A stretch of 56,369 bases of DNA from Clostridia bacterium (GTDB taxonomy: Bacteria > Bacillota > Clostridia > Christensenellales > Aristaeellaceae). The stretch lies in contig JAFXBE010000065.1 in NCBI GenBank assembly GCA_017516765.1, forward strand, positions 1-56,369, given 5' to 3'. The notes below the pieces were generated by a model, which worked only from the letters and a program-made list of their open reading frames with translations, had not been told where the DNA came from and searched no databases. Positions 1-56,369 of the stretch are shown here, one piece after another. The position numbers and the translations under genes are program-made. Every line of letters starts with the position of its first letter. Position 1 is the first letter of the stretch.

Positions 1-1
1 G

Positions 2-238
2 ACGCACAAGCGAGCCTATGCGGCTTGCACACCACATCCTTTTTCTATCGGACTTGGGTGGATCAAAGAAGGAAATCTAACCTGGCACAATGGTGCTACA
101 GGCTGTTTCCAATCCTTTGTCGGCTTCCGGGAAGACCGGTCAAGAGGTGTGGTACTGTTGGCAAACTGCCGTGAAAGAAATTCGGTTGCGATGGATACAA
201 TCGGAAAGTATATGCTCAAGGAGGATAAATGGATATGA
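2..238 (+). CDS. Serine hydrolase (class C beta-lactamase / PBP-like), C-terminal fragment
   Basis: Only the last 78 or so codons are in the window; the 5' part lies beyond the left edge. The reading frame gives GLGW, then WHNGATG, then a stretch around GVVLLAN. In class C beta-lactamases and related penicillin-binding-protein-like esterases (family S12), an H/K-x-G motif sits in just this setting near the C-terminus, so HNG here is read as the third active-site motif. The stop codon lies 10 bases inside the next gene, so the two are probably translated together. Whether it breaks beta-lactams or acts on another ester or peptide cannot be told from the fragment. Confidence 0.75.
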   Translation, partial: THKRAYAACTPHPFSIGLGWIKEGNLTWHNGATGCFQSFVGFREDRSRGVVLLANCRERNSVAMDTIGKYMLKEDKWI

Positions 239-660
239 AACATATCAACAAAGCTGACTATTTTGAGTGTTTTGCCTTTGGAAACAGCCCTCAGATGGCA
301 GATGAACTGCTGGAACTGGTTCTGGCAGGTAAGAAAACCGCTACGGTCTCTGTCATTCTGGAAGATGAACCTCATCCGCAGATCGGGGATGTTTCTCTGG
401 TGCTAAACGGCAAAGGTGAACCTGCCTGTACCATACGGACGATATATCTGGAAACGGTACGCTTCTGCGACCTGACATGGGAGATGGTCAGGCAGGAGGG
501 GGAAGACGAAACCTTTGAACAGTGGAAAACCGGCAATTACGGCTATTGGATGCAGGATGCTGCCCAGCGTGGGTATATCTTTACGGAAGAAACCATGATT
601 ACTTTTGAGCAATTCGAAGTGGTTGAGATCTTTTCGGAGTGTTCCAAAGAAGAGAAATGA
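229..660 (+). CDS. ASCH domain protein
   Basis: 143 residues, ATG start preceded by AAGGAGG within the end of the upstream hydrolase gene. The central part (residues about 25-75) has the ASCH pattern: GKKTAT, then a GD followed by hydrophobic residues, then GKGEPACTI. ASCH domains form a beta-barrel related to PUA domains and are thought to bind RNA; small stand-alone ASCH proteins of this size are common in Bacillota, and some hydrolyse modified nucleosides. No substrate can be assigned here. It overlaps the hydrolase by 10 bases and looks like the second gene of a small transcription unit. Confidence 0.8.
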   Translation: MDMKHINKADYFECFAFGNSPQMADELLELVLAGKKTATVSVILEDEPHPQIGDVSLVLNGKGEPACTIRTIYLETVRFCDLTWEMVRQEGEDETFEQWKTGNYGYWMQDAAQRGYIFTEETMITFEQFEVVEIFSECSKEEK

Positions 661-771
661 CAGCGCACCTCGCGACAACTATCAGACAAAATCGACCTCA
701 AAACAGAGTTTGTAGATGCTAAAGGGAAGTAAAAAGCCGAATGCTATCTTTTGAAAGCGTTCGACCGTTCT

Positions 772-954
772 TCATTTCCTCACAGCCTCCGGGAAGGTGT
801 CTTTCACCACCTTGGGAGCTGTTTTCATCTTGATGTTATAGCTCACGCAAGAGGCAGATCGGCCCAGCTCCCGCGCAACTCTGGCGTAGTTGTGATACTT
901 GTTGTAAAGCTGATGCATCCGAATCAGCTCATCCGGTGTCACTCGCACAGCCAT
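772..954 (-). CDS. Small helix-turn-helix protein, possibly a mobile-element remnant
   Basis: 60 residues. The middle (Y-N-Y-A-R-V-A-R-E-L-G-R-S-A-S) is a convincing helix-turn-helix with the spacing seen in small DNA-binding proteins of phages and conjugative elements. There is no clear Shine-Dalgarno sequence before the ATG, and the protein is shorter than most relatives of this kind that I know, so it may be a decayed remnant. It stands alone on the minus strand between two plus-strand genes. Function unknown beyond likely DNA binding. Confidence 0.45.
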   Translation of the reverse strand: MAVRVTPDELIRMHQLYNKYHNYARVARELGRSASCVSYNIKMKTAPKVVKDTFPEAVRK

Positions 955-1022
955 AGCTTATAGGAAGAATTGAAAATAAAAACGATTGTTTGGGAGACAA
1001 GCATTAGATTAAGGAGAATGAC

Positions 1023-2108
1023 ATGAGAGCAAAAAACGGTATGATTTATCAAAACAATTACGCAAGAACAGCGGCATTTTATGAAGCAACCTGTGCACCT
1101 GCTGTAGAAAATGATTTAACAAAGAAAGCAGCTAATGAGTTTCTTATTTCAATCTATCGAACAATTGGGGAACAATGCGACGATATCGGTCTAAAAGCTG
1201 TATCTGATGTTTTCTTTCAACCATGGGAGCAGCAAAAAGGACGAGAAGCAGATGTGAAAGTAATACGAACTCCCTTTATTAAGATAGAGGAATTAATGGA
1301 ACAGCTATTCTTTTATTGTAGAAATGCAGTAATTACCGAGAAGGGTCTTTCAGTTTCAACGGAGATTTTTTCACCAAAGAAAATATTCATATCGGTATTG
1401 TCAGCAGCAGGTGCACCGGTTACCCAAAAGGGAAAAATCGAAATCAACTGCGGGAAAGATTGTGCAGAAGGTTTGAAAAAGCTATCCGAATTAGCAGTAA
1501 CAACAAGAACCGATGGAACAGAAGATTTGATAAAGTCAGTTTTTTACTTTAGTAGATGTGCATTTGATCATGACGTAGACTGGCTCAGTCAATGTTTTGA
1601 TGATATGATGGATGCAGATGGAAGGATTGTATTTTTATGTGCAAAGCTAAATGAGCTTGGATATCACAGAGAAGTAATGATTGACGGACGTTATATATCA
1701 TTAAACTATGTAAAGGAATATGGCAAAAAAGCAGAACCGATAAAAAGGGCTTGGGCAGACAAATCACATCTTGGAATTGAAATCAGCTATGAAGATCTTT
1801 GCATTGTACCTGCCACATTACATATAAGATTACCTCGTTTTGCAGAGCTTTTGAGTAGATTCGATGAAATACCTGATGATGCAAAAAAATTGATATTCGA
1901 AAAATTAAAGAACTGTGATGGATGCAGATATTGCGTACGGACTGATAAAAGTGGCATGAGACCTCTGGCAGCAATAGCAGTCGAGGGTGTACGTAAATGT
2001 CCATATTTTCCTTCATTTTCTCTAAGATGGAATGAAGTTAGCGAGGAACTTCCAAAACAGCTTATGTCCTTACTTGAGGCGTATACAATATTTGGAGATA
2101 AGCAATAA
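1023..2108 (+). CDS. Hypothetical protein with C-terminal cysteine pairs
   Basis: 361 residues, ATG start with TAAGGAG nine bases upstream. I do not recognise an enzyme domain. The N-terminal 250 residues are mixed helix and strand without signal peptide or membrane segments, so the protein is probably cytosolic. Near the C-terminus there is CDGCRYC, then a run ending in KCPYFPSF; this C-x2-C-x2-C and KCPYF arrangement recurs in uncharacterised clostridial proteins and could bind a metal. The gene is AT-rich compared with the genes beyond 3.6 kb, in keeping with an accessory region. No operon partner: the next gene starts 295 bases later after its own leader. Confidence 0.7.
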   Translation: MRAKNGMIYQNNYARTAAFYEATCAPAVENDLTKKAANEFLISIYRTIGEQCDDIGLKAVSDVFFQPWEQQKGREADVKVIRTPFIKIEELMEQLFFYCRNAVITEKGLSVSTEIFSPKKIFISVLSAAGAPVTQKGKIEINCGKDCAEGLKKLSELAVTTRTDGTEDLIKSVFYFSRCAFDHDVDWLSQCFDDMMDADGRIVFLCAKLNELGYHREVMIDGRYISLNYVKEYGKKAEPIKRAWADKSHLGIEISYEDLCIVPATLHIRLPRFAELLSRFDEIPDDAKKLIFEKLKNCDGCRYCVRTDKSGMRPLAAIAVEGVRKCPYFPSFSLRWNEVSEELPKQLMSLLEAYTIFGDKQ

Positions 2109-2265
2109 CCACGATCAGTGATTAAATCGAATGGCAATGCAAATACTGCAGAGTTAATGTGATGCTTGAGACTTGATTGATCATCAAACACACTTAAGCT
2201 GCCTTTTGGTATTCGTCCTGTACTAAAAGAACTCTTCGGTCAGTAAGAGGGATGGAAAGGAAGGA

Positions 2266-2307
2266 GTTATCCTTCGCATTACATCATGATGTGCTACGGC
2301 GAATAAC
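2266..2307. repeat. Imperfect inverted repeat with central palindrome
   Basis: Arms GTTATCCTTCGC (2266-2277) and GGCGAATAAC (2298-2307) are near-complementary, and the centre holds the perfect palindrome CATCATGATG (2282-2291). It lies in the untranslated leader region of the kinase gene that follows. It could be a protein-binding site or an RNA hairpin in the 5' leader; the sequence does not decide which. Confidence 0.5.
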
Positions 2308-2320
2308 TACAAATAAAACT

Positions 2321-2348
2321 GCAAACCCTTTCGGGCTTGCGGCTTTTA
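2321..2348 (+). terminator. Terminator-like hairpin ahead of the kinase gene
   Basis: GCAAACCC (2321-2328) and GGGCTTGC (2333-2340) form a stem with one mismatch and a TTTC loop, followed by GGCTTTTA. It could end the 1023-2108 transcript or act as an attenuator together with the inverted repeat just upstream. The U-run is short, so the call is tentative. Confidence 0.4.
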
Positions 2349-2402
2349 TATCGCCATGTTAGAATGAAACTAAAAAATCCGAATTTTCAAGGAGGGAACT
2401 GT

Positions 2403-3392
2403 TTGAAGAGGATCCTGGAACAGTCAAAGACCCTGTATCAATTGGAATCATACACATGCAACATGGTAAGCGGGCACTATGGGGGACGCAATCTGATCTA
2501 TATTTGCAACAACAAGGAAAACAAGTATGTTCTTCGTATATCCGTACTGAATGACAGAAAAGGGGAGGACTTCCGGGCAGAGACAGAGTTTGTGCATTAC
2601 CTTGCGCAGAATGGTGCTCCGGTTGCTGATGTAATCCCATCCATTCATGGCAAATTTGTGGAATGCTTGGAAACAGAGGGGCGAAGGTATTATGTTTGCC
2701 TGTTTGCATATGCGAAAGGAATGCTGATTTCAGATAACGGGTATCGTTATCGTGAGGGTGCCCCACTTGCAGAATATTTCTATAATACCGGGAAAACACT
2801 GGGCAGAATCCATCAACTATCGAAACATTATTCTCCGGCGCATCGCCGGCCTGATTATTTTGACAAGTACAATATGGACTACATCAACCGCCTGATTCCG
2901 CAGGAATATAGCGAACTGAAAAGAGCCATAGCAGACCGGCTGGATCAATTCCGGGCATTGCCGACAGAACCGGACGTGTATGGTCTGATTCATTTCGATT
3001 TCAGCGACGGAAACTACCACATCGACATGGATACAGGTGACATCACTGTATTTGACTTCGACAACTGCATAAACTGCTGGTTTATGTTCGACCTGGCAAA
3101 TCTCTGGACTCATGGCGAAGGTTGGTTCAGAAGCGAGGCAAATCCGACGAAGCGTATGGAATACATGCAGCTTTATTTTGACACGATTCTGCAGGGATAT
3201 AAAACCGAAACGGATGCAGATGAATTCTTGTTGGAAAAATTACCATTGTTCATTGATATGGTGCTTATTGAAAACATCGTCGATGAATTTGAAGTTTGCG
3301 CCCGGGAGGGTGAAGATGTGGACGCAGAGGATATCGAAGATGCCGCAAGATGTCTGGTGAACCATATTCCCTACGCAGGCATCGGTAAATAA
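2403..3392 (+). CDS. Aminoglycoside phosphotransferase-family kinase
   Basis: The TTG at 2403 is preferred because AGGAGGG ends seven bases upstream; an ATG further 5' has no such site. The product is 329 residues. It shows the APH/choline-kinase fold signatures: HFDFSDGNYH (the H-x-D catalytic loop with its metal-binding N) about residue 200, followed by VFDFDN, the equivalent of the DFG metal site. Members phosphorylate small molecules such as aminoglycosides, choline, homoserine or macrolides, using ATP. The substrate cannot be told here, and resistance should not be assumed. Upstream 2109-2402 contains only the hairpins listed. Confidence 0.8.
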   Translation: MKRILEQSKTLYQLESYTCNMVSGHYGGRNLIYICNNKENKYVLRISVLNDRKGEDFRAETEFVHYLAQNGAPVADVIPSIHGKFVECLETEGRRYYVCLFAYAKGMLISDNGYRYREGAPLAEYFYNTGKTLGRIHQLSKHYSPAHRRPDYFDKYNMDYINRLIPQEYSELKRAIADRLDQFRALPTEPDVYGLIHFDFSDGNYHIDMDTGDITVFDFDNCINCWFMFDLANLWTHGEGWFRSEANPTKRMEYMQLYFDTILQGYKTETDADEFLLEKLPLFIDMVLIENIVDEFEVCAREGEDVDAEDIEDAARCLVNHIPYAGIGK

Positions 3393-3516
3393 TATCCGTT
3401 TGTTCAGCTTTGGACACAACAGTAGGTTCACTGCTTATTCTGCACCACGGGAGGGCACGGGAGGGCGCAATTATACGCACGGTATCCGTGCATTGCGTTT
3501 GTACCCCTACATAAGC

Positions 3517-3547
3517 AAAGGAGCATCCAAGTGCCGGATGCTCCTTT
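3517..3547. terminator. Bidirectional terminator between convergent genes
   Basis: AAAGGAGCATCC (3517-3528), a 7-nt loop and GGATGCTCCTTT (3536-3547) make a perfect 12-bp stem with T-rich ends in both directions. It sits between the kinase gene (plus) and the regulator gene (minus), so it can serve both. Confidence 0.8.
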
Positions 3548-3611
3548 GTTCGTTGCCGGATAACTTGTTCCTTAACAACTCTCCCTCCAGTGCAGCAGAG
3601 CTTTTTGGGAT

Positions 3612-4589
3612 TTACTTCTGTCCTTCCTGCTTGTCCCGGTAATGCATCCGCATGCGGATATCCTGCGGGTAGTTGCCGAAGGAACGCCCGAAGATGGTCA
3701 GGCCGCCCACGTTGCGGGCGTTTTCCGGCACATAGATGCGGAAGATGATGGCGTTATCGCCGTTGATCTTCAGATCCGCCAGCGTGGTATCGCTGATGCG
3801 CCCGCCATCCATATAGGTGCCGGCGGAGTTGATGGAAAGCAGCTTGAACAACCCGTGCTGGTTCCAGTTGCGGAACCACCACGGCGGATTGTAGATGCCC
3901 TGGATCCGCCCGAAGTCGCCGGGGCTGGTCCAGTAGCCCAGCTCCACGCCGTTCATGCTGAAATACACATCACTGGGCCAGTCGTCGGCGCAGCCCGGTG
4001 CCTCAGAGGAGATCTCCATGGAAAGCTGCAGCTCCACCAGTTCCTGATTCTCCTGCAGGTAGCAGGGCAGCATGTATTCCACATACCCATGCCCGAACCA
4101 GAGGATCTGTGCACTGAAACGCTCCGGGCTGGCAAAAAAGCGGGGATCATCCACCGTGCCGATGATGTTGTCGGGCGTGCAGATGCCGCAGGTGGGCGAA
4201 ACATCGTAGGAGGTATACTGCCCCACGCCGATCTCTGTCTCGTAAATGTTGAAGCTGCGGCGCTGCTGGGTGGGCTCGATCATAATGCTCTCATCGGTGG
4301 GGCAGCAGATCTTCTGCATGCCATGCTTGCCCCCCACCATCTCGATGGTGATGAGTCCGCAATCACTCAGCGCCTTGATGTGAGGCGTGAGCGCACCGGC
4401 AGTGATGCCCAGCCGATCGGAGATGACGCTCATGCGCAGCGGCCCCTCCTGATAGAGCAGCTCCATGATGGAAACACGAGCCTCCGAGTTCAATGCACGA
4501 AACAGGGGGAGCCCTTCCCGCAGGGAATGGATATACAACATGTAGGAAGCCTCTCTCTCTGATGTAAAGTCAGGGTCGTTATCGATCAA
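3612..4589 (-). CDS. ArsR-like winged-helix transcriptional regulator with C-terminal sensor domain
   Basis: 325 residues. Residues about 30-95 form a winged helix-turn-helix of the ArsR kind (LFRALNSEARVSIMELL, then SDRLGITAGALTPHIKAL). The remaining 220 residues are a beta-rich domain with many aromatic residues that I cannot name but that is common in clostridial regulators lying next to glycosidase genes; it may bind a sugar. There is no metal-binding cysteine motif of classical ArsR proteins. It is the last gene of the minus-strand arabinan cluster, separated from the GH43 gene by 78 bases that contain an inverted repeat. It is the best local candidate to control that cluster. Confidence 0.75.
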   Translation of the reverse strand: MIDNDPDFTSEREASYMLYIHSLREGLPLFRALNSEARVSIMELLYQEGPLRMSVISDRLGITAGALTPHIKALSDCGLITIEMVGGKHGMQKICCPTDESIMIEPTQQRRSFNIYETEIGVGQYTSYDVSPTCGICTPDNIIGTVDDPRFFASPERFSAQILWFGHGYVEYMLPCYLQENQELVELQLSMEISSEAPGCADDWPSDVYFSMNGVELGYWTSPGDFGRIQGIYNPPWWFRNWNQHGLFKLLSINSAGTYMDGGRISDTTLADLKINGDNAIIFRIYVPENARNVGGLTIFGRSFGNYPQDIRMRMHYRDKQEGQK

Positions 4590-4595
4590 AAATCA

Positions 4596-4614
4596 GTTTG
4601 GTATTTTTCCAAAC
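4596..4614. promoter_or_regulatory. Inverted repeat upstream of the ArsR-like gene
   Basis: GTTTGG and CCAAAC (6 bp each, 7-nt spacer) lie between the regulator start and the GH43 stop. Read on the minus strand, the hairpin is followed by TGATTTTTG. It could therefore be a weak terminator for the long operon or an operator for autoregulation of the ArsR-like gene. Confidence 0.4.
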
Positions 4615-4667
4615 AAAAGCAACTGTAGCGGAAATCCCCGGCAATGTCAACCACAGCCGGAAAGCTC

Positions 4668-5846
4668 TTAGGCTTCGGGGGGCGTATCATCGGCGATGCC
4701 CCACAGGCTCTCCCCCTCCGGGGAGAGGAGGGTGCAGGCGACCCGCCCGCTGTGGCGGTACACAAAGCCCTGCCACCGGATGCCGAACAGCTCCATGGTG
4801 ATGCAGTCGCCCTGCCGCTCAGCCTGTGCCTGCGCCGCCGTTACGCCGATGCTGTAGTTGACACCGTTGTTCAGGCGGCTGTGGTATACCACCTGCCAGC
4901 GCTCCGGCAGCTGCGGCGTAGCCTCCAGCGGCTCGCCGTCGTAGCAGAGGGGCCATGCCAGCGCACGCCCATCCTCCAAAAACAGCAGGCGGCGGATCTG
5001 GAGAAACGGCCTGCCGCCCTTGCCCTCCGGGCGGGCGTGGTTGACCAGATACACATGGCCATCCCGGTGGTGGAGCAGGCTGTTGTGCCCGGTGGCCTTG
5101 ACCCCCGGCATACCCGCAAAATGGTAGCCGCCGCTGAGTTTGTCCCCCGGGTGATGGATGGGGTCAAGATCAGTCATGGGCAGTCCCTTGGCATCCAGAT
5201 AGGGGCCTGTCACCTCCCGGCTGTAGCCCACCCGGATGTGGTAATCCTCGTTCAAATCGCCCCAGGAGGTAAAGAGGATAAAGCGGTCGGATGGCGCGTG
5301 GTACCACACATATCCGCCTTCAATGGCCTGGTGGTTGCCCCCTGCGATGCAGAGCCCCTCGTGGTACTCTGCCGGGAAGCCCTCCCGGTTCAGCCGCAGG
5401 ATGCGGATGCCGCCGAAAAAGCTGCCGTAAACCAGCCAGTCGTTGCCATCCCGGTCTGCCACCACACAGGGGTCAATGGCGTTGGCCTGCGTAAAGGTGC
5501 TACTGTGCTGCGATACCACCACATCGCCCGCATAGGTGTAGGGGCCTTTGGGATCGGTGCTTTTGGCAAGCCCGATCACGCTCTGGGTGGTGCCGAAGCG
5601 GCTGGCGCAGCAGTACAGCCGCCATTCATCGCCCCGCTTCACCAGCTCCGGTGCCCAGAAGCGGTCTGTATCCACATGGCGCTTCACAGAGGGCGGAGTG
5701 TCCCGGAGCAAGGGAAAGGGCTCCGACCACTCCAGCAGATCGGTAGAGGTGCGGGTCATCACGCCCGGTATGCGCAGATCGGTGGACAGCCCCAGATATT
5801 CGTTTTCCAGTGCGATCACCAACGGATCGTGAAAGGCTGCATCCAT
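4668..5846 (-). CDS. GH43 family glycosidase, cytoplasmic
   Basis: 392 residues from the ATG at 5846, which has AAGGAGG eight bases upstream; longer versions lack a ribosome-binding site. There is no signal peptide. GH43 features are visible: HDP at residues 6-8 (catalytic base Asp), AIDP (pKa-modulating Asp), and IEGG (acid Glu) in the usual order for the five-bladed propeller. GH43 enzymes are inverting arabinofuranosidases, arabinanases or xylosidases. Given its place downstream of a GH51 arabinofuranosidase and sugar importers, it probably trims imported arabino-oligosaccharides. It follows the GH51 gene by 32 bases on the same transcript. Confidence 0.85.
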   Translation of the reverse strand: MDAAFHDPLVIALENEYLGLSTDLRIPGVMTRTSTDLLEWSEPFPLLRDTPPSVKRHVDTDRFWAPELVKRGDEWRLYCCASRFGTTQSVIGLAKSTDPKGPYTYAGDVVVSQHSSTFTQANAIDPCVVADRDGNDWLVYGSFFGGIRILRLNREGFPAEYHEGLCIAGGNHQAIEGGYVWYHAPSDRFILFTSWGDLNEDYHIRVGYSREVTGPYLDAKGLPMTDLDPIHHPGDKLSGGYHFAGMPGVKATGHNSLLHHRDGHVYLVNHARPEGKGGRPFLQIRRLLFLEDGRALAWPLCYDGEPLEATPQLPERWQVVYHSRLNNGVNYSIGVTAAQAQAERQGDCITMELFGIRWQGFVYRHSGRVACTLLSPEGESLWGIADDTPPEA

Positions 5847-5878
5847 GGGCTGTTCCTCCTTATGGAGCCCTCCGGCGC

Positions 5879-7834
5879 TCACTGCGCCAGCGGGAAGGTG
5901 AAGATGGTCACAGAATAGGCAGGCAGCACACATTCCGCTACGCCGCCGGAGATGGTGCACCCGCCCGTGACAGGTGCGATGCGGTCGGGGGCGGTAAAGG
6001 CATTCTGCATGCGCTTCTCACCGGTCAGCTGCACGGTTTCGGCAGTACCATCCGGCACACCGGCAAGGGTAAGGGTGAGGGGCGTTTCGCTCTCGCTGAG
6101 GGAGACCACCTTCACGTACAGCTTATCCTCTGTACGAGTGACCACATGATAGAGGTTTTCGCCCTCCAGCGTGCTTTCCACCACATGGTTGCCCACGGTG
6201 GCGGCAAACATCTGCTGCACATAATAGTTGGGGGTGAGCAATACCTCCCGGGCATTGAACCAGATCAGATCCGGTGTCCACTGGAACATGCCCTCCCGCG
6301 CCATCAGCGGGGCATAGCAGGCCATCTGCACCAGATCGCTGTTGCGCTCGATGGCGGTCATGTACGCCGCCTCGCACAGGGCGCTGTACAGGTTGTTGGG
6401 TCTGCGCCCGCCGATGACCGGCTCATGGGCGGCATACTCGCCAAGAAACACCTGCGTGGTGCGGGGGTAACGGTCATAGCGCCCGGTATTCCGAAGGAAC
6501 CAGTCGCTCTCCATGTAGTAGTGCTCGTCCACCAGATCCTCCGCAAAGCGGCTGCGGATCTGCTGCCAGCTGTGCTGGGGCAGAGCACCCTCCGCCACCG
6601 GCCCGGCTGCCACGATGCAGGTGATCTCCGGATAGCTGGCCTTTACCATCTCCGAAAGGATGGCATAGCGGTCAAAATAGATGTTATCCCAGTTCTCATT
6701 GCCGATGGCCAGATAGTTGAGCCGGAAGGGTTCCGGGTGCCCCATCTGTGCACGGAGGCCGCCCCACTCGGTGGTGGCGTCGCCGGTTGCAAACTCGATC
6801 AGATCCAGAATATCCTGCCCGTAGGCGCGGGTCTCCTCCAGCGTGAGGGGCGCTTCCCGTACCTCACGGGCCTGGCAGAGCAGCCCCGCATGCACCACCG
6901 GCAGCGGCTCTGCACCCAGCGCCTCTGCCAGACAGAAGTACTCAAAGAACCCGATGCCGTAGGACTGCATGTAGCCCCACGTATTAAAGTTCTCCCTGCG
7001 CTGCTCCACAGGGCCTACAGTATCCTTCCAGTTGTATACATTGGCACGCACATAGCTGCCCTCTGCCACGCACCCGCCGGGGAAGCGTAGAAAACGGGGG
7101 TTCAGCGCCCGGAGGGTCTCCACCAGATCGGTGCGCAGGCCGCCGCCGGGCCATTCCGCGCCGAAGCGCTCCCGGGGCATCAGGCTTGCCATGTCTATAT
7201 CGATGCTGCCGGTGCCCTCCATGGTAACGGTCAGGCAGGCATCGGCGGTTGCTTGCGAAGTGAAGGTATGCTCAAACTTCTGCCACTCACCCGCAGGGGC
7301 GATGGTGAAGCTTTCGCTGAGGGGGTTGGCGGAACGGTCGGTAATGGCCACCGTAATGCCGCCGGTATAATCTCCCGGGTTGCGCATCCAGACAGAAAAA
7401 TCGTACTGCATGCCCTCCTCCACCGGAACGCCGCCACTGAAGGCGGTGCTGGCATAGCCCATGTTGCTGAGGAGATAAGGCGCTTTTTCGATGGTGATGC
7501 GCATATAGGTGGGGTTGTTTTCATTCAGGGGAGCCTCCGTGGCAGGCACGGCAGCGGCTTTGCCCTTGTTTTTCAGGTTGAACTGCCAGCCGTTGTAACG
7601 CTGGTGGGGTTTGGGATCCAGCAGATCCTGGTTTTCAAAGGAGCGGTTCTGCAAAAGCTCTGCATACAAGCCGCCGTCCGCCGCATGGTTGATGTCCTCA
7701 AAGAACAGGCCGTAGAGCACATCGCTCATTTCCACGGTGGTGGCGGCAGGGTCTGCCGCAAGGGCGGCAGCAAAGGACGCAGCAGGCAGTGCCAGCAGGC
7801 AGAGGATGAGAAGAAGGGAGAATGCCTTGCGCAT
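5879..7834 (-). CDS. Secreted GH51 alpha-L-arabinofuranosidase
   Basis: 651 residues from the ATG at 7834; AAAGGA lies about ten bases upstream. The N-terminus is a classical signal peptide (MRKAF, hydrophobic core, cut near ASFAAALA). Residues 30-60 hold the LYGLFFEDINHA strand typical of GH51. The acid/base Glu is in GNENWDN (about residue 380) and the nucleophile Glu in FLGEYAAHEP (about 466), as expected for this retaining clan-A family. A carbohydrate-binding-like insert lies at about 90-230. Secretion is notable because many GH51 enzymes are intracellular; here it suggests debranching of arabinan or arabinoxylan outside the cell. It is in the long minus-strand operon, 128 bases after the binding-protein gene. 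Confidence 0.9.
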   Translation of the reverse strand: MRKAFSLLLILCLLALPAASFAAALAADPAATTVEMSDVLYGLFFEDINHAADGGLYAELLQNRSFENQDLLDPKPHQRYNGWQFNLKNKGKAAAVPATEAPLNENNPTYMRITIEKAPYLLSNMGYASTAFSGGVPVEEGMQYDFSVWMRNPGDYTGGITVAITDRSANPLSESFTIAPAGEWQKFEHTFTSQATADACLTVTMEGTGSIDIDMASLMPRERFGAEWPGGGLRTDLVETLRALNPRFLRFPGGCVAEGSYVRANVYNWKDTVGPVEQRRENFNTWGYMQSYGIGFFEYFCLAEALGAEPLPVVHAGLLCQAREVREAPLTLEETRAYGQDILDLIEFATGDATTEWGGLRAQMGHPEPFRLNYLAIGNENWDNIYFDRYAILSEMVKASYPEITCIVAAGPVAEGALPQHSWQQIRSRFAEDLVDEHYYMESDWFLRNTGRYDRYPRTTQVFLGEYAAHEPVIGGRRPNNLYSALCEAAYMTAIERNSDLVQMACYAPLMAREGMFQWTPDLIWFNAREVLLTPNYYVQQMFAATVGNHVVESTLEGENLYHVVTRTEDKLYVKVVSLSESETPLTLTLAGVPDGTAETVQLTGEKRMQNAFTAPDRIAPVTGGCTISGGVAECVLPAYSVTIFTFPLAQ

Positions 7835-7896
7835 GGCGCACACGTCCTTTCGCGCACCGGGCAGCGCCCGGTGCATAAAACTGCGTAGATCATAAC

Positions 7897-7923
7897 GGGG
7901 GAGCAGCCCATGGCTGCTCCCCC
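7897..7923 (-). terminator. Strong intercistronic hairpin
   Basis: GGGGGAGCAGCC and GGCTGCTCCCCC form a 12-bp stem between the binding-protein gene and the GH51 gene. On the minus strand it is not followed by a U-run, so it is more likely a partial terminator or an mRNA-stabilising element that lowers expression of the downstream enzymes relative to the binding protein. Confidence 0.55.
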
Positions 7924-7962
7924 GGGCTTTTATGCCGAGATGCTCATTGCATCAATGTCTGC

Positions 7963-9390
7963 TTATTCGGCAGCGGGCTGGCCGTACACATCGAAGAAGG
8001 CGGTCATAGCCTGATCGTAGTAGTAGCGGCCCTGCTCAGCCAGCAGAGCGGTGTAGTCGTAAGCATCCACAGCGCCCTGATCGATGGCAGCTTCGATGCC
8101 CACAACGCCGTTGAAGTCAGCGCCGTTGTAGTAGTTGGCCAGGAAGGCGTTGAAACCGGGGATGGTGCGGGCGCCCCAGGTGACGGGGTTCTTGATGTTC
8201 TCCATGAAGGATACCCAGTCGTTCCAGTAGCCCAGGTCAGGCATCAGAGCGGCGAAAGCCTGATTCAGCTCTTCGTCCTGGATCATGGGCAGGCAGTTGG
8301 GCAGGGTGTAAGCCTTGTCCTCGGTGCCTTCCCAAACGATGGTGGGGAAGAGCTCGCAGCGCTTCATCCAGCCCTCCTTGCCCCAGCACAGGTACTTCAT
8401 CAGCTCGTAAGCCTCACGGGGATGTTCGCAGCCGGAGGAAACAGCAACGCTGTCCAGGAAGGCCAGCTGGCCGCCGTTCTCAGCGCCAACGGGGGGATTG
8501 TAGGGCACCATCTTGATGCCGCGGTCCAGAGCCAGGGGCTTGGTGTAGATGTTGTTCAGGGTCCAGAAAGCGTCGGTCAGCACGGCAACGTGACCGGTCT
8601 GGCCGGGCCACTCGTTGGCGGGGTCAACAGCCAGATAAGCCTCGGAACCGCCCACGCAGGTGTTGCCCAGACGGACGTTCTCCTGCTGCAGCTCCAGAGC
8701 CTCGGCCCAGCCGGACTCGAAGTTGTAGCTCTCGCCGTTCCAGCCGAACTCGCCGATGGCGTTTTCGGTGAGGGAGATGGGGCCGAAGGTTACGGGAGCG
8801 TACATGCCGTTGGTGTAAGCCCAGATGTTCTGGGTGGGATCGGTCATGGACTGGGTCAGCTCAACGAACTGCTCCCAGGTCCAGTCCTGAGCGGGCAGTT
8901 CAACGTTCATGGTCTCGAAAACGTTGGCATCCAGATACACGGTGGCGGGCAGGAATTCGCCGCCCATGAAGAAGCAGCGCTCGCCGTCGATGTAGCCCAT
9001 CTGACGGATGGTGGGATACAGCTTGGTCTGGGCTTCTTCGTCGTTCTCGATGTACTCGGTGATGTCAGCCATGTAGGGGCTGGCCAGCAGGGGATCCAGA
9101 TCCAGGAAGAAGAAGATGTCGGGCAGGCTGTTGTTGGCAGCGTAGTTGGTCAGGTCCGCGGTCACGTTGGCGGTGGTGGTGCGGATCACTTCCACGGTGA
9201 TGTTGGGGTAGATCTCAGTGAAGGAAGCGGCCAGCGCTTCGGTCATTTCGAAATCGTCCCAGGTCATAATGGACAGGTGGATGGGGTCGGTGGTGTTCAT
9301 GGCGGGCATGTTGTACTCTTCGGCACCGGCGACAGCAACCAGAGACAGCATCATAACCAGAGCCAGAACCAGAGATACCAGCTTCTTCAT
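7963..9390 (-). CDS. Sugar ABC transporter substrate-binding protein (second importer)
   Basis: 475 residues, ATG preceded by AAAGGAGG. The N-terminus (MKKLVSLVLALVMMLSLVAVAGAEE) is a signal peptide without a lipobox cysteine, so the protein may stay near the membrane through its partners or be released. The rest is a family-1 extracellular solute-binding fold: HLSIMTWDDFEMTEALAASF near the start, and the YELMKYLCWGKEGW region in the second lobe. It follows two permease genes with a 117-base gap, forming binding protein plus two permeases. No ATPase gene is nearby, as usual for sugar importers that share an MsmX-type ATPase. The likely ligand is an arabino-oligosaccharide, judged from context only. 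Confidence 0.88.
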   Translation of the reverse strand: MKKLVSLVLALVMMLSLVAVAGAEEYNMPAMNTTDPIHLSIMTWDDFEMTEALAASFTEIYPNITVEVIRTTTANVTADLTNYAANNSLPDIFFFLDLDPLLASPYMADITEYIENDEEAQTKLYPTIRQMGYIDGERCFFMGGEFLPATVYLDANVFETMNVELPAQDWTWEQFVELTQSMTDPTQNIWAYTNGMYAPVTFGPISLTENAIGEFGWNGESYNFESGWAEALELQQENVRLGNTCVGGSEAYLAVDPANEWPGQTGHVAVLTDAFWTLNNIYTKPLALDRGIKMVPYNPPVGAENGGQLAFLDSVAVSSGCEHPREAYELMKYLCWGKEGWMKRCELFPTIVWEGTEDKAYTLPNCLPMIQDEELNQAFAALMPDLGYWNDWVSFMENIKNPVTWGARTIPGFNAFLANYYNGADFNGVVGIEAAIDQGAVDAYDYTALLAEQGRYYYDQAMTAFFDVYGQPAAE

Positions 9391-9418
9391 AATGGGTAGC
9401 CTCCTTTAATATTTCTCT

Positions 9419-9434
9419 AAGCCCTTTCGGGCTT
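9419..9434 (-). promoter_or_regulatory. Small intercistronic stem-loop before the binding-protein gene
   Basis: AAGCCC and GGGCTT with a four-base loop lie just upstream of the ribosome-binding site. Stem-loops between permease and binding-protein genes often set their unequal expression by RNA processing; that role is inferred. Confidence 0.4.
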
Positions 9435-9507
9435 TGATTCGGGGTTGGGCTGCGGTGCGGGGTGGGCGGTGAGCCTCTGCCCTCTCTCCCGCTGCCTCAG
9501 CAATGGT

Positions 9508-10482
9508 TTACTCGCCGGTGATACCGGCCTTATCCACAGACTCCACAAACTGCTTCTGCAGGAAGAAGTACATCAGCATCATCGGTGCGATGGAGAGCAT
9601 GGTGCCTGCCATCTTGATGGCATCGTTGAGGCGGTTGGTGGAGGTGGTGGATTGTGCGTGGGTGGCATAGACGGCGTTGTAGCTATCCTCGAACTTGTTC
9701 AGTTCCAGCATGAGGGTGGTAAGCCCGGTGTTGCGGTCATTGGTGCTGCCCAGATAGGTACGCACCAGATCCACCTCGTTCCAGTACCAGACGAAGGAGA
9801 ACAGCGTGACCACGATGATGGCGGCTGCGCTCAGCGGGATGGCGATCTGGAAATAGGCCTTGATGTGACCTGCACCGTCGATCTCGGCGGCCTCGATCAG
9901 CGACTGAGGCACCTGTCGGTGGAAGTTGTAGAAGATGAGGATGCACAGGCAGCTCTTGAAGCCCTGCCCCAGAATGGAGGTGATGATGAAGGGCTTCAGC
10001 GTGCCGTCCACCAGCTTGAAGGAGTTGAACAGCAGGAAGTTGGGCACTGCAATGGTCTGCGCCGGCAGGAGGAAGGAGAGGATGAGCACGCCCATCCAGA
10101 TCATCTTGCCGGGGAAGTTGTACCGGGCGAAGGCGTAGCCCGCCAGCGAGCACACAAACACCTGGCACAGCGTGGAGACCAGTGCAATGGCAAGGTTCTT
10201 CCAAAGGGAGTTCCAGTAATCCATGGTGGCAATGGCCGAGTTGTAGTTGCTCAGCGTTACCGAGCTGGGGATCCACTTGGCGGAAGCATCCAGCAGGTCG
10301 TTCTTGCCCATCAGGGAGCGGGAGAACATGTACAGCACCGGATAGAGGTAGATGAATGCGATGGTGATGAGCAGCAGATATACCACAAAGCTCATAATCC
10401 AGCCGCGGCGGTCGTTGCTGCCCAGCAACTTCTTTTTGTAGTAATCCTTACGGGCGCCCTTGAGAGGCATGGAAAGACGCAT
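9508..10482 (-). CDS. Carbohydrate ABC transporter permease (MalG type)
   Basis: 324 residues from the ATG at 10482, which has GAAAGGAGGGGG upstream; an in-frame start at 10527 has no ribosome-binding site. Six membrane segments are evident, beginning at IMSFVVYLLLITIAFIYLYP. The EAA loop, which contacts the ATPase, is visible as EAAEIDGAG followed by FQIAIPLS. This places it in the MalG/CUT1 family. Its start overlaps nothing, but the preceding permease gene ends 16 bases before it, so the two are co-translated as the two halves of one channel. It works with the binding protein at 7963-9390. Confidence 0.9.
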   Translation of the reverse strand: MRLSMPLKGARKDYYKKKLLGSNDRRGWIMSFVVYLLLITIAFIYLYPVLYMFSRSLMGKNDLLDASAKWIPSSVTLSNYNSAIATMDYWNSLWKNLAIALVSTLCQVFVCSLAGYAFARYNFPGKMIWMGVLILSFLLPAQTIAVPNFLLFNSFKLVDGTLKPFIITSILGQGFKSCLCILIFYNFHRQVPQSLIEAAEIDGAGHIKAYFQIAIPLSAAAIIVVTLFSFVWYWNEVDLVRTYLGSTNDRNTGLTTLMLELNKFEDSYNAVYATHAQSTTSTNRLNDAIKMAGTMLSIAPMMLMYFFLQKQFVESVDKAGITGE

Positions 10483-10498
10483 GCGGTTCCCCCTCCTT

Positions 10499-11428
10499 TC
10501 AGTGCAGTTTGATGCGTTTTTGCTCATAGACCACGTGCTTGTCGCTCTTTTCCTTCAAAAGCAGGAATACGACCAGCAGCACCACACCGATGATGGCGGT
10601 GTAGATCCAGCTGAAGGCCATGCCGTAGCTGTAGCCCTTGGTCCAGGGGGTGAGGTAGGTGGCGGAGTAGATGAGCTCGATGATCTCATTGTTGCCGCCG
10701 GTAGCCAGCGCCACCACCGTGTAGACCGAGTTGAGCAGAATGATGGGCTTGAGGATCGGCAGGGTGATCTTCCAGAAGCTCTCCCAGCCGTTGGCGCCGT
10801 CGATCTTGGCAGCCTCATACATGGTGGAGGACACCTTCTGCAGACCCGACAGGAAGATGAGGATCTGGATGCCGGAATTCCACAGGATGAGGATGAGTGA
10901 GTTGAACAGCTCCGTGATGGGCTCCGAAATGAATGTTGGCAGGTTGCCCAGCAGCTGGGTAAGGCTGCCGTCACTCATCATGGGCACGGTGGCAACGCCC
11001 TGTGCGGTAAGCATATTCATCACCGGGCCGGTGGCGATGATCACCGGCAGGAAGAAGATCATGCGAAAGACAGAGCGGCAGCGGATGTTGCCATTGAGCA
11101 GCATGGCGATGATCAGCGAGAAGGCGATGATGATGGGCAGCTGCAGCACCAGACTGATGGTGAAGGAGCCCAGCGTGGTGGGCAGATCGGTCTCGAGGGT
11201 GAACACATCCACATAGTTCTTGTACCAGAACTCCAGCGGCTGGGTCTGCACGCCCTGATCGAACACGATCTTGTGCACCGAGTAGTTGAGCGAAGTAGCC
11301 ATGGAGTATACGAAGAAGATGCATACGCCCACGATCCACGGCAGCAGGAACAGGTAGCCATAGCCCCATTCCCTGAGCCGCCGCTTGGTGATGCGGTTCT
11401 TGGCGAGGGGGTTCTTCTTAGTTGCCAT
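10499..11428 (-). CDS. Sugar ABC transporter permease (MalF type)
   Basis: 309 residues, ATG at 11428 overlapping the end of the DUF5696 gene by 11 bases, with AAGGTGGTGAG as ribosome-binding site. The first membrane segment is YGYLFLLPWIVGVCIFFVYS, typical of MalF/UgpA-like permeases, and the EAA motif is EAAKIDGANGWESFWKITLP near residue 215. It pairs with the permease encoded at 9508-10482. The overlap with the DUF5696 gene suggests that the importer and that protein are made together. Confidence 0.9.
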   Translation of the reverse strand: MATKKNPLAKNRITKRRLREWGYGYLFLLPWIVGVCIFFVYSMATSLNYSVHKIVFDQGVQTQPLEFWYKNYVDVFTLETDLPTTLGSFTISLVLQLPIIIAFSLIIAMLLNGNIRCRSVFRMIFFLPVIIATGPVMNMLTAQGVATVPMMSDGSLTQLLGNLPTFISEPITELFNSLILILWNSGIQILIFLSGLQKVSSTMYEAAKIDGANGWESFWKITLPILKPIILLNSVYTVVALATGGNNEIIELIYSATYLTPWTKGYSYGMAFSWIYTAIIGVVLLVVFLLLKEKSDKHVVYEQKRIKLH

Positions 11429-13985
11429 TGCCGCTCACCACCTTATAATCCAATTTCTCCAGCGTGATGCCGTCCATGGTGGCGGGCTTGTCGCCGAAGT
11501 TCAGGTAAACCTGCGTGCCGTTGGACCATGTTACCTTTGCCACATCGCCCGTGCGTACATGGTCGGTGATGACGCCATCGGGGCCGACAGTACGGTAGAG
11601 GGCATTCAGCTCGCTGTACCAGCTTGCGATGAGCCCTTCATAGAGCTCGAAGCGGGAGGAGTAGATGTCGGAGGAGTTGGAGTTCTGCAGCTTGATGGGA
11701 TCCTCCCACGTGAGCAGGAAGGAGGGGCGTGCGCCCTGCTCCATCAGGTGCAGGAAGAACTCGTTGGTATTTGCCTGGAAGTTGGCATACTCCACATAGT
11801 AGGGTACCTGACCCGACAGAGCGATGGTCAGGAAGGGCACCTCGGCATCGGTGTAGTTATAGTCGCTGCCGGCGATGGGCAGGTCGGTGATGGCATCCGC
11901 CAGAGGCCACAGATAGGCGTTGGGGCGTACCAGAGACACGTTCATCTCCTCGCCTGCCCCGGCGATGATCTCCGTGTAGATGGCTGCCATCTCGCTGCTG
12001 TCGTGGTAGGCATCCTTGTGGTAGTAGTCTGCCAGCAGCTGCGTGATGCCGGTAAAGGCAACGCCCTCGATCCCGGCGGCCCTGACCTGCTTCAGCAGAC
12101 CGGCGGCCTGATCCCGGGAGGCAACAGGGGTCAAATAGTGGAGGGTGTCGTACACCATGCCGAAGGTGGGCTTGCTCCACGTCTGGGAGGTGATCTTCTT
12201 GAATGCGCTGAAGGTAAGGGTGGGATGGGTCTCGGTATTAAGGCTGAGCACATCGGCCTCCAGAGACAATTCCACATTCATCTCCCGGCAGGCCTCATTC
12301 AGCTCTGCGAAGCCCTTTTCGCCGCCCAGACTGCGGGCAGGGCTGTAGCTGCCCGTGGGCACGCCGCCGGTGAGGCCGTTGGTCTGCCAGCCACGATATA
12401 CGGCGCTGATGTTTTCCACACCGGCTTGCTTGAGGGTGGTGAGCATCTCCTGCGCCTCAGCAAAAGTGGTCATAACCACATCCTGCTTGCCCAGAATGTA
12501 ATTCTCGCGCTCAGCACCAAGAAACTCCACCCGCACATCAAAGGGGCGCTCCTCCGCTTTGGCGAAGGTGCCCTTGCGGGTCAGATAATCCCGGTAGGCC
12601 ACGGCAAGACCGGCGTAGGAAGCGCTCTGCCCTTCCTCCAGAAGAAAGTGCTGGGTAAGGTCGAATTGCCTGCGGTGTGCGTTGCGGGTAGCGACGGCAC
12701 CGGCGCTGGGACCCATGGGCTGGTTGTATACGAAACGGTAGGTAAACTTGGCGGTGGCCCAGTCGAAGGGCAGATTGCGCACGCCGTTGGGGTAGGCCTG
12801 GATGCGTGCGCCCGCATCGCCTTCCTCCACGATGCTGAGCACAGCTATCTGCTTATCGGTGTGCACCATGCCGTAGAAGGGAGCCAGCACATCCTCGGCA
12901 GGCACGCGGGTATCGGAGGCCATCTGATCCTCCACACCAATGTTCATGCCGTAGACCTGCTTATCATAAGGGGAAGAATAGCGGCCTTCGTTATCCTCAA
13001 AGCTCACCAGAGCGCCCTGACCATCGGGGATGAGCATGTAGCCCTGCCCCTCGCCCGCCACGCTGTGCCCCATAAAGGGGTAGAGGTAAACGGAGGAAAT
13101 GGTGTAGCTGTATTCACTGACGGATACGAACCGCTCCTTGGGGATACGGATCTGGGAGCCATCCAGCGCAGTGGCGGTAATGAACAGGTTCTGCTGCACG
13201 GAGGCAATAGCCGCCGCATCCAGCTCCACAGCCTTGCCCGCCGCATCGGTGGCGTAGACGGTGAAGGGGGCGGATAGCTCCTTGGTGAGCGGCAGCGTTA
13301 CCTGACTGGTGCCTGCGCTGTCCTTGACCGTCACTTCGGTTGCCTTGCCGGAAACATAGTAGGACTTGTTCAGCTTATAAGAGCTGCCGTCCCCTGTGGT
13401 GAGCACGAACTCGCTCTCCTCGGCGCTCTTGGTGTACTTGGCAGTGGCGACCGTTACCTCCTGCCCGTTCTCATCCAGCATCACAAGAGAGGTCTCGTCC
13501 TTGGTCTCCACGATGCTGTCGGAGGGCAGGTGCACATGGATGCCGTCCTCGTCCAGCGCCACCTGCACATCGAAGCTGATGCCCAGCTCGGTGTAGGTGA
13601 TATGGGCGGTGAAGGCGTTCTCACCGAAATCGTAGGTGATGGTGTTGGCGTTGTTGATGAAGTCCGCCTGAATGGGCTTATCCTTCACATCCTCCAGATA
13701 CTCGATCACCACGCCGGACTGGTAGAAGCCCTTCCAAGTGGCATTGCCGGTGTTGGCATCCTGTACAGTGGAGTACAGCAGCTGCCCGCTGGCCTTGCTC
13801 TGGATGGTGAGCGCCATAGTATCCTGCCGGAGGTAGAGGATGAAGCGGCTGTTCTCGCCCACGGGGATGTACCCCTCCGGGGCTGCCGCAAGGGGGGCGG
13901 CGATCTCTTCGCCATAGGCCATACAGCTGCCGAAGGCCAGCAAGCAGGCCAGCAGCAGGGAAAGCAGCTTAAACCTTCTTGACAA
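11418..13985 (-). CDS. DUF5696 domain protein, exported
   Basis: 855 residues with a TTG start at 13985 (GAGGTGG eight bases upstream), inside the last codons of the NHL/Yip1 gene. An N-terminal signal peptide is clear; FGSC could be a weak lipobox. The rest is a large extracellular protein. Residues about 430-760 look like a TIM-barrel-type glycosidase-related region (PTFGMVYDTLHYL, EGVAFTGI, YYHKDAYHD). This matches the uncharacterised DUF5696 family, which in Bacillota is regularly encoded with Yip1 proteins and sugar importers. A role in sensing, binding or cutting the polysaccharide at the cell surface is likely but unproven. No catalytic residues can be assigned. Confidence 0.8.
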   Translation of the reverse strand: MSRRFKLLSLLLACLLAFGSCMAYGEEIAAPLAAAPEGYIPVGENSRFILYLRQDTMALTIQSKASGQLLYSTVQDANTGNATWKGFYQSGVVIEYLEDVKDKPIQADFINNANTITYDFGENAFTAHITYTELGISFDVQVALDEDGIHVHLPSDSIVETKDETSLVMLDENGQEVTVATAKYTKSAEESEFVLTTGDGSSYKLNKSYYVSGKATEVTVKDSAGTSQVTLPLTKELSAPFTVYATDAAGKAVELDAAAIASVQQNLFITATALDGSQIRIPKERFVSVSEYSYTISSVYLYPFMGHSVAGEGQGYMLIPDGQGALVSFEDNEGRYSSPYDKQVYGMNIGVEDQMASDTRVPAEDVLAPFYGMVHTDKQIAVLSIVEEGDAGARIQAYPNGVRNLPFDWATAKFTYRFVYNQPMGPSAGAVATRNAHRRQFDLTQHFLLEEGQSASYAGLAVAYRDYLTRKGTFAKAEERPFDVRVEFLGAERENYILGKQDVVMTTFAEAQEMLTTLKQAGVENISAVYRGWQTNGLTGGVPTGSYSPARSLGGEKGFAELNEACREMNVELSLEADVLSLNTETHPTLTFSAFKKITSQTWSKPTFGMVYDTLHYLTPVASRDQAAGLLKQVRAAGIEGVAFTGITQLLADYYHKDAYHDSSEMAAIYTEIIAGAGEEMNVSLVRPNAYLWPLADAITDLPIAGSDYNYTDAEVPFLTIALSGQVPYYVEYANFQANTNEFFLHLMEQGARPSFLLTWEDPIKLQNSNSSDIYSSRFELYEGLIASWYSELNALYRTVGPDGVITDHVRTGDVAKVTWSNGTQVYLNFGDKPATMDGITLEKLDYKVVSGNGN

Positions 13986-16011
13986 AGCGATACACCACCT
14001 CTCCGTAGATGGACGCGATAAAGTCCACCAGCTGACTGATGAGCATGTAGAGCACCACGACCAGCGCCACCACCACCAGCACGCAGAACAGCGTGAGCAC
14101 GATGGTCTTGAGGGTCTTTTTCATGGTGAAGTCGTTCTGGTACATCAGCATCAGTACGATGAGCAGAGCCGTCCAGCCGATGCTGACCACATTGATGAGG
14201 GTAATGAAGAACTCCTCGTTGAAGCTGAGCACATTGGAAAGCAGCAGCACGATGGGCTGGAACACGATCATGGGCATGAGCGCATAGGCTGCGGTGATGA
14301 ACAGATCGCGGAACCGGGCTTCGCCATCGGTGATGGTGCAGACCAGATAGCAGCAGATGGTGAGCAGGGCGTAGACGCCAAATACCATCAGGAAGTCGTT
14401 GAGCAGCTCGTAGTAGCCGTCCGGCATGGTCTTGAAGAGGAAGCCGGAGAAATACTTGTTGGCAACAAACTCCACAAAGAAGATGACCAGCAGGATGAGG
14501 GCGCTGAGCACGCTTGCACGCTTCTCATGCTTGATGCCGTAGCAGGCATCGTAGGGGTTGCGCAGCATCTGGAAGCCGTAGAGCACCTGATCGATCAGCT
14601 TGACGCTGAGGATCTTCTCCCTGATCCAGCGCAGGGGCTTCAGGATGCCGAACTTGCGGTCCAGCAGCTTGAGTAGCTGCCACACCACCACCAAGCCCAC
14701 CAGAACGTAGATGACCTTGTCGATGTTGGCATGGAGCAGGTTGGAGCGGTGCTCCCACCATGCATCGGAGTAGCCCTGCCGGTAGCCACCGTTGCGGAAG
14801 GCTTCCATGGCCTCCTCGTAGTTGCCCTCCCGGTACAGCGCCTCGCCCAGACCGGTGGAGGCGTAGGTGAACAGGGAGTTCATGCGCAGCACTTCCGACC
14901 AGGGAGCCTTGGACTCGGCGTACTTGCCCTCCTGGAACAGGGTGAAGGCCCTGTGCACCAGATCGGCAAACTCGGTGGGGCGCAGCACCTGAATGCTGTT
15001 CAGGTTTGCATCCAGCACGAAGATGGTGTAATCGTCATCCACCACCAGCCCCTCCACCGACTTGAACATGCCCGTACGCTGCTCGCTGAGCACATCGTTG
15101 GCCCCGAAGAGAAAGAGCATATCGCCCTCGGAGGTGTACTCCATAATGGTGCCGTTGGCATTGGCGGTAAAGATGGAGCCGTAGCTGTTTACCGCCACAG
15201 AGGTGTTCAGATCAACCTGCCAGTCGGGGGTCATGGTGTTTTTGCCCGCCACGTTGAGGCGGCGCAGGGCGCTGTCGTCACCGGCCTCGGTAACGGTATA
15301 GACCATGCCCTTTTCGTCGATGGTCAGATTGCGCACCGAGATTGGCACGATGTTGCCCACAACGGCAGAGTCCTTACCGAAGAGGAACCGGCGGATGTGG
15401 GTAAGCACCGAGATGCGGGAGGTGTTGGCACCGTAGTAGCCCAGAAACTCGCCGCCGCCCACAGGGCTGATCTGCACAACACCGTTGGTGTTACCCTTGG
15501 AGACGATGTACAGGTTGCCGCGCTTATCCAGCACCACCTTCTGGGGCACATAGGGCGCGGTCTCGCCAAAGAGCTGGTGGGTGGGCTTTACATACTCCAT
15601 TACGAAGTTGCCCTCCGCATCGTACACCAGCACGGCGCGGGCCTTTTCATCAGCCACGTAGAGGTTAAGGGCATCGTCCACATAGATGCCCATGGGGGAT
15701 TTCATATTGCGCTTATCCGTGATCTCGCGGACAAACTCGCCCTCCTTGGTGATCACCAGCACGCGCTTGTTGCCCGTATCGGCAATGTACAGGTTGCCGT
15801 CGGGGCCCAGACGCATGTCGGAGGGCATTTTGAGGGTCTCCTCGCCGAAGCGGATCATGGTGCGCACAGGCTCGTAAGCGGTCTGGGTCTCCACCATGTC
15901 GAACTTATCCACGCCCAAAGTAAAGGTACGGTAGGGCGTGGCGGCCTGCGCAGGCATGCACAGCGCCAGCAGGAGGATGAGCAACAAGAGCCATGCGGCA
16001 ATTCTTTTCAT
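13969..16011 (-). CDS. NHL-repeat/TPR/Yip1 membrane protein, exported
   Basis: 680 residues. Order of parts: signal peptide (residues 1-24); NHL-type beta-propeller repeats at about 55-360 (PDGNLYIADTGNKRV, ALNLYVADEKARAV, KRGNLYIVSK); a short TPR-like stretch (about 380-430, AFTLFQEGKYAESKAPW and ALYREGNYEEAMEAF); one membrane segment (about 455-475); and a C-terminal Yip1 domain with about five membrane helices. The propeller would lie outside the cell. Such proteins recur beside DUF5696 and ABC sugar permeases, but their task is unknown; a polysaccharide-sensing or importer-assembly role is inference. It ends 17 bases inside the DUF5696 gene. Confidence 0.85.
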   Translation of the reverse strand: MKRIAAWLLLLILLLALCMPAQAATPYRTFTLGVDKFDMVETQTAYEPVRTMIRFGEETLKMPSDMRLGPDGNLYIADTGNKRVLVITKEGEFVREITDKRNMKSPMGIYVDDALNLYVADEKARAVLVYDAEGNFVMEYVKPTHQLFGETAPYVPQKVVLDKRGNLYIVSKGNTNGVVQISPVGGGEFLGYYGANTSRISVLTHIRRFLFGKDSAVVGNIVPISVRNLTIDEKGMVYTVTEAGDDSALRRLNVAGKNTMTPDWQVDLNTSVAVNSYGSIFTANANGTIMEYTSEGDMLFLFGANDVLSEQRTGMFKSVEGLVVDDDYTIFVLDANLNSIQVLRPTEFADLVHRAFTLFQEGKYAESKAPWSEVLRMNSLFTYASTGLGEALYREGNYEEAMEAFRNGGYRQGYSDAWWEHRSNLLHANIDKVIYVLVGLVVVWQLLKLLDRKFGILKPLRWIREKILSVKLIDQVLYGFQMLRNPYDACYGIKHEKRASVLSALILLVIFFVEFVANKYFSGFLFKTMPDGYYELLNDFLMVFGVYALLTICCYLVCTITDGEARFRDLFITAAYALMPMIVFQPIVLLLSNVLSFNEEFFITLINVVSIGWTALLIVLMLMYQNDFTMKKTLKTIVLTLFCVLVVVALVVVLYMLISQLVDFIASIYGEVVYRFVKKV

Positions 16012-16022
16012 CTACATCCTCC

Positions 16023-16892
16023 TTACTTGAGACCGCTGTGTGCCATGGTGTTCATCACGTTGGACTGCATGATCACAAACAGCATAAGGTTGGGCAGGAA
16101 CATGATCAGCGCTGCGGCGGCGGCCATGCCCTGACCCTGCACCGTACCAACGCCGGAGAGGGTGTTCATGTAGAACGCCAGCGTGCGGATACCCTCGCTG
16201 CTGGTAAACAGGTTGGAGGTCTCCACATTGTTCCATACCGCCTGAAAGGTGAGAATGGCACCGGTGGCAATGGCGGGCTTGATCATGGGGATAACGATCT
16301 TGCGGTACACAGTAAAGGCGTTTGCACCCTCCAGCTGCGCCGCCTCCAGCAGAGAGTTGGGCACCTGATCGATGAACTGCTTGATCAGGAACAGGCACAC
16401 CGGCATGGCGATGAGGGGCATGATGTGGGCCCAGTAGGTATCCAGAATGCCCACAAAGTTGATGGTCAGGTAGCGCGGGATGGTAACAGCCGTAGCCACG
16501 AACATCAGCGCCAGATTGTTGACCTCAAAGACCGTCTTGTTGAGTTTGAACTTCATCTTGCTGAGGGCAAAGCCCGCCATGGTGGAGATGATGATGCTCA
16601 GCAGCACTACCGCCACCGTTACCACAAGAGAGTTGAAGATGTAGCGGGAGATCGGGATGGAGGAACCGGCAGCGGTCTGCATCAGGTTCTGGAAGTTGAT
16701 CGCGGAGGGATGATCCACGAAGAACTTGGGCGGGAAGGCGTAGAGCTCATCCATGGGCTTGAAAGCGTGGTTAAAGATGTACAAGATCGGAGCGCCCATG
16801 AAGATCGCTACCGGGATCAGGTACAGATAGAGCGGGATCTGGCTTTTTTCGAATTTCTTCGGGTTTACCTTGGTTCCGCCTACAGCAGCCAT
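16023..16892 (-). CDS. Carbohydrate ABC transporter permease (MalG type), first importer
   Basis: 289 residues from the ATG at 16892 (AAAGGAG ten bases upstream). Six membrane segments, starting with PLYLYLIPVAIFMGAPILYI. The EAA loop reads EAAQLEGANAFTVYRKIVIP near residue 185. It belongs to the CUT1 (MalG-like) permeases. The gene lies 16 bases after its partner permease and 11 bases before the NHL/Yip1 gene, all on one transcript. Together with the large binding protein at 17793-20672 it forms the first of two importers in the operon. Confidence 0.9.
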   Translation of the reverse strand: MAAVGGTKVNPKKFEKSQIPLYLYLIPVAIFMGAPILYIFNHAFKPMDELYAFPPKFFVDHPSAINFQNLMQTAAGSSIPISRYIFNSLVVTVAVVLLSIIISTMAGFALSKMKFKLNKTVFEVNNLALMFVATAVTIPRYLTINFVGILDTYWAHIMPLIAMPVCLFLIKQFIDQVPNSLLEAAQLEGANAFTVYRKIVIPMIKPAIATGAILTFQAVWNNVETSNLFTSSEGIRTLAFYMNTLSGVGTVQGQGMAAAAALIMFLPNLMLFVIMQSNVMNTMAHSGLK

Positions 16893-16908
16893 GGGAACAA
16901 CTCCTTTC

Positions 16909-17793
16909 TTAATCTTTCTCTTCAAAGAGCTTGCGAGCCACAAAGGAGAAGGCGTAGATGAGCATCAGCAGCGCCACGGAGACCGCGGCGGCATAGCCCA
17001 TCTCGTAGCGGGCAAAGCCATAATCCTCGATGTGGTTGACCATCAGCTGGGCAGCGTACTGGGGCGTGGGGTTGGAGCCAGTGAGCATAACGCCGATGTT
17101 GCCCGCCTGAAAGGCGTTGGTAACAGCCATCACGGCACCGAACAGCATCTGGGGCTTCATGGAGGGGATGGTGATGTAGAAAACCTCCTGGAAGCGGTTG
17201 CGCACACCGTCGATGGCGGCAGCCTCGTACAGCTCGGGGCTGATGTTCAGAAGGCCCGCCAGCATGGCAAGGAAGCCTACACCCATGGAGGACCACAGCG
17301 CCACAATGATAACAATGGGCATAATGAACTGGGTGTTCTGCATCCAGATGATGGGCTCGTTGATAATGCCCAGCTGGGTGAGCACATAGTTGGCAATACC
17401 GCTCTGGTTGCCCAGAAACACCGTGCGCCAGACCACCGTCATGGCAACGCCCATGGTCATGGAGGGCGAGTAGATGATCAGCGCCAGAATGGTGCGGGGC
17501 AGCTTGGTAAGCTGGCTCAGGCTCCATGCCAGAAAGAAGGCCAGCATGTAGCCAACAGGGCCAACGATCAGGGAAAAGAGGATGGTGTTGGGCAGTACAT
17601 ACTGCAGGAAGATGTTATCCTGCGTAAAGAGGTTGATGTAGTTGGTAAGGCCGATGAACTCGGGGGTCTGCACAGCGTTGTAGTTGGTAAAGGAGAGGCC
17701 GACCGCCATCACCGTAGGGATGATGATGAATACCGAGAAGAGGATCAGGTAGGGGGCAAGAAACAGGTACGGGGTACTCTTTTTGGTGATCAT
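16909..17793 (-). CDS. Sugar ABC transporter permease (MalF type), first importer
   Basis: 294 residues from the ATG at 17793, which shares its A with the stop codon of the binding-protein gene (TAATG); AAAGGAGG lies 10 bases upstream. The first helix is [20 protein letters not shown] and the EAA loop is [20 protein letters not shown] near residue 200, as in MalF/UgpA permeases. The one-base overlap implies coupled translation with the binding protein. Confidence 0.9.
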
Positions 17794-20672
17794 TACCGGC
17801 CCGCCTCCTTTCCGTGCTTCTGGTTCCAAGCCTCAATAACGCTTTCCACAACACTCACATCCGGCGTGGGGAACTCCCGGAGCATAACGCCATCTTTGTA
17901 GTAGCCGAACTCCTCCAGCTTGCGGTAGGTCTCGCGGTTGATGCGCTTGACCGCCGTATCCATGGCGCGGCGGGCATCCACACCATCCACCGTTACGGAG
18001 ATGAAGGCGTTGGAAAGCTCGCGCTCCAGCATGTAGGTACCCAGCACCCACGGAGCCTCGGTCATCCACTCCATTTGCTCCATGATCACCTGCTTGTGCT
18101 CGCTCTTGAGGGGCAGGGAGGCAAAGGCCTCGGTGTTGGCAGTGGGCCAGATGTATTCGGAGCCGTAGGTGGATTGCAGCAGGCTGCCGAACTCGCTCTG
18201 CACCTCGGCAGAGGACCACCACTTGAGGAAGGTCCAGCTGTCCTCGGGCATATCAGTGGCAGACATGATGGCCATGGTCTCGGCACCGCCGGTGGTCCAG
18301 CGCTGCACCTGACCGGTGGCCTCATCCACCAGACCGGGGAAGAGATCGATGTTCCACAGACCGTCCAGCTCGGGGGCAGCGTTGAGCAGCAGGTTGTAGG
18401 TTGCCAGATCGGCAATGCCGATGGGCAGCGTACCGTCGCGGAACTGCTGGTAGAAGCCGGGGGAAGGCACATCGGTGGGCATGTTGTAGATGGTGAACAG
18501 CTCCGTCATCTCCCGGAAGCCCTTGAGGGAGATTTCACTGTCCAGCGTGGTATCGTCAACAGTCTCGCCGTAGATGGAGCCGCCTGCCTGAAGGATCAGC
18601 GGCAACGTGCCGGGGAATACCTTCATACCCACCATACCGGCGGTGGGGAAGTAGAAATTCATGTTGCGGCGCTGCAGCTCCGGCAGGATCTGCTTTACCT
18701 CATCCATGTTATCCGGCACGCGGATGCCAAGACCGTTCAGGATATCCTGCCGGTAGAACATGACCCAGAAGTTGACCGTCTCGGGCATGGCATACACGCC
18801 ATCCTCAAGGGTATAGGGTACGAACAGACCGGAGGAGAACCGCTGCGCCACCTCGCCGAAGTCCTGGAACTGGGTAAGATCGTAGAGGGCACCACGGATA
18901 TTCAAATAAGAAGGAACAACATACTGCAGACCCAGCACCACATCCGGCGCAGTGCCCGCCGCATTGGCAAGCACCAGCTTGTTGGCATCGGGCATGAGGG
19001 AGATATCCACCTGAATGCCGGTCTCGGGCGTGAAGCGGGAATCCACCATGTTCTGCACCAGCTCTGCATACTGGCGGCTGCGGCCCATCCACACCTGCAG
19101 GTGCTCGCTCTCGCCGTTGCCGGCAGCGTAGTCCTGGTCGGCAAAGGAGCGGAAGAAGCGCTTAACGCCCAGCAGGGCGCTCTGCAGTGCGGTGGCCTTC
19201 TGGGGCAGCTGAGCCTCGGTCTGGTAGAAGTAGATCTGGTCGATGGACAGATCGTTGATGGCCATATCCTGCAGCTGCTGCGCCAGCATACGGGCGGCAG
19301 AGTTGGCACCGGTGTTCAGCTCGCTCAGGCGGCGGGGCAGCTCTTCCGGCTCCTCCGCAAGACGGCGCAGCTGATCGGCACAGAGGGTCATGTTGGAAAA
19401 CGCACTGCCGCTGCCTTCTGCGCTGTGGGTTTTCATCAGCTCCACCATGGCGGTGCATTCATCTGCCCAACCGTTCAGGATCCCCACCAGATCGGGAATG
19501 TAGGTGAGCAGGTCGTAATCGCGGTACTTGTCGGTGGTGATGCCGCCGGTAAGGCGTACCACCTCCAGCGAAAGGCCGTTGATCTCGCTGAGCAGCCGGT
19601 CGATGGTCTCATATACCGGGGTGAGCACCGTGCAGTTGATGCGCAGGGAAAGCTCGTGCTCGCCCGCCTCCAGCCAGAAAGTCTGGGGGGCATCGCCGGC
19701 GGCAACGGTCTTGGCGGTAAAGCCGGTAGCGTAATCGAAGGGGATCATCCGGGCTGCCTCGGAGGGCAGTGCACCGTCGATCAGAACATCCACAAAAACA
19801 GGGAAATCGGCCTTGGCGCTCTGGCGGTAGAAGAAGCCCAGCTGATACCAGCCGCTCTCCTCCACATTGACGCTGTAAGTGACGGTATCGCCCGCCGCAT
19901 CAAAGGAGGTTCCGTCCAGATAGTTGATCTTGCGGTCATCCACATCGTAGGGGCTGAGCACAGCGTTGAACTCGCCAGCGCCGCGGATGGAGGAATCGTT
20001 GCGGCTCTTGATCTTTTCGGCCTCGATCACGATCAGATTGTCGCCGGAGGCATCGCCGCCCTGATAGGCAGCCACCGTCTCCGGAGCCCGCAGGCTGAGA
20101 CCGTCGATGCGGATGAAGCCGTCCAGCACCTCAAAGCCGATGGTGTGCTCACCCGCCGTAAGTGCAAACAGGAAAGGCACATCAATGCGGCCTGCCGAGT
20201 CGGTGAGCCCCACGGTCTGCGCCTGATTGGCGGCATAGGGCGTGGTGGCCACCTCGTTGCCGTAACGGTCGGTGGGAAAGATGCCGTCATCCAGCCACAG
20301 GGAGTAGAGCTTGATGCGGCGCATCTCGTAGAAGGGCAACTGCCCGTCTACGGAAACCATCATTTCGGTGGGCAGGGAGGACTGGCCAAGATTCTGATAA
20401 GTAACCCACAGCTCGTAGAGGCCATCCTCCGGCACGGTGATCACAGCTTCGCCCGTCTCGCCGGTAGCCAGCTGCAGGGCGGCGGGCGCATCGGTATTCT
20501 CACCGGCATAAACTGGCAGGGCATAGGCCGCCTGCACCTCGGAATAAAGTGCTTCCGTGCGGCTGGCAAAAACCATCCAGTCCGCCTCCTCTGCCACCGC
20601 CATGGGGCAAAGCAGCAGCACAGCTGCCGCTAGAAGCGATACGATCTTCTTCAACAAACCCTTCACCCCCAT
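17793..20672 (-). CDS. Large sugar-binding protein with N-terminal carbohydrate-binding-like domains
   Basis: 959 residues from the ATG at 20672, which overlaps the GH43 stop (TGATG). A signal peptide is followed by two beta-sandwich modules (about 50-200 and 215-360) that resemble carbohydrate-binding modules: each has a '[11 protein letters not shown] / [10 protein letters not shown]' strand, then '[13 protein letters not shown] / [11 protein letters not shown]'. After a helical linker (about 400-510) comes a normal family-1 solute-binding fold (about 530-930; [44 protein letters not shown]). Usual binding proteins are 420-550 residues, so nearly half of this one is extra. The modules could hold the polymer near the importer. 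No lipobox cysteine is seen. Confidence 0.87.
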
Positions 20673-22087
20673 CAAGGTTGCACGGCGACGCGGATGCCCC
20701 ACAGGGCTGCGCCGGTCTGGTCAAGTGCGGTAAAGCAGGTGCTCCATGCGGACTGGCTCAGGTCGCAGGCGGTGTGCATCACGCCCCGGTAGGTGAGCCC
20801 ATCCAGCGTGATGGTGATATTTCTGCCATCATTGCAAACCCAAGTGCCGGTATGGTCGCCGGTCACGGTGCCGTCGGGGAGCAAAGTGGCCTCTTTGGAT
20901 ACATGCTCCACGCCGTTGATATCCCGCTGGTGCAGAAGCACCTTGTAAAGCCCGGCGCGGTTTTCCTCCGCCACAGGGCCGTCGGGCTCGCCCGCATAGC
21001 GCAGGGGCGATACCACAGGCCAGCCCTCCTCGTTCATATACATCTGATGCACGCGGATGCTGTGCGCCTCGCCGCTGTTGGCAAAGCGCGTGTGGAAAAC
21101 GATAAAGTAGCGCCCGGTCTGTGCATCATAGATGGCGGAATTGTGACCCGGGGAACGGTACGCCATGGTGATCTTGTTCTTATCGGTGGCGGCAGCGGCA
21201 AACTTGTAGCCGCCCATCAGCTTAACGCCATAGCCCACATAATCCGCATCGTTGAAGAAAGTACCGGGGCGGCCGCCGCAGCGGATCATGTTCTGGCCGA
21301 GGGCATCCTCGTAGGGGCCGTCGGGGTTTTTGGAGCGGCACACGCGGATGTTGTAGCCATCAGCAGCATTGAGCCCGCCAAAGGAGAGAAACAGGTAGTA
21401 GTAATCGGTATCCGGGCTGTAGAGGATGTAGGGGCCCTCAATGCGGCTGTGGTTCATGCCCAGCAGCTTCTTGCCGTAATTCTGCCCCTCCAGCGGGAAG
21501 CCGGTTGCGGGATCCATCTCCAGAATGTAGATGCCGCCGGAATAGCTGCCGTAGACCATCCACAGCTTGCCTTCCTTGTCGAAGAAGGTGTGGGGATCCA
21601 CCACATTGGGGTATACGCCGGCATTGTAGCCGGGCATGCCGCTCTTGAGGAAGATGCCCAGATCCTCGTAGGGGCCCTCGGGGCTGTCGCTGACGGCAAC
21701 GCCCAGCGTTGACAGGGGCGAAGAGCCCTCGCAGGTGCAGTAGTAGTAGTAATAGCGCCCGTCTGCCAGCTGCTGCACATCCGGTGCCCAGAAGGTGTTG
21801 GTACGGGCGTAGGAAAGCGCCTCCTTCAGCTGCTCCTGCACGTTGGCAAACAGGGTGCAGCCGCCGTGAGCATCGCGGGAGATCTGCTCCCAGCTGATCA
21901 GATCCAGACTGCGGGCGGCGGCCATGTGGCTGCCGTAGATATAGTAATAACCGTCCTGCGCTTTAATGATGGACGGATCGTGAACAGACACCTCGCGGAA
22001 CTTGGGGATCTTCGGCATTTCCTCCGCTGCTGCGGGCAGGCAGGCGCACAGGAGAATGAGGCAAAGCGCCAGACAGAACCGTTTCAT
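20672..22087 (-). CDS. Secreted GH43 arabinan endo-1,5-alpha-L-arabinanase-like enzyme
   Basis: 471 residues, ATG preceded by GGAGG. Signal peptide (MKRFCLALCLILLCAC, cut after PAAA). GH43 catalytic residues stand in the right order: VHDPSII (base Asp, about residue 37), VVDPHTF (second Asp) and SRIEGPYI (acid Glu). A C-terminal beta-domain from about residue 370 (GDHTGTWVC, TYRGVM) is typical of extended arabinanases. It is the first gene of the long minus-strand operon, directly behind the promoter and operator at 22.13-22.19 kb, so it should be the first tool for cutting arabinan outside the cell. Confidence 0.88.
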   Translation of the reverse strand: MKRFCLALCLILLCACLPAAAEEMPKIPKFREVSVHDPSIIKAQDGYYYIYGSHMAAARSLDLISWEQISRDAHGGCTLFANVQEQLKEALSYARTNTFWAPDVQQLADGRYYYYYCTCEGSSPLSTLGVAVSDSPEGPYEDLGIFLKSGMPGYNAGVYPNVVDPHTFFDKEGKLWMVYGSYSGGIYILEMDPATGFPLEGQNYGKKLLGMNHSRIEGPYILYSPDTDYYYLFLSFGGLNAADGYNIRVCRSKNPDGPYEDALGQNMIRCGGRPGTFFNDADYVGYGVKLMGGYKFAAAATDKNKITMAYRSPGHNSAIYDAQTGRYFIVFHTRFANSGEAHSIRVHQMYMNEEGWPVVSPLRYAGEPDGPVAEENRAGLYKVLLHQRDINGVEHVSKEATLLPDGTVTGDHTGTWVCNDGRNITITLDGLTYRGVMHTACDLSQSAWSTCFTALDQTGAALWGIRVAVQP

Positions 22088-22131
22088 ATGAGAGCAACCT
22101 CCGCAAGTATTGTTTTGGTTTGGTGATTTCT

Positions 22132-22154
22132 AAACCTTTTAGGTTTTACCTAAA
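22132..22154 (-). promoter_or_regulatory. Overlapping operator-like inverted repeats
   Basis: Two overlapping inverted repeats share a half-site: AAACCT-TTT-AGGTTT (22132-22146) and TTTAGGT-TTT-ACCTAAA (22138-22154), read on the plus strand. They lie just downstream of the -10 box of the arabinan operon, around the expected start of transcription, where a bound repressor would block the polymerase. The binding protein is unknown; the ArsR-like protein at the operon end is a candidate. Confidence 0.65.
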
Positions 22155-22162
22155 CTAATATT

Positions 22163-22191
22163 AATATACTATAGCCCCCCTATGCTGTCAA
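22163..22191 (-). promoter_or_regulatory. Sigma-70-type promoter of the arabinan operon
   Basis: On the minus strand TTGACA (22191-22186), a 17-bp spacer and TATATT (22168-22163). The -35 box matches the consensus fully. It serves the gene starting at 22087 and, by tight gene spacing, the eleven genes behind it. Confidence 0.8.
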
Positions 22192-22268
22192 GCACAAATT
22201 GGGTGAATCTGGTCGGTTTTTGGTCATTTTCTACCTCCCGGAAGGTGCAAACCGTTTGCGCACAAAGA

Positions 22269-22316
22269 AAAAAGACGAACGGATTTTGTTTGTCTCCGTT
22301 CGTCTTTTCCGTTTTT
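22269..22316 (-). terminator. Terminator after the third GH43 gene
   Basis: AAAAGACGAACGGA and TCCGTTCGTCTTTT form a long stem; on the minus strand it is followed by TTTTTTC. It separates the GH43 gene at 22344-23318 from the arabinan operon promoter and can work in both directions. Confidence 0.8.
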
Positions 22317-22343
22317 TACAGCATAGCGGGTCTCCCCCGCACC

Positions 22344-23318
22344 TCAGCCCTGAAAGAGTTGATTTTCCAGCGAGAACACAGGCAGACCATTCTCAAAGGC
22401 CACCCGCATGACAAAGCAATGGCGGTTGGGGTCGTAGAGCGGGTCGCCCACGATCTCGTCGTAGGGGCGGGCATGGTAGGAGGTATAGACAGCCCCCTCC
22501 TCATCGGTAAAGAAGGTGTTGTGGCCGGGGCCGTAGATACCCTTCTCCGCATCGGTAACAAAAACCGGCTTGCTCAGCTTATGCCATGCGGCGATATCCA
22601 TGGGGTCGGCATCCGCCTCCATCCACAGCAGACCCATGCAGTAGGCGGCGCTGGTATCGCTGGCGGAGTAGGTCATGTATACGCGGCCCTGATGCTCGAC
22701 CACCGTGGGGCCTTCGTTTACCCAGAAGCCGTGGCGCTCCCATGCATAGGTGGGCGAAGTGAGCAACATTTGGGGCGTCTTGAGCTTGAGGGGCGTCTCC
22801 ATCTCGGCGATGTAGAGGTTGGAGATCATGCGTCCGGCACCCACTTTTTCGGCCCAGATGCAGTAGCGCTTGCCGTTCAGCTGGAAAACAGTCATATCCA
22901 GAGAGAAGGCTTCGAAGCTGTATTCGTCGCCGGAGGCGCGCTCCAGCATGCCGCACTCCTCCCACCTGCCGGTGATGGGATCCTCATCCCGGCAGCGCAG
23001 CACCCACGGACGGATCTTCCACGGGTCATCCCGTTCACCGGCAGCAAAGTAGATGTACCAGCTGCCGTCCAGCCGGTGCAGCTCGGGTGCCCAGATGTGG
23101 CGGCTCATGCAGCCGCAGTCGTGAGCCTGCCACACCTGCTGCTCGGGGGCATTGCGCAGCCCCTCCAGCGTATCGGCAGTGCGCAGGATGATGCAGTCGT
23201 AAGCGGGAACGGAGGCTGTAAAATACCAGCGCCCGTCGATACGGCGGATATAGGGGTCTGCCCGCCGGGGGATAAAGGGGGTGTTCCATGCCGTCTTGAG
23301 GTAATTGGAGTTGTTCAT
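22344..23318 (-). CDS. GH43 family glycosidase, cytoplasmic
   Basis: 324 residues from the ATG at 23318, with TGGAGG upstream; no signal peptide. GH43 signatures: RADPYI (base Asp), SLDMTVF (second Asp) and VNEGPTV (acid Glu). WAPELHRLDGSWYIYFAA is a hallmark strand of the family. Many close relatives are annotated as arabinan 1,5-arabinosidases or arabinofuranosidases, but GH43 contains several activities and the substrate is uncertain. It has its own transcription unit with a terminator behind it, upstream of and in the same direction as the arabinan operon. Confidence 0.85.
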   Translation of the reverse strand: MNNSNYLKTAWNTPFIPRRADPYIRRIDGRWYFTASVPAYDCIILRTADTLEGLRNAPEQQVWQAHDCGCMSRHIWAPELHRLDGSWYIYFAAGERDDPWKIRPWVLRCRDEDPITGRWEECGMLERASGDEYSFEAFSLDMTVFQLNGKRYCIWAEKVGAGRMISNLYIAEMETPLKLKTPQMLLTSPTYAWERHGFWVNEGPTVVEHQGRVYMTYSASDTSAAYCMGLLWMEADADPMDIAAWHKLSKPVFVTDAEKGIYGPGHNTFFTDEEGAVYTSYHARPYDEIVGDPLYDPNRHCFVMRVAFENGLPVFSLENQLFQG

Positions 23319-23658
23319 GACAGGTACCTCCATCAAGTTCTATGGTACAGTTTTGTCTTATTCTGCGCCAAAACGTTTTTTCCTGCACAGGTGCCAAAAT
23401 CGTTGTGGTACACGCTTTTTTCACACAAACGCCCCTGCCCGGCAGCGGACAGGGGCCCGTTCAAGAGATTTCTACGATGCAAATGTTAGGTCAGCTATGC
23501 GCCTTTTGGGATACGGCTGGCATTATCGGGTCATGTCTACATATGCATCTGGTTTTGAGGGATGGCTTTTATTTCCTTCTAAACAAAGTCTGGAGTCAAG
23601 AGCCTGTTTTCTTGCGAACAGAACAACCGCCTTGCCGAAGCCCGGCAAGGCGGTTCCT
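23319..23658. other. Intergenic region between GH43 and the toxin gene
   Basis: No gene seen. It holds the leader and presumably the promoter of the GH43 gene on the minus strand (a candidate TTGGCG, 18 bp, TACCAT is weak), the palindrome AAAACGTTTT near 23375, a GC-rich hairpin with CCCCTG/CAGGGG arms at about 23433-23456, and the toxin-side hairpin listed separately. Confidence 0.4.
23625..23655 (-). terminator. Hairpin after the toxin-antitoxin operon
   Basis: AACCGCCTTGCCG (23625-23637) and CGGCAAGGCGGTT (23643-23655) make a perfect 13-bp stem a few bases past the toxin stop. There is no clear U-run on the minus strand, so the strength is uncertain. Confidence 0.55.
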
Positions 23659-23985
23659 TTACATCTCCATACTGTTAAGCGCACTGACCTGATCTCTCCG
23701 GGCGTAGATGACCGCAAAGACCTGTACCGGCTTTTTCTCCTCATCGATCCAGAAGTACATCAGGTAATTCTTGACGGCTTTCATCCGCACACCCTCGCTG
23801 CGCCAGGGTTCCTCGTCTACCAAACGGACGCGCCTAGGCATATGGGCGAGAGTTGCCATTGCGAAAGCCAGCAGCCGTAGCGTGTTCTGTGCGGCATCAG
23901 GTGCGAACAGCTCATTGGCGATATAGTCTCTGATCTCCCGCAGCTGCTCCTGCGCCTGTGCAGTGACTCTGACTTCGTACTCCAT
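23659..23985 (-). CDS. RelE/ParE-family toxin
   Basis: 108 residues. The pattern fits the RelE/ParE fold: VRVTAQAQEQLREIRDYIANEL at the N-terminus and RMKAVKNYLMYFWIDEEKKPVQVFAVIYARRD at the C-terminus, where toxins of this family carry their functional residues. RelE members cut mRNA at the ribosome and ParE members poison gyrase; the sequence alone does not separate the two. The ATG lies two bases after the antitoxin stop codon, the usual arrangement. Confidence 0.85.
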   Translation of the reverse strand: MEYEVRVTAQAQEQLREIRDYIANELFAPDAAQNTLRLLAFAMATLAHMPRRVRLVDEEPWRSEGVRMKAVKNYLMYFWIDEEKKPVQVFAVIYARRDQVSALNSMEM

Positions 23986-23987
23986 GC

Positions 23988-24284
23988 TTACTCTCCGCGA
24001 AGCAGATCCGCCATGGCAGCCTCCAACGGGACAGAATCCCCCTGTTTGGCCTGCGTGAGACCACGGCTCATCATGGCATTGAAGTCAGCATCACTCATGG
24101 TGTCGCGGGTGGGAATGCACGCAGGTACAGTCAGGGAAAAGGGCAGCCCCTTTCGCATGATGATCTGACGATAAAGGGAATTGATCACGACGGATACAGG
24201 CAGACCAAGCTGTGCCAGGATCCCTTCTGCCTGCTCCTTGATCTCCGGCTCGACGCGAGCCATAACATTGGAACTCTTTGCCAT
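23988..24284 (-). CDS. RelB/DinJ-family antitoxin
   Basis: 98 residues from the ATG at 24284 (AAAGGAGTG upstream). The N-terminal 45 residues have the ribbon-helix-helix form of RelB/DinJ antitoxins (MARVEPEIKEQAEGILAQLGLPVSVVINSLYRQI). The C-terminal part would wrap the toxin. It precedes the toxin gene by two bases. A perfect-arm palindrome in its promoter (24320-24342) is the likely autoregulatory operator. Confidence 0.87.
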   Translation of the reverse strand: MAKSSNVMARVEPEIKEQAEGILAQLGLPVSVVINSLYRQIIMRKGLPFSLTVPACIPTRDTMSDADFNAMMSRGLTQAKQGDSVPLEAAMADLLRGE

Positions 24285-24308
24285 GGGGTTCACTCCTTTC
24301 TTGATTTT

Positions 24309-24342
24309 AATATATGCGAATGTATTGCGAATTGCAATACAT
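24309..24342 (-). promoter_or_regulatory. Promoter and palindromic operator of the toxin-antitoxin operon
   Basis: On the minus strand TTGCAA (24337-24332), 17-bp spacer, TATATT (24314-24309). The palindrome ATGTATTGC-GAATT-GCAATACAT (24320-24342) covers the -35 box and spacer. Binding of the antitoxin there would shut the promoter, the standard scheme for these operons. The stretch 24343-24578 behind it shows nothing I can identify. Confidence 0.75.
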
Positions 24343-24578
24343 TTTGATGGGCGCGATACCACCTTTTTCAAGGTCCATCCAACACCCAATCACATCAGAA
24401 ACCCGGGCAAAACCTCTTTTTTGAACGATTGATTCCAGCGTTCGGGAACGGGAGGCCGCGGGTTCTCATTCTGTCGGCACAGGTTGTCAGACAGCAGGAA
24501 GCGCATGGTTTCTGCGTATACCCCAACGCTGTGGGGCTGAAGCAATTCATAAATTTTTGATCGGATGCAACCTGTCAT

Positions 24579-24607
24579 TTGTCAGATGACGAACAAACAT
24601 GTATACT
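24579..24607 (+). promoter_or_regulatory. Promoter of the YitT-like gene
   Basis: TTGTCA, 17-bp spacer, TATACT. It lies 56 bases before the chosen ATG at 24663 and shows that the longer in-frame reading from 24579 cannot be the true start. Confidence 0.7.
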
Positions 24608-24662
24608 ATCCCTATCTGCCCCACGGCAGACCCATTCCCCTCAGCAAGGACTGATCCACCCG

Positions 24663-25301
24663 ATGAAACATCTCCTCACCACCCTGCGCACTGTTTTTGC
24701 CTCCCTGAAGCCCCGGTGCATCCTGCTGGTGTTGCTGGGCAGCGGCATACAGGCCTTCGGCGTTTGCAATATCCATGCCTATTCCTTTGTTACCGAGGGC
24801 GGTACGCTGGGACTGGAGCTGCTCCTGTACCGCTGGACGGGGCTTTCTCCCGCCATCAGCAGTATCGTGCTCAACGGCATCTGCTATGCCATCGGCTGGC
24901 GGATGCTGGGCGGTACCTTTCTGGCCTACTCCGGCATTGCGGTGGGCTTCTACGCCCTGTGCTATGCCCTGTTGGAGCCCTTTGCGCCCCTGTTCCCCGG
25001 GCTGATCGCCTCGCCGCTGGTGTGCGCGCTGGTGGGCGCGGTGTTTGTGGGCGTGGGTGCGGGCGTGAGCATGCTGGGCGGCGGCGCGCCAGGCGGCGAC
25101 GATGCATTGGCCATGAGCCTGAACAAGCGCTTCGGCTGGGGCGTGGAAAAGGTGTATCTGGTCAGCGATCTGTCGGTGCTGCTGCTGTCGCTGAGCTACA
25201 TCCCGCCGGAAAAGATCGTTTTCAGCCTGCTGACGGTGGTGCTCAGCGGGCGGATCGTGGGCTGGATCCAGAAGCTGAAAAAAGAAGAACAGCCGGGCTG
25301 A
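24663..25301 (+). CDS. YitT/YczE-like integral membrane protein
   Basis: 212 residues from the ATG at 24663, with AAGGA about 11 bases upstream. Five membrane segments are evident. Motifs typical of the YitT-like proteins are present: GSGIQAFGVCNIHAYSFVTEGG near the start and GGGAPGGDDALAMSLNK in the loop before the last helices. The family is widespread in Bacillota; no transported substrate is established for most members. It stands alone between its own promoter and a terminator. Confidence 0.8.
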   Translation: MKHLLTTLRTVFASLKPRCILLVLLGSGIQAFGVCNIHAYSFVTEGGTLGLELLLYRWTGLSPAISSIVLNGICYAIGWRMLGGTFLAYSGIAVGFYALCYALLEPFAPLFPGLIASPLVCALVGAVFVGVGAGVSMLGGGAPGGDDALAMSLNKRFGWGVEKVYLVSDLSVLLLSLSYIPPEKIVFSLLTVVLSGRIVGWIQKLKKEEQPG

Positions 25302-25315
25302 TCCAAGCCCCAAAG

Positions 25316-25358
25316 GCCCCCGGGAGCGTGCGAAAAGCCGCCCTCCGGGGGCTGCTTT
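25316..25358 (+). terminator. Terminator after the YitT-like gene
   Basis: GCCCCCGGGAG and CTCCGGGGGC form a stem with one bulged G, followed by TGCTTTAT. It lies 15 bases after the stop codon. Confidence 0.6.
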
Positions 25359-25427
25359 ATGCCTGCAAACCGCCTATCTCTCGCAGCAACCGCCATCGGC
25401 AAATAACCCCTATCACGGCAGCTGCTC

Positions 25428-25554
25428 ATCCATCCGCCCGGCAGATTCGGATCGGAACGCCCCGGCGGTGGAAAGCCGCCCGGCTACCCCGGTCTGCCAT
25501 CGGCAGCCCGCCCCATCCATCCTCCCCGGCAGATTCGGATTGAATTGCCCCGGC
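25428..25554 (+). repeat. Imperfect direct repeat of about 39 bp
   Basis: Two copies, 25428-25466 and 25515-25554, share ATCCATCC at the start, GGCAGATTCGGAT in the middle and GCCCCGGC at the end. The second copy overlaps the -35 box of the GH97 promoter. The rest of the 315-base gap between the two genes has no other gene. The repeat may come from a local duplication. Confidence 0.55.
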
Positions 25555-25568
25555 TTTTGTGCTATGCT
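25540..25568 (+). promoter_or_regulatory. Promoter of the GH97 gene
   Basis: TTGAAT, 17-bp spacer, TATGCT, 48 bases before the ATG at 25617. Confidence 0.65.
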
Positions 25569-25616
25569 TGCCATAGACGGTTTTCCCAAAAAAGAAAAGA
25601 GAGGCAGGAACGAATC

Positions 25617-27491
25617 ATGGCCTGTTTTACTGTACAATCCCCCAGCGGACGGGTCTATCTCTACATCACCTTGCAGGACGGAAAACTCTTTTGGAACGCC
25701 GATATGGACGGCGTTTCCCTGACCGACGGCTCGCCCCTTGGCATCCGGCTGGAGGGCTGCGACCTGACCGGCGGCTTTTCCCTTTTGCGGGAGGAGCGGG
25801 GGCAGATCGACGATACTTATGTGATCCCCGCCTTTAAGAAGGCGCAGTGCCGCGACCATGCCAACACCCTTTCGCTGCATTTGCGCAATGCCGAAGGCTG
25901 CCTGACGGTGGAAGCCCGCGCCTACGACGACGGCGCAGCCCTGCGCCTGCGGATGGACGGGGTGGGGGACTGCTGTGTGCTGGGCGAGACCACCGGCTTC
26001 GACATTCCCAAGACCGCCGGGCAGGTGTACGGCATGAAGTACACCTTCTCCTACGAGGATCATTACCACCCCATCCCGTTGTGCGACATGGCGCAGAACA
26101 ACCTTGTGTTCCCTGTGCTGGTGGATTGCGGCAGGGGCATTTGGGCGCTGTATGCCGAGGCGGCGGTCTTTGGCGATTACGGCGGCAGCACCCTCTGCGC
26201 TGCCGAGGCGGATCCCTCCACGCTGCTGGTTCGGCAGGCCCCGGATCAGCTGGGCGGCACCCAAACCCGGTTGCCCCTTGCCACCCCGTGGCGTGTGGTG
26301 CTCTGCGGCGACCTGAACGCCATTGCCACCTCCAACACGCTGGAAAACCTGAACCCGCCCTCCATCGTGGAGGATCCCTCCTTCATCCGTCCGGGTACTT
26401 CTGCCTGGAGCTGGATGACCGAGAACGATTCCACCAAGGATCCCGTGCGCTGCCGGGAGTATGTGGATTACGCCGCCGCCATGGGCTTTGACTACTATCT
26501 GGCGGATGGCGGCTGGCCCGGCACGGTGGATATCCCCGAGCTGGTGCGCTATGCGGAGCAGAAGGGCGTCAAGATCTGGATCTGGGAGCACAGCGCAGCC
26601 ATCCGCTCGCCGGAGATCGCCGAGGAAAAGCTGAGCCTGTGGGCATCCTGGGGCGTGGTGGGCGTCAAGATCGACTTTTTCGAATCCGACGGCGCGCACC
26701 GGGTGGAGCAGTACGATTATCTGGCGAAGATCGCCGCAAAGCATAAGCTGATGGTCAACTTCCACGGCTGCATGAAGCCTGCGGGCGAGAGCCGCACCTG
26801 GCCTCATGTGATGACCCGGGAGGGCGTGATGGGTGGGGAGTACCTGCAGAATTTCTCCACCTTCCTGCCCGGCGGACCGGATGCCGCCCACAACTGCACG
26901 TTGCCTTTCACCCGCAACGCCATGGGCCCCATGGATTACACGCCCGTGTGCTACAACACCTATCTGACCGGCACCACCGATGCCCATCAGACGGCGCTGA
27001 CGGTGATCTTTACCAGCTACATCCTGCACATCGGCGAGGGGGCGGAAAAGGTGCTGGCGCATCCTGCCCGCCCCTTCCTGAGCCGGGTGCCCGCCGCATG
27101 GGACGAGACCCGTGTGCTGGAGGCGTATCCCGCCAACTTTGTGACCATGGCGCGCCGCAAAGGGGATGTATGGTATCTGGGCGGCATCTGTGCCCGCCGC
27201 CCCCGCAATGCCAAGGTACACTTCGATTTTCTGGAGGATGGCGCACCCTACACCGTCACCCTCTATGCGGATGATCTGAGCGACGAGCGTCCCTTCGATG
27301 TGGCGGAGGGGGCTCTGCCTGCGCCGGATGCCGCGCTAGTGGCGCAGCTGGAGGCCATGAGCCAGCGTCCCGCCCATCATCAGCATGATATGCACCTGAT
27401 GCGGATCGAGCAGCTGACCGTGCGCAAGGGGGATGTGGTGACCGTGCCCATGAGCGTGAACGGCGGTTTTGCGATGGTGGTGGAGAGGTAA
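25617..27491 (+). CDS. GH97 family glycosidase, cytoplasmic
   Basis: 624 residues from the ATG at 25617; GGCAGGA lies upstream and the -10 box rules out the earlier start. No signal peptide. An N-terminal beta-sandwich (to about 250) is followed by a TIM barrel and a small C-terminal beta-domain, the GH97 layout. The barrel shows VGVKIDFFESDG, where retaining GH97 enzymes carry their Asp nucleophile, and NFHGCMKPAGESRTWPHV followed by GVMGGEY, also typical. Retaining members include alpha-galactosidases and, in some bacteria, beta-L-arabinopyranosidases. The nearby arabinan genes make the latter possible, but the sequence does not settle it. Confidence 0.85.
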   Translation: MACFTVQSPSGRVYLYITLQDGKLFWNADMDGVSLTDGSPLGIRLEGCDLTGGFSLLREERGQIDDTYVIPAFKKAQCRDHANTLSLHLRNAEGCLTVEARAYDDGAALRLRMDGVGDCCVLGETTGFDIPKTAGQVYGMKYTFSYEDHYHPIPLCDMAQNNLVFPVLVDCGRGIWALYAEAAVFGDYGGSTLCAAEADPSTLLVRQAPDQLGGTQTRLPLATPWRVVLCGDLNAIATSNTLENLNPPSIVEDPSFIRPGTSAWSWMTENDSTKDPVRCREYVDYAAAMGFDYYLADGGWPGTVDIPELVRYAEQKGVKIWIWEHSAAIRSPEIAEEKLSLWASWGVVGVKIDFFESDGAHRVEQYDYLAKIAAKHKLMVNFHGCMKPAGESRTWPHVMTREGVMGGEYLQNFSTFLPGGPDAAHNCTLPFTRNAMGPMDYTPVCYNTYLTGTTDAHQTALTVIFTSYILHIGEGAEKVLAHPARPFLSRVPAAWDETRVLEAYPANFVTMARRKGDVWYLGGICARRPRNAKVHFDFLEDGAPYTVTLYADDLSDERPFDVAEGALPAPDAALVAQLEAMSQRPAHHQHDMHLMRIEQLTVRKGDVVTVPMSVNGGFAMVVER

Positions 27492-27507
27492 AAAAGTGAA
27501 TAGAACG

Positions 27508-27552
27508 ACCCGCCCCCGGAGAACAGTTGGTTTCTCCGGGGGTGGGTTTTTG
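27508..27552 (+). terminator. Terminator after the GH97 gene
   Basis: ACCCGCCCCCGGAGAA (27508-27523) pairs with TTTCTCCGGGGGTGGGT (27531-27547), followed by TTTTTGG. A clear intrinsic terminator closing the GC-rich part before the CRISPR-Cas block. Confidence 0.85.
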
Positions 27553-27579
27553 GTGCTGTGTGTTGTGGGGGACATAGCA

Positions 27580-27608
27580 TAGACCGTTATGGCAATATGT
27601 GGTACAAT
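27580..27608 (+). promoter_or_regulatory. Promoter of cas3
   Basis: TAGACC (4 of 6 consensus bases), 17-bp spacer, TACAAT with a TG one base before it (extended -10). It gives cas3 its own promoter, separate from the one in front of cas5c. Confidence 0.55.
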
Positions 27609-27654
27609 ACAAATATTCTGAAAAGGGCGCAAATTGAAAATCGAATTTGTATAA

Positions 27655-29841
27655 TTGGATATCGAAAGGGGTTATAGGCAAGGATCAGAGTTGATTGGAG
27701 GTGTTCTTACGCTATACATAACCCATAAAAAAGCGAATGGAGAATATCAGAAGTTGTTGGATCATTTGCTGGGTGTGGCAGAACTGGCAAAACAGTTTGC
27801 TGCACCATTTGATGCCAGCGAACATGCTTACCGTACCGGACTTCTACATGATGTAGGAAAATACAGCCCGGCAGCCCAACGGCGGCAAAATGATCCGGAA
27901 CATACTTCTCTGGTTGACCACTCAACGGCAGGTGCGCAGGTGGCGCAGAATCTATATCACGACACCAGTGCAGCTGCTGCTATTGCCGGCCACCATGGCG
28001 GCTTGTTGAACTGTGGGAGCAGGGCCTGCGAAGATGGGACTCTGATGGGGCGTCTCCAGAAAAAGTTAGATGGTCCACTTGACTCGTCGGCGTGGAAAAC
28101 GGAGGTTTTTCCGCAGCAGCAGATGTATATGCCATCGTGGCTGCACTCACTTTCTAAGAAAAAAGGTCTGTACTCGCTGTCAGTTTATATAAGAATGTTG
28201 TTTTCCTGTCTGGTGGATGCGGATTATCTGGATACAGAAGCCTTTATGTCTGACGGAAAAACGGAACGGGCAGTCTCACTGCCGCTTTCTGCTTTGATGG
28301 AACGGCTACAGCAACATGTTCAGCCGTGGCTTGACTCTGCATCGTCTGCTTTGAATATGAAAAGGAACGAGCTTCTGCGGAGATGCATGAAAGGTGATGA
28401 ATCGTCAAAGGGATTGTATACAATGACAATTCCAACCGGTGGTGGAAAAACGGTAGCCTCGTTGGCGTTTGCTTTGTCGCATGCAATTCAGCATGGTTTG
28501 ACCCGGATTATTTATGTGGTACCGTATACAAGCATAATTGAGCAGAATGCGCAATGTTTTCGAGAGATCGTTGGAGAAGAAGCAGTATTGGAACACCACT
28601 CCAATATCAATTTTGATGACACTGACGAAAAATCTATGAGATCGGCAGCGGAGAATTGGGATGCCCCTATTATTGTTACTACTGCTGTCCAGTTTTTTGA
28701 ATCGCTGTACTCCAATCAAACTTCCAGATGCCGTAAACTCCATAACATATCCAATTCGGTAATCATTTTTGACGAGGCACAGATGCTGCCTGTACCGTAC
28801 TTGAGGCCTTGTGTGAATATGATCGCAGAACTGGTGGAGCATTATGGTTCAACAGCTGTATTGTGTACTGCCACACAGCCAGCCCTTGATAGCTTGATTG
28901 CCAATTATGCACCCGAATTGGCATGCAAGGAGATTACAGAAAACACGGGTGAGCTATATACATTCTTCCGGCGTACGAAGTTTTGCTGCGAAGGCGTTTT
29001 CAGCGAGGAAGCTTTGGTCGAGAACTTGCTCCACTCTCAACAGGTGTTGTGTATTGTTAATTCGCGCAAAAGGGCAAACGAACTGTACCAAATGCTGGGG
29101 CAGCAAGGGCGTTTTCATCTTTCTACGCTTATGACACCAGAGCATAGAAGCAGAACGCTTAAAAAAATAAAAGAACGGCTGAATAAAGGATTGGTATGCA
29201 GGGTAATATCCACAAGTTTGATAGAAGCGGGTGTGGATCTGGACTTCCCTACTGTATGGCGTGAAGAGGCAGGTCTGGATTCTGTGCTGCAAGCAGCTGG
29301 TCGTTGCAACAGAGAGGGAAAACGCCCGTTGGAAGAAAGCCTTGTGCATGTTTTCCGATTTGGTGAAAGACCACCGAAAATGTTTATGCAGAATATCACC
29401 GCGCTGAACAAGGTGTTGGATAGGTTTGAAGACATTGCTACACCGGAAGCGATCACATACTATTTCCGGCAATTGTTGTTTATGGTCGGGGAAGACGCCT
29501 TGGATACCAACGGGATCGTTGATAAGTGTACAAGACTAGCTTTCAGAGATGTTAAGGAGAGTTTCCGTATTATTGACGATGAAACGATACCGGTTTATAT
29601 ACCAACCGTAAATAACGCGCATTTGCTTCAAGCGCTTCGTGATCAGACGATCTCTCGTTATGGTCTGCGAGAACTTGGCAGAGATGTGGTCAATGTTTAT
29701 TCTCAGCATTTTGAGATGCTGCGCGGATATATGTACTGTTCCAAGGATGATAGTTTTGGAATTCTACAGGATGCAGATCGGTATGACGAGGAATGCGGGT
29801 TGCTTTTGGAACCGTCAACGGGTATGAAGTGGTTTCCGTGA
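27655..29841 (+). CDS. cas3: Cas3 helicase-nuclease of a type I-C CRISPR system
   Basis: 728 residues as drawn. HD nuclease: DHLLGVAELA, LLHDVGK (H65-D66) and GHHGG. Helicase: Walker A TIPTGGGKT (about residue 260), DEAQ box (IIFDEAQML), motif III TATQP and motif VI QAAGRCNREG. All parts look intact, so it should unwind and degrade DNA marked by Cascade. The start is unclear. Relatives begin at a Met equal to the Leu codon CTA at 27712, ten bases after GGAGG, so the normal ATG seems lost. Candidates are TTG at 27691 (AAGGA seven bases upstream) or TTG at 27655 (no site). It is separated from cas5c by 265 bases holding the guide-RNA-like element. Confidence 0.93.
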   Translation: MDIERGYRQGSELIGGVLTLYITHKKANGEYQKLLDHLLGVAELAKQFAAPFDASEHAYRTGLLHDVGKYSPAAQRRQNDPEHTSLVDHSTAGAQVAQNLYHDTSAAAAIAGHHGGLLNCGSRACEDGTLMGRLQKKLDGPLDSSAWKTEVFPQQQMYMPSWLHSLSKKKGLYSLSVYIRMLFSCLVDADYLDTEAFMSDGKTERAVSLPLSALMERLQQHVQPWLDSASSALNMKRNELLRRCMKGDESSKGLYTMTIPTGGGKTVASLAFALSHAIQHGLTRIIYVVPYTSIIEQNAQCFREIVGEEAVLEHHSNINFDDTDEKSMRSAAENWDAPIIVTTAVQFFESLYSNQTSRCRKLHNISNSVIIFDEAQMLPVPYLRPCVNMIAELVEHYGSTAVLCTATQPALDSLIANYAPELACKEITENTGELYTFFRRTKFCCEGVFSEEALVENLLHSQQVLCIVNSRKRANELYQMLGQQGRFHLSTLMTPEHRSRTLKKIKERLNKGLVCRVISTSLIEAGVDLDFPTVWREEAGLDSVLQAAGRCNREGKRPLEESLVHVFRFGERPPKMFMQNITALNKVLDRFEDIATPEAITYYFRQLLFMVGEDALDTNGIVDKCTRLAFRDVKESFRIIDDETIPVYIPTVNNAHLLQALRDQTISRYGLRELGRDVVNVYSQHFEMLRGYMYCSKDDSFGILQDADRYDEECGLLLEPSTGMKWFP

Positions 29842-29885
29842 AAAAAGCAACACGCGGAGAATGCTATATATTCTCCGCGTGTTGC
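29841..29885 (-). terminator. Terminator of the minus-strand guide-RNA-like transcript
   Basis: A perfect 16-bp stem (29847-29862 with 29870-29885, core ACGCGGAGAAT) with a 7-nt loop. The U-tract lies on the minus-strand side (six A on the plus strand, 29841-29846, touching the cas3 stop codon). On the plus strand the hairpin is followed by AACAAATAAA, not a T-run. So it is built for a transcript running towards cas3, though it may weakly end cas3 mRNA too. Confidence 0.8.
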
Positions 29886-29928
29886 AACAAATAAAATTAC
29901 TGTTTCAACCCACTGGTGCATACCAGAC
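29841..29928 (-). ncRNA. CRISPR-derived guide-RNA-like element between cas3 and cas5c
   Basis: Read on the minus strand. A 27-nt pseudo-repeat (29928-29902) starts with GTCT like the array repeat, has a 5-bp stem CTGGT/ACCAG with a 4-nt loop in place of the 8-bp stem, and ends with the 11-nt handle TGGGTTGAAAC (array repeat: TGGGTTGAAAT). A 17-nt guide AGTAATTTTATTTGTTG (29901-29885) follows and runs into the terminator hairpin. Its target is 29977-29961 on the same strand, preceded by TTC (29980-29978): guide positions 1-11 and 13-17 match and only position 12 differs. The predicted RNA of about 88 nt would begin at the pseudo-repeat. Type I-C Cas5c cuts repeats at the base of the stem, leaving an 11-nt handle, so it could plausibly be processed and loaded into Cascade. 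It resembles CreA/CreR-type RNAs known from other CRISPR types. Expression is not shown. Confidence 0.8.
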
Positions 29929-29934
29929 ATCAAG

Positions 29935-29963
29935 ATGGTATCATAACAGCACAAACAAGTCAA
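29935..29963 (-). promoter_or_regulatory. Predicted promoter of the guide-RNA-like element
   Basis: On the minus strand TTGACT (29963-29958), 17-bp spacer, TACCAT (29940-29935) with TG one base before it (extended -10). Transcription would start near 29928, exactly at the 5' end of the pseudo-repeat. The first three bases of the -35 box are also the last three matched bases of the guide's target. Confidence 0.65.
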
Positions 29964-29980
29964 CATATAAAATTACTGAA
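29961..29980 (-). promoter_or_regulatory. PAM-flanked target site of the guide-like RNA
   Basis: TTC (29980-29978) followed by a 17-nt stretch matching the guide at 16 positions. TTC is the usual PAM of type I-C systems. The mismatch is at position 12; in type I Cascade every sixth guide base is flipped out, so it would not matter. Beyond position 17 there is no match, which would favour binding without DNA cutting. Cascade here would cover the RNA's own -35 box and sit next to the cas5c promoter. Confidence 0.75.
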
Positions 29981-29989
29981 AAAAATATA

Positions 29990-30018
29990 TTGAATTGATG
30001 AAGAACGTGTGGTAAAGT
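29990..30018 (+). promoter_or_regulatory. Predicted promoter of cas5c-cas8c-cas7
   Basis: TTGAAT (29990-29995), 17-bp spacer, TAAAGT (30013-30018) with TG one base before (extended -10). The expected start near 30025 leaves an 80-base leader with a small inverted repeat ATACCG/CGGTAT (about 30048-30071). The promoter diverges from that of the guide-like RNA. Confidence 0.6.
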
Positions 30019-30106
30019 AGCCTTGTCTGGTGAATGTGTTTCGAACAATACCGGGTGGCATGAAGCGGTATAAGAAAACTCAATAGAATTATTGGAGGTG
30101 AAATGG

Positions 30107-30754
30107 TTGTCGATCAGAATGGAAATCTGGGGAAACGAGGCATGCTTTAGCAGACCGGAGATGAAAACCGAACGTGTAAGCTACGATACGATTACTCCAA
30201 GCGCAGCACGCGGGATAGTGGAAGCAGTGTATTTTCATCCGGGACTTAGATGGTATATAGATCGTATCTATGTATTGTCGCCCATTCGTTTTACGAATTT
30301 GCGCCGCAACGAAGTAAGGTCTAAAGTTTCACACATGAATGCGCTAAGCGCAGCCAATAGAACGAGTCAGAATCTCTATCTTGTTACTGCAAATGATATT
30401 CAGCAACGCGCCTCGCTGATGCTGCGGGATGTACACTATGTTATTGAAGCGCACTTTGAGATGACGGACAAAGCGACCCCATCCGACAACCCGGGTAAAT
30501 TTCAGGATATCATCAAACGCCGCCTGCGGCGGGGGCAATGCTACAGCCAGCCATATCTGGGGTGCAGGGAATGCACAGCTCATTTTGCCCTTTGGGAGAA
30601 GAACGAGATCCCAACCATACAAGAAACCCGCGATCTTGGGTGGTGCCTGTACGACATGGATTACAGCGACCCACAGAATATTGTGCCAATGTTCTATAGG
30701 GCGCAGATGGTCAATGGTGTGATCGATTGCCGGAATTGCGAGGTGGTAAGATGA
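30107..30754 (+). CDS. cas5c: Cas5c (Cas5d), crRNA-processing Cascade subunit
   Basis: 215 residues from the TTG at 30107, eight bases after GGAGG; an earlier TTG at 30092 overlaps the ribosome-binding site. The N-terminus MEIWGNEACFSRPEMKTERVSYDTITPSA is diagnostic of type I-C Cas5 (family usually 210-240 residues). In I-C systems this protein replaces Cas6: it cuts the repeat at the base of its stem and stays on the 5' handle. It ends in an ATGA overlap with cas8c. Confidence 0.93.
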   Translation: MSIRMEIWGNEACFSRPEMKTERVSYDTITPSAARGIVEAVYFHPGLRWYIDRIYVLSPIRFTNLRRNEVRSKVSHMNALSAANRTSQNLYLVTANDIQQRASLMLRDVHYVIEAHFEMTDKATPSDNPGKFQDIIKRRLRRGQCYSQPYLGCRECTAHFALWEKNEIPTIQETRDLGWCLYDMDYSDPQNIVPMFYRAQMVNGVIDCRNCEVVR

Positions 30755-32496
30755 TCCTTCAAGCGTTGGTGGAGCTATATGAAGCTCTTGCCGTCAAAGG
30801 AATTCTGGAACAGCCGGGTTGGTCATCTGCCAAGGTGGCATGGGGGCTTGAACTGGACGAAACAGGAAGGCTGCTCTATTGCTTGCCGCTGCAACGGGAG
30901 ATTGTCAAAAACAAGAAGGTGGTTACTGTTGCACGAGAGATGAAGGTGCCCACACCGGTTAAGCGTACGGTTGGTATCGAAGCCAATTTCCTTTGTGATA
31001 ATTCGTCGTATGTACTAGGTGTGGATGTAAAGGGAAAGCCCGAACGTACATTGCGGTGCTTCGGGGCATTCAAGGACAAGCAGCACAGATTGCTTGATGG
31101 ATGCAGCCATCCCGCCGCCGTAGCACTGTTGAGGTTTCTTGATGACTGGAAGCCGGATGCGGCATTGCAGCAGCCCGTGTTGAAGGAGCATGTGGATGAT
31201 ATCATAAAGGGCGGCAATCTGGTGTTTGTGTATGAGGGCGCATTCGTACATGATATACCCGAAATAAGAAGCATCTGGCAGGCTGCATATTCAGACGAGG
31301 AAAACGCGGTGTACCGGCAGTGTCTGGTAACAGGAAAAACGGCGCCTGTGCAGATCCTCCATCCCAGCATAAAGGGTATACCGGGTGCCCAATCTTCTGG
31401 AGCATCGCTTGTATCCTTCAATGCACCGTCTGCAGAATCGTATGGGTGTGACGAATCGCAGGGGCTTAATGCTCCCGTAAGCACTTATGCTGCGTTTGCA
31501 TATGGCGCTGCCCTTAACTATCTGATAAGCAGCGAAAAACACCACCTTCGCATCGGCGATACCACCGCGGTATTCTGGGCAGAGGACGGGCAGGAAGTAT
31601 ATGCGGAGTATTTGCACGATATGATGGGAAGCAACAATATGGACGATGGGTCGCTTCTCGGCACGCTGAATGCTATTGCCGACGGCAAGAATATCGCTTG
31701 GAACAATTTGCCACTGGAGGCTTCCAACCGGTTCTATATTTTGGGGCTTGCCCCAAATGCTGCCCGTCTTTCTGTGCGATTTTTCCTGTGTAATACCTTT
31801 GGTGAACTGATGCGGAACATTCAAGTGCATCAGACGGCATTGGACATTGTTAAACCGCTTTACGACCATTGGAACGAACTATCCGTGTGGTGGCTGCTGA
31901 ATGAGACGGTAAACCAGAACTCTCGAGATAAGCAGCCGCATCCGCAGATGGCGGGAGATCTGATGCGGGCAATATTGCAAGGCGAAGCGGTTCCGTACCC
32001 AACCACATTGTTCAGTCAGGTTCAGCTACGAATTCGGGCAGAAAGAAAGATCAGCCGGGGAAGAGCTGCCATTATCAAAGCTTTTCTGTGGCGAAATAAG
32101 AGCTTTTTACACAAGGAGGTTTTGACCGTGCAATTGAACGAGGAGACCAATTATCTACCCTATCTGCTGGGTCGGCTGTTCTCGATACTGGAAAACCTGC
32201 AGGAAAAAGCCAACCCCGGCATTAATGCCACCATTAGAGACCGGTATTTCAATTCTGCTACCGCAACACCTGCTATCGTTTTTCCAACGCTGATCCGATT
32301 GGCTCAGGCGCACCTTAAAAAACTGTCTGCCGGAGATAAAACGTATTTTGACAGGCAGATAAGAAAGATTATGGAGAAAATTAGCGAAAGTTATCCGGCG
32401 CGGTTGTCGCTGCATGATCAGGGTGTATTCCAACTTGGTTATTATCATCAAACACAGAGCCGTTTTATCAAAAAGGAGGAGAAAGAAAATGTCTGA
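30751..32496 (+). CDS. cas8c: Cas8c (Csd1), large subunit of type I-C Cascade
   Basis: 581 residues from the ATG at 30751, overlapping cas5c by four bases. The N-terminus (MILQALVELYEAL) and segments such as YGCDESQGLNAPVS and AAFAYGAALNYLI are typical of Csd1/Cas8c. It recognises the PAM and opens the target DNA; in I-C the small subunit Cas11c is often made from an internal start inside this gene. A good candidate is the ACAAGGAGG at about 32113, followed by the GTG at about 32128 (VQLNEETNYLPYLLG), which would give a product of about 120 residues. It overlaps cas7 by eight bases. Confidence 0.93.
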   Translation: MILQALVELYEALAVKGILEQPGWSSAKVAWGLELDETGRLLYCLPLQREIVKNKKVVTVAREMKVPTPVKRTVGIEANFLCDNSSYVLGVDVKGKPERTLRCFGAFKDKQHRLLDGCSHPAAVALLRFLDDWKPDAALQQPVLKEHVDDIIKGGNLVFVYEGAFVHDIPEIRSIWQAAYSDEENAVYRQCLVTGKTAPVQILHPSIKGIPGAQSSGASLVSFNAPSAESYGCDESQGLNAPVSTYAAFAYGAALNYLISSEKHHLRIGDTTAVFWAEDGQEVYAEYLHDMMGSNNMDDGSLLGTLNAIADGKNIAWNNLPLEASNRFYILGLAPNAARLSVRFFLCNTFGELMRNIQVHQTALDIVKPLYDHWNELSVWWLLNETVNQNSRDKQPHPQMAGDLMRAILQGEAVPYPTTLFSQVQLRIRAERKISRGRAAIIKAFLWRNKSFLHKEVLTVQLNEETNYLPYLLGRLFSILENLQEKANPGINATIRDRYFNSATATPAIVFPTLIRLAQAHLKKLSAGDKTYFDRQIRKIMEKISESYPARLSLHDQGVFQLGYYHQTQSRFIKKEEKENV

Positions 32497-33421
32497 AGTG
32501 ATTCGTAACCGCTATGATTTCGTTGTTTTGTTTGATGTTGAAAACGGTAACCCGAACGGCGACCCCGATGCCGGCAATATGCCCCGTATCGACCCCGAAA
32601 CCAACTGCGGCATCGTAACAGATGTATGCCTGAAACGGAAAATTCGCAACTATGTGGAAACCTTGAAAGAGGATGAAGAAGGGTATGCCATCTATATCAA
32701 GGAGGGTGTGCCGCTGAACCGGAGCGATGTGGGAGCCGGGGACGAATTGAATGTGAAAGAAGAACTCGCTTCTCTCTCCGGGGCTTCTAAGGAGGAAGCC
32801 AAAAAGATCGGTGCCAGAATGAAGAGCAAGGATCCGCGCATCGACGAAAAACTGCGGGATTATATGTGCAAGCACTTTTTCGATGTACGTACCTTTGGTG
32901 CCGTAATGACAACCTTTATGAAGGCGGCCTTGAATTGCGGGCAGGTACGTGGGCCTGTGCAGCTTGGCTTTGCGCGTAGTGTAGACCCTGTTATGCCGCA
33001 AGAGGTAACGATTACCCGTATGGCGATCACCACTGAAGCCGATGCTGCCAAAAAAGATACGGAGATGGGGCGTAAATTTGTGATCCCTTATGGCTTGTAC
33101 CGGACAGAAGGTTTTGTTTCGGCAAATCTTGCCAGAAAAACCACCGGTTTTACCGAGGAAGATCTTTCCCTTTTGTGGGATGCCATCATCAATATGTTTG
33201 AAAATGACCGTTCTGCGGCACGTGGAAAAATGGCTGTTCGGGAACTGATTGTCTTTAAGCACGAAAGCGAGCTGGGCAACGCACCAGCGTGGAAGCTGTT
33301 TGATAAAGTGCATGTTGAACGGAAGGAAGGTGTGCAGCCTGCCCGCAGCTATCATGATTATACTGTTACGGTTGATACAGAACAACTTCCGGAGGGTGTT
33401 ACCTGTGTAAGAATGCTGTAA
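32489..33421 (+). CDS. cas7: Cas7 (Csd2), backbone subunit of type I-C Cascade
   Basis: 310 residues from the ATG at 32489, with AAAAGGAGG upstream inside the end of cas8c. Typical Csd2 features: RYDFVVLFDVENGNPNGDPDAGNMPRID at the N-terminus, the DVRTFGAVM segment near residue 130 and RAARGKMAVREL-like region (RSAARGKMAVREL) near 245. Several copies coat the crRNA. In most I-C operons cas4, cas1 and cas2 follow directly; here the leader and array follow instead. Confidence 0.94.
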   Translation: MSEVIRNRYDFVVLFDVENGNPNGDPDAGNMPRIDPETNCGIVTDVCLKRKIRNYVETLKEDEEGYAIYIKEGVPLNRSDVGAGDELNVKEELASLSGASKEEAKKIGARMKSKDPRIDEKLRDYMCKHFFDVRTFGAVMTTFMKAALNCGQVRGPVQLGFARSVDPVMPQEVTITRMAITTEADAAKKDTEMGRKFVIPYGLYRTEGFVSANLARKTTGFTEEDLSLLWDAIINMFENDRSAARGKMAVRELIVFKHESELGNAPAWKLFDKVHVERKEGVQPARSYHDYTVTVDTEQLPEGVTCVRML

Positions 33422-33640
33422 CCGATGTGCACGGCGGGCTGCTGTTACAGATAACGAGTTGTCTTGCGGTGCGAACCTTCGGCGAACGTGAAAAGTGCAG
33501 GAGGTTCGCACCGATCAAACAGCCATTTTGGTGCAAAACGGTTGTTTGAAGCAGGAGTATCAGTGCTTCTGTGCTTTGGCTTGTAGGCGATTTTGTAAAG
33601 GATGATGAAAAAGGAACAACTGGTTTTGTTTATCATTACA
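33422..33640 (+). promoter_or_regulatory. CRISPR leader
   Basis: 219 bases between cas7 and the first repeat with no gene. It holds a perfect 10-bp inverted repeat GGTGCGAACC (33468-33477) / GGTTCGCACC (33503-33512), a pair I associate with I-C leaders, where it normally comes just after cas2. The last 60 bases are AT-rich and should contain the array promoter, though no box stands out. I find no remnant of cas4, cas1 or cas2 here. Confidence 0.8.
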
Positions 33641-34280
33641 GTCTCTCTCCGCGAGGAGAGAGTGGGTTGAAATAAGCTGGGCTTTATTGACGGGCAGATG
33701 CGCTCCAGTCTCTCTCCGCGAGGAGAGAGTGGGTTGAAATTTGGCGAGGATGATCTTTCCCGCCTTACGGCAGATGTCTCTCTCCGCGAGGAGAGAGTGG
33801 GTTGAAATTCGTTTGAGATGAGCGATGATCAGTACGCTGCCCGGTCTCTCTCCGCGAGGGGAGAGTGGGTTGAAATGGCATGCTGTGGCGTGCGTGTGAA
33901 TCCGAAACGAGTCTCTCTCCGCGAGGAGAGAGTGGGTTGAAATTGCTTCGCCTGAGATGCCTGCAGACGGTAAGCCTGTCTCTCTCCGCGAGGAGAGAGT
34001 GGGTTGAAATGATTGGGAAGCCTTTGAACGCCGATTAAAGCAAGGGTCTCTCTCCGCGAGGAGAGAGTGGGTTGAAATACCATCAGGCATATGGCTAAGT
34101 TTTTGTGCGTGGTCTCTCTCCGCGAGGAGGGAGTGGGTTGAAATATCGTAAGCCGTTTCGGCACTGCCGGTGCAAAGCCGTCTCTCTCCGCGAGGAGAGA
34201 GTGGGTTGAAATAAGTTGGCGAGGCTGTTGGGGTGTGTGCCACGGGGGTCTCTCTCCGCAAGGAGAAAGACTTACCATTT
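33641..34280 (+). CRISPR. Type I-C CRISPR array, 9 spacers
   Basis: Nine good 33-nt repeats begin at 33641, 33708, 33776, 33844, 33911, 33978, 34046, 34112 and 34180, plus a degenerate last one at 34248. The repeat starts GTCTCTCTCC, has the loop GCGA, the pairing arm GGAGAGAG and the handle TGGGTTGAAAT. Spacers are 33-35 nt. Repeats 4 and 8 each carry one A-to-G change in the right arm; the last repeat keeps only its first half. The leader-proximal end is at 33641, so the newest spacer should be spacer 1. I saw no spacer that matches elsewhere in the window, by eye only. Confidence 0.97.
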
Positions 34281-34285
34281 TCATA

Positions 34286-34328
34286 ATACCAAAACGGGGG
34301 CGGCATCTAACCGTCCCCGTTTTGGTAT
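34286..34328. terminator. Terminator after the CRISPR array
   Basis: An 18-bp stem with one wobble (ATACCAAAACGGGG... with ...CCCCGTTTTGGTAT) and a 7-nt loop. It closes the array transcript and may also end the minus-strand AlaX transcript. It also marks the return to GC-rich DNA. Confidence 0.75.
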
Positions 34329-34399
34329 CATACGAATCAAAATGATCTTTATCAGGATGTGTATGCGAATGACTTGAAATAAAACGGCTGCAGCCCGTC

Positions 34400-35593
34400 T
34401 TACATCCCCTCCACGACCGCCACAGCCCTCGTCAGAATCTCCTCGCACCCGCCGCCCTGGGCAAAGTCCGGTCGGCCGCCGCCTTTGCCGCCCAGAGGCT
34501 GGGCGCACTCCCGGAGCAGCTTGCCCATGTCCGCATCCACATCGGCGGAACGTCCGAAGACATACACCGCGCTGTCGCCGGTCTTCGCGCCCATCAGGGC
34601 GATCACCCGCGGCTCCTGGATCAGGCGGGATACCAGCAGCTTGAGGGAGGCGGCGTCCGCATCCGCAAAGCCGCAGATCAGCTTTGCGCCGCAGGGCAGG
34701 GCGGGGGCGGTCTTCAGCATGGTGGGGATGCGGGCAAAGAGCATGTCCTGCTTCATCCGGGTAATGGTGATCTCCGCATTGCGCAGCCGCTCCTGCAGGG
34801 CGGCGATGGATTCCCCCAGCCCTTCCGCAGTGGTGGAAAGCTGCTGGGAGGCGGTGCGCACCGCATCGTGGCAACGCTGATAATCGGCAAAAGCCCGCTG
34901 CCCCGCCAGAAAGCTGACCCGCATCTTACCCCGGGCAGGCGCGACCGACAGGATCTTGACCAGCCCCAGCTCTCCCGCATTGCGGGGATGGGTGCCGCCG
35001 CAGGCCACCATCTCATCATCGCCGATGGCAACGATGCGCACATGCTCGCTCACCGTGGGCTTCTTGCGCAGGGGCAGGGCTGCCAGCTCCGCCTCCTCCG
35101 GGAACCAGCAGCGGATGGGCACATTGCGCCGGATGTGCTCGTTCACATCCTCCTCGATCCGCCGGATCTCCGCGTCCGTGATGCGGGTGGCGCCCTCCGG
35201 CATGGCCACATCGATGGTGGAAATATCACTGCTGATGTGCAGCCCGATGGTCACCCCGCCCATGAGCCGGTGCAGCGCCCCGGCGATCATGTGGTCGCCT
35301 GCATGCTGCTGCATGTGGTCAAGGCGGCGCGCCCAGTCGATGCGCCCCTCCACCGTATCCCCCTTGGCAAGGGGTCTGTCCACCGTGTGCCAGACCAGCC
35401 CGTCCTCCACGTTCACATCCAGCACCCGGGCATCGCCAAGGGTGCCGGTATCGTACGGCTGCCCGCCCGAGGTGGGGTAGAAGGCGCTGCGGTCCAGCAG
35501 CACAAGATAGGTATCGTCTTTGGCAAAACAATCCAGCATCGTTGCATGAAATTGGGTCAGGTATGCGTTATCATAGTAGAGCCGTTCGGTCAT
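34400..35593 (-). CDS. alaX: Alanyl-tRNA editing protein, long AlaX type
   Basis: 397 residues from the ATG at 35593 (GGAGGGG upstream); an open frame continues far upstream through antisense of the SH3 genes, which is not real. Features: N-terminal domain with PTSGGQPYD, zinc/editing motif HMQQHAGDH (H-x3-H) and CGGTH (C-x3-H), then a C-terminal DHHA1 domain (GGKGGGRPDFAQGGG). AlaX proteins free tRNA-Ala from wrongly attached serine or glycine; the long form also carries the DHHA1 domain of AlaRS. It lies alone on the minus strand. Confidence 0.92.
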   Translation of the reverse strand: MTERLYYDNAYLTQFHATMLDCFAKDDTYLVLLDRSAFYPTSGGQPYDTGTLGDARVLDVNVEDGLVWHTVDRPLAKGDTVEGRIDWARRLDHMQQHAGDHMIAGALHRLMGGVTIGLHISSDISTIDVAMPEGATRITDAEIRRIEEDVNEHIRRNVPIRCWFPEEAELAALPLRKKPTVSEHVRIVAIGDDEMVACGGTHPRNAGELGLVKILSVAPARGKMRVSFLAGQRAFADYQRCHDAVRTASQQLSTTAEGLGESIAALQERLRNAEITITRMKQDMLFARIPTMLKTAPALPCGAKLICGFADADAASLKLLVSRLIQEPRVIALMGAKTGDSAVYVFGRSADVDADMGKLLRECAQPLGGKGGGRPDFAQGGGCEEILTRAVAVVEGM

Positions 35594-35755
35594 GTTCGAT
35601 CCCCTCCGGGAATATGATACAGGATGGAGAACGGTTTTGGCAACCAATGGTTTGTCCCGCTGTTGCGAAATACAGAAATTCGAAAAATAGCATTTCCACA
35701 GTCGGCAAAACATGGTATACTGTAGTTGATCTATCCTGAGCAAAGGAGAATCGTT

Positions 35756-36340
35756 ATGAAAAAGAAAGTACTGGTTGCCGTCTGTCTGCTGATGGTCTTC
35801 TGCCTGCTGCCGGTGCAGGGTCTGGCGCTGCGGGTGGGCGTTATCGCCCGCGTTACCAGCCCCGGCACGCTGAATGTGCGCATGGGCCCTGGCACCGATT
35901 ACGGCGTTGTGGGCATTGTAAAGCCCGGCTATATCTACGTTTACCTCGGCACGGAGAACGGCTGGAACCATATCGTTTACGAAAACGGTATTACGGGCTA
36001 CATCTCCGGCAACAAGAGCGCGCTGGAGATCGGTCTGGTGCCCGATGAGTACAGCTGCGATATGTTCGCCGAAGCCTATGTGCGCATCACCCATACCGCA
36101 ACGCTCAACATCCGCAGCGGTCCCGGCAAGGAATACCCGGTCATCGCCATCGCCAATCCGCAGGATGCCTACCCCTACATGGGCCCTGCCAACGGCTGGT
36201 ATGCCGTGCAGCTGGATGACGGGCAGATCGGCTATGTGGCCGCCAACCGCAGCGAGGTGGAAATGTGGGGCGTGTACGACGATGAGGGTACGTTCCACTA
36301 CATCACCCTGCCGGAGCTTCAGGCGCTGTATATGCAGTAA
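35756..36340 (+). CDS. Secreted protein with two bacterial SH3 domains
   Basis: 194 residues from the ATG at 35756 (AAAGGAG upstream; an extended -10 TATACT at 35716-35721). Signal peptide MKKKVLVAVCLLMVFCLLPV, then two SH3b domains of about 65 residues (TLNVRMGPGTDYGVVG, TLNIRSGPGKEYPVIA), each ending in a GY(I/V) strand. SH3b domains usually bind cell-wall peptides. It has no catalytic domain. The next gene is a close paralogue 81 bases downstream. Confidence 0.85.
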   Translation: MKKKVLVAVCLLMVFCLLPVQGLALRVGVIARVTSPGTLNVRMGPGTDYGVVGIVKPGYIYVYLGTENGWNHIVYENGITGYISGNKSALEIGLVPDEYSCDMFAEAYVRITHTATLNIRSGPGKEYPVIAIANPQDAYPYMGPANGWYAVQLDDGQIGYVAANRSEVEMWGVYDDEGTFHYITLPELQALYMQ

Positions 36341-36421
36341 ACGCACACGGCATCGTGTGCGGACAGCCGGGCGGCATGCGCCGACGGCATGATATGACCA
36401 AATAAGCAAAGGAGAATTGCT

Positions 36422-37318
36422 ATGAAACGGAAGTTGCTTGTCGCCATCTGTCTGCTGATGGTTTTCTGCCTGTTGCCCATGGAGGGCATGGCTCTTCGTC
36501 TGGGCAACGTGGTACGCGTTACCAGCTCCGGCACGCTGAATGTGCGCAAGGGCCCCAGCACCGATTACGGTACCGTCGGTTCTGTTAAGCCCGACTATAT
36601 CTACATCTACCTCGGCACCGAAAACGGCTGGAACAAGATCGTTTACTCCGAGGATGTGGTGGGCTATATCTCCGGCAACAAGAGCGTTGTGGAAGCCGGT
36701 CTGGTGCCCGACGAGTACAGCGACGGTCTGTTCGCCGAAGCCATTGTACGCATTACCCACACCGCCACGCTGAACATCCGCAAGGGCCCCAGCAAGGATA
36801 CCAAGGTGGTCGCCATCGCCAACCCCAAGGATACCTACAAGTACATGGGCCCCGCCAACGGCTGGTACGCCGTGCAGCTGGAGGACGGCACCATCGGCTA
36901 TGTGGCTGCCAACCGCAGCGAAGTGGAATTTCTGGGCGTTTACGACGAGAACGGCAACTTTACGCAGGTAACCCCTACGCCTTCTCCCACGCCTAAGCCC
37001 ACCCCCAAGCCCACTGCCACTCCCGTACCCACCCTGCCGCCTACTGTGCCGCCCACCCTTGTGCCCATCGTAACGGCGGTGCCCACGGCATACTATCCCA
37101 CCGCCACCCCCGTGCCGCTGTACACCGTGCCCCCGGTAATGCCTCAGGGCTCCGTTCCCTGCCAGCATTGCAGCAATACCGGTGTCTGCACCACCTGCAA
37201 CGGCTTCGGTGCGGTCTATACCAACGGGCAGACCTCTTTGGTCTATTGCCCCACCTGCTATGGCAACGGTCGTTGCCTGCACTGCAGCGGCTCCGGCCGT
37301 CAGGCTGTGCAGTGGTAA
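36422..37318 (+). CDS. Secreted SH3 protein with proline-rich linker and cysteine-rich tail
   Basis: 298 residues, AAAGGAG upstream. The first 185 residues repeat the design of the upstream paralogue: signal peptide and two SH3b domains (TLNVRKGPSTDYGTVG, TLNIRKGPSKDTKVVA). Then comes a Pro/Thr-rich linker (about 185-240) and a tail with CQHCSNTGVCTTCNGFG and CPTCYGNGRCLHCSGSG, which matches the C-x2-C-x-G-x-G zinc-binding repeats of DnaJ. A DnaJ-type zinc finger on an exported SH3 protein is unusual. The pair probably arose by duplication. Confidence 0.85.
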   Translation: MKRKLLVAICLLMVFCLLPMEGMALRLGNVVRVTSSGTLNVRKGPSTDYGTVGSVKPDYIYIYLGTENGWNKIVYSEDVVGYISGNKSVVEAGLVPDEYSDGLFAEAIVRITHTATLNIRKGPSKDTKVVAIANPKDTYKYMGPANGWYAVQLEDGTIGYVAANRSEVEFLGVYDENGNFTQVTPTPSPTPKPTPKPTATPVPTLPPTVPPTLVPIVTAVPTAYYPTATPVPLYTVPPVMPQGSVPCQHCSNTGVCTTCNGFGAVYTNGQTSLVYCPTCYGNGRCLHCSGSGRQAVQW

Positions 37319-37336
37319 GCCAAACAGCATAACCTG

Positions 37337-37365
37337 CGGGCTGCGCTTTTGCGCAGCCCGTTTTC
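37337..37365 (+). terminator. Terminator after the SH3 genes
   Basis: CGGGCTGCGC, TTTT loop, GCGCAGCCCG, then TTTTC. Perfect 10-bp stem. Confidence 0.9.
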
Positions 37366-37513
37366 ATTTGCACCGGCCGCTGCTTTGTGTGGGCTTTTGT
37401 TGTTTTCTGTCGGTTTTGCCGTTGCCAGCTGCAGGCATGTGTGCTATGATGGCATGCGGAAAAATGCTTCCCGTAGCGGGATGCACAGAAGAAGCGGAGG
37501 GCTTTTTACGGAA

Positions 37514-38347
37514 GTGATCGGCATTCTGGTGGCGGTAACCGCCATCGCAGGCGTGGTTGGCACAGGTATCGGCGGTTTGATCGGCGCACTTTTGCAGAAG
37601 GATTCCAACCGGATGGTCAGTCTGCTGCTCAGCTTTGCGGGCGGCGTAATGCTCAGCGTGGTGTGCTTCGACCTTGTTACCGAAGCCATCGATACCGGGG
37701 TGGGCGTGGGGATCGTGATCGCTGCCATCGCTGTGGGCGTGGCAGTTATTTTCCTGCTGAACCACTGGATCGACAAGCGCACCAACCCGGAGGTGCCTCA
37801 TATTGACGAGAACCATCCCAAAACGGCAGACGATCTGAACGAATTGATCCACAGCGACCATTTCGAGCAGCACTATGCCAAGAAGGACAACAAGTTTGCC
37901 ATGTTTGTCGCCGGTGTGGTGATGGCCTGCGCCATTGCCCTGCACAACGTGCCCGAGGGCATGACCATCGGCGCATCCTATGCCAGCAACGGCGGGGCTA
38001 TGGGCAGCGCAGCCATCGTTCTGGCGGTGCTGATCGGTCTGCACAACATTCCCGAGGGCATGGCGGTTTCCGTGCCCCTGATCAGCGGCGGCATGACCAA
38101 GTGGAAAGCCGTACTGATGACTGCTTTTTCCGGCGTGCCCACCATTCTGGGCGCACTGCTGGGCTTCTGGCTGGGCGATATCGGCGCCATGGGTCTGGCG
38201 CTGAGCCTTGGTTTTGCCAGCGGCGCCATGCTGTATGTGGTCTTTGGCGAGATTCTGCCCCAGGCGATCCTGATGTACCACAGCAAGCTGCCTGCCTTTT
38301 CTGCCATTATCGGCATGCTGGTGGGTATTCTGATCATTTACGTGTAA
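37514..38347 (+). CDS. ZIP-family metal transporter
   Basis: 277 residues from the GTG at 37514, 13 bases after GGAGG; an ATG at 37481 is the alternative but has no ribosome-binding site. Eight membrane segments. The two ZIP metal-site motifs HNVPEG and HNIPEG are in transmembrane segments IV and V. A His/Asp-rich loop lies between segments III and IV. ZIP proteins bring divalent metals such as zinc, iron or manganese into the cytosol. It stands alone. Confidence 0.88.
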   Translation: MIGILVAVTAIAGVVGTGIGGLIGALLQKDSNRMVSLLLSFAGGVMLSVVCFDLVTEAIDTGVGVGIVIAAIAVGVAVIFLLNHWIDKRTNPEVPHIDENHPKTADDLNELIHSDHFEQHYAKKDNKFAMFVAGVVMACAIALHNVPEGMTIGASYASNGGAMGSAAIVLAVLIGLHNIPEGMAVSVPLISGGMTKWKAVLMTAFSGVPTILGALLGFWLGDIGAMGLALSLGFASGAMLYVVFGEILPQAILMYHSKLPAFSAIIGMLVGILIIYV

Positions 38348-38613
38348 CGACGGGGTTGTTTGTGGGCTCTGCCGTTGCCCGGCAGGGGAGACGAAGAGAA
38401 GCGCGTGCGCAGTGCGCATAACGCCAAAGGGGCCGGCGACCCGGAGTCGACAAATGCTTGTCGATAAACCAATGCTTTCCGGTTCAAGCCGCGCATCTTG
38501 CGCCTTCGGCGCTCGCTGTGCTTGTAGGAAAGCGCTGCGGCGCAAGGCTTGTGGGCTCCACCCACACCCGGCAGGGGTCTGAGACCCCTGCACCCCGCAT
38601 TTGTATGAGAAAA
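38348..38613. repeat. GC-rich intergenic region full of palindromes
   Basis: No gene seen. It contains TCGACAA-ATGC-TTGTCGA (38447-38464), GCGCCTTCGGCGC (about 38500), and the perfect palindrome GCAGGGGTCT-G-AGACCCCTGC (38571-38591). Two related segments (GGGCTCTGCC...GGCAGGGG and GGGCTCCACC...GGCAGGGG) lie near its two ends. This is what dispersed intergenic repeats look like, but one window cannot show that it recurs. Confidence 0.5.
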
Positions 38614-38643
38614 CCCGCCGCAGCGTATCGTCGCTGCGGCGGG
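38614..38643 (-). terminator. Terminator after the aminotransferase gene
   Basis: CCCGCCGCAGCG and CGCTGCGGCGGG with a 6-nt loop; on the minus strand followed by TTTTCTC. It lies 17 bases past the stop codon. Confidence 0.85.
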
Positions 38644-38660
38644 TCTGTTTTTCGGGGATA

Positions 38661-39968
38661 TCAGGCTTCCTCCGCCATGCCGTGCTTTTCCTTCAGCAGT
38701 TTCTTTGCGCTGGAGATGCGCACGCACAGGGTAAAGATCTTCATGGCGGTCTCCAGATCGGCGAGGCAGGGGTAGGTGGGGGCAATACGGATGTTGCTGT
38801 CCTGCGGGTCGTTGCCGTAGGGCCAGGTGGCGCCTGCGCCGGTCATGGTCACGCCGGCTTTCTTGGCGCGGGCTACGATATCTTTGGCGCAGCCGGGCAT
38901 GCTGTCGAACAGGATAAAGTAGCCGCCCAGCGGCTTTGTCCAGCTGCCGATGCCCAGCCCCTCCAGATCCTTTTCCAGAATGGCTTCCACCGTCTCAAAC
39001 TTGGGACGGATGATATCGGCATGCTTGCGCATGTGCTCCACCATACCGTGGATGTCCTTGAAGAAGCGCACGTGGCGCAGCTGGTTCACCTTGTCGTGGC
39101 CAATGGTCTGGTGGCGCAGATAGGTGAGGAAATCCTCCATATTGTTGGGGCTGGTGGCGATGGCGGCAATGCCGCTGCCCGGAAAGGTGATCTTGGAGGT
39201 GGAGGCAAATTTGTACACCAGATCCGGATTGCCGGCGCGCTTGCACTCGGCAAGGATCTCGATCAGGTGATCCTGATGGTGGTCGTAGAGGTGGTGCATG
39301 CCGTAGGCGTTGTCCCAGAAAATGCGGAAGTCCGGCGCGGCGGGCTCCAGCCGGGCAAAGCGGCGCACGGTCTCGTCCGAATAGGAAATGCCCTGAGGGT
39401 TGGAATACTTGGGCACGCACCAGATGCCCTTGATGGTCTCGTCTTCGCTGACCAGCTTTTCCACCAGATCCATGTCGGGGCCTTCGGGGGTCATGGGGAT
39501 GGGGATGTTCTTGATGCCGAAATATTCGGTGATCACAAAGTGCCGGTCATACCCGGGCACGGGGCAGAGGAACTTGACCTCCGGCAGCTTGCACCAGGGA
39601 GTGTTGCCCATCACGCCGTGGGTCCATACCCGGCTGATGGTGTCGAACATCACGTTCAGGGAGGAGTTGCCGTAGATGATGATGTCCTTGGGGTTGTTTT
39701 CCATCATATCGCCCAGCAGCTCCCGGGCTTCCTGGATACCGGTCAGCTGACCGTAGTTGCGGCAGTCGGTACCGTCCTCGCAGGTAAGGTCGGAGGCGGA
39801 ATCCAGCACGTCCATCATGCCCATGGAAAGATCCAGCTGCTCCTGGCAGGGCTTGCCGCGGCTCATATCCAGCTGCATGCCCAGCGCCTGCACCTTCTTG
39901 TATTGCACCTTCAGTTCTGCCAGCTCGCTTGCCAGCTCGGCAGATGTCATTTCAATATAAGGCTTCAT
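38661..39968 (-). CDS. Class I aminotransferase, aspartate aminotransferase-like
   Basis: 435 residues from the ATG at 39968 (AGAGAGGAT upstream). A fold-type I PLP enzyme: the PLP lysine is in FASTSKITFPGSG and the substrate-binding Arg in NIRIAPTYP; NPQG and FWDNAYG are the expected cofactor-contact motifs. MSRGKPCQEQLDLS near the N-terminus places it in the subgroup often annotated as putative aspartate aminotransferase of Bacillota and actinobacteria. It would transfer amino groups between aspartate (or a similar amino acid) and 2-oxoglutarate. Confidence 0.88.
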   Translation of the reverse strand: MKPYIEMTSAELASELAELKVQYKKVQALGMQLDMSRGKPCQEQLDLSMGMMDVLDSASDLTCEDGTDCRNYGQLTGIQEARELLGDMMENNPKDIIIYGNSSLNVMFDTISRVWTHGVMGNTPWCKLPEVKFLCPVPGYDRHFVITEYFGIKNIPIPMTPEGPDMDLVEKLVSEDETIKGIWCVPKYSNPQGISYSDETVRRFARLEPAAPDFRIFWDNAYGMHHLYDHHQDHLIEILAECKRAGNPDLVYKFASTSKITFPGSGIAAIATSPNNMEDFLTYLRHQTIGHDKVNQLRHVRFFKDIHGMVEHMRKHADIIRPKFETVEAILEKDLEGLGIGSWTKPLGGYFILFDSMPGCAKDIVARAKKAGVTMTGAGATWPYGNDPQDSNIRIAPTYPCLADLETAMKIFTLCVRISSAKKLLKEKHGMAEEA

Positions 39969-40039
39969 AAATCCGTATCCTCTCTGTTTGCGTAGGTAAG
40001 CCGCCCCGGTGAGATAGGTTCCCACCGAACAGCCGATTT

Positions 40040-40068
40040 ATTATACCAAGCCCTTCACGTTCTAACAA
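40040..40068 (-). promoter_or_regulatory. Promoter of the aminotransferase gene
   Basis: On the minus strand TTGTTA, 17-bp spacer, TATAAT (full -10 consensus). Confidence 0.8.
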
Positions 40069-40138
40069 TATGCAGACGGTACGGTTTTTGTTCTGCTTTT
40101 GGTCTCGCTCCTGTCCTGCTGCCGTTGGTTGACCGGGC

Positions 40139-40167
40139 TGTGTGCCCATGGTATCATGGGGCTGTCG
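40139..40167 (+). promoter_or_regulatory. Promoter of the HAD gene
   Basis: TTGACC, 17-bp spacer, TATCAT, 25 bases before the ATG. It diverges from the aminotransferase promoter. Confidence 0.8.
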
Positions 40168-40191
40168 AAACCCTGTAAAGGAGGGCTTCAT

Positions 40192-41010
40192 ATGCTGAAA
40201 GCCGCTTTTTTCGATCTGGACGGCACCCTGCTGGATGAGGAGAAGCGTATCCCCGCCTCTGCCCGGGAGGCGATCCTGCATTGCCGGGCGCAGGGGGTGC
40301 GCATGTATATCGTTACCGCCCGTTCCCCAAGGCTGAACAAGACCCTCGGCTGGACAGACGGGGAGTTTGCCCTCTTTGACGGGGCCATCCATTCCAACGG
40401 CGCAACGGTGCGGCTGGGGGACGAGCTGACCCATTGCTGCCTGCACCCGGAGGCGGTGCGGCGGGCCTTACGCCATGTATGGGAATGCCCGGGGGCGGAG
40501 ATGTCCCTGCATATGGCGGGGGACGACCACGCCTTTACCTTTGCCATGGAGGGCGAGCGGCTGGAACGCTGGCAGCTGAAGCCGGAGAATGTGTTTCCCA
40601 TCGATGAGGCCTCCATCTGCCGCACCCTGAAGGCGCTCATCTATCACGGCGACCTGAAGGAGGAACGCCCGCCCCTGCCCCCGGAGCTGGGCGAGAGCAT
40701 TACCGCCGACTGTGCAGGGCTGGCGCGGGTGCTGTTGACCGATCAGGGGCGCACCATCCAGCTTGCGCCGCTGGAGGCAGGCAAGCTGCAGGCGGTGGAG
40801 CGCATCCGGCAGCAGCATGGATGGACGCCGGAGGAAATCGTTGTTTTCGGTGACGATCTGAACGATCTGGAAATGATCGCCCACTACCCGCGCAGCATCG
40901 CCATGGGCAACGGGCACGGGCAGGTAAAGGCCGCCGCCGGGTACGTGACCGCCGCCAATACCGATGGCGGCATTGCACAGGGCTTGCGCTGGGCGATGGG
41001 GGAGGAGTGA
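40192..41010 (+). CDS. HAD-superfamily Cof-type phosphatase
   Basis: 272 residues, AAAGGAGGG upstream. HAD motif I AFFDLDGTLLD at the N-terminus, motif II VTARS (about residue 43), and motif III/IV FGDDLNDLEMI near residue 220. The large cap between motifs II and III is of the Cof (type IIB) kind. These enzymes remove phosphate from sugar phosphates, nucleotides or vitamin B6 phosphates; the substrate is not predictable. Confidence 0.9.
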   Translation: MLKAAFFDLDGTLLDEEKRIPASAREAILHCRAQGVRMYIVTARSPRLNKTLGWTDGEFALFDGAIHSNGATVRLGDELTHCCLHPEAVRRALRHVWECPGAEMSLHMAGDDHAFTFAMEGERLERWQLKPENVFPIDEASICRTLKALIYHGDLKEERPPLPPELGESITADCAGLARVLLTDQGRTIQLAPLEAGKLQAVERIRQQHGWTPEEIVVFGDDLNDLEMIAHYPRSIAMGNGHGQVKAAAGYVTAANTDGGIAQGLRWAMGEE

Positions 41011-41047
41011 CGGAATTTGTTCTCCCAATGTTTTTTGCAAAGCTCCA

Positions 41048-41077
41048 TTGACAAGCTTTCCCGCCTTGTGCTATGAT
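41048..41077 (+). promoter_or_regulatory. Promoter of the T-box transcript
   Basis: TTGACA (full consensus), 18-bp spacer, TATGAT. Transcription should begin near 41084. Confidence 0.8.
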
Positions 41078-41083
41078 CCGTAT

Positions 41084-41359
41084 TGTAATTGAATACCTAT
41101 CCCAAAGACGATGACGAAGACGGCCGAAACGGACGCTTTCAGAGAGCCGGTGGTTGGTGCAAACCGGCAGCAGAGGTTTCAAGTGCTTATCCCTTCCGAG
41201 TCGAAGATCCGAAACTGTCAAGGAGTAAGGTCTTCCGTGAGGCTGCGTGAATGCACAGGGTTTGCCAGAACCCGTTGAGTGGCAGCAGTTGCTGCAATTT
41301 GAGTGGTACCGCGGATGTAACAACACCCGTCTCAAAGCAAGACTTTGGGACGGGTTTTT
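41084..41359 (+). promoter_or_regulatory. T-box riboswitch leader
   Basis: All main T-box parts are visible: a Stem I base with kink-turn-like GATGA/CGAG sequences, the distal AGAGAGCCGGTGG and TTGGTGCAAACCGGC elements (about 41139-41168), the T-box AGTGGTACCGCGG (41302-41314), and a terminator (CCCGTCTCAAAG with CTTTGGGACGGG, 41326-41354) followed by TTTTT. Uncharged tRNA binding to Stem I and the T-box would open the terminator and allow synthesis of the ligase gene. I cannot fix the specifier codon; CTT (Leu) at 41185-41187, followed by A, is one candidate. Confidence 0.92.
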
Positions 41360-41389
41360 CTTTACGATCTACACAAGGAGGTATGCCCA

Positions 41390-43654
41390 GTGAACCAGTC
41401 CGGACAGCAAATTCAGGAGATCGCCCTTCGTATTCGTGAGATGCGGAACATTATGGGCTATTCCACAGAGGAAATGGCGCTGCGCACCCAGGTGAGCGAG
41501 CCCACGTATACCGAGTACGAAAACGGTCAGGTAGACCTGCCCTTCTCTTTTATCCACAAATGCGCCCTCGCTTTCGGCATCGGTCTGACCGACCTTTTGG
41601 AAGGTTCCAGCGCCCATCTGAGCAACTACACCGTTACCCGGAAGGATAACGGCATCACCACCGCCAAGGAGCGGGGCATCCGCATCCAGAACCTGGCGCC
41701 CATGTTCCGCCAGAAGATCGGCGAGCCCTACTGGGTGCGCTACGATTACCTGCCCGAGCAGCAGGATAAGCCCATCCAGCTGGCCACCCACGCCGGTCAG
41801 GAATTCGACCTGATCCTCAAGGGCTCGCTGAAGGTGCAGATCGGCGAGCAGGTGGAGATCCTCCACGAGGGCGACAGCATTTATTATGATTCCGCCACCC
41901 CCCACGGCATGATCGCCGTGGACGGCGAAGAGTGCCTGTTCCTTGCCATGGTTCTCCACGGCAAGAGCAGCGTCGCCCACGAGGTGCAGGAGAAGCACAC
42001 CCCCGTATCCGATACCGATACCGACCTGTGCTGCCGGAAGTTCATCAAGGCTGTGGAGGACGAGAACGGTTCTCTGGTATCCATCGACTTTGAGAACGAG
42101 GATCAGTTCAACTTCGGCTTCGACATCGTGGATGCCGTTGCCCGCAAGGATCCCGAAAAGCTGGCCATGCTCCACATCTCCCGCACCAAGGAGGAGCGCC
42201 GCTTCACCTTCAAGGACATCAAGGATCTGTCCAACCAGACCGCCAACTACCTTACCTCTCTGGGGGTAAAGAAGGGCGACCGGGTAATGCTGGTTTTGAA
42301 GCGTCACTGGCAGTTCTGGCCCGCCATGACCGCTCTTTGCAAGTTGGGCGCCATCGCCATCCCTGCCACCAACCAGTTGCTGGCCCACGACTTTGAATAC
42401 CGCTTCCAGGCGGCTGGCGTAAGTGCCATCCTGTGTACCGCCGATGGGGATGTGGCCCGTCAGGTGGAGTTGGCGGCAGCCACCTCGCCCACGCTGAAGA
42501 CCAAGATCCTGGTGGGCGGCAGCCGGGAAGGCTGGCACGATTACAACAGCGAGTTCGGGCTGTTCAGCCGCCGCTATCTGCGCACCGACGATACCCCCTG
42601 CGGCAACGATCCCATGCTCATGTTCTTTACCTCCGGCACCACCGGATACCCCAAGATCGCGACCCACAGCTTCAAGTACCCGCTGGGGCACTACATCACC
42701 GCCAAGTACTGGCATTGCGTACACCGCAACGGCCTGCACTTTACCATTTCCGATACCGGCTGGGGCAAGGCGCTCTGGGGCAAGTACTACGGCCAGTGGC
42801 TGTGCGAGGGCGGCGTGTTCACCTACGATTTTGACCGCTTCGACGCTGCGGAGATCCTGCCCATGTTCGGCAAGCACAAGATCACCACGTTCTGCGCACC
42901 GCCCACCATGTACCGCATGATGATCAAGCAGGATCTGACCAAGTACGATTTCTCCTCTGTGGTGCGCGCCACCACCGCCGGCGAGGCGCTGAACCCCGAG
43001 GTATACTACCAGTTCGAAAAGCTGACCGGTCTGCAGCTGATCGAGGGCTTCGGTCAGACCGAGACCACCCTTTCCATCTGCAATCTGGTGGGGCATGCCC
43101 ACAAGGTGGGTTCCATGGGTAAAGCCAGCCCCCTGTACGACATCCAGCTGCTGGATCCCGACGGCAATCCCGTGCCCACCGGTCAGAGCGGCGAGATCTG
43201 CATCCGCACCAGCGAAAAGGTTCCCTGCGGCCTGTTCCTTGGCTATTATCGGGACGAAGAAAAGACGGCTGCCGTGCTGCACGACGGCTGGTACCACACC
43301 GGCGACGTGGCATGGAAGGACGAGCAGGGCTACTTCTGGTATGTAAGCCGTGTGGATGATGTGATCAAGTCCTCCGGCTACCGCATCGGGCCCTTCGAGA
43401 TCGAAAGCGTCATCATGGAGCTGCCCTATGTACTGGAGTGCGGCGTTACCGGCGCACCCGACGAAGTGCGCGGTCAGGTGGTCAAGGCCTGCATCGTGCT
43501 TACCAAGGGCACCGAGGGCACCGACGAGCTGAAGAAGGAGATCCAGAACTATGTAAAGCAGCATACCGCTCCCTACAAGTATCCCCGCATCGTGGAATTC
43601 CGGGACGAGCTGCCCAAGACCATCTCCGGCAAGATCCAGCGCAACAAGCTGTAA
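41390..43654 (+). CDS. XRE-cupin-AMP-dependent acyl-CoA synthetase fusion
   Basis: 754 residues from the GTG at 41390, eight bases after AAGGAGG (the ATG at 41383 is out of frame). Three parts: an XRE helix-turn-helix (about 8-65, IREMRNIMGYSTEEMALRTQ); a cupin beta-barrel (about 110-190, DLILKGSLKVQIGEQ, GDSIYYDSATPHGMIA); and an adenylate-forming ligase (about 225-754). The ligase has the P-loop MFFTSGTTGYPK, GFGQTET, YHTGDVAW and the C-terminal lysine motif SGKIQRNKL, all intact. It should activate a carboxylic acid to an acyl-CoA through an acyl-adenylate. The fused regulator half suggests that it senses its substrate or controls genes itself. Confidence 0.9.
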   Translation: MNQSGQQIQEIALRIREMRNIMGYSTEEMALRTQVSEPTYTEYENGQVDLPFSFIHKCALAFGIGLTDLLEGSSAHLSNYTVTRKDNGITTAKERGIRIQNLAPMFRQKIGEPYWVRYDYLPEQQDKPIQLATHAGQEFDLILKGSLKVQIGEQVEILHEGDSIYYDSATPHGMIAVDGEECLFLAMVLHGKSSVAHEVQEKHTPVSDTDTDLCCRKFIKAVEDENGSLVSIDFENEDQFNFGFDIVDAVARKDPEKLAMLHISRTKEERRFTFKDIKDLSNQTANYLTSLGVKKGDRVMLVLKRHWQFWPAMTALCKLGAIAIPATNQLLAHDFEYRFQAAGVSAILCTADGDVARQVELAAATSPTLKTKILVGGSREGWHDYNSEFGLFSRRYLRTDDTPCGNDPMLMFFTSGTTGYPKIATHSFKYPLGHYITAKYWHCVHRNGLHFTISDTGWGKALWGKYYGQWLCEGGVFTYDFDRFDAAEILPMFGKHKITTFCAPPTMYRMMIKQDLTKYDFSSVVRATTAGEALNPEVYYQFEKLTGLQLIEGFGQTETTLSICNLVGHAHKVGSMGKASPLYDIQLLDPDGNPVPTGQSGEICIRTSEKVPCGLFLGYYRDEEKTAAVLHDGWYHTGDVAWKDEQGYFWYVSRVDDVIKSSGYRIGPFEIESVIMELPYVLECGVTGAPDEVRGQVVKACIVLTKGTEGTDELKKEIQNYVKQHTAPYKYPRIVEFRDELPKTISGKIQRNKL

Positions 43655-43665
43655 CAGGCGATCTG

Positions 43666-43697
43666 CCCGCTCCGGCGAAATGCCGGGGCGGGTTTTT
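43666..43697 (+). terminator. Terminator after the AMP-ligase gene
   Basis: CCCGCTCCGGC, loop GAAAT, GCCGGGGCGGG, then TTTTT. Confidence 0.9.
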
Positions 43698-43734
43698 CCT
43701 GCCGTTGCCGAATGGCGCCTGTTATGCTTGAATA

Positions 43735-43763
43735 TTGACTTTTCCTGCTGTAAGTGGTATCTT
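43735..43763 (+). promoter_or_regulatory. Promoter of the aquaporin gene
   Basis: TTGACT, 17-bp spacer, TATCTT with TG one base before (extended -10). Confidence 0.65.
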
Positions 43764-43824
43764 TTCCTGTGGAAAGAACCGGTACTGCTGCCGGGCTCCA
43801 GTAGAATAATCAGGAGGAATCATC

Positions 43825-44523
43825 ATGAAAGCTACCAAGAAGTACATTGCTGAGTTTATCGGCACCCTCACTTTGGTTACCCTTGGCTGCGGCACCGCCA
43901 TGCTGGTGGGCTGCAACGCTGCTGCCGGTTCCGGCTACCTGCTGACCGCTCTGGCCTTCGGTCTGGTGATCGTTGGCATGGCTTACTGCGTTGGCAACAT
44001 CTCCGGCTGCCACATCAACCCCGCTGTTTCTCTGGGCGTGCTGATGAGCAAGGGCATGTCCGTGAAGGATTTCATCGGCTATGTGATCGCTCAGTGCCTG
44101 GGCGCTCTGGCCGGTGCCGGTCTGCTGGCTGCCATCTTCGGTCTGGGCGGCGTTACCGATATGACCGGTGGCTTTGGCTCCAACGGTCTGGCCGGTGTGG
44201 GCGGCAACGCTGTTGCCGGTCTGCTGGTTGAGATCGTTCTCACCTTCTTCTTCGTTCTGACCATTCTGGGCGTTACCTCCAAGAAGGCCGGTCACGGTTC
44301 CTTTGGCGGTCTGATCATTGGTCTGACCCTGGTTCTGGTGCACATTCTGGGCATCGGCCTCACCGGCACCTCCGTCAACCCCGCCCGCAGCTTTGGCCCC
44401 GCTCTGGTGGCGCTGTTCACCGGCAACGCTGCTCCCATCAGCACCCTGTGGGTGTTCATCGTGGGTCCCTTCGTTGGCGCTGCGCTGGCTGCCATCGTTT
44501 ACAACTTCCTGGAAAAGGAATAA
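43825..44523 (+). CDS. Aquaporin / MIP-family channel
   Basis: 232 residues, CAGGAGG upstream. Six membrane segments and two half-helices with the MIP signatures: GCHINPAVSLG after the second segment and GTSVNPARSFGPAL after the fifth. The second motif ends in ARS rather than the longer glycerol-channel form NPARD, which favours a water channel (AqpZ-like) over a glycerol facilitator. It is monocistronic between its own promoter and terminator. Confidence 0.92.
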   Translation: MKATKKYIAEFIGTLTLVTLGCGTAMLVGCNAAAGSGYLLTALAFGLVIVGMAYCVGNISGCHINPAVSLGVLMSKGMSVKDFIGYVIAQCLGALAGAGLLAAIFGLGGVTDMTGGFGSNGLAGVGGNAVAGLLVEIVLTFFFVLTILGVTSKKAGHGSFGGLIIGLTLVLVHILGIGLTGTSVNPARSFGPALVALFTGNAAPISTLWVFIVGPFVGAALAAIVYNFLEKE

Positions 44524-44556
44524 ATGTCTGATACGCATTCCGTAACCGGAAGGCTG

Positions 44557-44590
44557 CGCCCTGCTCTCCCTGCGAGAGCAGGGCGTTTTT
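44557..44590 (+). terminator. Terminator after the aquaporin gene
   Basis: CGCCCTGCTCTC, 5-nt loop, GAGAGCAGGGCG, then TTTTT. Perfect 12-bp stem. Confidence 0.92.
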
Positions 44591-44592
44591 CA

Positions 44593-44621
44593 TTGCATGC
44601 CGGGTCGGGTTTTGCTATAAT
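44593..44621 (+). promoter_or_regulatory. Promoter of the SDR gene
   Basis: TTGCAT, 17-bp spacer, TATAAT (full -10 consensus). Confidence 0.8.
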
Positions 44622-44665
44622 GCAAGCATTCGAGGTGTTCTATGCGTATTTGGGAGGCGAGAAGC

Positions 44666-45373
44666 ATGTTTACAGATAAAGTGGTGGTGGTCACCGGCGG
44701 GGTGCAGGGCATTGGCAAATGCATCTGTGATATGTTCAGGGCAGAGGATGCGCATGTCTGCGTGATCGATGTGCAGCCGAATGATTATTTTACCGGCGAT
44801 CTGGCAGACAAGCAGACGCTGGAGCGGTTTGCGGAAAAGGTGATCGGCGATTACGGGCATGTGGACTGCCTGATCAACAACGCCGCACCGTTGTTCAAGG
44901 GGATCGGTGAATGCAGCTATGAAGAGTTTGAGTATGCCCAGCGGGTGGGTGTTACCGCTCCCTATTACCTGACGAAACTGTTCCTGCCTTATTTTGCAGA
45001 AGGGGCAAGCATCGTCAACATCTCCTCCAGCCGGGATCGTATGAGCCAGCCCCAGTCGGAAAGCTACACCGCCGCCAAGGGCGGCATCCATGCCCTGACC
45101 CACTCGCTGGCGGTCAGTCTCGGGGGACGGGTGAGGGTCAATTCCATCTCCCCGGGGTGGATCGATAATGCCTATACCGTCTACGAGGGCCCGGACGCGG
45201 TGCAGCAGCCTGCGGGCAGGGTGGGCAACCCCAGAGATATCGGGCATATGGTGCTGTTTCTCTGCTCAGAGAAGGCAGGGTTCATCACCGGCGAAAACAT
45301 CTGTATCGATGGCGGCATGACCCGCCTGATGGTTTACCATGGCGACCACGGCTGGTCGCTGGAAAGGGAGTAA
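44666..45373 (+). CDS. Short-chain dehydrogenase/reductase
   Basis: 235 residues from the ATG at 44666 (GGGAGG eight bases upstream); an ATG at 44642 with GAGGTG is an alternative that adds eight residues. Rossmann fold with TGGVQGIG (cofactor loop), NNAA, the catalytic Ser in NISSS and YTAAKG (catalytic Tyr and Lys). ISPGWI and the CIDGG end are typical of classical SDR enzymes. Substrate unknown. The next gene starts seven bases after its stop, so they form an operon. Confidence 0.9.
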   Translation: MFTDKVVVVTGGVQGIGKCICDMFRAEDAHVCVIDVQPNDYFTGDLADKQTLERFAEKVIGDYGHVDCLINNAAPLFKGIGECSYEEFEYAQRVGVTAPYYLTKLFLPYFAEGASIVNISSSRDRMSQPQSESYTAAKGGIHALTHSLAVSLGGRVRVNSISPGWIDNAYTVYEGPDAVQQPAGRVGNPRDIGHMVLFLCSEKAGFITGENICIDGGMTRLMVYHGDHGWSLERE

Positions 45374-45379
45374 AAGCGC

Positions 45380-45847
45380 ATGAAGAAGGCTCTTTATGTT
45401 TTCTGGCAGTGTACTTTCGGCATACTGCAGACCCTTGTGGGGCTTGCCCATCTGTTTACCTGCCTGCGCTGTCCCCATTTCTGGTACCACGGCGCATTGG
45501 TAACCCGCTGGCAGTACAGGGCGAGCGTATCGCTGGGGCTGTTTGTTTTTGTGACCGACGAAATGCCCTACTACGACCGGGTTGCCGGGCAGATGACCCG
45601 GCAGCAGCTTCAGCAGCGGCTGCTGGTGCATGAATATGGGCATACCATCCAGTCGCTGCTGCTGGGCCCTTTGTATCTGCTTGTGATCGGGGTTCCCTCC
45701 ACGCTGTGGGGCTTTCTGCCGGGGCTTGCGAAGAAACGACGGGAACAGGGTATCTCTTACTTCAGCTTCTTTACGGAAAAGTGGGCGAATGCACTGGGGG
45801 AAAAGGTTACCGGCGAAACCTCCATGCAGCAGATGCTGATCGACTGA
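45380..45847 (+). CDS. Membrane protein with HEYGH zinc-protease-like motif
   Basis: 155 residues. At least two membrane segments (about 8-28 and 93-113) with HEYGHTIQS between them. H-E-x-x-H is the zinc-binding motif of gluzincin-type peptidases, and the form HEYGHTxQS recurs in small uncharacterised bacterial membrane proteins. No third zinc ligand can be named, so activity is uncertain. It shares a transcript with the SDR gene. Confidence 0.75.
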   Translation: MKKALYVFWQCTFGILQTLVGLAHLFTCLRCPHFWYHGALVTRWQYRASVSLGLFVFVTDEMPYYDRVAGQMTRQQLQQRLLVHEYGHTIQSLLLGPLYLLVIGVPSTLWGFLPGLAKKRREQGISYFSFFTEKWANALGEKVTGETSMQQMLID

Positions 45848-45855
45848 TGAACGGT

Positions 45856-45882
45856 ACGCACGGGGTTTGCCCGTGCGTTTTT
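45856..45882 (+). terminator. Terminator after the SDR operon
   Basis: ACGCACGGG, GTTTG loop, CCCGTGCGT, then TTTTA. Confidence 0.88.
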
Positions 45883-45927
45883 ATATATTTGACCGCTTTC
45901 AATGTGTGTAATGTCCCGTTTTGAAAC

Positions 45928-45949
45928 AGAAAGAAAACGTTTTCGTTCT
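45928..45949. promoter_or_regulatory. 22-bp palindrome at the GGDEF/EAL promoter
   Basis: Centred on GAAAACGTTTTC with outer arms AGAA and TTCT; only one symmetric pair is mismatched. It touches the -35 box of the promoter behind it, a good place for a repressor or activator of the LacI-like half-site kind. The protein that binds is unknown. Confidence 0.6.
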
Positions 45950-45977
45950 TGCGGCTTCACACCGCTTGTGATATAAT
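45949..45977 (+). promoter_or_regulatory. Promoter of the GGDEF/EAL gene
   Basis: TTGCGG, 17-bp spacer, TATAAT with TG one base before (extended -10), 39 bases before the ATG. Confidence 0.8.
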
Positions 45978-46015
45978 GACAACCAACAACAAAAGCAGCG
46001 CAGTGAGGGCAGTGT

Positions 46016-49000
46016 ATGAATAAGTATGAGCGCGACGTAAGCCGCATGGGCGTTTCTGTACTGTCTGAGGATTTTGCCAGCCCCTATACCTTTCGGGAGC
46101 TGGATTTCTTTGTGTGCGAATATGCCGTGGGGGAGGGCAAACTGCTCTATGGCAAGGGCGGTCTGCTGGCGAGCTACGGCATGGCTGTACCCGGACAGTT
46201 AGCGCAGCTCAGCGAAGCACCCGGAGCATGGCCGCTGGAAGCGGAATACCGGGAACAGGCGGCTGCATATTTTTCGGCCCTTGTCCAGTCGGTAAACGGC
46301 GAAAACGGTGCCCCCTCCCTGTTCGAAATGCTGGTGACCGTAGAGGGCAAACAAAGCTGGGTATGCGTCAGCAGCGCTATGATCGACCGGGAGCACCACC
46401 GTGGGCTGGAGATTCGCTTTATGCGGGTGGATAATGAAAAGCGGGAGCTGGCACGTCTGGTGGACCGCTCCGAGACCGACCCCCTGACCGGTGCGCTCAA
46501 CCGTACGGGGCTGGCCAAGTGTATGCAGAAGTTTGCCGCCGATGGCAGAACCTATGCCTTTATTATGCTGGATGTGGACGGCTTCAAGCATTTTAACGAT
46601 ACCTACGGGCATCTGGCCGGCGATGCGCTGCTGACCCGTGTGGCGCAGAAGCTGTCCGACGGGCTGGAGGACGGCGACCTGATCGCCCGCGTGGGCGGCG
46701 ACGAATTCGTCATTTGCCTGTACAACCCCAAAGAAAATGAGTCGGTGCAGCGTACTGCCCGTTATGTGCAGGAGGTTGTGCTGGAGGATATGCCTGCCAA
46801 CACCCATCTGAGCGTCAGCATGGGCGTTGCCATCAGCCCCAGGGACGGTACCGATTTTGAAGAGCTGTACCACAAGGCCGATATTGCCATGTACAATGCG
46901 AAGCGGCAGGGAGGCAACGGCTGTCTTTTCTATGAATCCGATATGGTCATGCCTGGCATCAGCGAGGAGGACGCCCCCCGCGAAATCGGCAGGCAGCACC
47001 TGCTGGTCAAGTACGATACGGCTGCCGGACGCTTCGAATATGCGCCGGAGCTGGGCGGTGTGTTCCGTGCAACCTTCGACGGGCGCGCACTCTGGGATGT
47101 TCTGGAGGAAGATCGAGTAGCCCGGGCGGATACCGCGCTGCGCCTGAGGGAGACCATTCTGCAGGTGTGCAGTGAAAACGGTCAACCTGTGCTGTTTTCG
47201 GAGTACCTGCTCAAGACCGCCGACGGTATGTGGCGCTGGTTCCGGATCGGCGCGGTGCTGGCGGGCAGCGAACAGGTGGTTATTACCCTGAGCGATGTGA
47301 ACGACGAGCTGCACGGTGCAAGGCATATGCCGGAGTATGACGGGCTGACCGGTTTGCCCGGGCATACCGCTTTTGCCCGCAAGGTGGAGCGGATTCTTAC
47401 GGCAGACCCCACAGGTGCTGCCAACGGCGATTATGCCATGCTGTATTTTGATATTATCCGCTTCAAGGGCATCAACGACCGTTTTGGTGTCAGCGAAGGC
47501 GATAAGCTGCTGATGTATATTGCCAACGGTTTTGCTTCGCTGCTTCGTGCAGACGAAGCGGTCTGTCGCATCGTTTCGGATCGGTTTGCGCTGATGGTGC
47601 ACCGCAGGGATGATCGGTTGATCCGGTTCGTGGAAACCTATTTCAATGCGCTGAAGCATTATCCTTTGAGCCATGAGATCATCAGCAATATGGGCATCTA
47701 CCGCATCGACCGTACGGATCTGTCGGCGGATGCCATGCTGGATCGGGCCATTCTGGCGCAGAAGTCCATCAAGGGAAATTACGAGGTCAAGTACGCCTTT
47801 TATTCCGAAGATATGCGAAGCGCCATGCTGGGCGAGCAGGAGATCACCGGCGCGATGAACACTGCACTGGCGGAGCGGCAGTTCGTGGTGTACTACCAGC
47901 CCCAGTACGACCATTCCACCGGCGAGCTGATCGGCGCAGAGGCGCTGGTGCGCTGGCTGCATCCTGAGCATGGTCTGGTGCCGCCGGGACGGTTTATTCC
48001 CCTGTTTGAAAAGAACGGCTTTATTACCCGGCTGGATTTTTACGTGTTCGATCAGGTGTGCCGCTACCAGCGCAAGTGCATTGATGCGGGCATCAAGCCG
48101 GTGCCTATTTCCGTCAACCTGACCCAGTACGATATCTATCAGAGCGATTTTATCGATATTCTGGAAAGCAGCCGCCTCCGTTACGATGTACCGGTGGAGC
48201 TACTGCGTATCGAGATCACCGAAACGGCGGTGGTGGGCGATAACCGGCAGGCCTCCCGGGTGATCGAGCAGTTGCACCAGAAGGGCTATGTTGTGGAAAT
48301 GGACGATTTCGGCAGCGGCTATTCCTCCCTGAATGTGCTCAAGGATATCGAACTGGATGTGCTCAAGCTGGATATGCGCTTCCTCAGCGGCGAAATGGAG
48401 ACCAGCCGCAGCGGCAACATCCTCAGTTCGGTGGTCCGCATGGCCAACGGTCTGGAGCTGACCGTGATTGCAGAAGGCGTGGAGCGTTTGCAGCAGGCCG
48501 ATTATCTGCGCAGCATCGGTTGTAATCTGGTGCAGGGCTATCTGTACCAGCGTCCCGTGCCGGAGACAGAGTTTACCACGATCCTGAAGCAATCCACCAT
48601 CGGCAGTGCGGGCAAGCCCCTTCATCTGCTGGAAAACATGGATATGAACGCCTTCTGGAATCCCGATTCTCAGGAGACGCTGGTATTCAACCACTATGTG
48701 GGCGGGGCAATGATCTTTGACTACCGTGACGGCAGGATCGGCGCATTGCGGGTAAACCCCAAATATCTGCAGGAAATGAACAATGTGTTGCCGGAAAAGG
48801 ATATTTTCCGCACAGACCTGCTCACCTATATGGATGAGGAAAACCGCCGGATCTACGAAAGAATGCTCAAGCGGGCGATCGACTCCAGGCAGGAGGAGGA
48901 GTGCGAGACCTGGCGGGACTGCGGTTGCGGCCGGGTCTGCGTACGCAGCACCGTGCGGCTGATCGGTTATTCCAAGGATGCTTATCTGTTCTATGAAGCC

Positions 49001-49393
49001 ATCCGCAACATCACCGACGAGAAGAACGCCCTGCAGGAGGTGGTGCAGCGGGAAAACCTGTTCCGTGCCGCCAGCGAGCAGGTGAACATCTATTATTGGG
49101 AATACGATTTTGCCACCGGAAACATGATCCCCTGCCACCGCTGCAAGCGGGATCTGAACATGACGGACATCATGCCCAACTATCCCGAATCGGCTATCGA
49201 AATGGGCGTGTTCCCGCCGGAAACCGCAGACGCGTACCGCGCCTTTATCCGCAAGGTGGAGACCAGCGAGGGCAATTCGGAGATCGTTTTGCCCCTGACC
49301 AAGGACCGGGTGGTGTTCCGCATCCGCTATACCACCGTTTGCGACGAGAAGGGCAAGCCCTGCAAGGCTTATGCCTCTGCCGTACCGGTGTGA
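46016..49393 (+). CDS. Multidomain GGDEF-GGDEF-EAL protein (cyclic di-GMP turnover)
   Basis: 1125 residues; the ATG is preceded by GTGAGGGC. Order: an N-terminal sensor-like region (1-155); an intact GGDEF domain (about 160-310) with DPLTGALNR, MLDVDGFKHFND and RVGGDEF; a PAS-like region (about 325-440); a second GGDEF domain (about 445-600) in which the signature is replaced by IVSDRF; an EAL domain (about 615-860) with AEALVRW, SVNLT, RIEITE, MDDFGSGYSS and LKLDM, all needed for hydrolysis; and PAS-like modules to the end. It has no signal peptide and is probably cytosolic. It could both make and break cyclic di-GMP. No second-messenger effector gene is next to it. Confidence 0.92.
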   Translation: MNKYERDVSRMGVSVLSEDFASPYTFRELDFFVCEYAVGEGKLLYGKGGLLASYGMAVPGQLAQLSEAPGAWPLEAEYREQAAAYFSALVQSVNGENGAPSLFEMLVTVEGKQSWVCVSSAMIDREHHRGLEIRFMRVDNEKRELARLVDRSETDPLTGALNRTGLAKCMQKFAADGRTYAFIMLDVDGFKHFNDTYGHLAGDALLTRVAQKLSDGLEDGDLIARVGGDEFVICLYNPKENESVQRTARYVQEVVLEDMPANTHLSVSMGVAISPRDGTDFEELYHKADIAMYNAKRQGGNGCLFYESDMVMPGISEEDAPREIGRQHLLVKYDTAAGRFEYAPELGGVFRATFDGRALWDVLEEDRVARADTALRLRETILQVCSENGQPVLFSEYLLKTADGMWRWFRIGAVLAGSEQVVITLSDVNDELHGARHMPEYDGLTGLPGHTAFARKVERILTADPTGAANGDYAMLYFDIIRFKGINDRFGVSEGDKLLMYIANGFASLLRADEAVCRIVSDRFALMVHRRDDRLIRFVETYFNALKHYPLSHEIISNMGIYRIDRTDLSADAMLDRAILAQKSIKGNYEVKYAFYSEDMRSAMLGEQEITGAMNTALAERQFVVYYQPQYDHSTGELIGAEALVRWLHPEHGLVPPGRFIPLFEKNGFITRLDFYVFDQVCRYQRKCIDAGIKPVPISVNLTQYDIYQSDFIDILESSRLRYDVPVELLRIEITETAVVGDNRQASRVIEQLHQKGYVVEMDDFGSGYSSLNVLKDIELDVLKLDMRFLSGEMETSRSGNILSSVVRMANGLELTVIAEGVERLQQADYLRSIGCNLVQGYLYQRPVPETEFTTILKQSTIGSAGKPLHLLENMDMNAFWNPDSQETLVFNHYVGGAMIFDYRDGRIGALRVNPKYLQEMNNVLPEKDIFRTDLLTYMDEENRRIYERMLKRAIDSRQEEECETWRDCGCGRVCVRSTVRLIGYSKDAYLFYEAIRNITDEKNALQEVVQRENLFRAASEQVNIYYWEYDFATGNMIPCHRCKRDLNMTDIMPNYPESAIEMGVFPPETADAYRAFIRKVETSEGNSEIVLPLTKDRVVFRIRYTTVCDEKGKPCKAYASAVPV

Positions 49394-49408
49394 ACCGCAT
49401 AGAGAAAG

Positions 49409-49440
49409 AACCGCCGCATCCGTGAGGATGCGGCGGTTTT
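49409..49440. terminator. Terminator between convergent genes
   Basis: AACCGCCGCATCC, GTGA loop, GGATGCGGCGGTT, then TTGG. It lies between the GGDEF/EAL gene and the DUF4179 gene and can serve both. Confidence 0.85.
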
Positions 49441-49442
49441 GG

Positions 49443-50750
49443 TTACTTCAGGGGAATGTAGATAGCGGTATCCCAGTCCGGCGTACCGTTGTTGCCGGTC
49501 ATCCACACCAGATACACGCCCCGGGGTAGCGACCCCGTGTTGGAGCGGAAGGACGCGGAAACGTTGCAGAGAATGGGGCTGTCGGGACCCGGTCCGTTGC
49601 TCCAGCCGCCGCCGGAGTTGCCCATGCGCAGCGCAAGGGCAACGCTGTTGTCCTGCTTTGCCTGCTCGTACACATCCTCGGGGAATGCGTAGAAGAAGGT
49701 CAGATCTTCCGGCAGCCGGTCCTTCATCGCCGAGGGAGCGGGAACGGTGATGCAGCCTTCCAGCATGCCGCTGACCGAAGACAGGGTGAAGGAATCCAGC
49801 TCGAGGGAAAACAGATCGTTTTCATATGTGCCGGGCTGCGCCGATACCGTGGGGATGGCGGCGGTCTTCATCCGGATGGGGAAGGTGTATTCCTCGGAAC
49901 CGATCTGCGCAAGAAGGGATGGGACGGTAGCCGAATCAAAGGGAATGAGCCGGCTTTCTGCAGACCCGCTGCCCGTCGCCGGGGAGGAAGGATCCAGAAA
50001 GGCTTCGTGGCCAAGAGCGGTAAGCCGCGCCGGATCCACGGGGCGGAAGACCTCCACCAGCACCGAAAACTCCGCTTCGTCTGTTGCCGTCAGGGCTGTG
50101 CGGGAGGGCAGGGACGGAATGCTGCCCTCTTCGGGGGCAGCGATGGCGGCGGTACTGCCCATTGCATTGTCCAGCGGATCGGGATAATCCGAAACGGCGG
50201 TAAAGGTGGCGTAGACAGTGGCTTCCTTGGGGAAAACCTGCCCATCCGCTTCGCCGCCGAGAAGTTCACCGGCGGAGCTTCCGTAGGGCAGCATAACGCT
50301 CTCGGCGATCAGATACTGCCCGTTCAGCTTGGCCTGACGGATGCGGTAGACCATGGGTTCATCGGTGGGGTTTTCCAGCGTCAGGCTGAGGCTGAGGGTG
50401 TTTCCGTCAAAGAGGGTCTCGTTCAGGGTAAGGGCGGAAAGCTCGTTGCGGCGGCTTTCGCCCGCGGTTTCTACAAGGGCTGCGATCTCGGCGGGGGCTT
50501 CGCTTCTGTCGGTTCGGAACAGCCAGCCGAGAATGTCGCCGTGCAGCAGCGTGGCGGCAACTGCGCCGGTAACCAGCAGCATCAGTACCGTGGCAAGGAT
50601 CAGGACGGTGGACAGTTTCTTTTTCATGGGGGGATCTCCTTTCGCCTGCGTCAGAATCCGGTAGCGCAGGGAAGGGGTTTCTTCGATGCCCCGGGTGCAG
50701 TCGTCAACAGCGGCACGCACCCGATCCATGATCTCGTGATCATTTTTCAT
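49443..50750 (-). CDS. DUF4179-type membrane protein, putative anti-sigma factor
   Basis: 435 residues from the ATG at 50750 (GGAGGGG upstream), overlapping the sigma gene by 11 bases. A short cytosolic N-terminus (1-41) is followed by one membrane segment (about 45-65, LSTVLILATVLMLLVTGAVAA) and a large extracellular beta-rich part. This matches DUF4179 proteins, which are encoded behind ECF sigma factors in Bacillota and thought to hold them. An internal ATG at 50627 has its own AAAGGAG and would start exactly at the membrane segment, giving a form without the cytosolic part. Confidence 0.8.
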   Translation of the reverse strand: MKNDHEIMDRVRAAVDDCTRGIEETPSLRYRILTQAKGDPPMKKKLSTVLILATVLMLLVTGAVAATLLHGDILGWLFRTDRSEAPAEIAALVETAGESRRNELSALTLNETLFDGNTLSLSLTLENPTDEPMVYRIRQAKLNGQYLIAESVMLPYGSSAGELLGGEADGQVFPKEATVYATFTAVSDYPDPLDNAMGSTAAIAAPEEGSIPSLPSRTALTATDEAEFSVLVEVFRPVDPARLTALGHEAFLDPSSPATGSGSAESRLIPFDSATVPSLLAQIGSEEYTFPIRMKTAAIPTVSAQPGTYENDLFSLELDSFTLSSVSGMLEGCITVPAPSAMKDRLPEDLTFFYAFPEDVYEQAKQDNSVALALRMGNSGGGWSNGPGPDSPILCNVSASFRSNTGSLPRGVYLVWMTGNNGTPDWDTAIYIPLK

Positions 50751-51261
50751 GTTCTTCCCCTCCTTCCAGTTCATTCTTCAGCTTTTGTTTGGCTTTGCGG
50801 ATCCGGGTCGAAACGGCGGCTTCGGTAATGCCGAGCATCTGTGCGATCTCTTTCATCCGATAGCCTTCGTAGTAGTACAGCAGCACGACCTCCAGATATT
50901 TGGGGCTCAGCCGCATGATGGCAGTATTCAACGCCAGATGATCCGCAGTGGGCGGCGGGGTGGTGATGGGCAGACAGTCAATGGATACACGGGGGTCAAT
51001 ATAGCGGTACCATGCGCTGCGGCGCATATCTCTGCATTGATTGACGGCGATCCGGATGAGCCATGTTTTGACATGGCTGTCGCCGCGAAAAGAATCCATC
51101 TGGCGGTATGCCTTCAGAAAGGTTTCCTGTACCGCATCCTCTGCGGCGTTCCAGTCCCGCAGATAGAGGCAGCACAGCCGCAGCAGATCCTTTTCGTAAG
51201 CCTGGATCCATTGATCCAATCGCTCCAGTGGGGTTTGATCCGGCGCCTGAATCGCTCCCAT
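50740..51261 (-). CDS. ECF-family RNA polymerase sigma factor
   Basis: 173 residues, TAAGGAGG upstream. Region 2 (about 25-90) with DAVQETFLKAYRQMDSFRG and TWLIRIAVNQCRD, and region 4 (about 110-165) with LSPKYLEVVLLYYYEGYRMKEIAQMLGITEAAVSTRIRKAKQKL. Region 3 is missing, as expected for ECF sigma factors. It directs polymerase to a small set of genes, normally including its own operon. It overlaps the putative anti-sigma gene. Confidence 0.92.
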   Translation of the reverse strand: MGAIQAPDQTPLERLDQWIQAYEKDLLRLCCLYLRDWNAAEDAVQETFLKAYRQMDSFRGDSHVKTWLIRIAVNQCRDMRRSAWYRYIDPRVSIDCLPITTPPPTADHLALNTAIMRLSPKYLEVVLLYYYEGYRMKEIAQMLGITEAAVSTRIRKAKQKLKNELEGGEEHEK

Positions 51262-51320
51262 GGATGATCACCTCCTTACCCAATTAGACGAAGGAAAGAA
51301 AAATTACTTAAATGATTCCA

Positions 51321-51348
51321 AGAAAAAATTGCCCGATAGCGGGCAATT
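51321..51348 (-). terminator. Terminator after the HD-polynucleotide kinase gene
   Basis: AATTGCCCG, ATAG loop, CGGGCAATT; on the minus strand followed by TTTTTTC. It separates the RNA-repair operon from the ECF operon. Confidence 0.88.
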
Positions 51349-51373
51349 GACAATATCCAGTCTCTACGGGCTG

Positions 51374-52543
51374 TTATACGCACCAATACTCCACATGCCG
51401 TGCTTCATAGCCCTCCGGCGGTGTGAGCCTGTCCAGCAACTGCCCGATCACCGATTCCGGCACGGCGGCGGCGCGGCTTTTGTTACGGCGCAGCTGCTCC
51501 TCCCAGCCGGTTTCCAGATACACGATGCGCACCCATGCGCCGTATTCCTCAAACAGCTGTACCAGCCCCGCGCGGATGGAGGGGGTCAGGTTGGTGGCAT
51601 TGTACACAAAAGGCTGATGCGCCCGCAGGTACTCCCGGCATTTCTCCTGCCCGGCTTGCACCACAGGCCCCTGGGATGCCGTCGGGGGGATACCCATGGA
51701 AACGCGGAGGCTGTCCAGACTGACCATGGGCAGATCCGGGTGGTTCCGGGCGATCCATGTATCCTTGCCGGTACCGGGCAGACCGCAGAGAAGGATCACT
51801 TCGCCCCAGCGATCGTCGAACAGGGTCTGTCCGGGCCATACATTGCGCCCGGAAAGGTATGCGCGGGCGGTGTGGGCGGTGGCAAAGGGACGTGGGCTGT
51901 GCAGGCAGTCTGCCTCCTCGGCGGCAAGGGCAGCAAGGGCGACCTTTTCGGCGCTTTCGGCGGTGTCGTCGGCTTTGCGCCCCAGCACATCGGCCTGAGA
52001 GAGTGTGCACAGCCGTGCCAGTGTAAACAGGGGCAGCAGTTGCCCGTTGCTGGCCATTTTGGTAAGGCGCAGTTCGGGGGCGTTCCCTTCCAGCACCCGG
52101 GTGGGAATCATGTGGTAGCGCACCAGCAGGCAGATGGTTTCCCGCAGCTGCTGGTTTTCCGGCGTGCCGCAGAGCCCGCAGTCCACCCAGAGGAAGCGCC
52201 GCGCCATTCTGGCGCCCACGATGGCGTGGTTGGGCGATGTCCACTCCCCGTCCTCCAACACCGTGCAGGGGATCTTGCCGATGTCGTGCAGAAGAGCGGC
52301 AAGAAACAGCAGCTGCTGTACGGGCAGGCTTTCTGCCCGGTAGGCGGGCAAAGAGAGCAGCGTTTCACACACCATGCGGGTGTGGTTCCACACATTGCCC
52401 TCCCCATGCCAGCGGGGGTTCTGGAGCGTTTTTTCCAGATCGGCGGCAAAAGCGCCGTAGGCTGTCCGGGTAATGGCATCCCAGCGGATGGGCTCATCCG
52501 GGGTTCTGGGCAGGGCGTCCAGCAAAGCATTCCATTGGCTCAT
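51374..52543 (-). CDS. HD-polynucleotide kinase (RNA end-healing enzyme)
   Basis: 389 residues from the ATG at 52543, seven bases after GGAGG and overlapping the ligase stop (ATGA). N-terminal HD phosphohydrolase domain (about 45-180) with NHTRMV and LLHDIGK; C-terminal P-loop kinase domain (about 240-389) with LLCGLPGTGKDTW and NATNLTPSIR. This order matches bacterial HD-Pnk enzymes, in which the HD domain removes 2',3' phosphates and the kinase phosphorylates 5'-OH ends. It follows an RNA ligase gene, which seals such healed ends. Confidence 0.85.
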   Translation of the reverse strand: MSQWNALLDALPRTPDEPIRWDAITRTAYGAFAADLEKTLQNPRWHGEGNVWNHTRMVCETLLSLPAYRAESLPVQQLLFLAALLHDIGKIPCTVLEDGEWTSPNHAIVGARMARRFLWVDCGLCGTPENQQLRETICLLVRYHMIPTRVLEGNAPELRLTKMASNGQLLPLFTLARLCTLSQADVLGRKADDTAESAEKVALAALAAEEADCLHSPRPFATAHTARAYLSGRNVWPGQTLFDDRWGEVILLCGLPGTGKDTWIARNHPDLPMVSLDSLRVSMGIPPTASQGPVVQAGQEKCREYLRAHQPFVYNATNLTPSIRAGLVQLFEEYGAWVRIVYLETGWEEQLRRNKSRAAAVPESVIGQLLDRLTPPEGYEARHVEYWCV

Positions 52544-53355
52544 GGGCATTCCTCCAGAGAGGGCAGGTAAATGTCCTCGATGGGGCGGCAGAGCCGGTTG
52601 GGAATGATGGGGCGTTCCAGCCAGTGGCTCTGGGACTGCTCCACCGTCTGCAAAAAGGAGGCGCGCACAAACTTGACCCGCTGTACCACCTGTCCGTTCT
52701 GCTCCACCTTCAGATACAGTCCTTCCATGGTGGTGGCGGCATCGGTTTCCCGCAGGGCACGTTCGGCATCCTGCCCCTCCCGGATGGCAAGGGCGCGCAG
52801 GTTTTCCAGATGGTTTTCGGTGATGTAGCGGGAGGGGCCGAGATAACGCAGCACATCTTCCATCTGCCGGAATGTGCCTTTGGCAAGCACCGGTACGAAA
52901 CAGACCGGCAGATCTTTCAGCAGGGCATGCCGCCGGTCGGTGGAGAGGAATTCGCCGGTTTCCCTGTCCAGCACATCAAACTCCATAAAGTAGTGGGGCA
53001 GGGCATCGTAGAAAATGCTGTGCTTGGCATACATCCACTCGCCGTACATCACATAGCGGCAGCCCAGCACATCCCAGAAACGCTGCTGATGCACATTCGC
53101 CCACTGCTTGAAGAGCTGGTAGTGCTTCTCCCGGTAGCCGCCGGTCAGGTAATGACCGCGGCTCTGCAAAAGCAGGGTTCCCTGTGGATCGAAGGAAAGA
53201 GCGGTGTTGGCACCGTCGATCTTCTCCTCCACCACCAGCGGCAGCCCTGCGATCTGGCTGAAGGGGATCTGGGAAAGATCCTCATCGCCGGGCTGCAGGC
53301 GGGAACCCTCGATATGGGGTGTGCGGGGGTATTTGATAATGCGGTAATCGTCCAT
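52540..53355 (-). CDS. RNA ligase
   Basis: 271 residues, CAGGAGAT upstream. Covalent nucleotidyltransferase motifs: motif I EKIDGAN with Lys 45 as the AMP-accepting residue, a YGEWM segment fitting motif III, EGLYLKV fitting motif IV, and QRVKFVR fitting motif V. The overall length suits small T4 Rnl2-like ligases. It would join 3'-OH and 5'-phosphate RNA ends using ATP. It lies between a methyltransferase gene (15 bases upstream) and the HD-kinase gene. Confidence 0.85.
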   Translation of the reverse strand: MDDYRIIKYPRTPHIEGSRLQPGDEDLSQIPFSQIAGLPLVVEEKIDGANTALSFDPQGTLLLQSRGHYLTGGYREKHYQLFKQWANVHQQRFWDVLGCRYVMYGEWMYAKHSIFYDALPHYFMEFDVLDRETGEFLSTDRRHALLKDLPVCFVPVLAKGTFRQMEDVLRYLGPSRYITENHLENLRALAIREGQDAERALRETDAATTMEGLYLKVEQNGQVVQRVKFVRASFLQTVEQSQSHWLERPIIPNRLCRPIEDIYLPSLEECP

Positions 53356-53369
53356 GGTTTATCTCCTGT

Positions 53370-54065
53370 TTACAGCCATGCTGTCATGATCAGGTGGTTG
53401 GGTACGCCGTCGAAATGCAGCCCGTCGCAGCCGGCATTGTGGAAAAGCTCGGTCAGGATGGGCTTGGTGAGCAGATGAATGTGCTCCGGGTTATCATCCG
53501 GCTTGGAGGGCACAGAGAGCACCACGCAGCGTCTGGCCAGCCGTACCGCCGCGCCGACGGCTGCCTGCACATCGGGGATGTGCTCCAGCACCTCCAGCAG
53601 GGTGACGGTATCGAAGCTCTTATCGGGCATATCCCATGTGGTGATGTCCTGCCGGAGGGCGGTAAGCTGCGGGTAGCCGCCCCGGCTGATGTCGCCCAGC
53701 AGCTCTGCCCGGTGGGGCAGCAGATCCAGCGAGGTTACGGGCACACCGGGGAAGGCGCGCAGAAAGGGAAAGAGGAACACGCCCCGTCCGCTGCCCACGT
53801 CCAGCAGGGATTCCGGCTGGATGCCGCTCAGGATGCCAAGCACCCGCTTTACCCGGGGCAGATCCCGGTGATCCTTGAAGCGATAGAGCTTCAGCTGCAT
53901 CGCCCGCCCGGCGGCAAGGATCTGCTGCCTGTCAGCCTCGCTGAGCTGTTCGGGCGGGGTTGCGAGCAAACCGGCAGGGAGCGCAGGCTCGCCTGTGCGG
54001 AGCGAAAGCCCGCGGATCCATGCGCAGGCCAGCGGGGCATCGAAACGGTCGTTCATATCGTTCAT
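53370..54065 (-). CDS. SAM-dependent methyltransferase of the RNA-repair operon
   Basis: 231 residues, AAAGGAAG upstream. Class I Rossmann fold: LLDVGSGRG (SAM-binding motif I), TSLDLLPHR (motif II acidic loop) and VTLLEVLEHIPD (motif IV). The N-terminal 85 residues are helical. Bacterial Hen1 proteins methylate RNA ends during repair, and the operon suggests a like role, but I see no Hen1-specific metal-binding site, so this is inference. First gene of the operon. Confidence 0.8.
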   Translation of the reverse strand: MNDMNDRFDAPLACAWIRGLSLRTGEPALPAGLLATPPEQLSEADRQQILAAGRAMQLKLYRFKDHRDLPRVKRVLGILSGIQPESLLDVGSGRGVFLFPFLRAFPGVPVTSLDLLPHRAELLGDISRGGYPQLTALRQDITTWDMPDKSFDTVTLLEVLEHIPDVQAAVGAAVRLARRCVVLSVPSKPDDNPEHIHLLTKPILTELFHNAGCDGLHFDGVPNHLIMTAWL

Positions 54066-54118
54066 ATGCGGGCTTCCTTTCTGTTGCAGCCGTGGTTTAT
54101 CGGGCTATTCAGGGTTTC

Positions 54119-54147
54119 ATTGTATCACACCGGAAGAAGGGTTGCAA
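54119..54147 (-). promoter_or_regulatory. Promoter of the RNA-repair operon
   Basis: On the minus strand TTGCAA, 17-bp spacer, TACAAT with TG one base before (extended -10). Confidence 0.75.
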
Positions 54148-54202
54148 TTGTGCATACACGGCTTTTGCCCCCCTGCGGTACAGGGAAAATGCAGCCGCGG
54201 CG

Positions 54203-54231
54203 TTGATAGATTCCACAAAAGCGTGTAAAAT
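54203..54231 (+). promoter_or_regulatory. Promoter of the Met-rich secreted protein
   Basis: TTGATA, 17-bp spacer, TAAAAT, 71 bases before the ATG. Confidence 0.7.
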
Positions 54232-54302
54232 AAAAAAAGGTGGTCGCTTGGGCGAATTGTGCCGGAGCGTGCCCGCCAAAATAGAAACTGGAGGAAATAA
54301 CA

Positions 54303-55022
54303 ATGAAAAAACTGTTCTCTCTGCTTCTGGCACTGTGCATGATGCTGGCTTGCTGTGCATCTGCCGAGGCTGTGGACATGACCGGTGTATGGTATGCCGA
54401 TCTGATGGGCATGACCATGACCCTGACCCTGAATGCCGACAACACCTACACCATGGATATGATGGGTGAAGTCGATGACGGCACCTGGGCCCTGACCGAG
54501 ACCGGCGTGCTCATCGATGACGAAATGCCGATGGTCTACAATGCCGAAGCCAACACCCTCGTGATGGATATGGAAGGCATGGAGCTGGTGTTCGGTCGTG
54601 AGGCTGCCGCTGCTTTCGTAGCTGCCGAAGCCCGCACCGATGCCACCGTGGAAGAGTTTGCCGGCTGCTGGCTGGCCGACAAGATCGGCTTCATGGGCAT
54701 GACCATGAGCACCACCGATATCGGCATGGGTCTGGCTTTTGCCATCAACGACACCACCGTTACCATGTACATGATGGAAGGCGAGCAGTCCTTTGACGAA
54801 GCCGAGACGGTTGACCTGCCGGCCGAGTTCGCCGACGGCGCTCTCACCATTGTCATGCCCGCCGAGAGCGAGGAAAGCGCTCCCCAGTCTTTCGTGCTCA
54901 AGCTGCTGGCTGACGGCACCCTGAGCTGCGAGACCTCCATGATGGATACCACCATGGTTTTCTACATGAACGCTGTTGAGGCTCTGGTAGATGCTCCCGT
55001 CGAGGAAGTTCCCGCTGCCTGA
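54303..55022 (+). CDS. Met-rich secreted protein with two similar domains
   Basis: 239 residues, CTGGAGG upstream. Signal peptide MKKLFSLLLALCMMLACCASA; the cysteines could form a lipobox (LACC), so it may be a lipoprotein. Two similar beta-barrel-like halves (about 25-100 and 115-215): GVWYADLMGMTMTLTLN and GCWLADKIGFMGMTMS. Methionine is very common (about one residue in ten). Lipocalin-like folding is a guess. Function unknown; Met-rich exported proteins sometimes bind copper or act as oxidant sinks. Confidence 0.8.
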   Translation: MKKLFSLLLALCMMLACCASAEAVDMTGVWYADLMGMTMTLTLNADNTYTMDMMGEVDDGTWALTETGVLIDDEMPMVYNAEANTLVMDMEGMELVFGREAAAAFVAAEARTDATVEEFAGCWLADKIGFMGMTMSTTDIGMGLAFAINDTTVTMYMMEGEQSFDEAETVDLPAEFADGALTIVMPAESEESAPQSFVLKLLADGTLSCETSMMDTTMVFYMNAVEALVDAPVEEVPAA

Positions 55023-55043
55023 TCGCGCGGATAGCAAGTAAAT

Positions 55044-55080
55044 AAAAGGGCTGTGCAGAAAGATCTGCACAGCCCTTTTT
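55044..55080 (+). terminator. Terminator after the Met-rich protein gene
   Basis: AAAAGGGCTGTGCAGA, 4-nt loop, TCTGCACAGCCCTTTT, then T. It can also serve the convergent azlD gene. Confidence 0.92.
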
Positions 55081-55084
55081 CTGC

Positions 55085-55408
55085 TCAGAACACCAATTGA
55101 AGCAGTAGCATATAGCATACCGTACCCCCGGCAATGGAAAGCAGCATCTGCCGCTTCCACAGATGCAGTACAACGGTAACGGCGATGGCGAGCAGCTCGG
55201 GCAGACCGTGGCTGTATACCATGGGGTTCACGTTTTTGAGACAGTACACCACCAGCATGCCGAAGATGGCTCCCGGCAGCGCCTTGCCCAGATATTGGAT
55301 GTATTTTGGGGTTTCCCTGCCGGAAAACAGCAGGAAGGGGGCAAAGCGGGTCAGCATGGTGGCAATGGCGCACAGACCGATGGTGATCGCCTGCTGAAGC
55401 AGCGTCAC
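55085..55408 (-). CDS. azlD: AzlD-type small subunit of a branched-chain amino acid exporter
   Basis: 107 residues with four hydrophobic segments. [13 protein letters not shown] and the [14 protein letters not shown] segment are typical of AzlD. It overlaps azlC by four bases (ATGA). AzlCD pairs export branched-chain amino acids or their analogues. Confidence 0.87.
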
Positions 55409-56115
55409 AGCGCATCACCTGCCTTTTCGATGGGTTTGCGGCACAGGGTGAGCAGGCAGAGGATCACGCACATGGCAGGCACAAGGAAGGAATCCTTGCC
55501 GAAAAGGATCAGGCACAGTACCGATGCTCCCACGCCGATCAGGGAGGAGAGATGCTGCTTTTCTTTGAGCCATTGCTCAAGGAAGATGACCACGAACATG
55601 GCGGTCATCACAAAATCCAGCCCCATGGTATCGAAGGTGATCAGGCTGCCCAACAGCCCGCCAAGGGTGGCGGCGCAGACCCAGTAGCTCTGGTTGAGCA
55701 GGGTAACGAAAAAGTAGAACCAGCCCTTATCCACGCCTTTGGGCACTTCTGCCGAGCAGTTGATGGAGAAGGATTCGTCGCACAGCCCGAAGATCAGATA
55801 AAACCGTTTCCAGCCCATGTGGCGGTATTGATCCAGCATGGCAACGCCGTAGAACAAATGCCGCGCCTGAATGAGCAACGCCATCAGGAAAGTTTCCAGC
55901 GGGGCGAAGCGGCTGAGCAGCATGGAAACGCAAACAAATTCCAGCGAGCCGCCGAAGATGGTCATGGCCATGAGCATGGGATAGTAAAAAGGGAAGCCGT
56001 TCACGCTCATCTGGATGCCGTAAGCCATGCCCAGAAAGCCGAAGCCGGTCAGAATAGGGATGGTGTGGGGAAAGGCCGCCGCCAGCGCCTTTCGTTTGAT
56101 CCCTTTGGATTGCAT
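55405..56115 (-). CDS. azlC: AzlC-type large subunit of a branched-chain amino acid exporter
   Basis: 236 residues from the ATG at 56115 (GGAGGG upstream). The AzlC signature is clear: [19 protein letters not shown] at the N-terminus, [13 protein letters not shown] and [16 protein letters not shown]. Five or more membrane segments. First gene of the two-gene azlCD operon. Confidence 0.9.
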
Positions 56116-56206
56116 GCATGCTCCCTCCGTTTCCACGCAAGTATAGCACCGGTGTGGAAGGGATGCAAGACAAGAGAAAAAGGGAGAACGGAGGGAGTAC
56201 AGAAAA

Positions 56207-56352
56207 ACGGCTGTATGCCATACAGCCGTTGCAGCTCGTCAAAAAACACGCCTGCGGCGGCTTTTTTGACGACTTTTGCACCGTTTGCCTAGGAGCCTAC
56301 GGCTCCCCGGGCGGCAAACGGCGATAGGAACCCCTTGCTACGCAAGGGTTCC
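56207..56352. repeat. Cluster of four hairpins at the right edge
   Basis: Four inverted repeats in 146 bases: ACGGCTGTAT/ATACAGCCGT (56207-56229), TCGTCAAAAAA/TTTTTTGACGA (56236-56272), CCGTTTGCC/GGCAAACGG enclosing GGAGCC/GGCTCC (56281-56321), and GGAACCC/GGGTTCC with TTGC/GCAA (56327-56352). The first may be a terminator. No gene is seen between azlC and the window edge (254 bases). Confidence 0.6.
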
Positions 56353-56369
56353 GAAACCACCGTACACGC

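Follow-up and report, generated by a model that had tools for sequence, protein, structure and literature searches.

What does a solitary, shortened CRISPR repeat do when it lies between cas3 and cas5c, on the strand opposite to these genes? The question is raised by a type I-C locus in a contig of a Clostridia bacterium (JAFXBE010000065.1, 56,369 nucleotides, the whole of which is referred to here as the window), in which an initial annotation had described such a repeat, followed by a short guide, as a CRISPR-derived RNA that appears to target its own promoter region.

Results and discussion

The type I-C locus and the element in its cas3-cas5c gap

The locus is assigned to type I-C by its sequence and by family profiles. 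On the plus strand it comprises cas3 (27655 to 29841, an open reading frame whose true start may be further in; TIGR01587 and TIGR01596 above cut-off), cas5c (30104 to 30754; TIGR01876 above cut-off), the product of which is predicted to cleave the repeat 5' of its handle, cas8c (30733 to 32496; TIGR01863 above cut-off) and the type I-C cas7 (32486 to 33421; TIGR02589 above cut-off), and a CRISPR array on the same strand (33641 to 34280) with nine spacers of 33-35 nt and a degenerate final repeat. The array repeat is 33 nt long, GTCTCTCTCCGCGAGGAGAGAGTGGGTTGAAAT, its first copy starting at 33641. No cas1 of the I-C family was found in the organism's own genome assembly (3.01 Mb, 121 contigs).

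The shortened repeat is present on the minus strand of the cas3-cas5c gap as described. This pseudo-repeat, GTCTGGTATGCACCAGTGGGTTGAAAC (29928 to 29902), is a 27 nt derivative of the I-C repeat built of GT, a 5-bp stem (CTGGT-ATGC-ACCAG) and an 11-nt handle, TGGGTTGAAAC, which on comparison with the array repeat differs solely in its final base (C for T). When TGGGTTGAAA was sought in the window with up to one mismatch, ten matches were returned, all of them exact, nine in the array and one at the element; the chance expectation is 3.6. The pseudo-repeat is followed on the same strand by a 17-nt guide, AGTAATTTTATTTGTTG (29901 to 29885), and the TTC-flanked target claimed for it is likewise found, also on the minus strand, at 29980 to 29961, with the PAM TTC at 29980-29978 and the protospacer AGTAATTTTATATGTTG at 29977-29961. 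Guide and target agree at 16 of 17 positions, the single mismatch being at position 12. A PAM (TTC or TTT) joined to guide positions 1-11, with position 6 left free, occurs once in the 3.01-Mb genome, at this target.

Three further features surround the element. Hairpin scanning and folding predict an intrinsic terminator on the minus strand (29885 to 29841), composed of a 16-bp hairpin at 29885-29847 and a run of six T at 29846-29841; the fold of 29928-29841 has a z-score of -5.97 (200 shuffles). This hairpin and T run formed no part of the initial description. A consensus scan predicts a promoter for the guide RNA, TTGACT-17-TACCAT (29963 to 29935, minus strand), from which transcription is expected to start at about 29928 and whose -35 overlaps the target, and, on the plus strand, a promoter for cas5c-cas8c-cas7, TTGAAT-17-TAAAGT (29990 to 30018), which 9 bp separate from the PAM side of the target. 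Rfam, searched over 29500 to 34500, gave four weak matches, none of which reached its gathering score or covered the element.

Comparable elements in related loci

Cas5c searches found matches in 42 of 300 genomes of the family, three of 17 of the genus and 80 named contigs, which are the best 80 of 188 relatives and so make the sample no census. The merged matches comprised 98 loci, reduced to 96 by dropping L110 (a copy of L030) and L083 (short upstream region). A fixed rule was applied to both strands of the 700 bp upstream, in which a handle (TGG[AG]TTGAAA[CT], one mismatch allowed) had to be preceded by GTC. It identified a single element in 28 of the 96 loci, in all 28 on the minus strand, and a true array in the gap of one (L049, left out of the element counts); under this strict rule no element was present in 67, some of which have long gaps (a count that includes L100, a copy of L025, and so is one too high, as is one of the gap bins below). 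Shuffled sets gave a mean of 1.0 locus per set.

A relaxed pair search, which selects by the guide-target match itself, adds seven loci (L036, L056, L065, L071, L093, L101 and L103), giving 35 curated loci. By record titles, cultured strains for which this relaxed search gives an element are Eubacterium barkeri VPI 5359, Eubacterium aggregans SR12 and Fusicatenibacter saccharivorans D41t1. These seven are excluded from the guide-match statistics and included in the analyses of hairpin, promoter position and stem; L056 is excluded from the hairpin and second-repeat counts, being at a contig end, and L112, a doubtful relaxed match on the opposite strand, from all counts. By record titles the element-bearing loci are mostly from Clostridia, with others from Phascolarctobacterium (L046), a Veillonellaceae record (L057) and, outside the Bacillota, an Atopobiaceae record (L108; Actinomycetota). 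Of 26 further loci that were held out (30 minus four already known), some are weak Cas5 matches that may not be I-C. Four of the 26 carry a strict element, in each case on the minus strand; the guide matches a TTC target at 12/15 in L128, 13/15 in L123 and 15/15 in L127, and no target was found for the fourth, L133.

Presence of the curated element varies with the estimated length of the cas3-cas5c gap: it is found in 25 of 32 gaps of 180-300 bp, six of nine of 300-500 bp, two of five of 120-180 bp, neither of the two above 500 bp and one of 46 below 120 bp. The last, L064, is most likely miscalled, since 162 bp separate the start of its guide from cas5c. A Cas5c tree was built with 113 rows, after nine that were distant or partial had been removed by name and one for its shortness. 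It requires a minimum of 28 changes to account for the 38 positives, 20 of these changes being forced by well-supported branches. Shuffling the labels required 32.0 changes on average, and 27 of 500 shuffles were as low as observed. At least 28 changes imply that the element has often been gained or lost.

Guide-target agreement and the flipped positions

The initial annotation had judged the agreement of repeat form, PAM, seed match and mismatch position unlikely to arise by chance, and the comparison bears this out: besides the excess of strict elements over shuffled sets, 24 of the 28 strict loci reach at least 12/15 when the best ungapped 15-nt match is sought over 700 bp without any constraint on PAM or position. 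Among 560 shuffles 3.75% do as well, and among 756 guide swaps about 4%. In these 24 loci there are 36 mismatches at positions 1-14, fourteen at position 6, seventeen at position 12, four at 7 and one at 13, so that 31 of 36 fall at 6 or 12 (binomial, 1e-21). Their PAMs are TTC in 19, TTT in four and TTA in one. With targets of all 28 strict loci chosen seed-first, i.e. by positions 1-5, 7 and 8 and then by overall match, the PAM being unused in selection, the figures are TTC 23, TTT four and TTA one. TTC and TTT are the PAMs given for the Neisseria lactamica I-C system and for engineered I-C CRISPRi (PMC10865793).

Agreement under the seed-first choice is partly by construction at positions 1-5, 7 and 8, a rule absent from the ungapped 15-nt search. 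Over the 28 loci it is 1.00 at positions 1-5, 0.36 at 6, 0.86 at 7, 1.00 at 8-10, 0.93 at 11, 0.25 at 12 and 0.86-0.89 at 13-15, and further out 0.68 at 16, 0.64 at 17, 0.18 at 18 and 0.14-0.32 at 19-22; seed position 7 is unpaired in four of the 28. Positions 6, 12 and 18 are those described as flipping out in type I-E Cascade (PMC5965380), and the evolutionary pattern would reveal the same six-nucleotide flip-out rule for type I-C by sequence alone; it would also offer a simple rule by which to find like RNAs elsewhere. Four strict loci, L057, L064, L074 and L108, fall below 12/15. Each has a TTC site, but its agreement with the guide is shorter or interrupted, which in three of them a one-base gap near position 12, as judged from the aligned letters, would explain.

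Joint change of guide and target, and covariation of the stem

If the match is maintained, guide and target should change together in relatives and the TTC stay, as the initial annotation had suggested checking. This is largely what is seen, as the guides of most loci differ from one another and yet fit a site nearby. The closest relative of the window among the loci compared is L033, whose Cas5c is 94% identical; between the two, position 10 of both guide and target changes from A to G, and the fifth stem pair from T-A to C-G. The L033 guide is mismatched at 6, 7 and 12, which leaves a seed position unpaired in this locus. Position 10 of guide and target again changes jointly between L009 and L010, and L044/L047 and L048/L052 have nearly the same pseudo-repeat with differing guides, each of which has a TTC target of its own. 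The pattern is less than perfect, as L044 and L048 have an additional mismatch at seed position 7.

All four tested positions of the pseudo-repeat stem pair in 29 of 30 loci with a usable GTC, and re-dealing the stem arms over 2000 rounds gave a mean of 4.2 fully paired loci and a maximum of 11. By this comparison the stem is covarying across loci. Tracking of the host array's own handle by the element's handle was considered as further evidence and dropped, given GGGTT versus GGATT in L044, L047 and L070.

The 3' end of the RNA

A type I-C crRNA is described as an 11-nt handle, a 33-nt spacer and a 21-nt 3' handle with a hairpin (PMC5965380). A second handle-like sequence was sought in 37 readable loci and found in none. 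A hairpin begins 11-31 nt past the guide start in the 34 loci readable for it, and lies above the shuffled 95th percentile in 32 of these (L093 and L103 are the exceptions); at least four T among the next eight bases are found in only 20 of the 34. The terminator hairpin would thus stand in for the 3' stem-loop of the normal I-C crRNA, and in the window it may double as that of the absent second repeat. In L072, L075 and L088 the hairpin starts with GTCGC, as an I-C repeat does, and from this resemblance a descent from a second repeat is possible.

Which promoter is targeted?

For each locus the cas5c promoter was taken as the best consensus promoter before cas5c, i.e. as a prediction by consensus match. 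The target lies at or beside this predicted promoter in 35 of 35 curated loci (20.3 expected from random placement): it is 0-11 bp upstream of the predicted -35 in 19 and overlaps the stretch from -35 to +20 in 16. In 17 of 35 loci, 20-25 nt separate the end of the -10 in the guide RNA's predicted promoter from the handle, a spacing with which transcription would start at about the pseudo-repeat; this promoter is overlapped by the target in nine of 35. The common target is therefore the predicted cas5c-cas8c-cas7 promoter. In the window itself the target is near the predicted cas5c -35 and also over the predicted -35 of the guide RNA, so that an effect on both promoters is possible, and to this extent the initial proposal that the RNA targets its own promoter may stand; as the main role it is not supported.

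A stronger form of that proposal, in which the RNA is mainly self-regulating and Cascade at 29980-29961 blocks the RNA's own promoter and keeps the guide scarce, would account for the overlap seen in the window. Such overlap is confined to nine of 35 loci, however, and elsewhere the target can be as far as 130 bp upstream of the promoter predicted for the RNA, whereas in all 35 it adjoins or overlaps that predicted for cas5c. We consider this form unlikely, and own-promoter control is rejected as the main role on the grounds that the common site is the predicted cas5c promoter. A target just upstream of a -35 could in principle act other than by repression, and the 19 loci so arranged are what recommends the view that Cascade there activates cas5c; against it are the remaining 16 targets, where binding should block transcription, and we know of no case of activation by Cascade alone. 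This view strikes us as very improbable.

Another reading is a toxin-antitoxin module of the CreTA kind, in which case the RNA would silence a toxin encoded in the cas3-cas5c gap. CreA indeed uses a TTC PAM and a guide that resembles a crRNA and comes from degenerate repeats (PMC9458426), but it is cas5c that follows the targeted predicted promoter, the open reading frames of the gap are short (25-49 aa) and bear no sign of a toxin, and in many relatives the target is less than 100 bp from the cas5c start, leaving little room for a toxin gene. With no toxin candidate among these short frames this reading is rejected, and of all those weighed we give it the least credence. That the element is without function, the remnant of a former array whose self-derived spacer matches by coincidence or through recent self-acquisition, would suit a repeat derivative that adjoins cas genes and is scattered over the Cas5c tree (28 changes for 38 positives). 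It sits poorly with the PAM and guide-target agreement of most loci, the position-10 co-changes (L003/L033 and L009/L010) and the covarying stem; on the agreement and the covariation it too is rejected, as highly unlikely.

A proposed CreR-like route to control of Cascade

We are thus left, with a high degree of confidence, with the view that the element is a CreR-like gene of the type I-C system, whose predicted crRNA-like RNA would load into the cell's own Cascade, guide it to the predicted cas5c-cas8c-cas7 promoter and there likely repress Cascade synthesis. Transcription from about 29928 would stop at the predicted hairpin and T run at about 29841; Cas5c would then cleave 5' of the 11-nt handle, the terminator hairpin serving as the 3' stem-loop that would otherwise come from a second repeat. 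A short Cascade assembled on the 17-nt guide would bind the TTC site, pairing at positions 6 and 12 being dispensable; here the pairing pattern comes from the comparison of loci, and Cascade binding is what we infer. The R-loop of about 17 bp should be too short to license Cas3, and the chromosome would for this reason remain uncut, as work on other subtypes suggests. In type I-B spacers of up to 26 nt are reported to repress with loss of cutting (PMC10551041), in Haloarcula a 24-nt spacer ends interference and repression stays (PMC10989794), and in type I-F1 spacers of at least 14 nt assemble and bind, Cas2/3 being triggered by full-length R-loops only (PMC7296934). The complex, lying beside or over the cas5c promoter, would block transcription until array crRNAs or anti-CRISPRs draw Cascade off and, by analogy with CreR, repression is lifted.

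The core of the initial annotation, namely an I-C repeat derivative with a short guide, a PAM, a seed match and a flipped position at which the mismatch is tolerated, the complex binding but not cutting, much as with CreA/CreR-type RNAs, is in our judgement well supported by the comparison of loci. Extending this, we think it probable, if with less assurance than for the element itself, that the I-C systems of Clostridia and their neighbours encode distinct one-repeat, terminator-ended guide RNAs, by which a shortened Cascade binds without cutting and sets the Cascade level, and that guide and promoter target have been rewritten together in many lineages; the loci would then amount to a natural mutational scan of I-C Cascade pairing, in which drift is chiefly free at positions 6, 12 and 18.

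If this is true, a common CRISPR subtype carries feedback via its own effector, and the Cascade level would follow both crRNA supply and anti-CRISPR attack. Compact guides that repress only, with no need to remove Cas3, would likewise have a natural template in the one-repeat, terminator-ended build, and I-C tools that retain the native gap between cas3 and cas5c may be damped by the guide it encodes.

Relation to known systems

Liu et al. (Cell Host Microbe, 2023) are said to have described CreR as RNAs that regulate cas genes, and Shmakov et al. (NAR, 2023) reportedly found standalone repeats and mini-arrays in the vicinity of cas genes, their spacers being in part complementary to cas promoters. 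The element resembles these latter CRISPR-derived regulatory elements in being a standalone repeat near cas genes with a partial match to a cas promoter. The usual layout of CreR is a two-repeat mini-CRISPR. The element differs from it in having one pseudo-repeat and a terminator hairpin (second handles, 0 of 37). It does have the other marks of a CreR: it derives from a repeat and adjoins the cas genes of the system to which it belongs, between cas3 and cas5c, and its guide is partly complementary, with a PAM, to a cas promoter (16/17 and TTC here, 24 of 28 in relatives, the promoters being predicted). No I-C case of CreR was found in a literature search that excluded Shmakov 2023, its likeliest source, and Liu 2023.

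CreR autorepression is in print for types I-B, I-E and V-A (PMC13131331), so that the subtype is a further difference from the element, and a review attributes CreR to type I and V-A in general (PMC12737573). The likeness to CreR as given in these accounts is that of an RNA which resembles a crRNA and is partly complementary to a cas promoter, with autorepression of the Cas effectors as its proposed role (PMC13131331, PMC12737573). With CreA of CreTA the element shares a degenerate repeat, a partial match, a TTC PAM and Cascade as repressor, but CreA represses a toxin RNA and the predicted promoter targeted here leads to cas5c (PMC9458426); the targeting of a toxin-gene promoter that characterises CreTA/CrePA is not seen, there being no toxin candidate among the short frames. 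Racr, the phage RNA anti-CRISPRs made of solitary repeat units, resemble the element in that a solitary repeat comes shortly after a predicted promoter, but as described they are viral, lie away from cas genes, sequester Cas proteins and have no promoter-directed guide (PMC10651486). The element is not encoded by a virus or prophage away from cas genes, and lies inside a host cas locus.

The nearest man-made counterpart is I-C CRISPRi, in which one repeat and one spacer are enough for repression, an array of which its authors state that they are aware in no other engineered type I system (PMC10865793). It differs in its 35-bp spacer and omission of cas3, and in being engineered, the element being native (PMC10865793). 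Since CreA is itself described with one or two repeats (PMC9458426), the two-repeat layout is not strictly defining. The element would thus work like CreR and differ from it in layout, which makes it CreR-like, yet a variant.

In three related I-C loci (L057, L074 and L108) the guide of the predicted CreR-like RNA matches its target to about position 10-11, and matching resumes once a gap of one base is placed near position 12; judged from these alignments, it is as if the flipped base there could be skipped in pairing. Directly after the guide, the terminator-like hairpin begins with GTCGC in three others (L072, L075 and L088), a start resembling the 5' end of the I-C repeat, and because of this likeness the hairpin may be descended from a second repeat. 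In a further locus, that of Faecalicatena orotica (L049), the cas3-cas5c gap lacks the single element and is filled by a plus-strand CRISPR array proper, 410-75 bp upstream of cas5c.

The window's own array follows cas7 directly (33421-34400), and a profile search, confined to the cas1 family, gave no match to I-C cas1 (TIGR03640) in the genome containing the window (95.5% complete). The locus may therefore be without spacer acquisition genes of its own, as far as cas1, the only family searched, can indicate. At its distal end the array closes with a degenerate last repeat at 34248, and 3' of this lies a 21-nt inverted repeat pair (34283-34303 and 34311-34331) that looks like a terminator. Two adjacent ORFs further downstream (35726-37318) have in common a 300-nt direct repeat, 78% identical, and are on sequence grounds a tandem duplication of a gene for a small repeat-domain protein.
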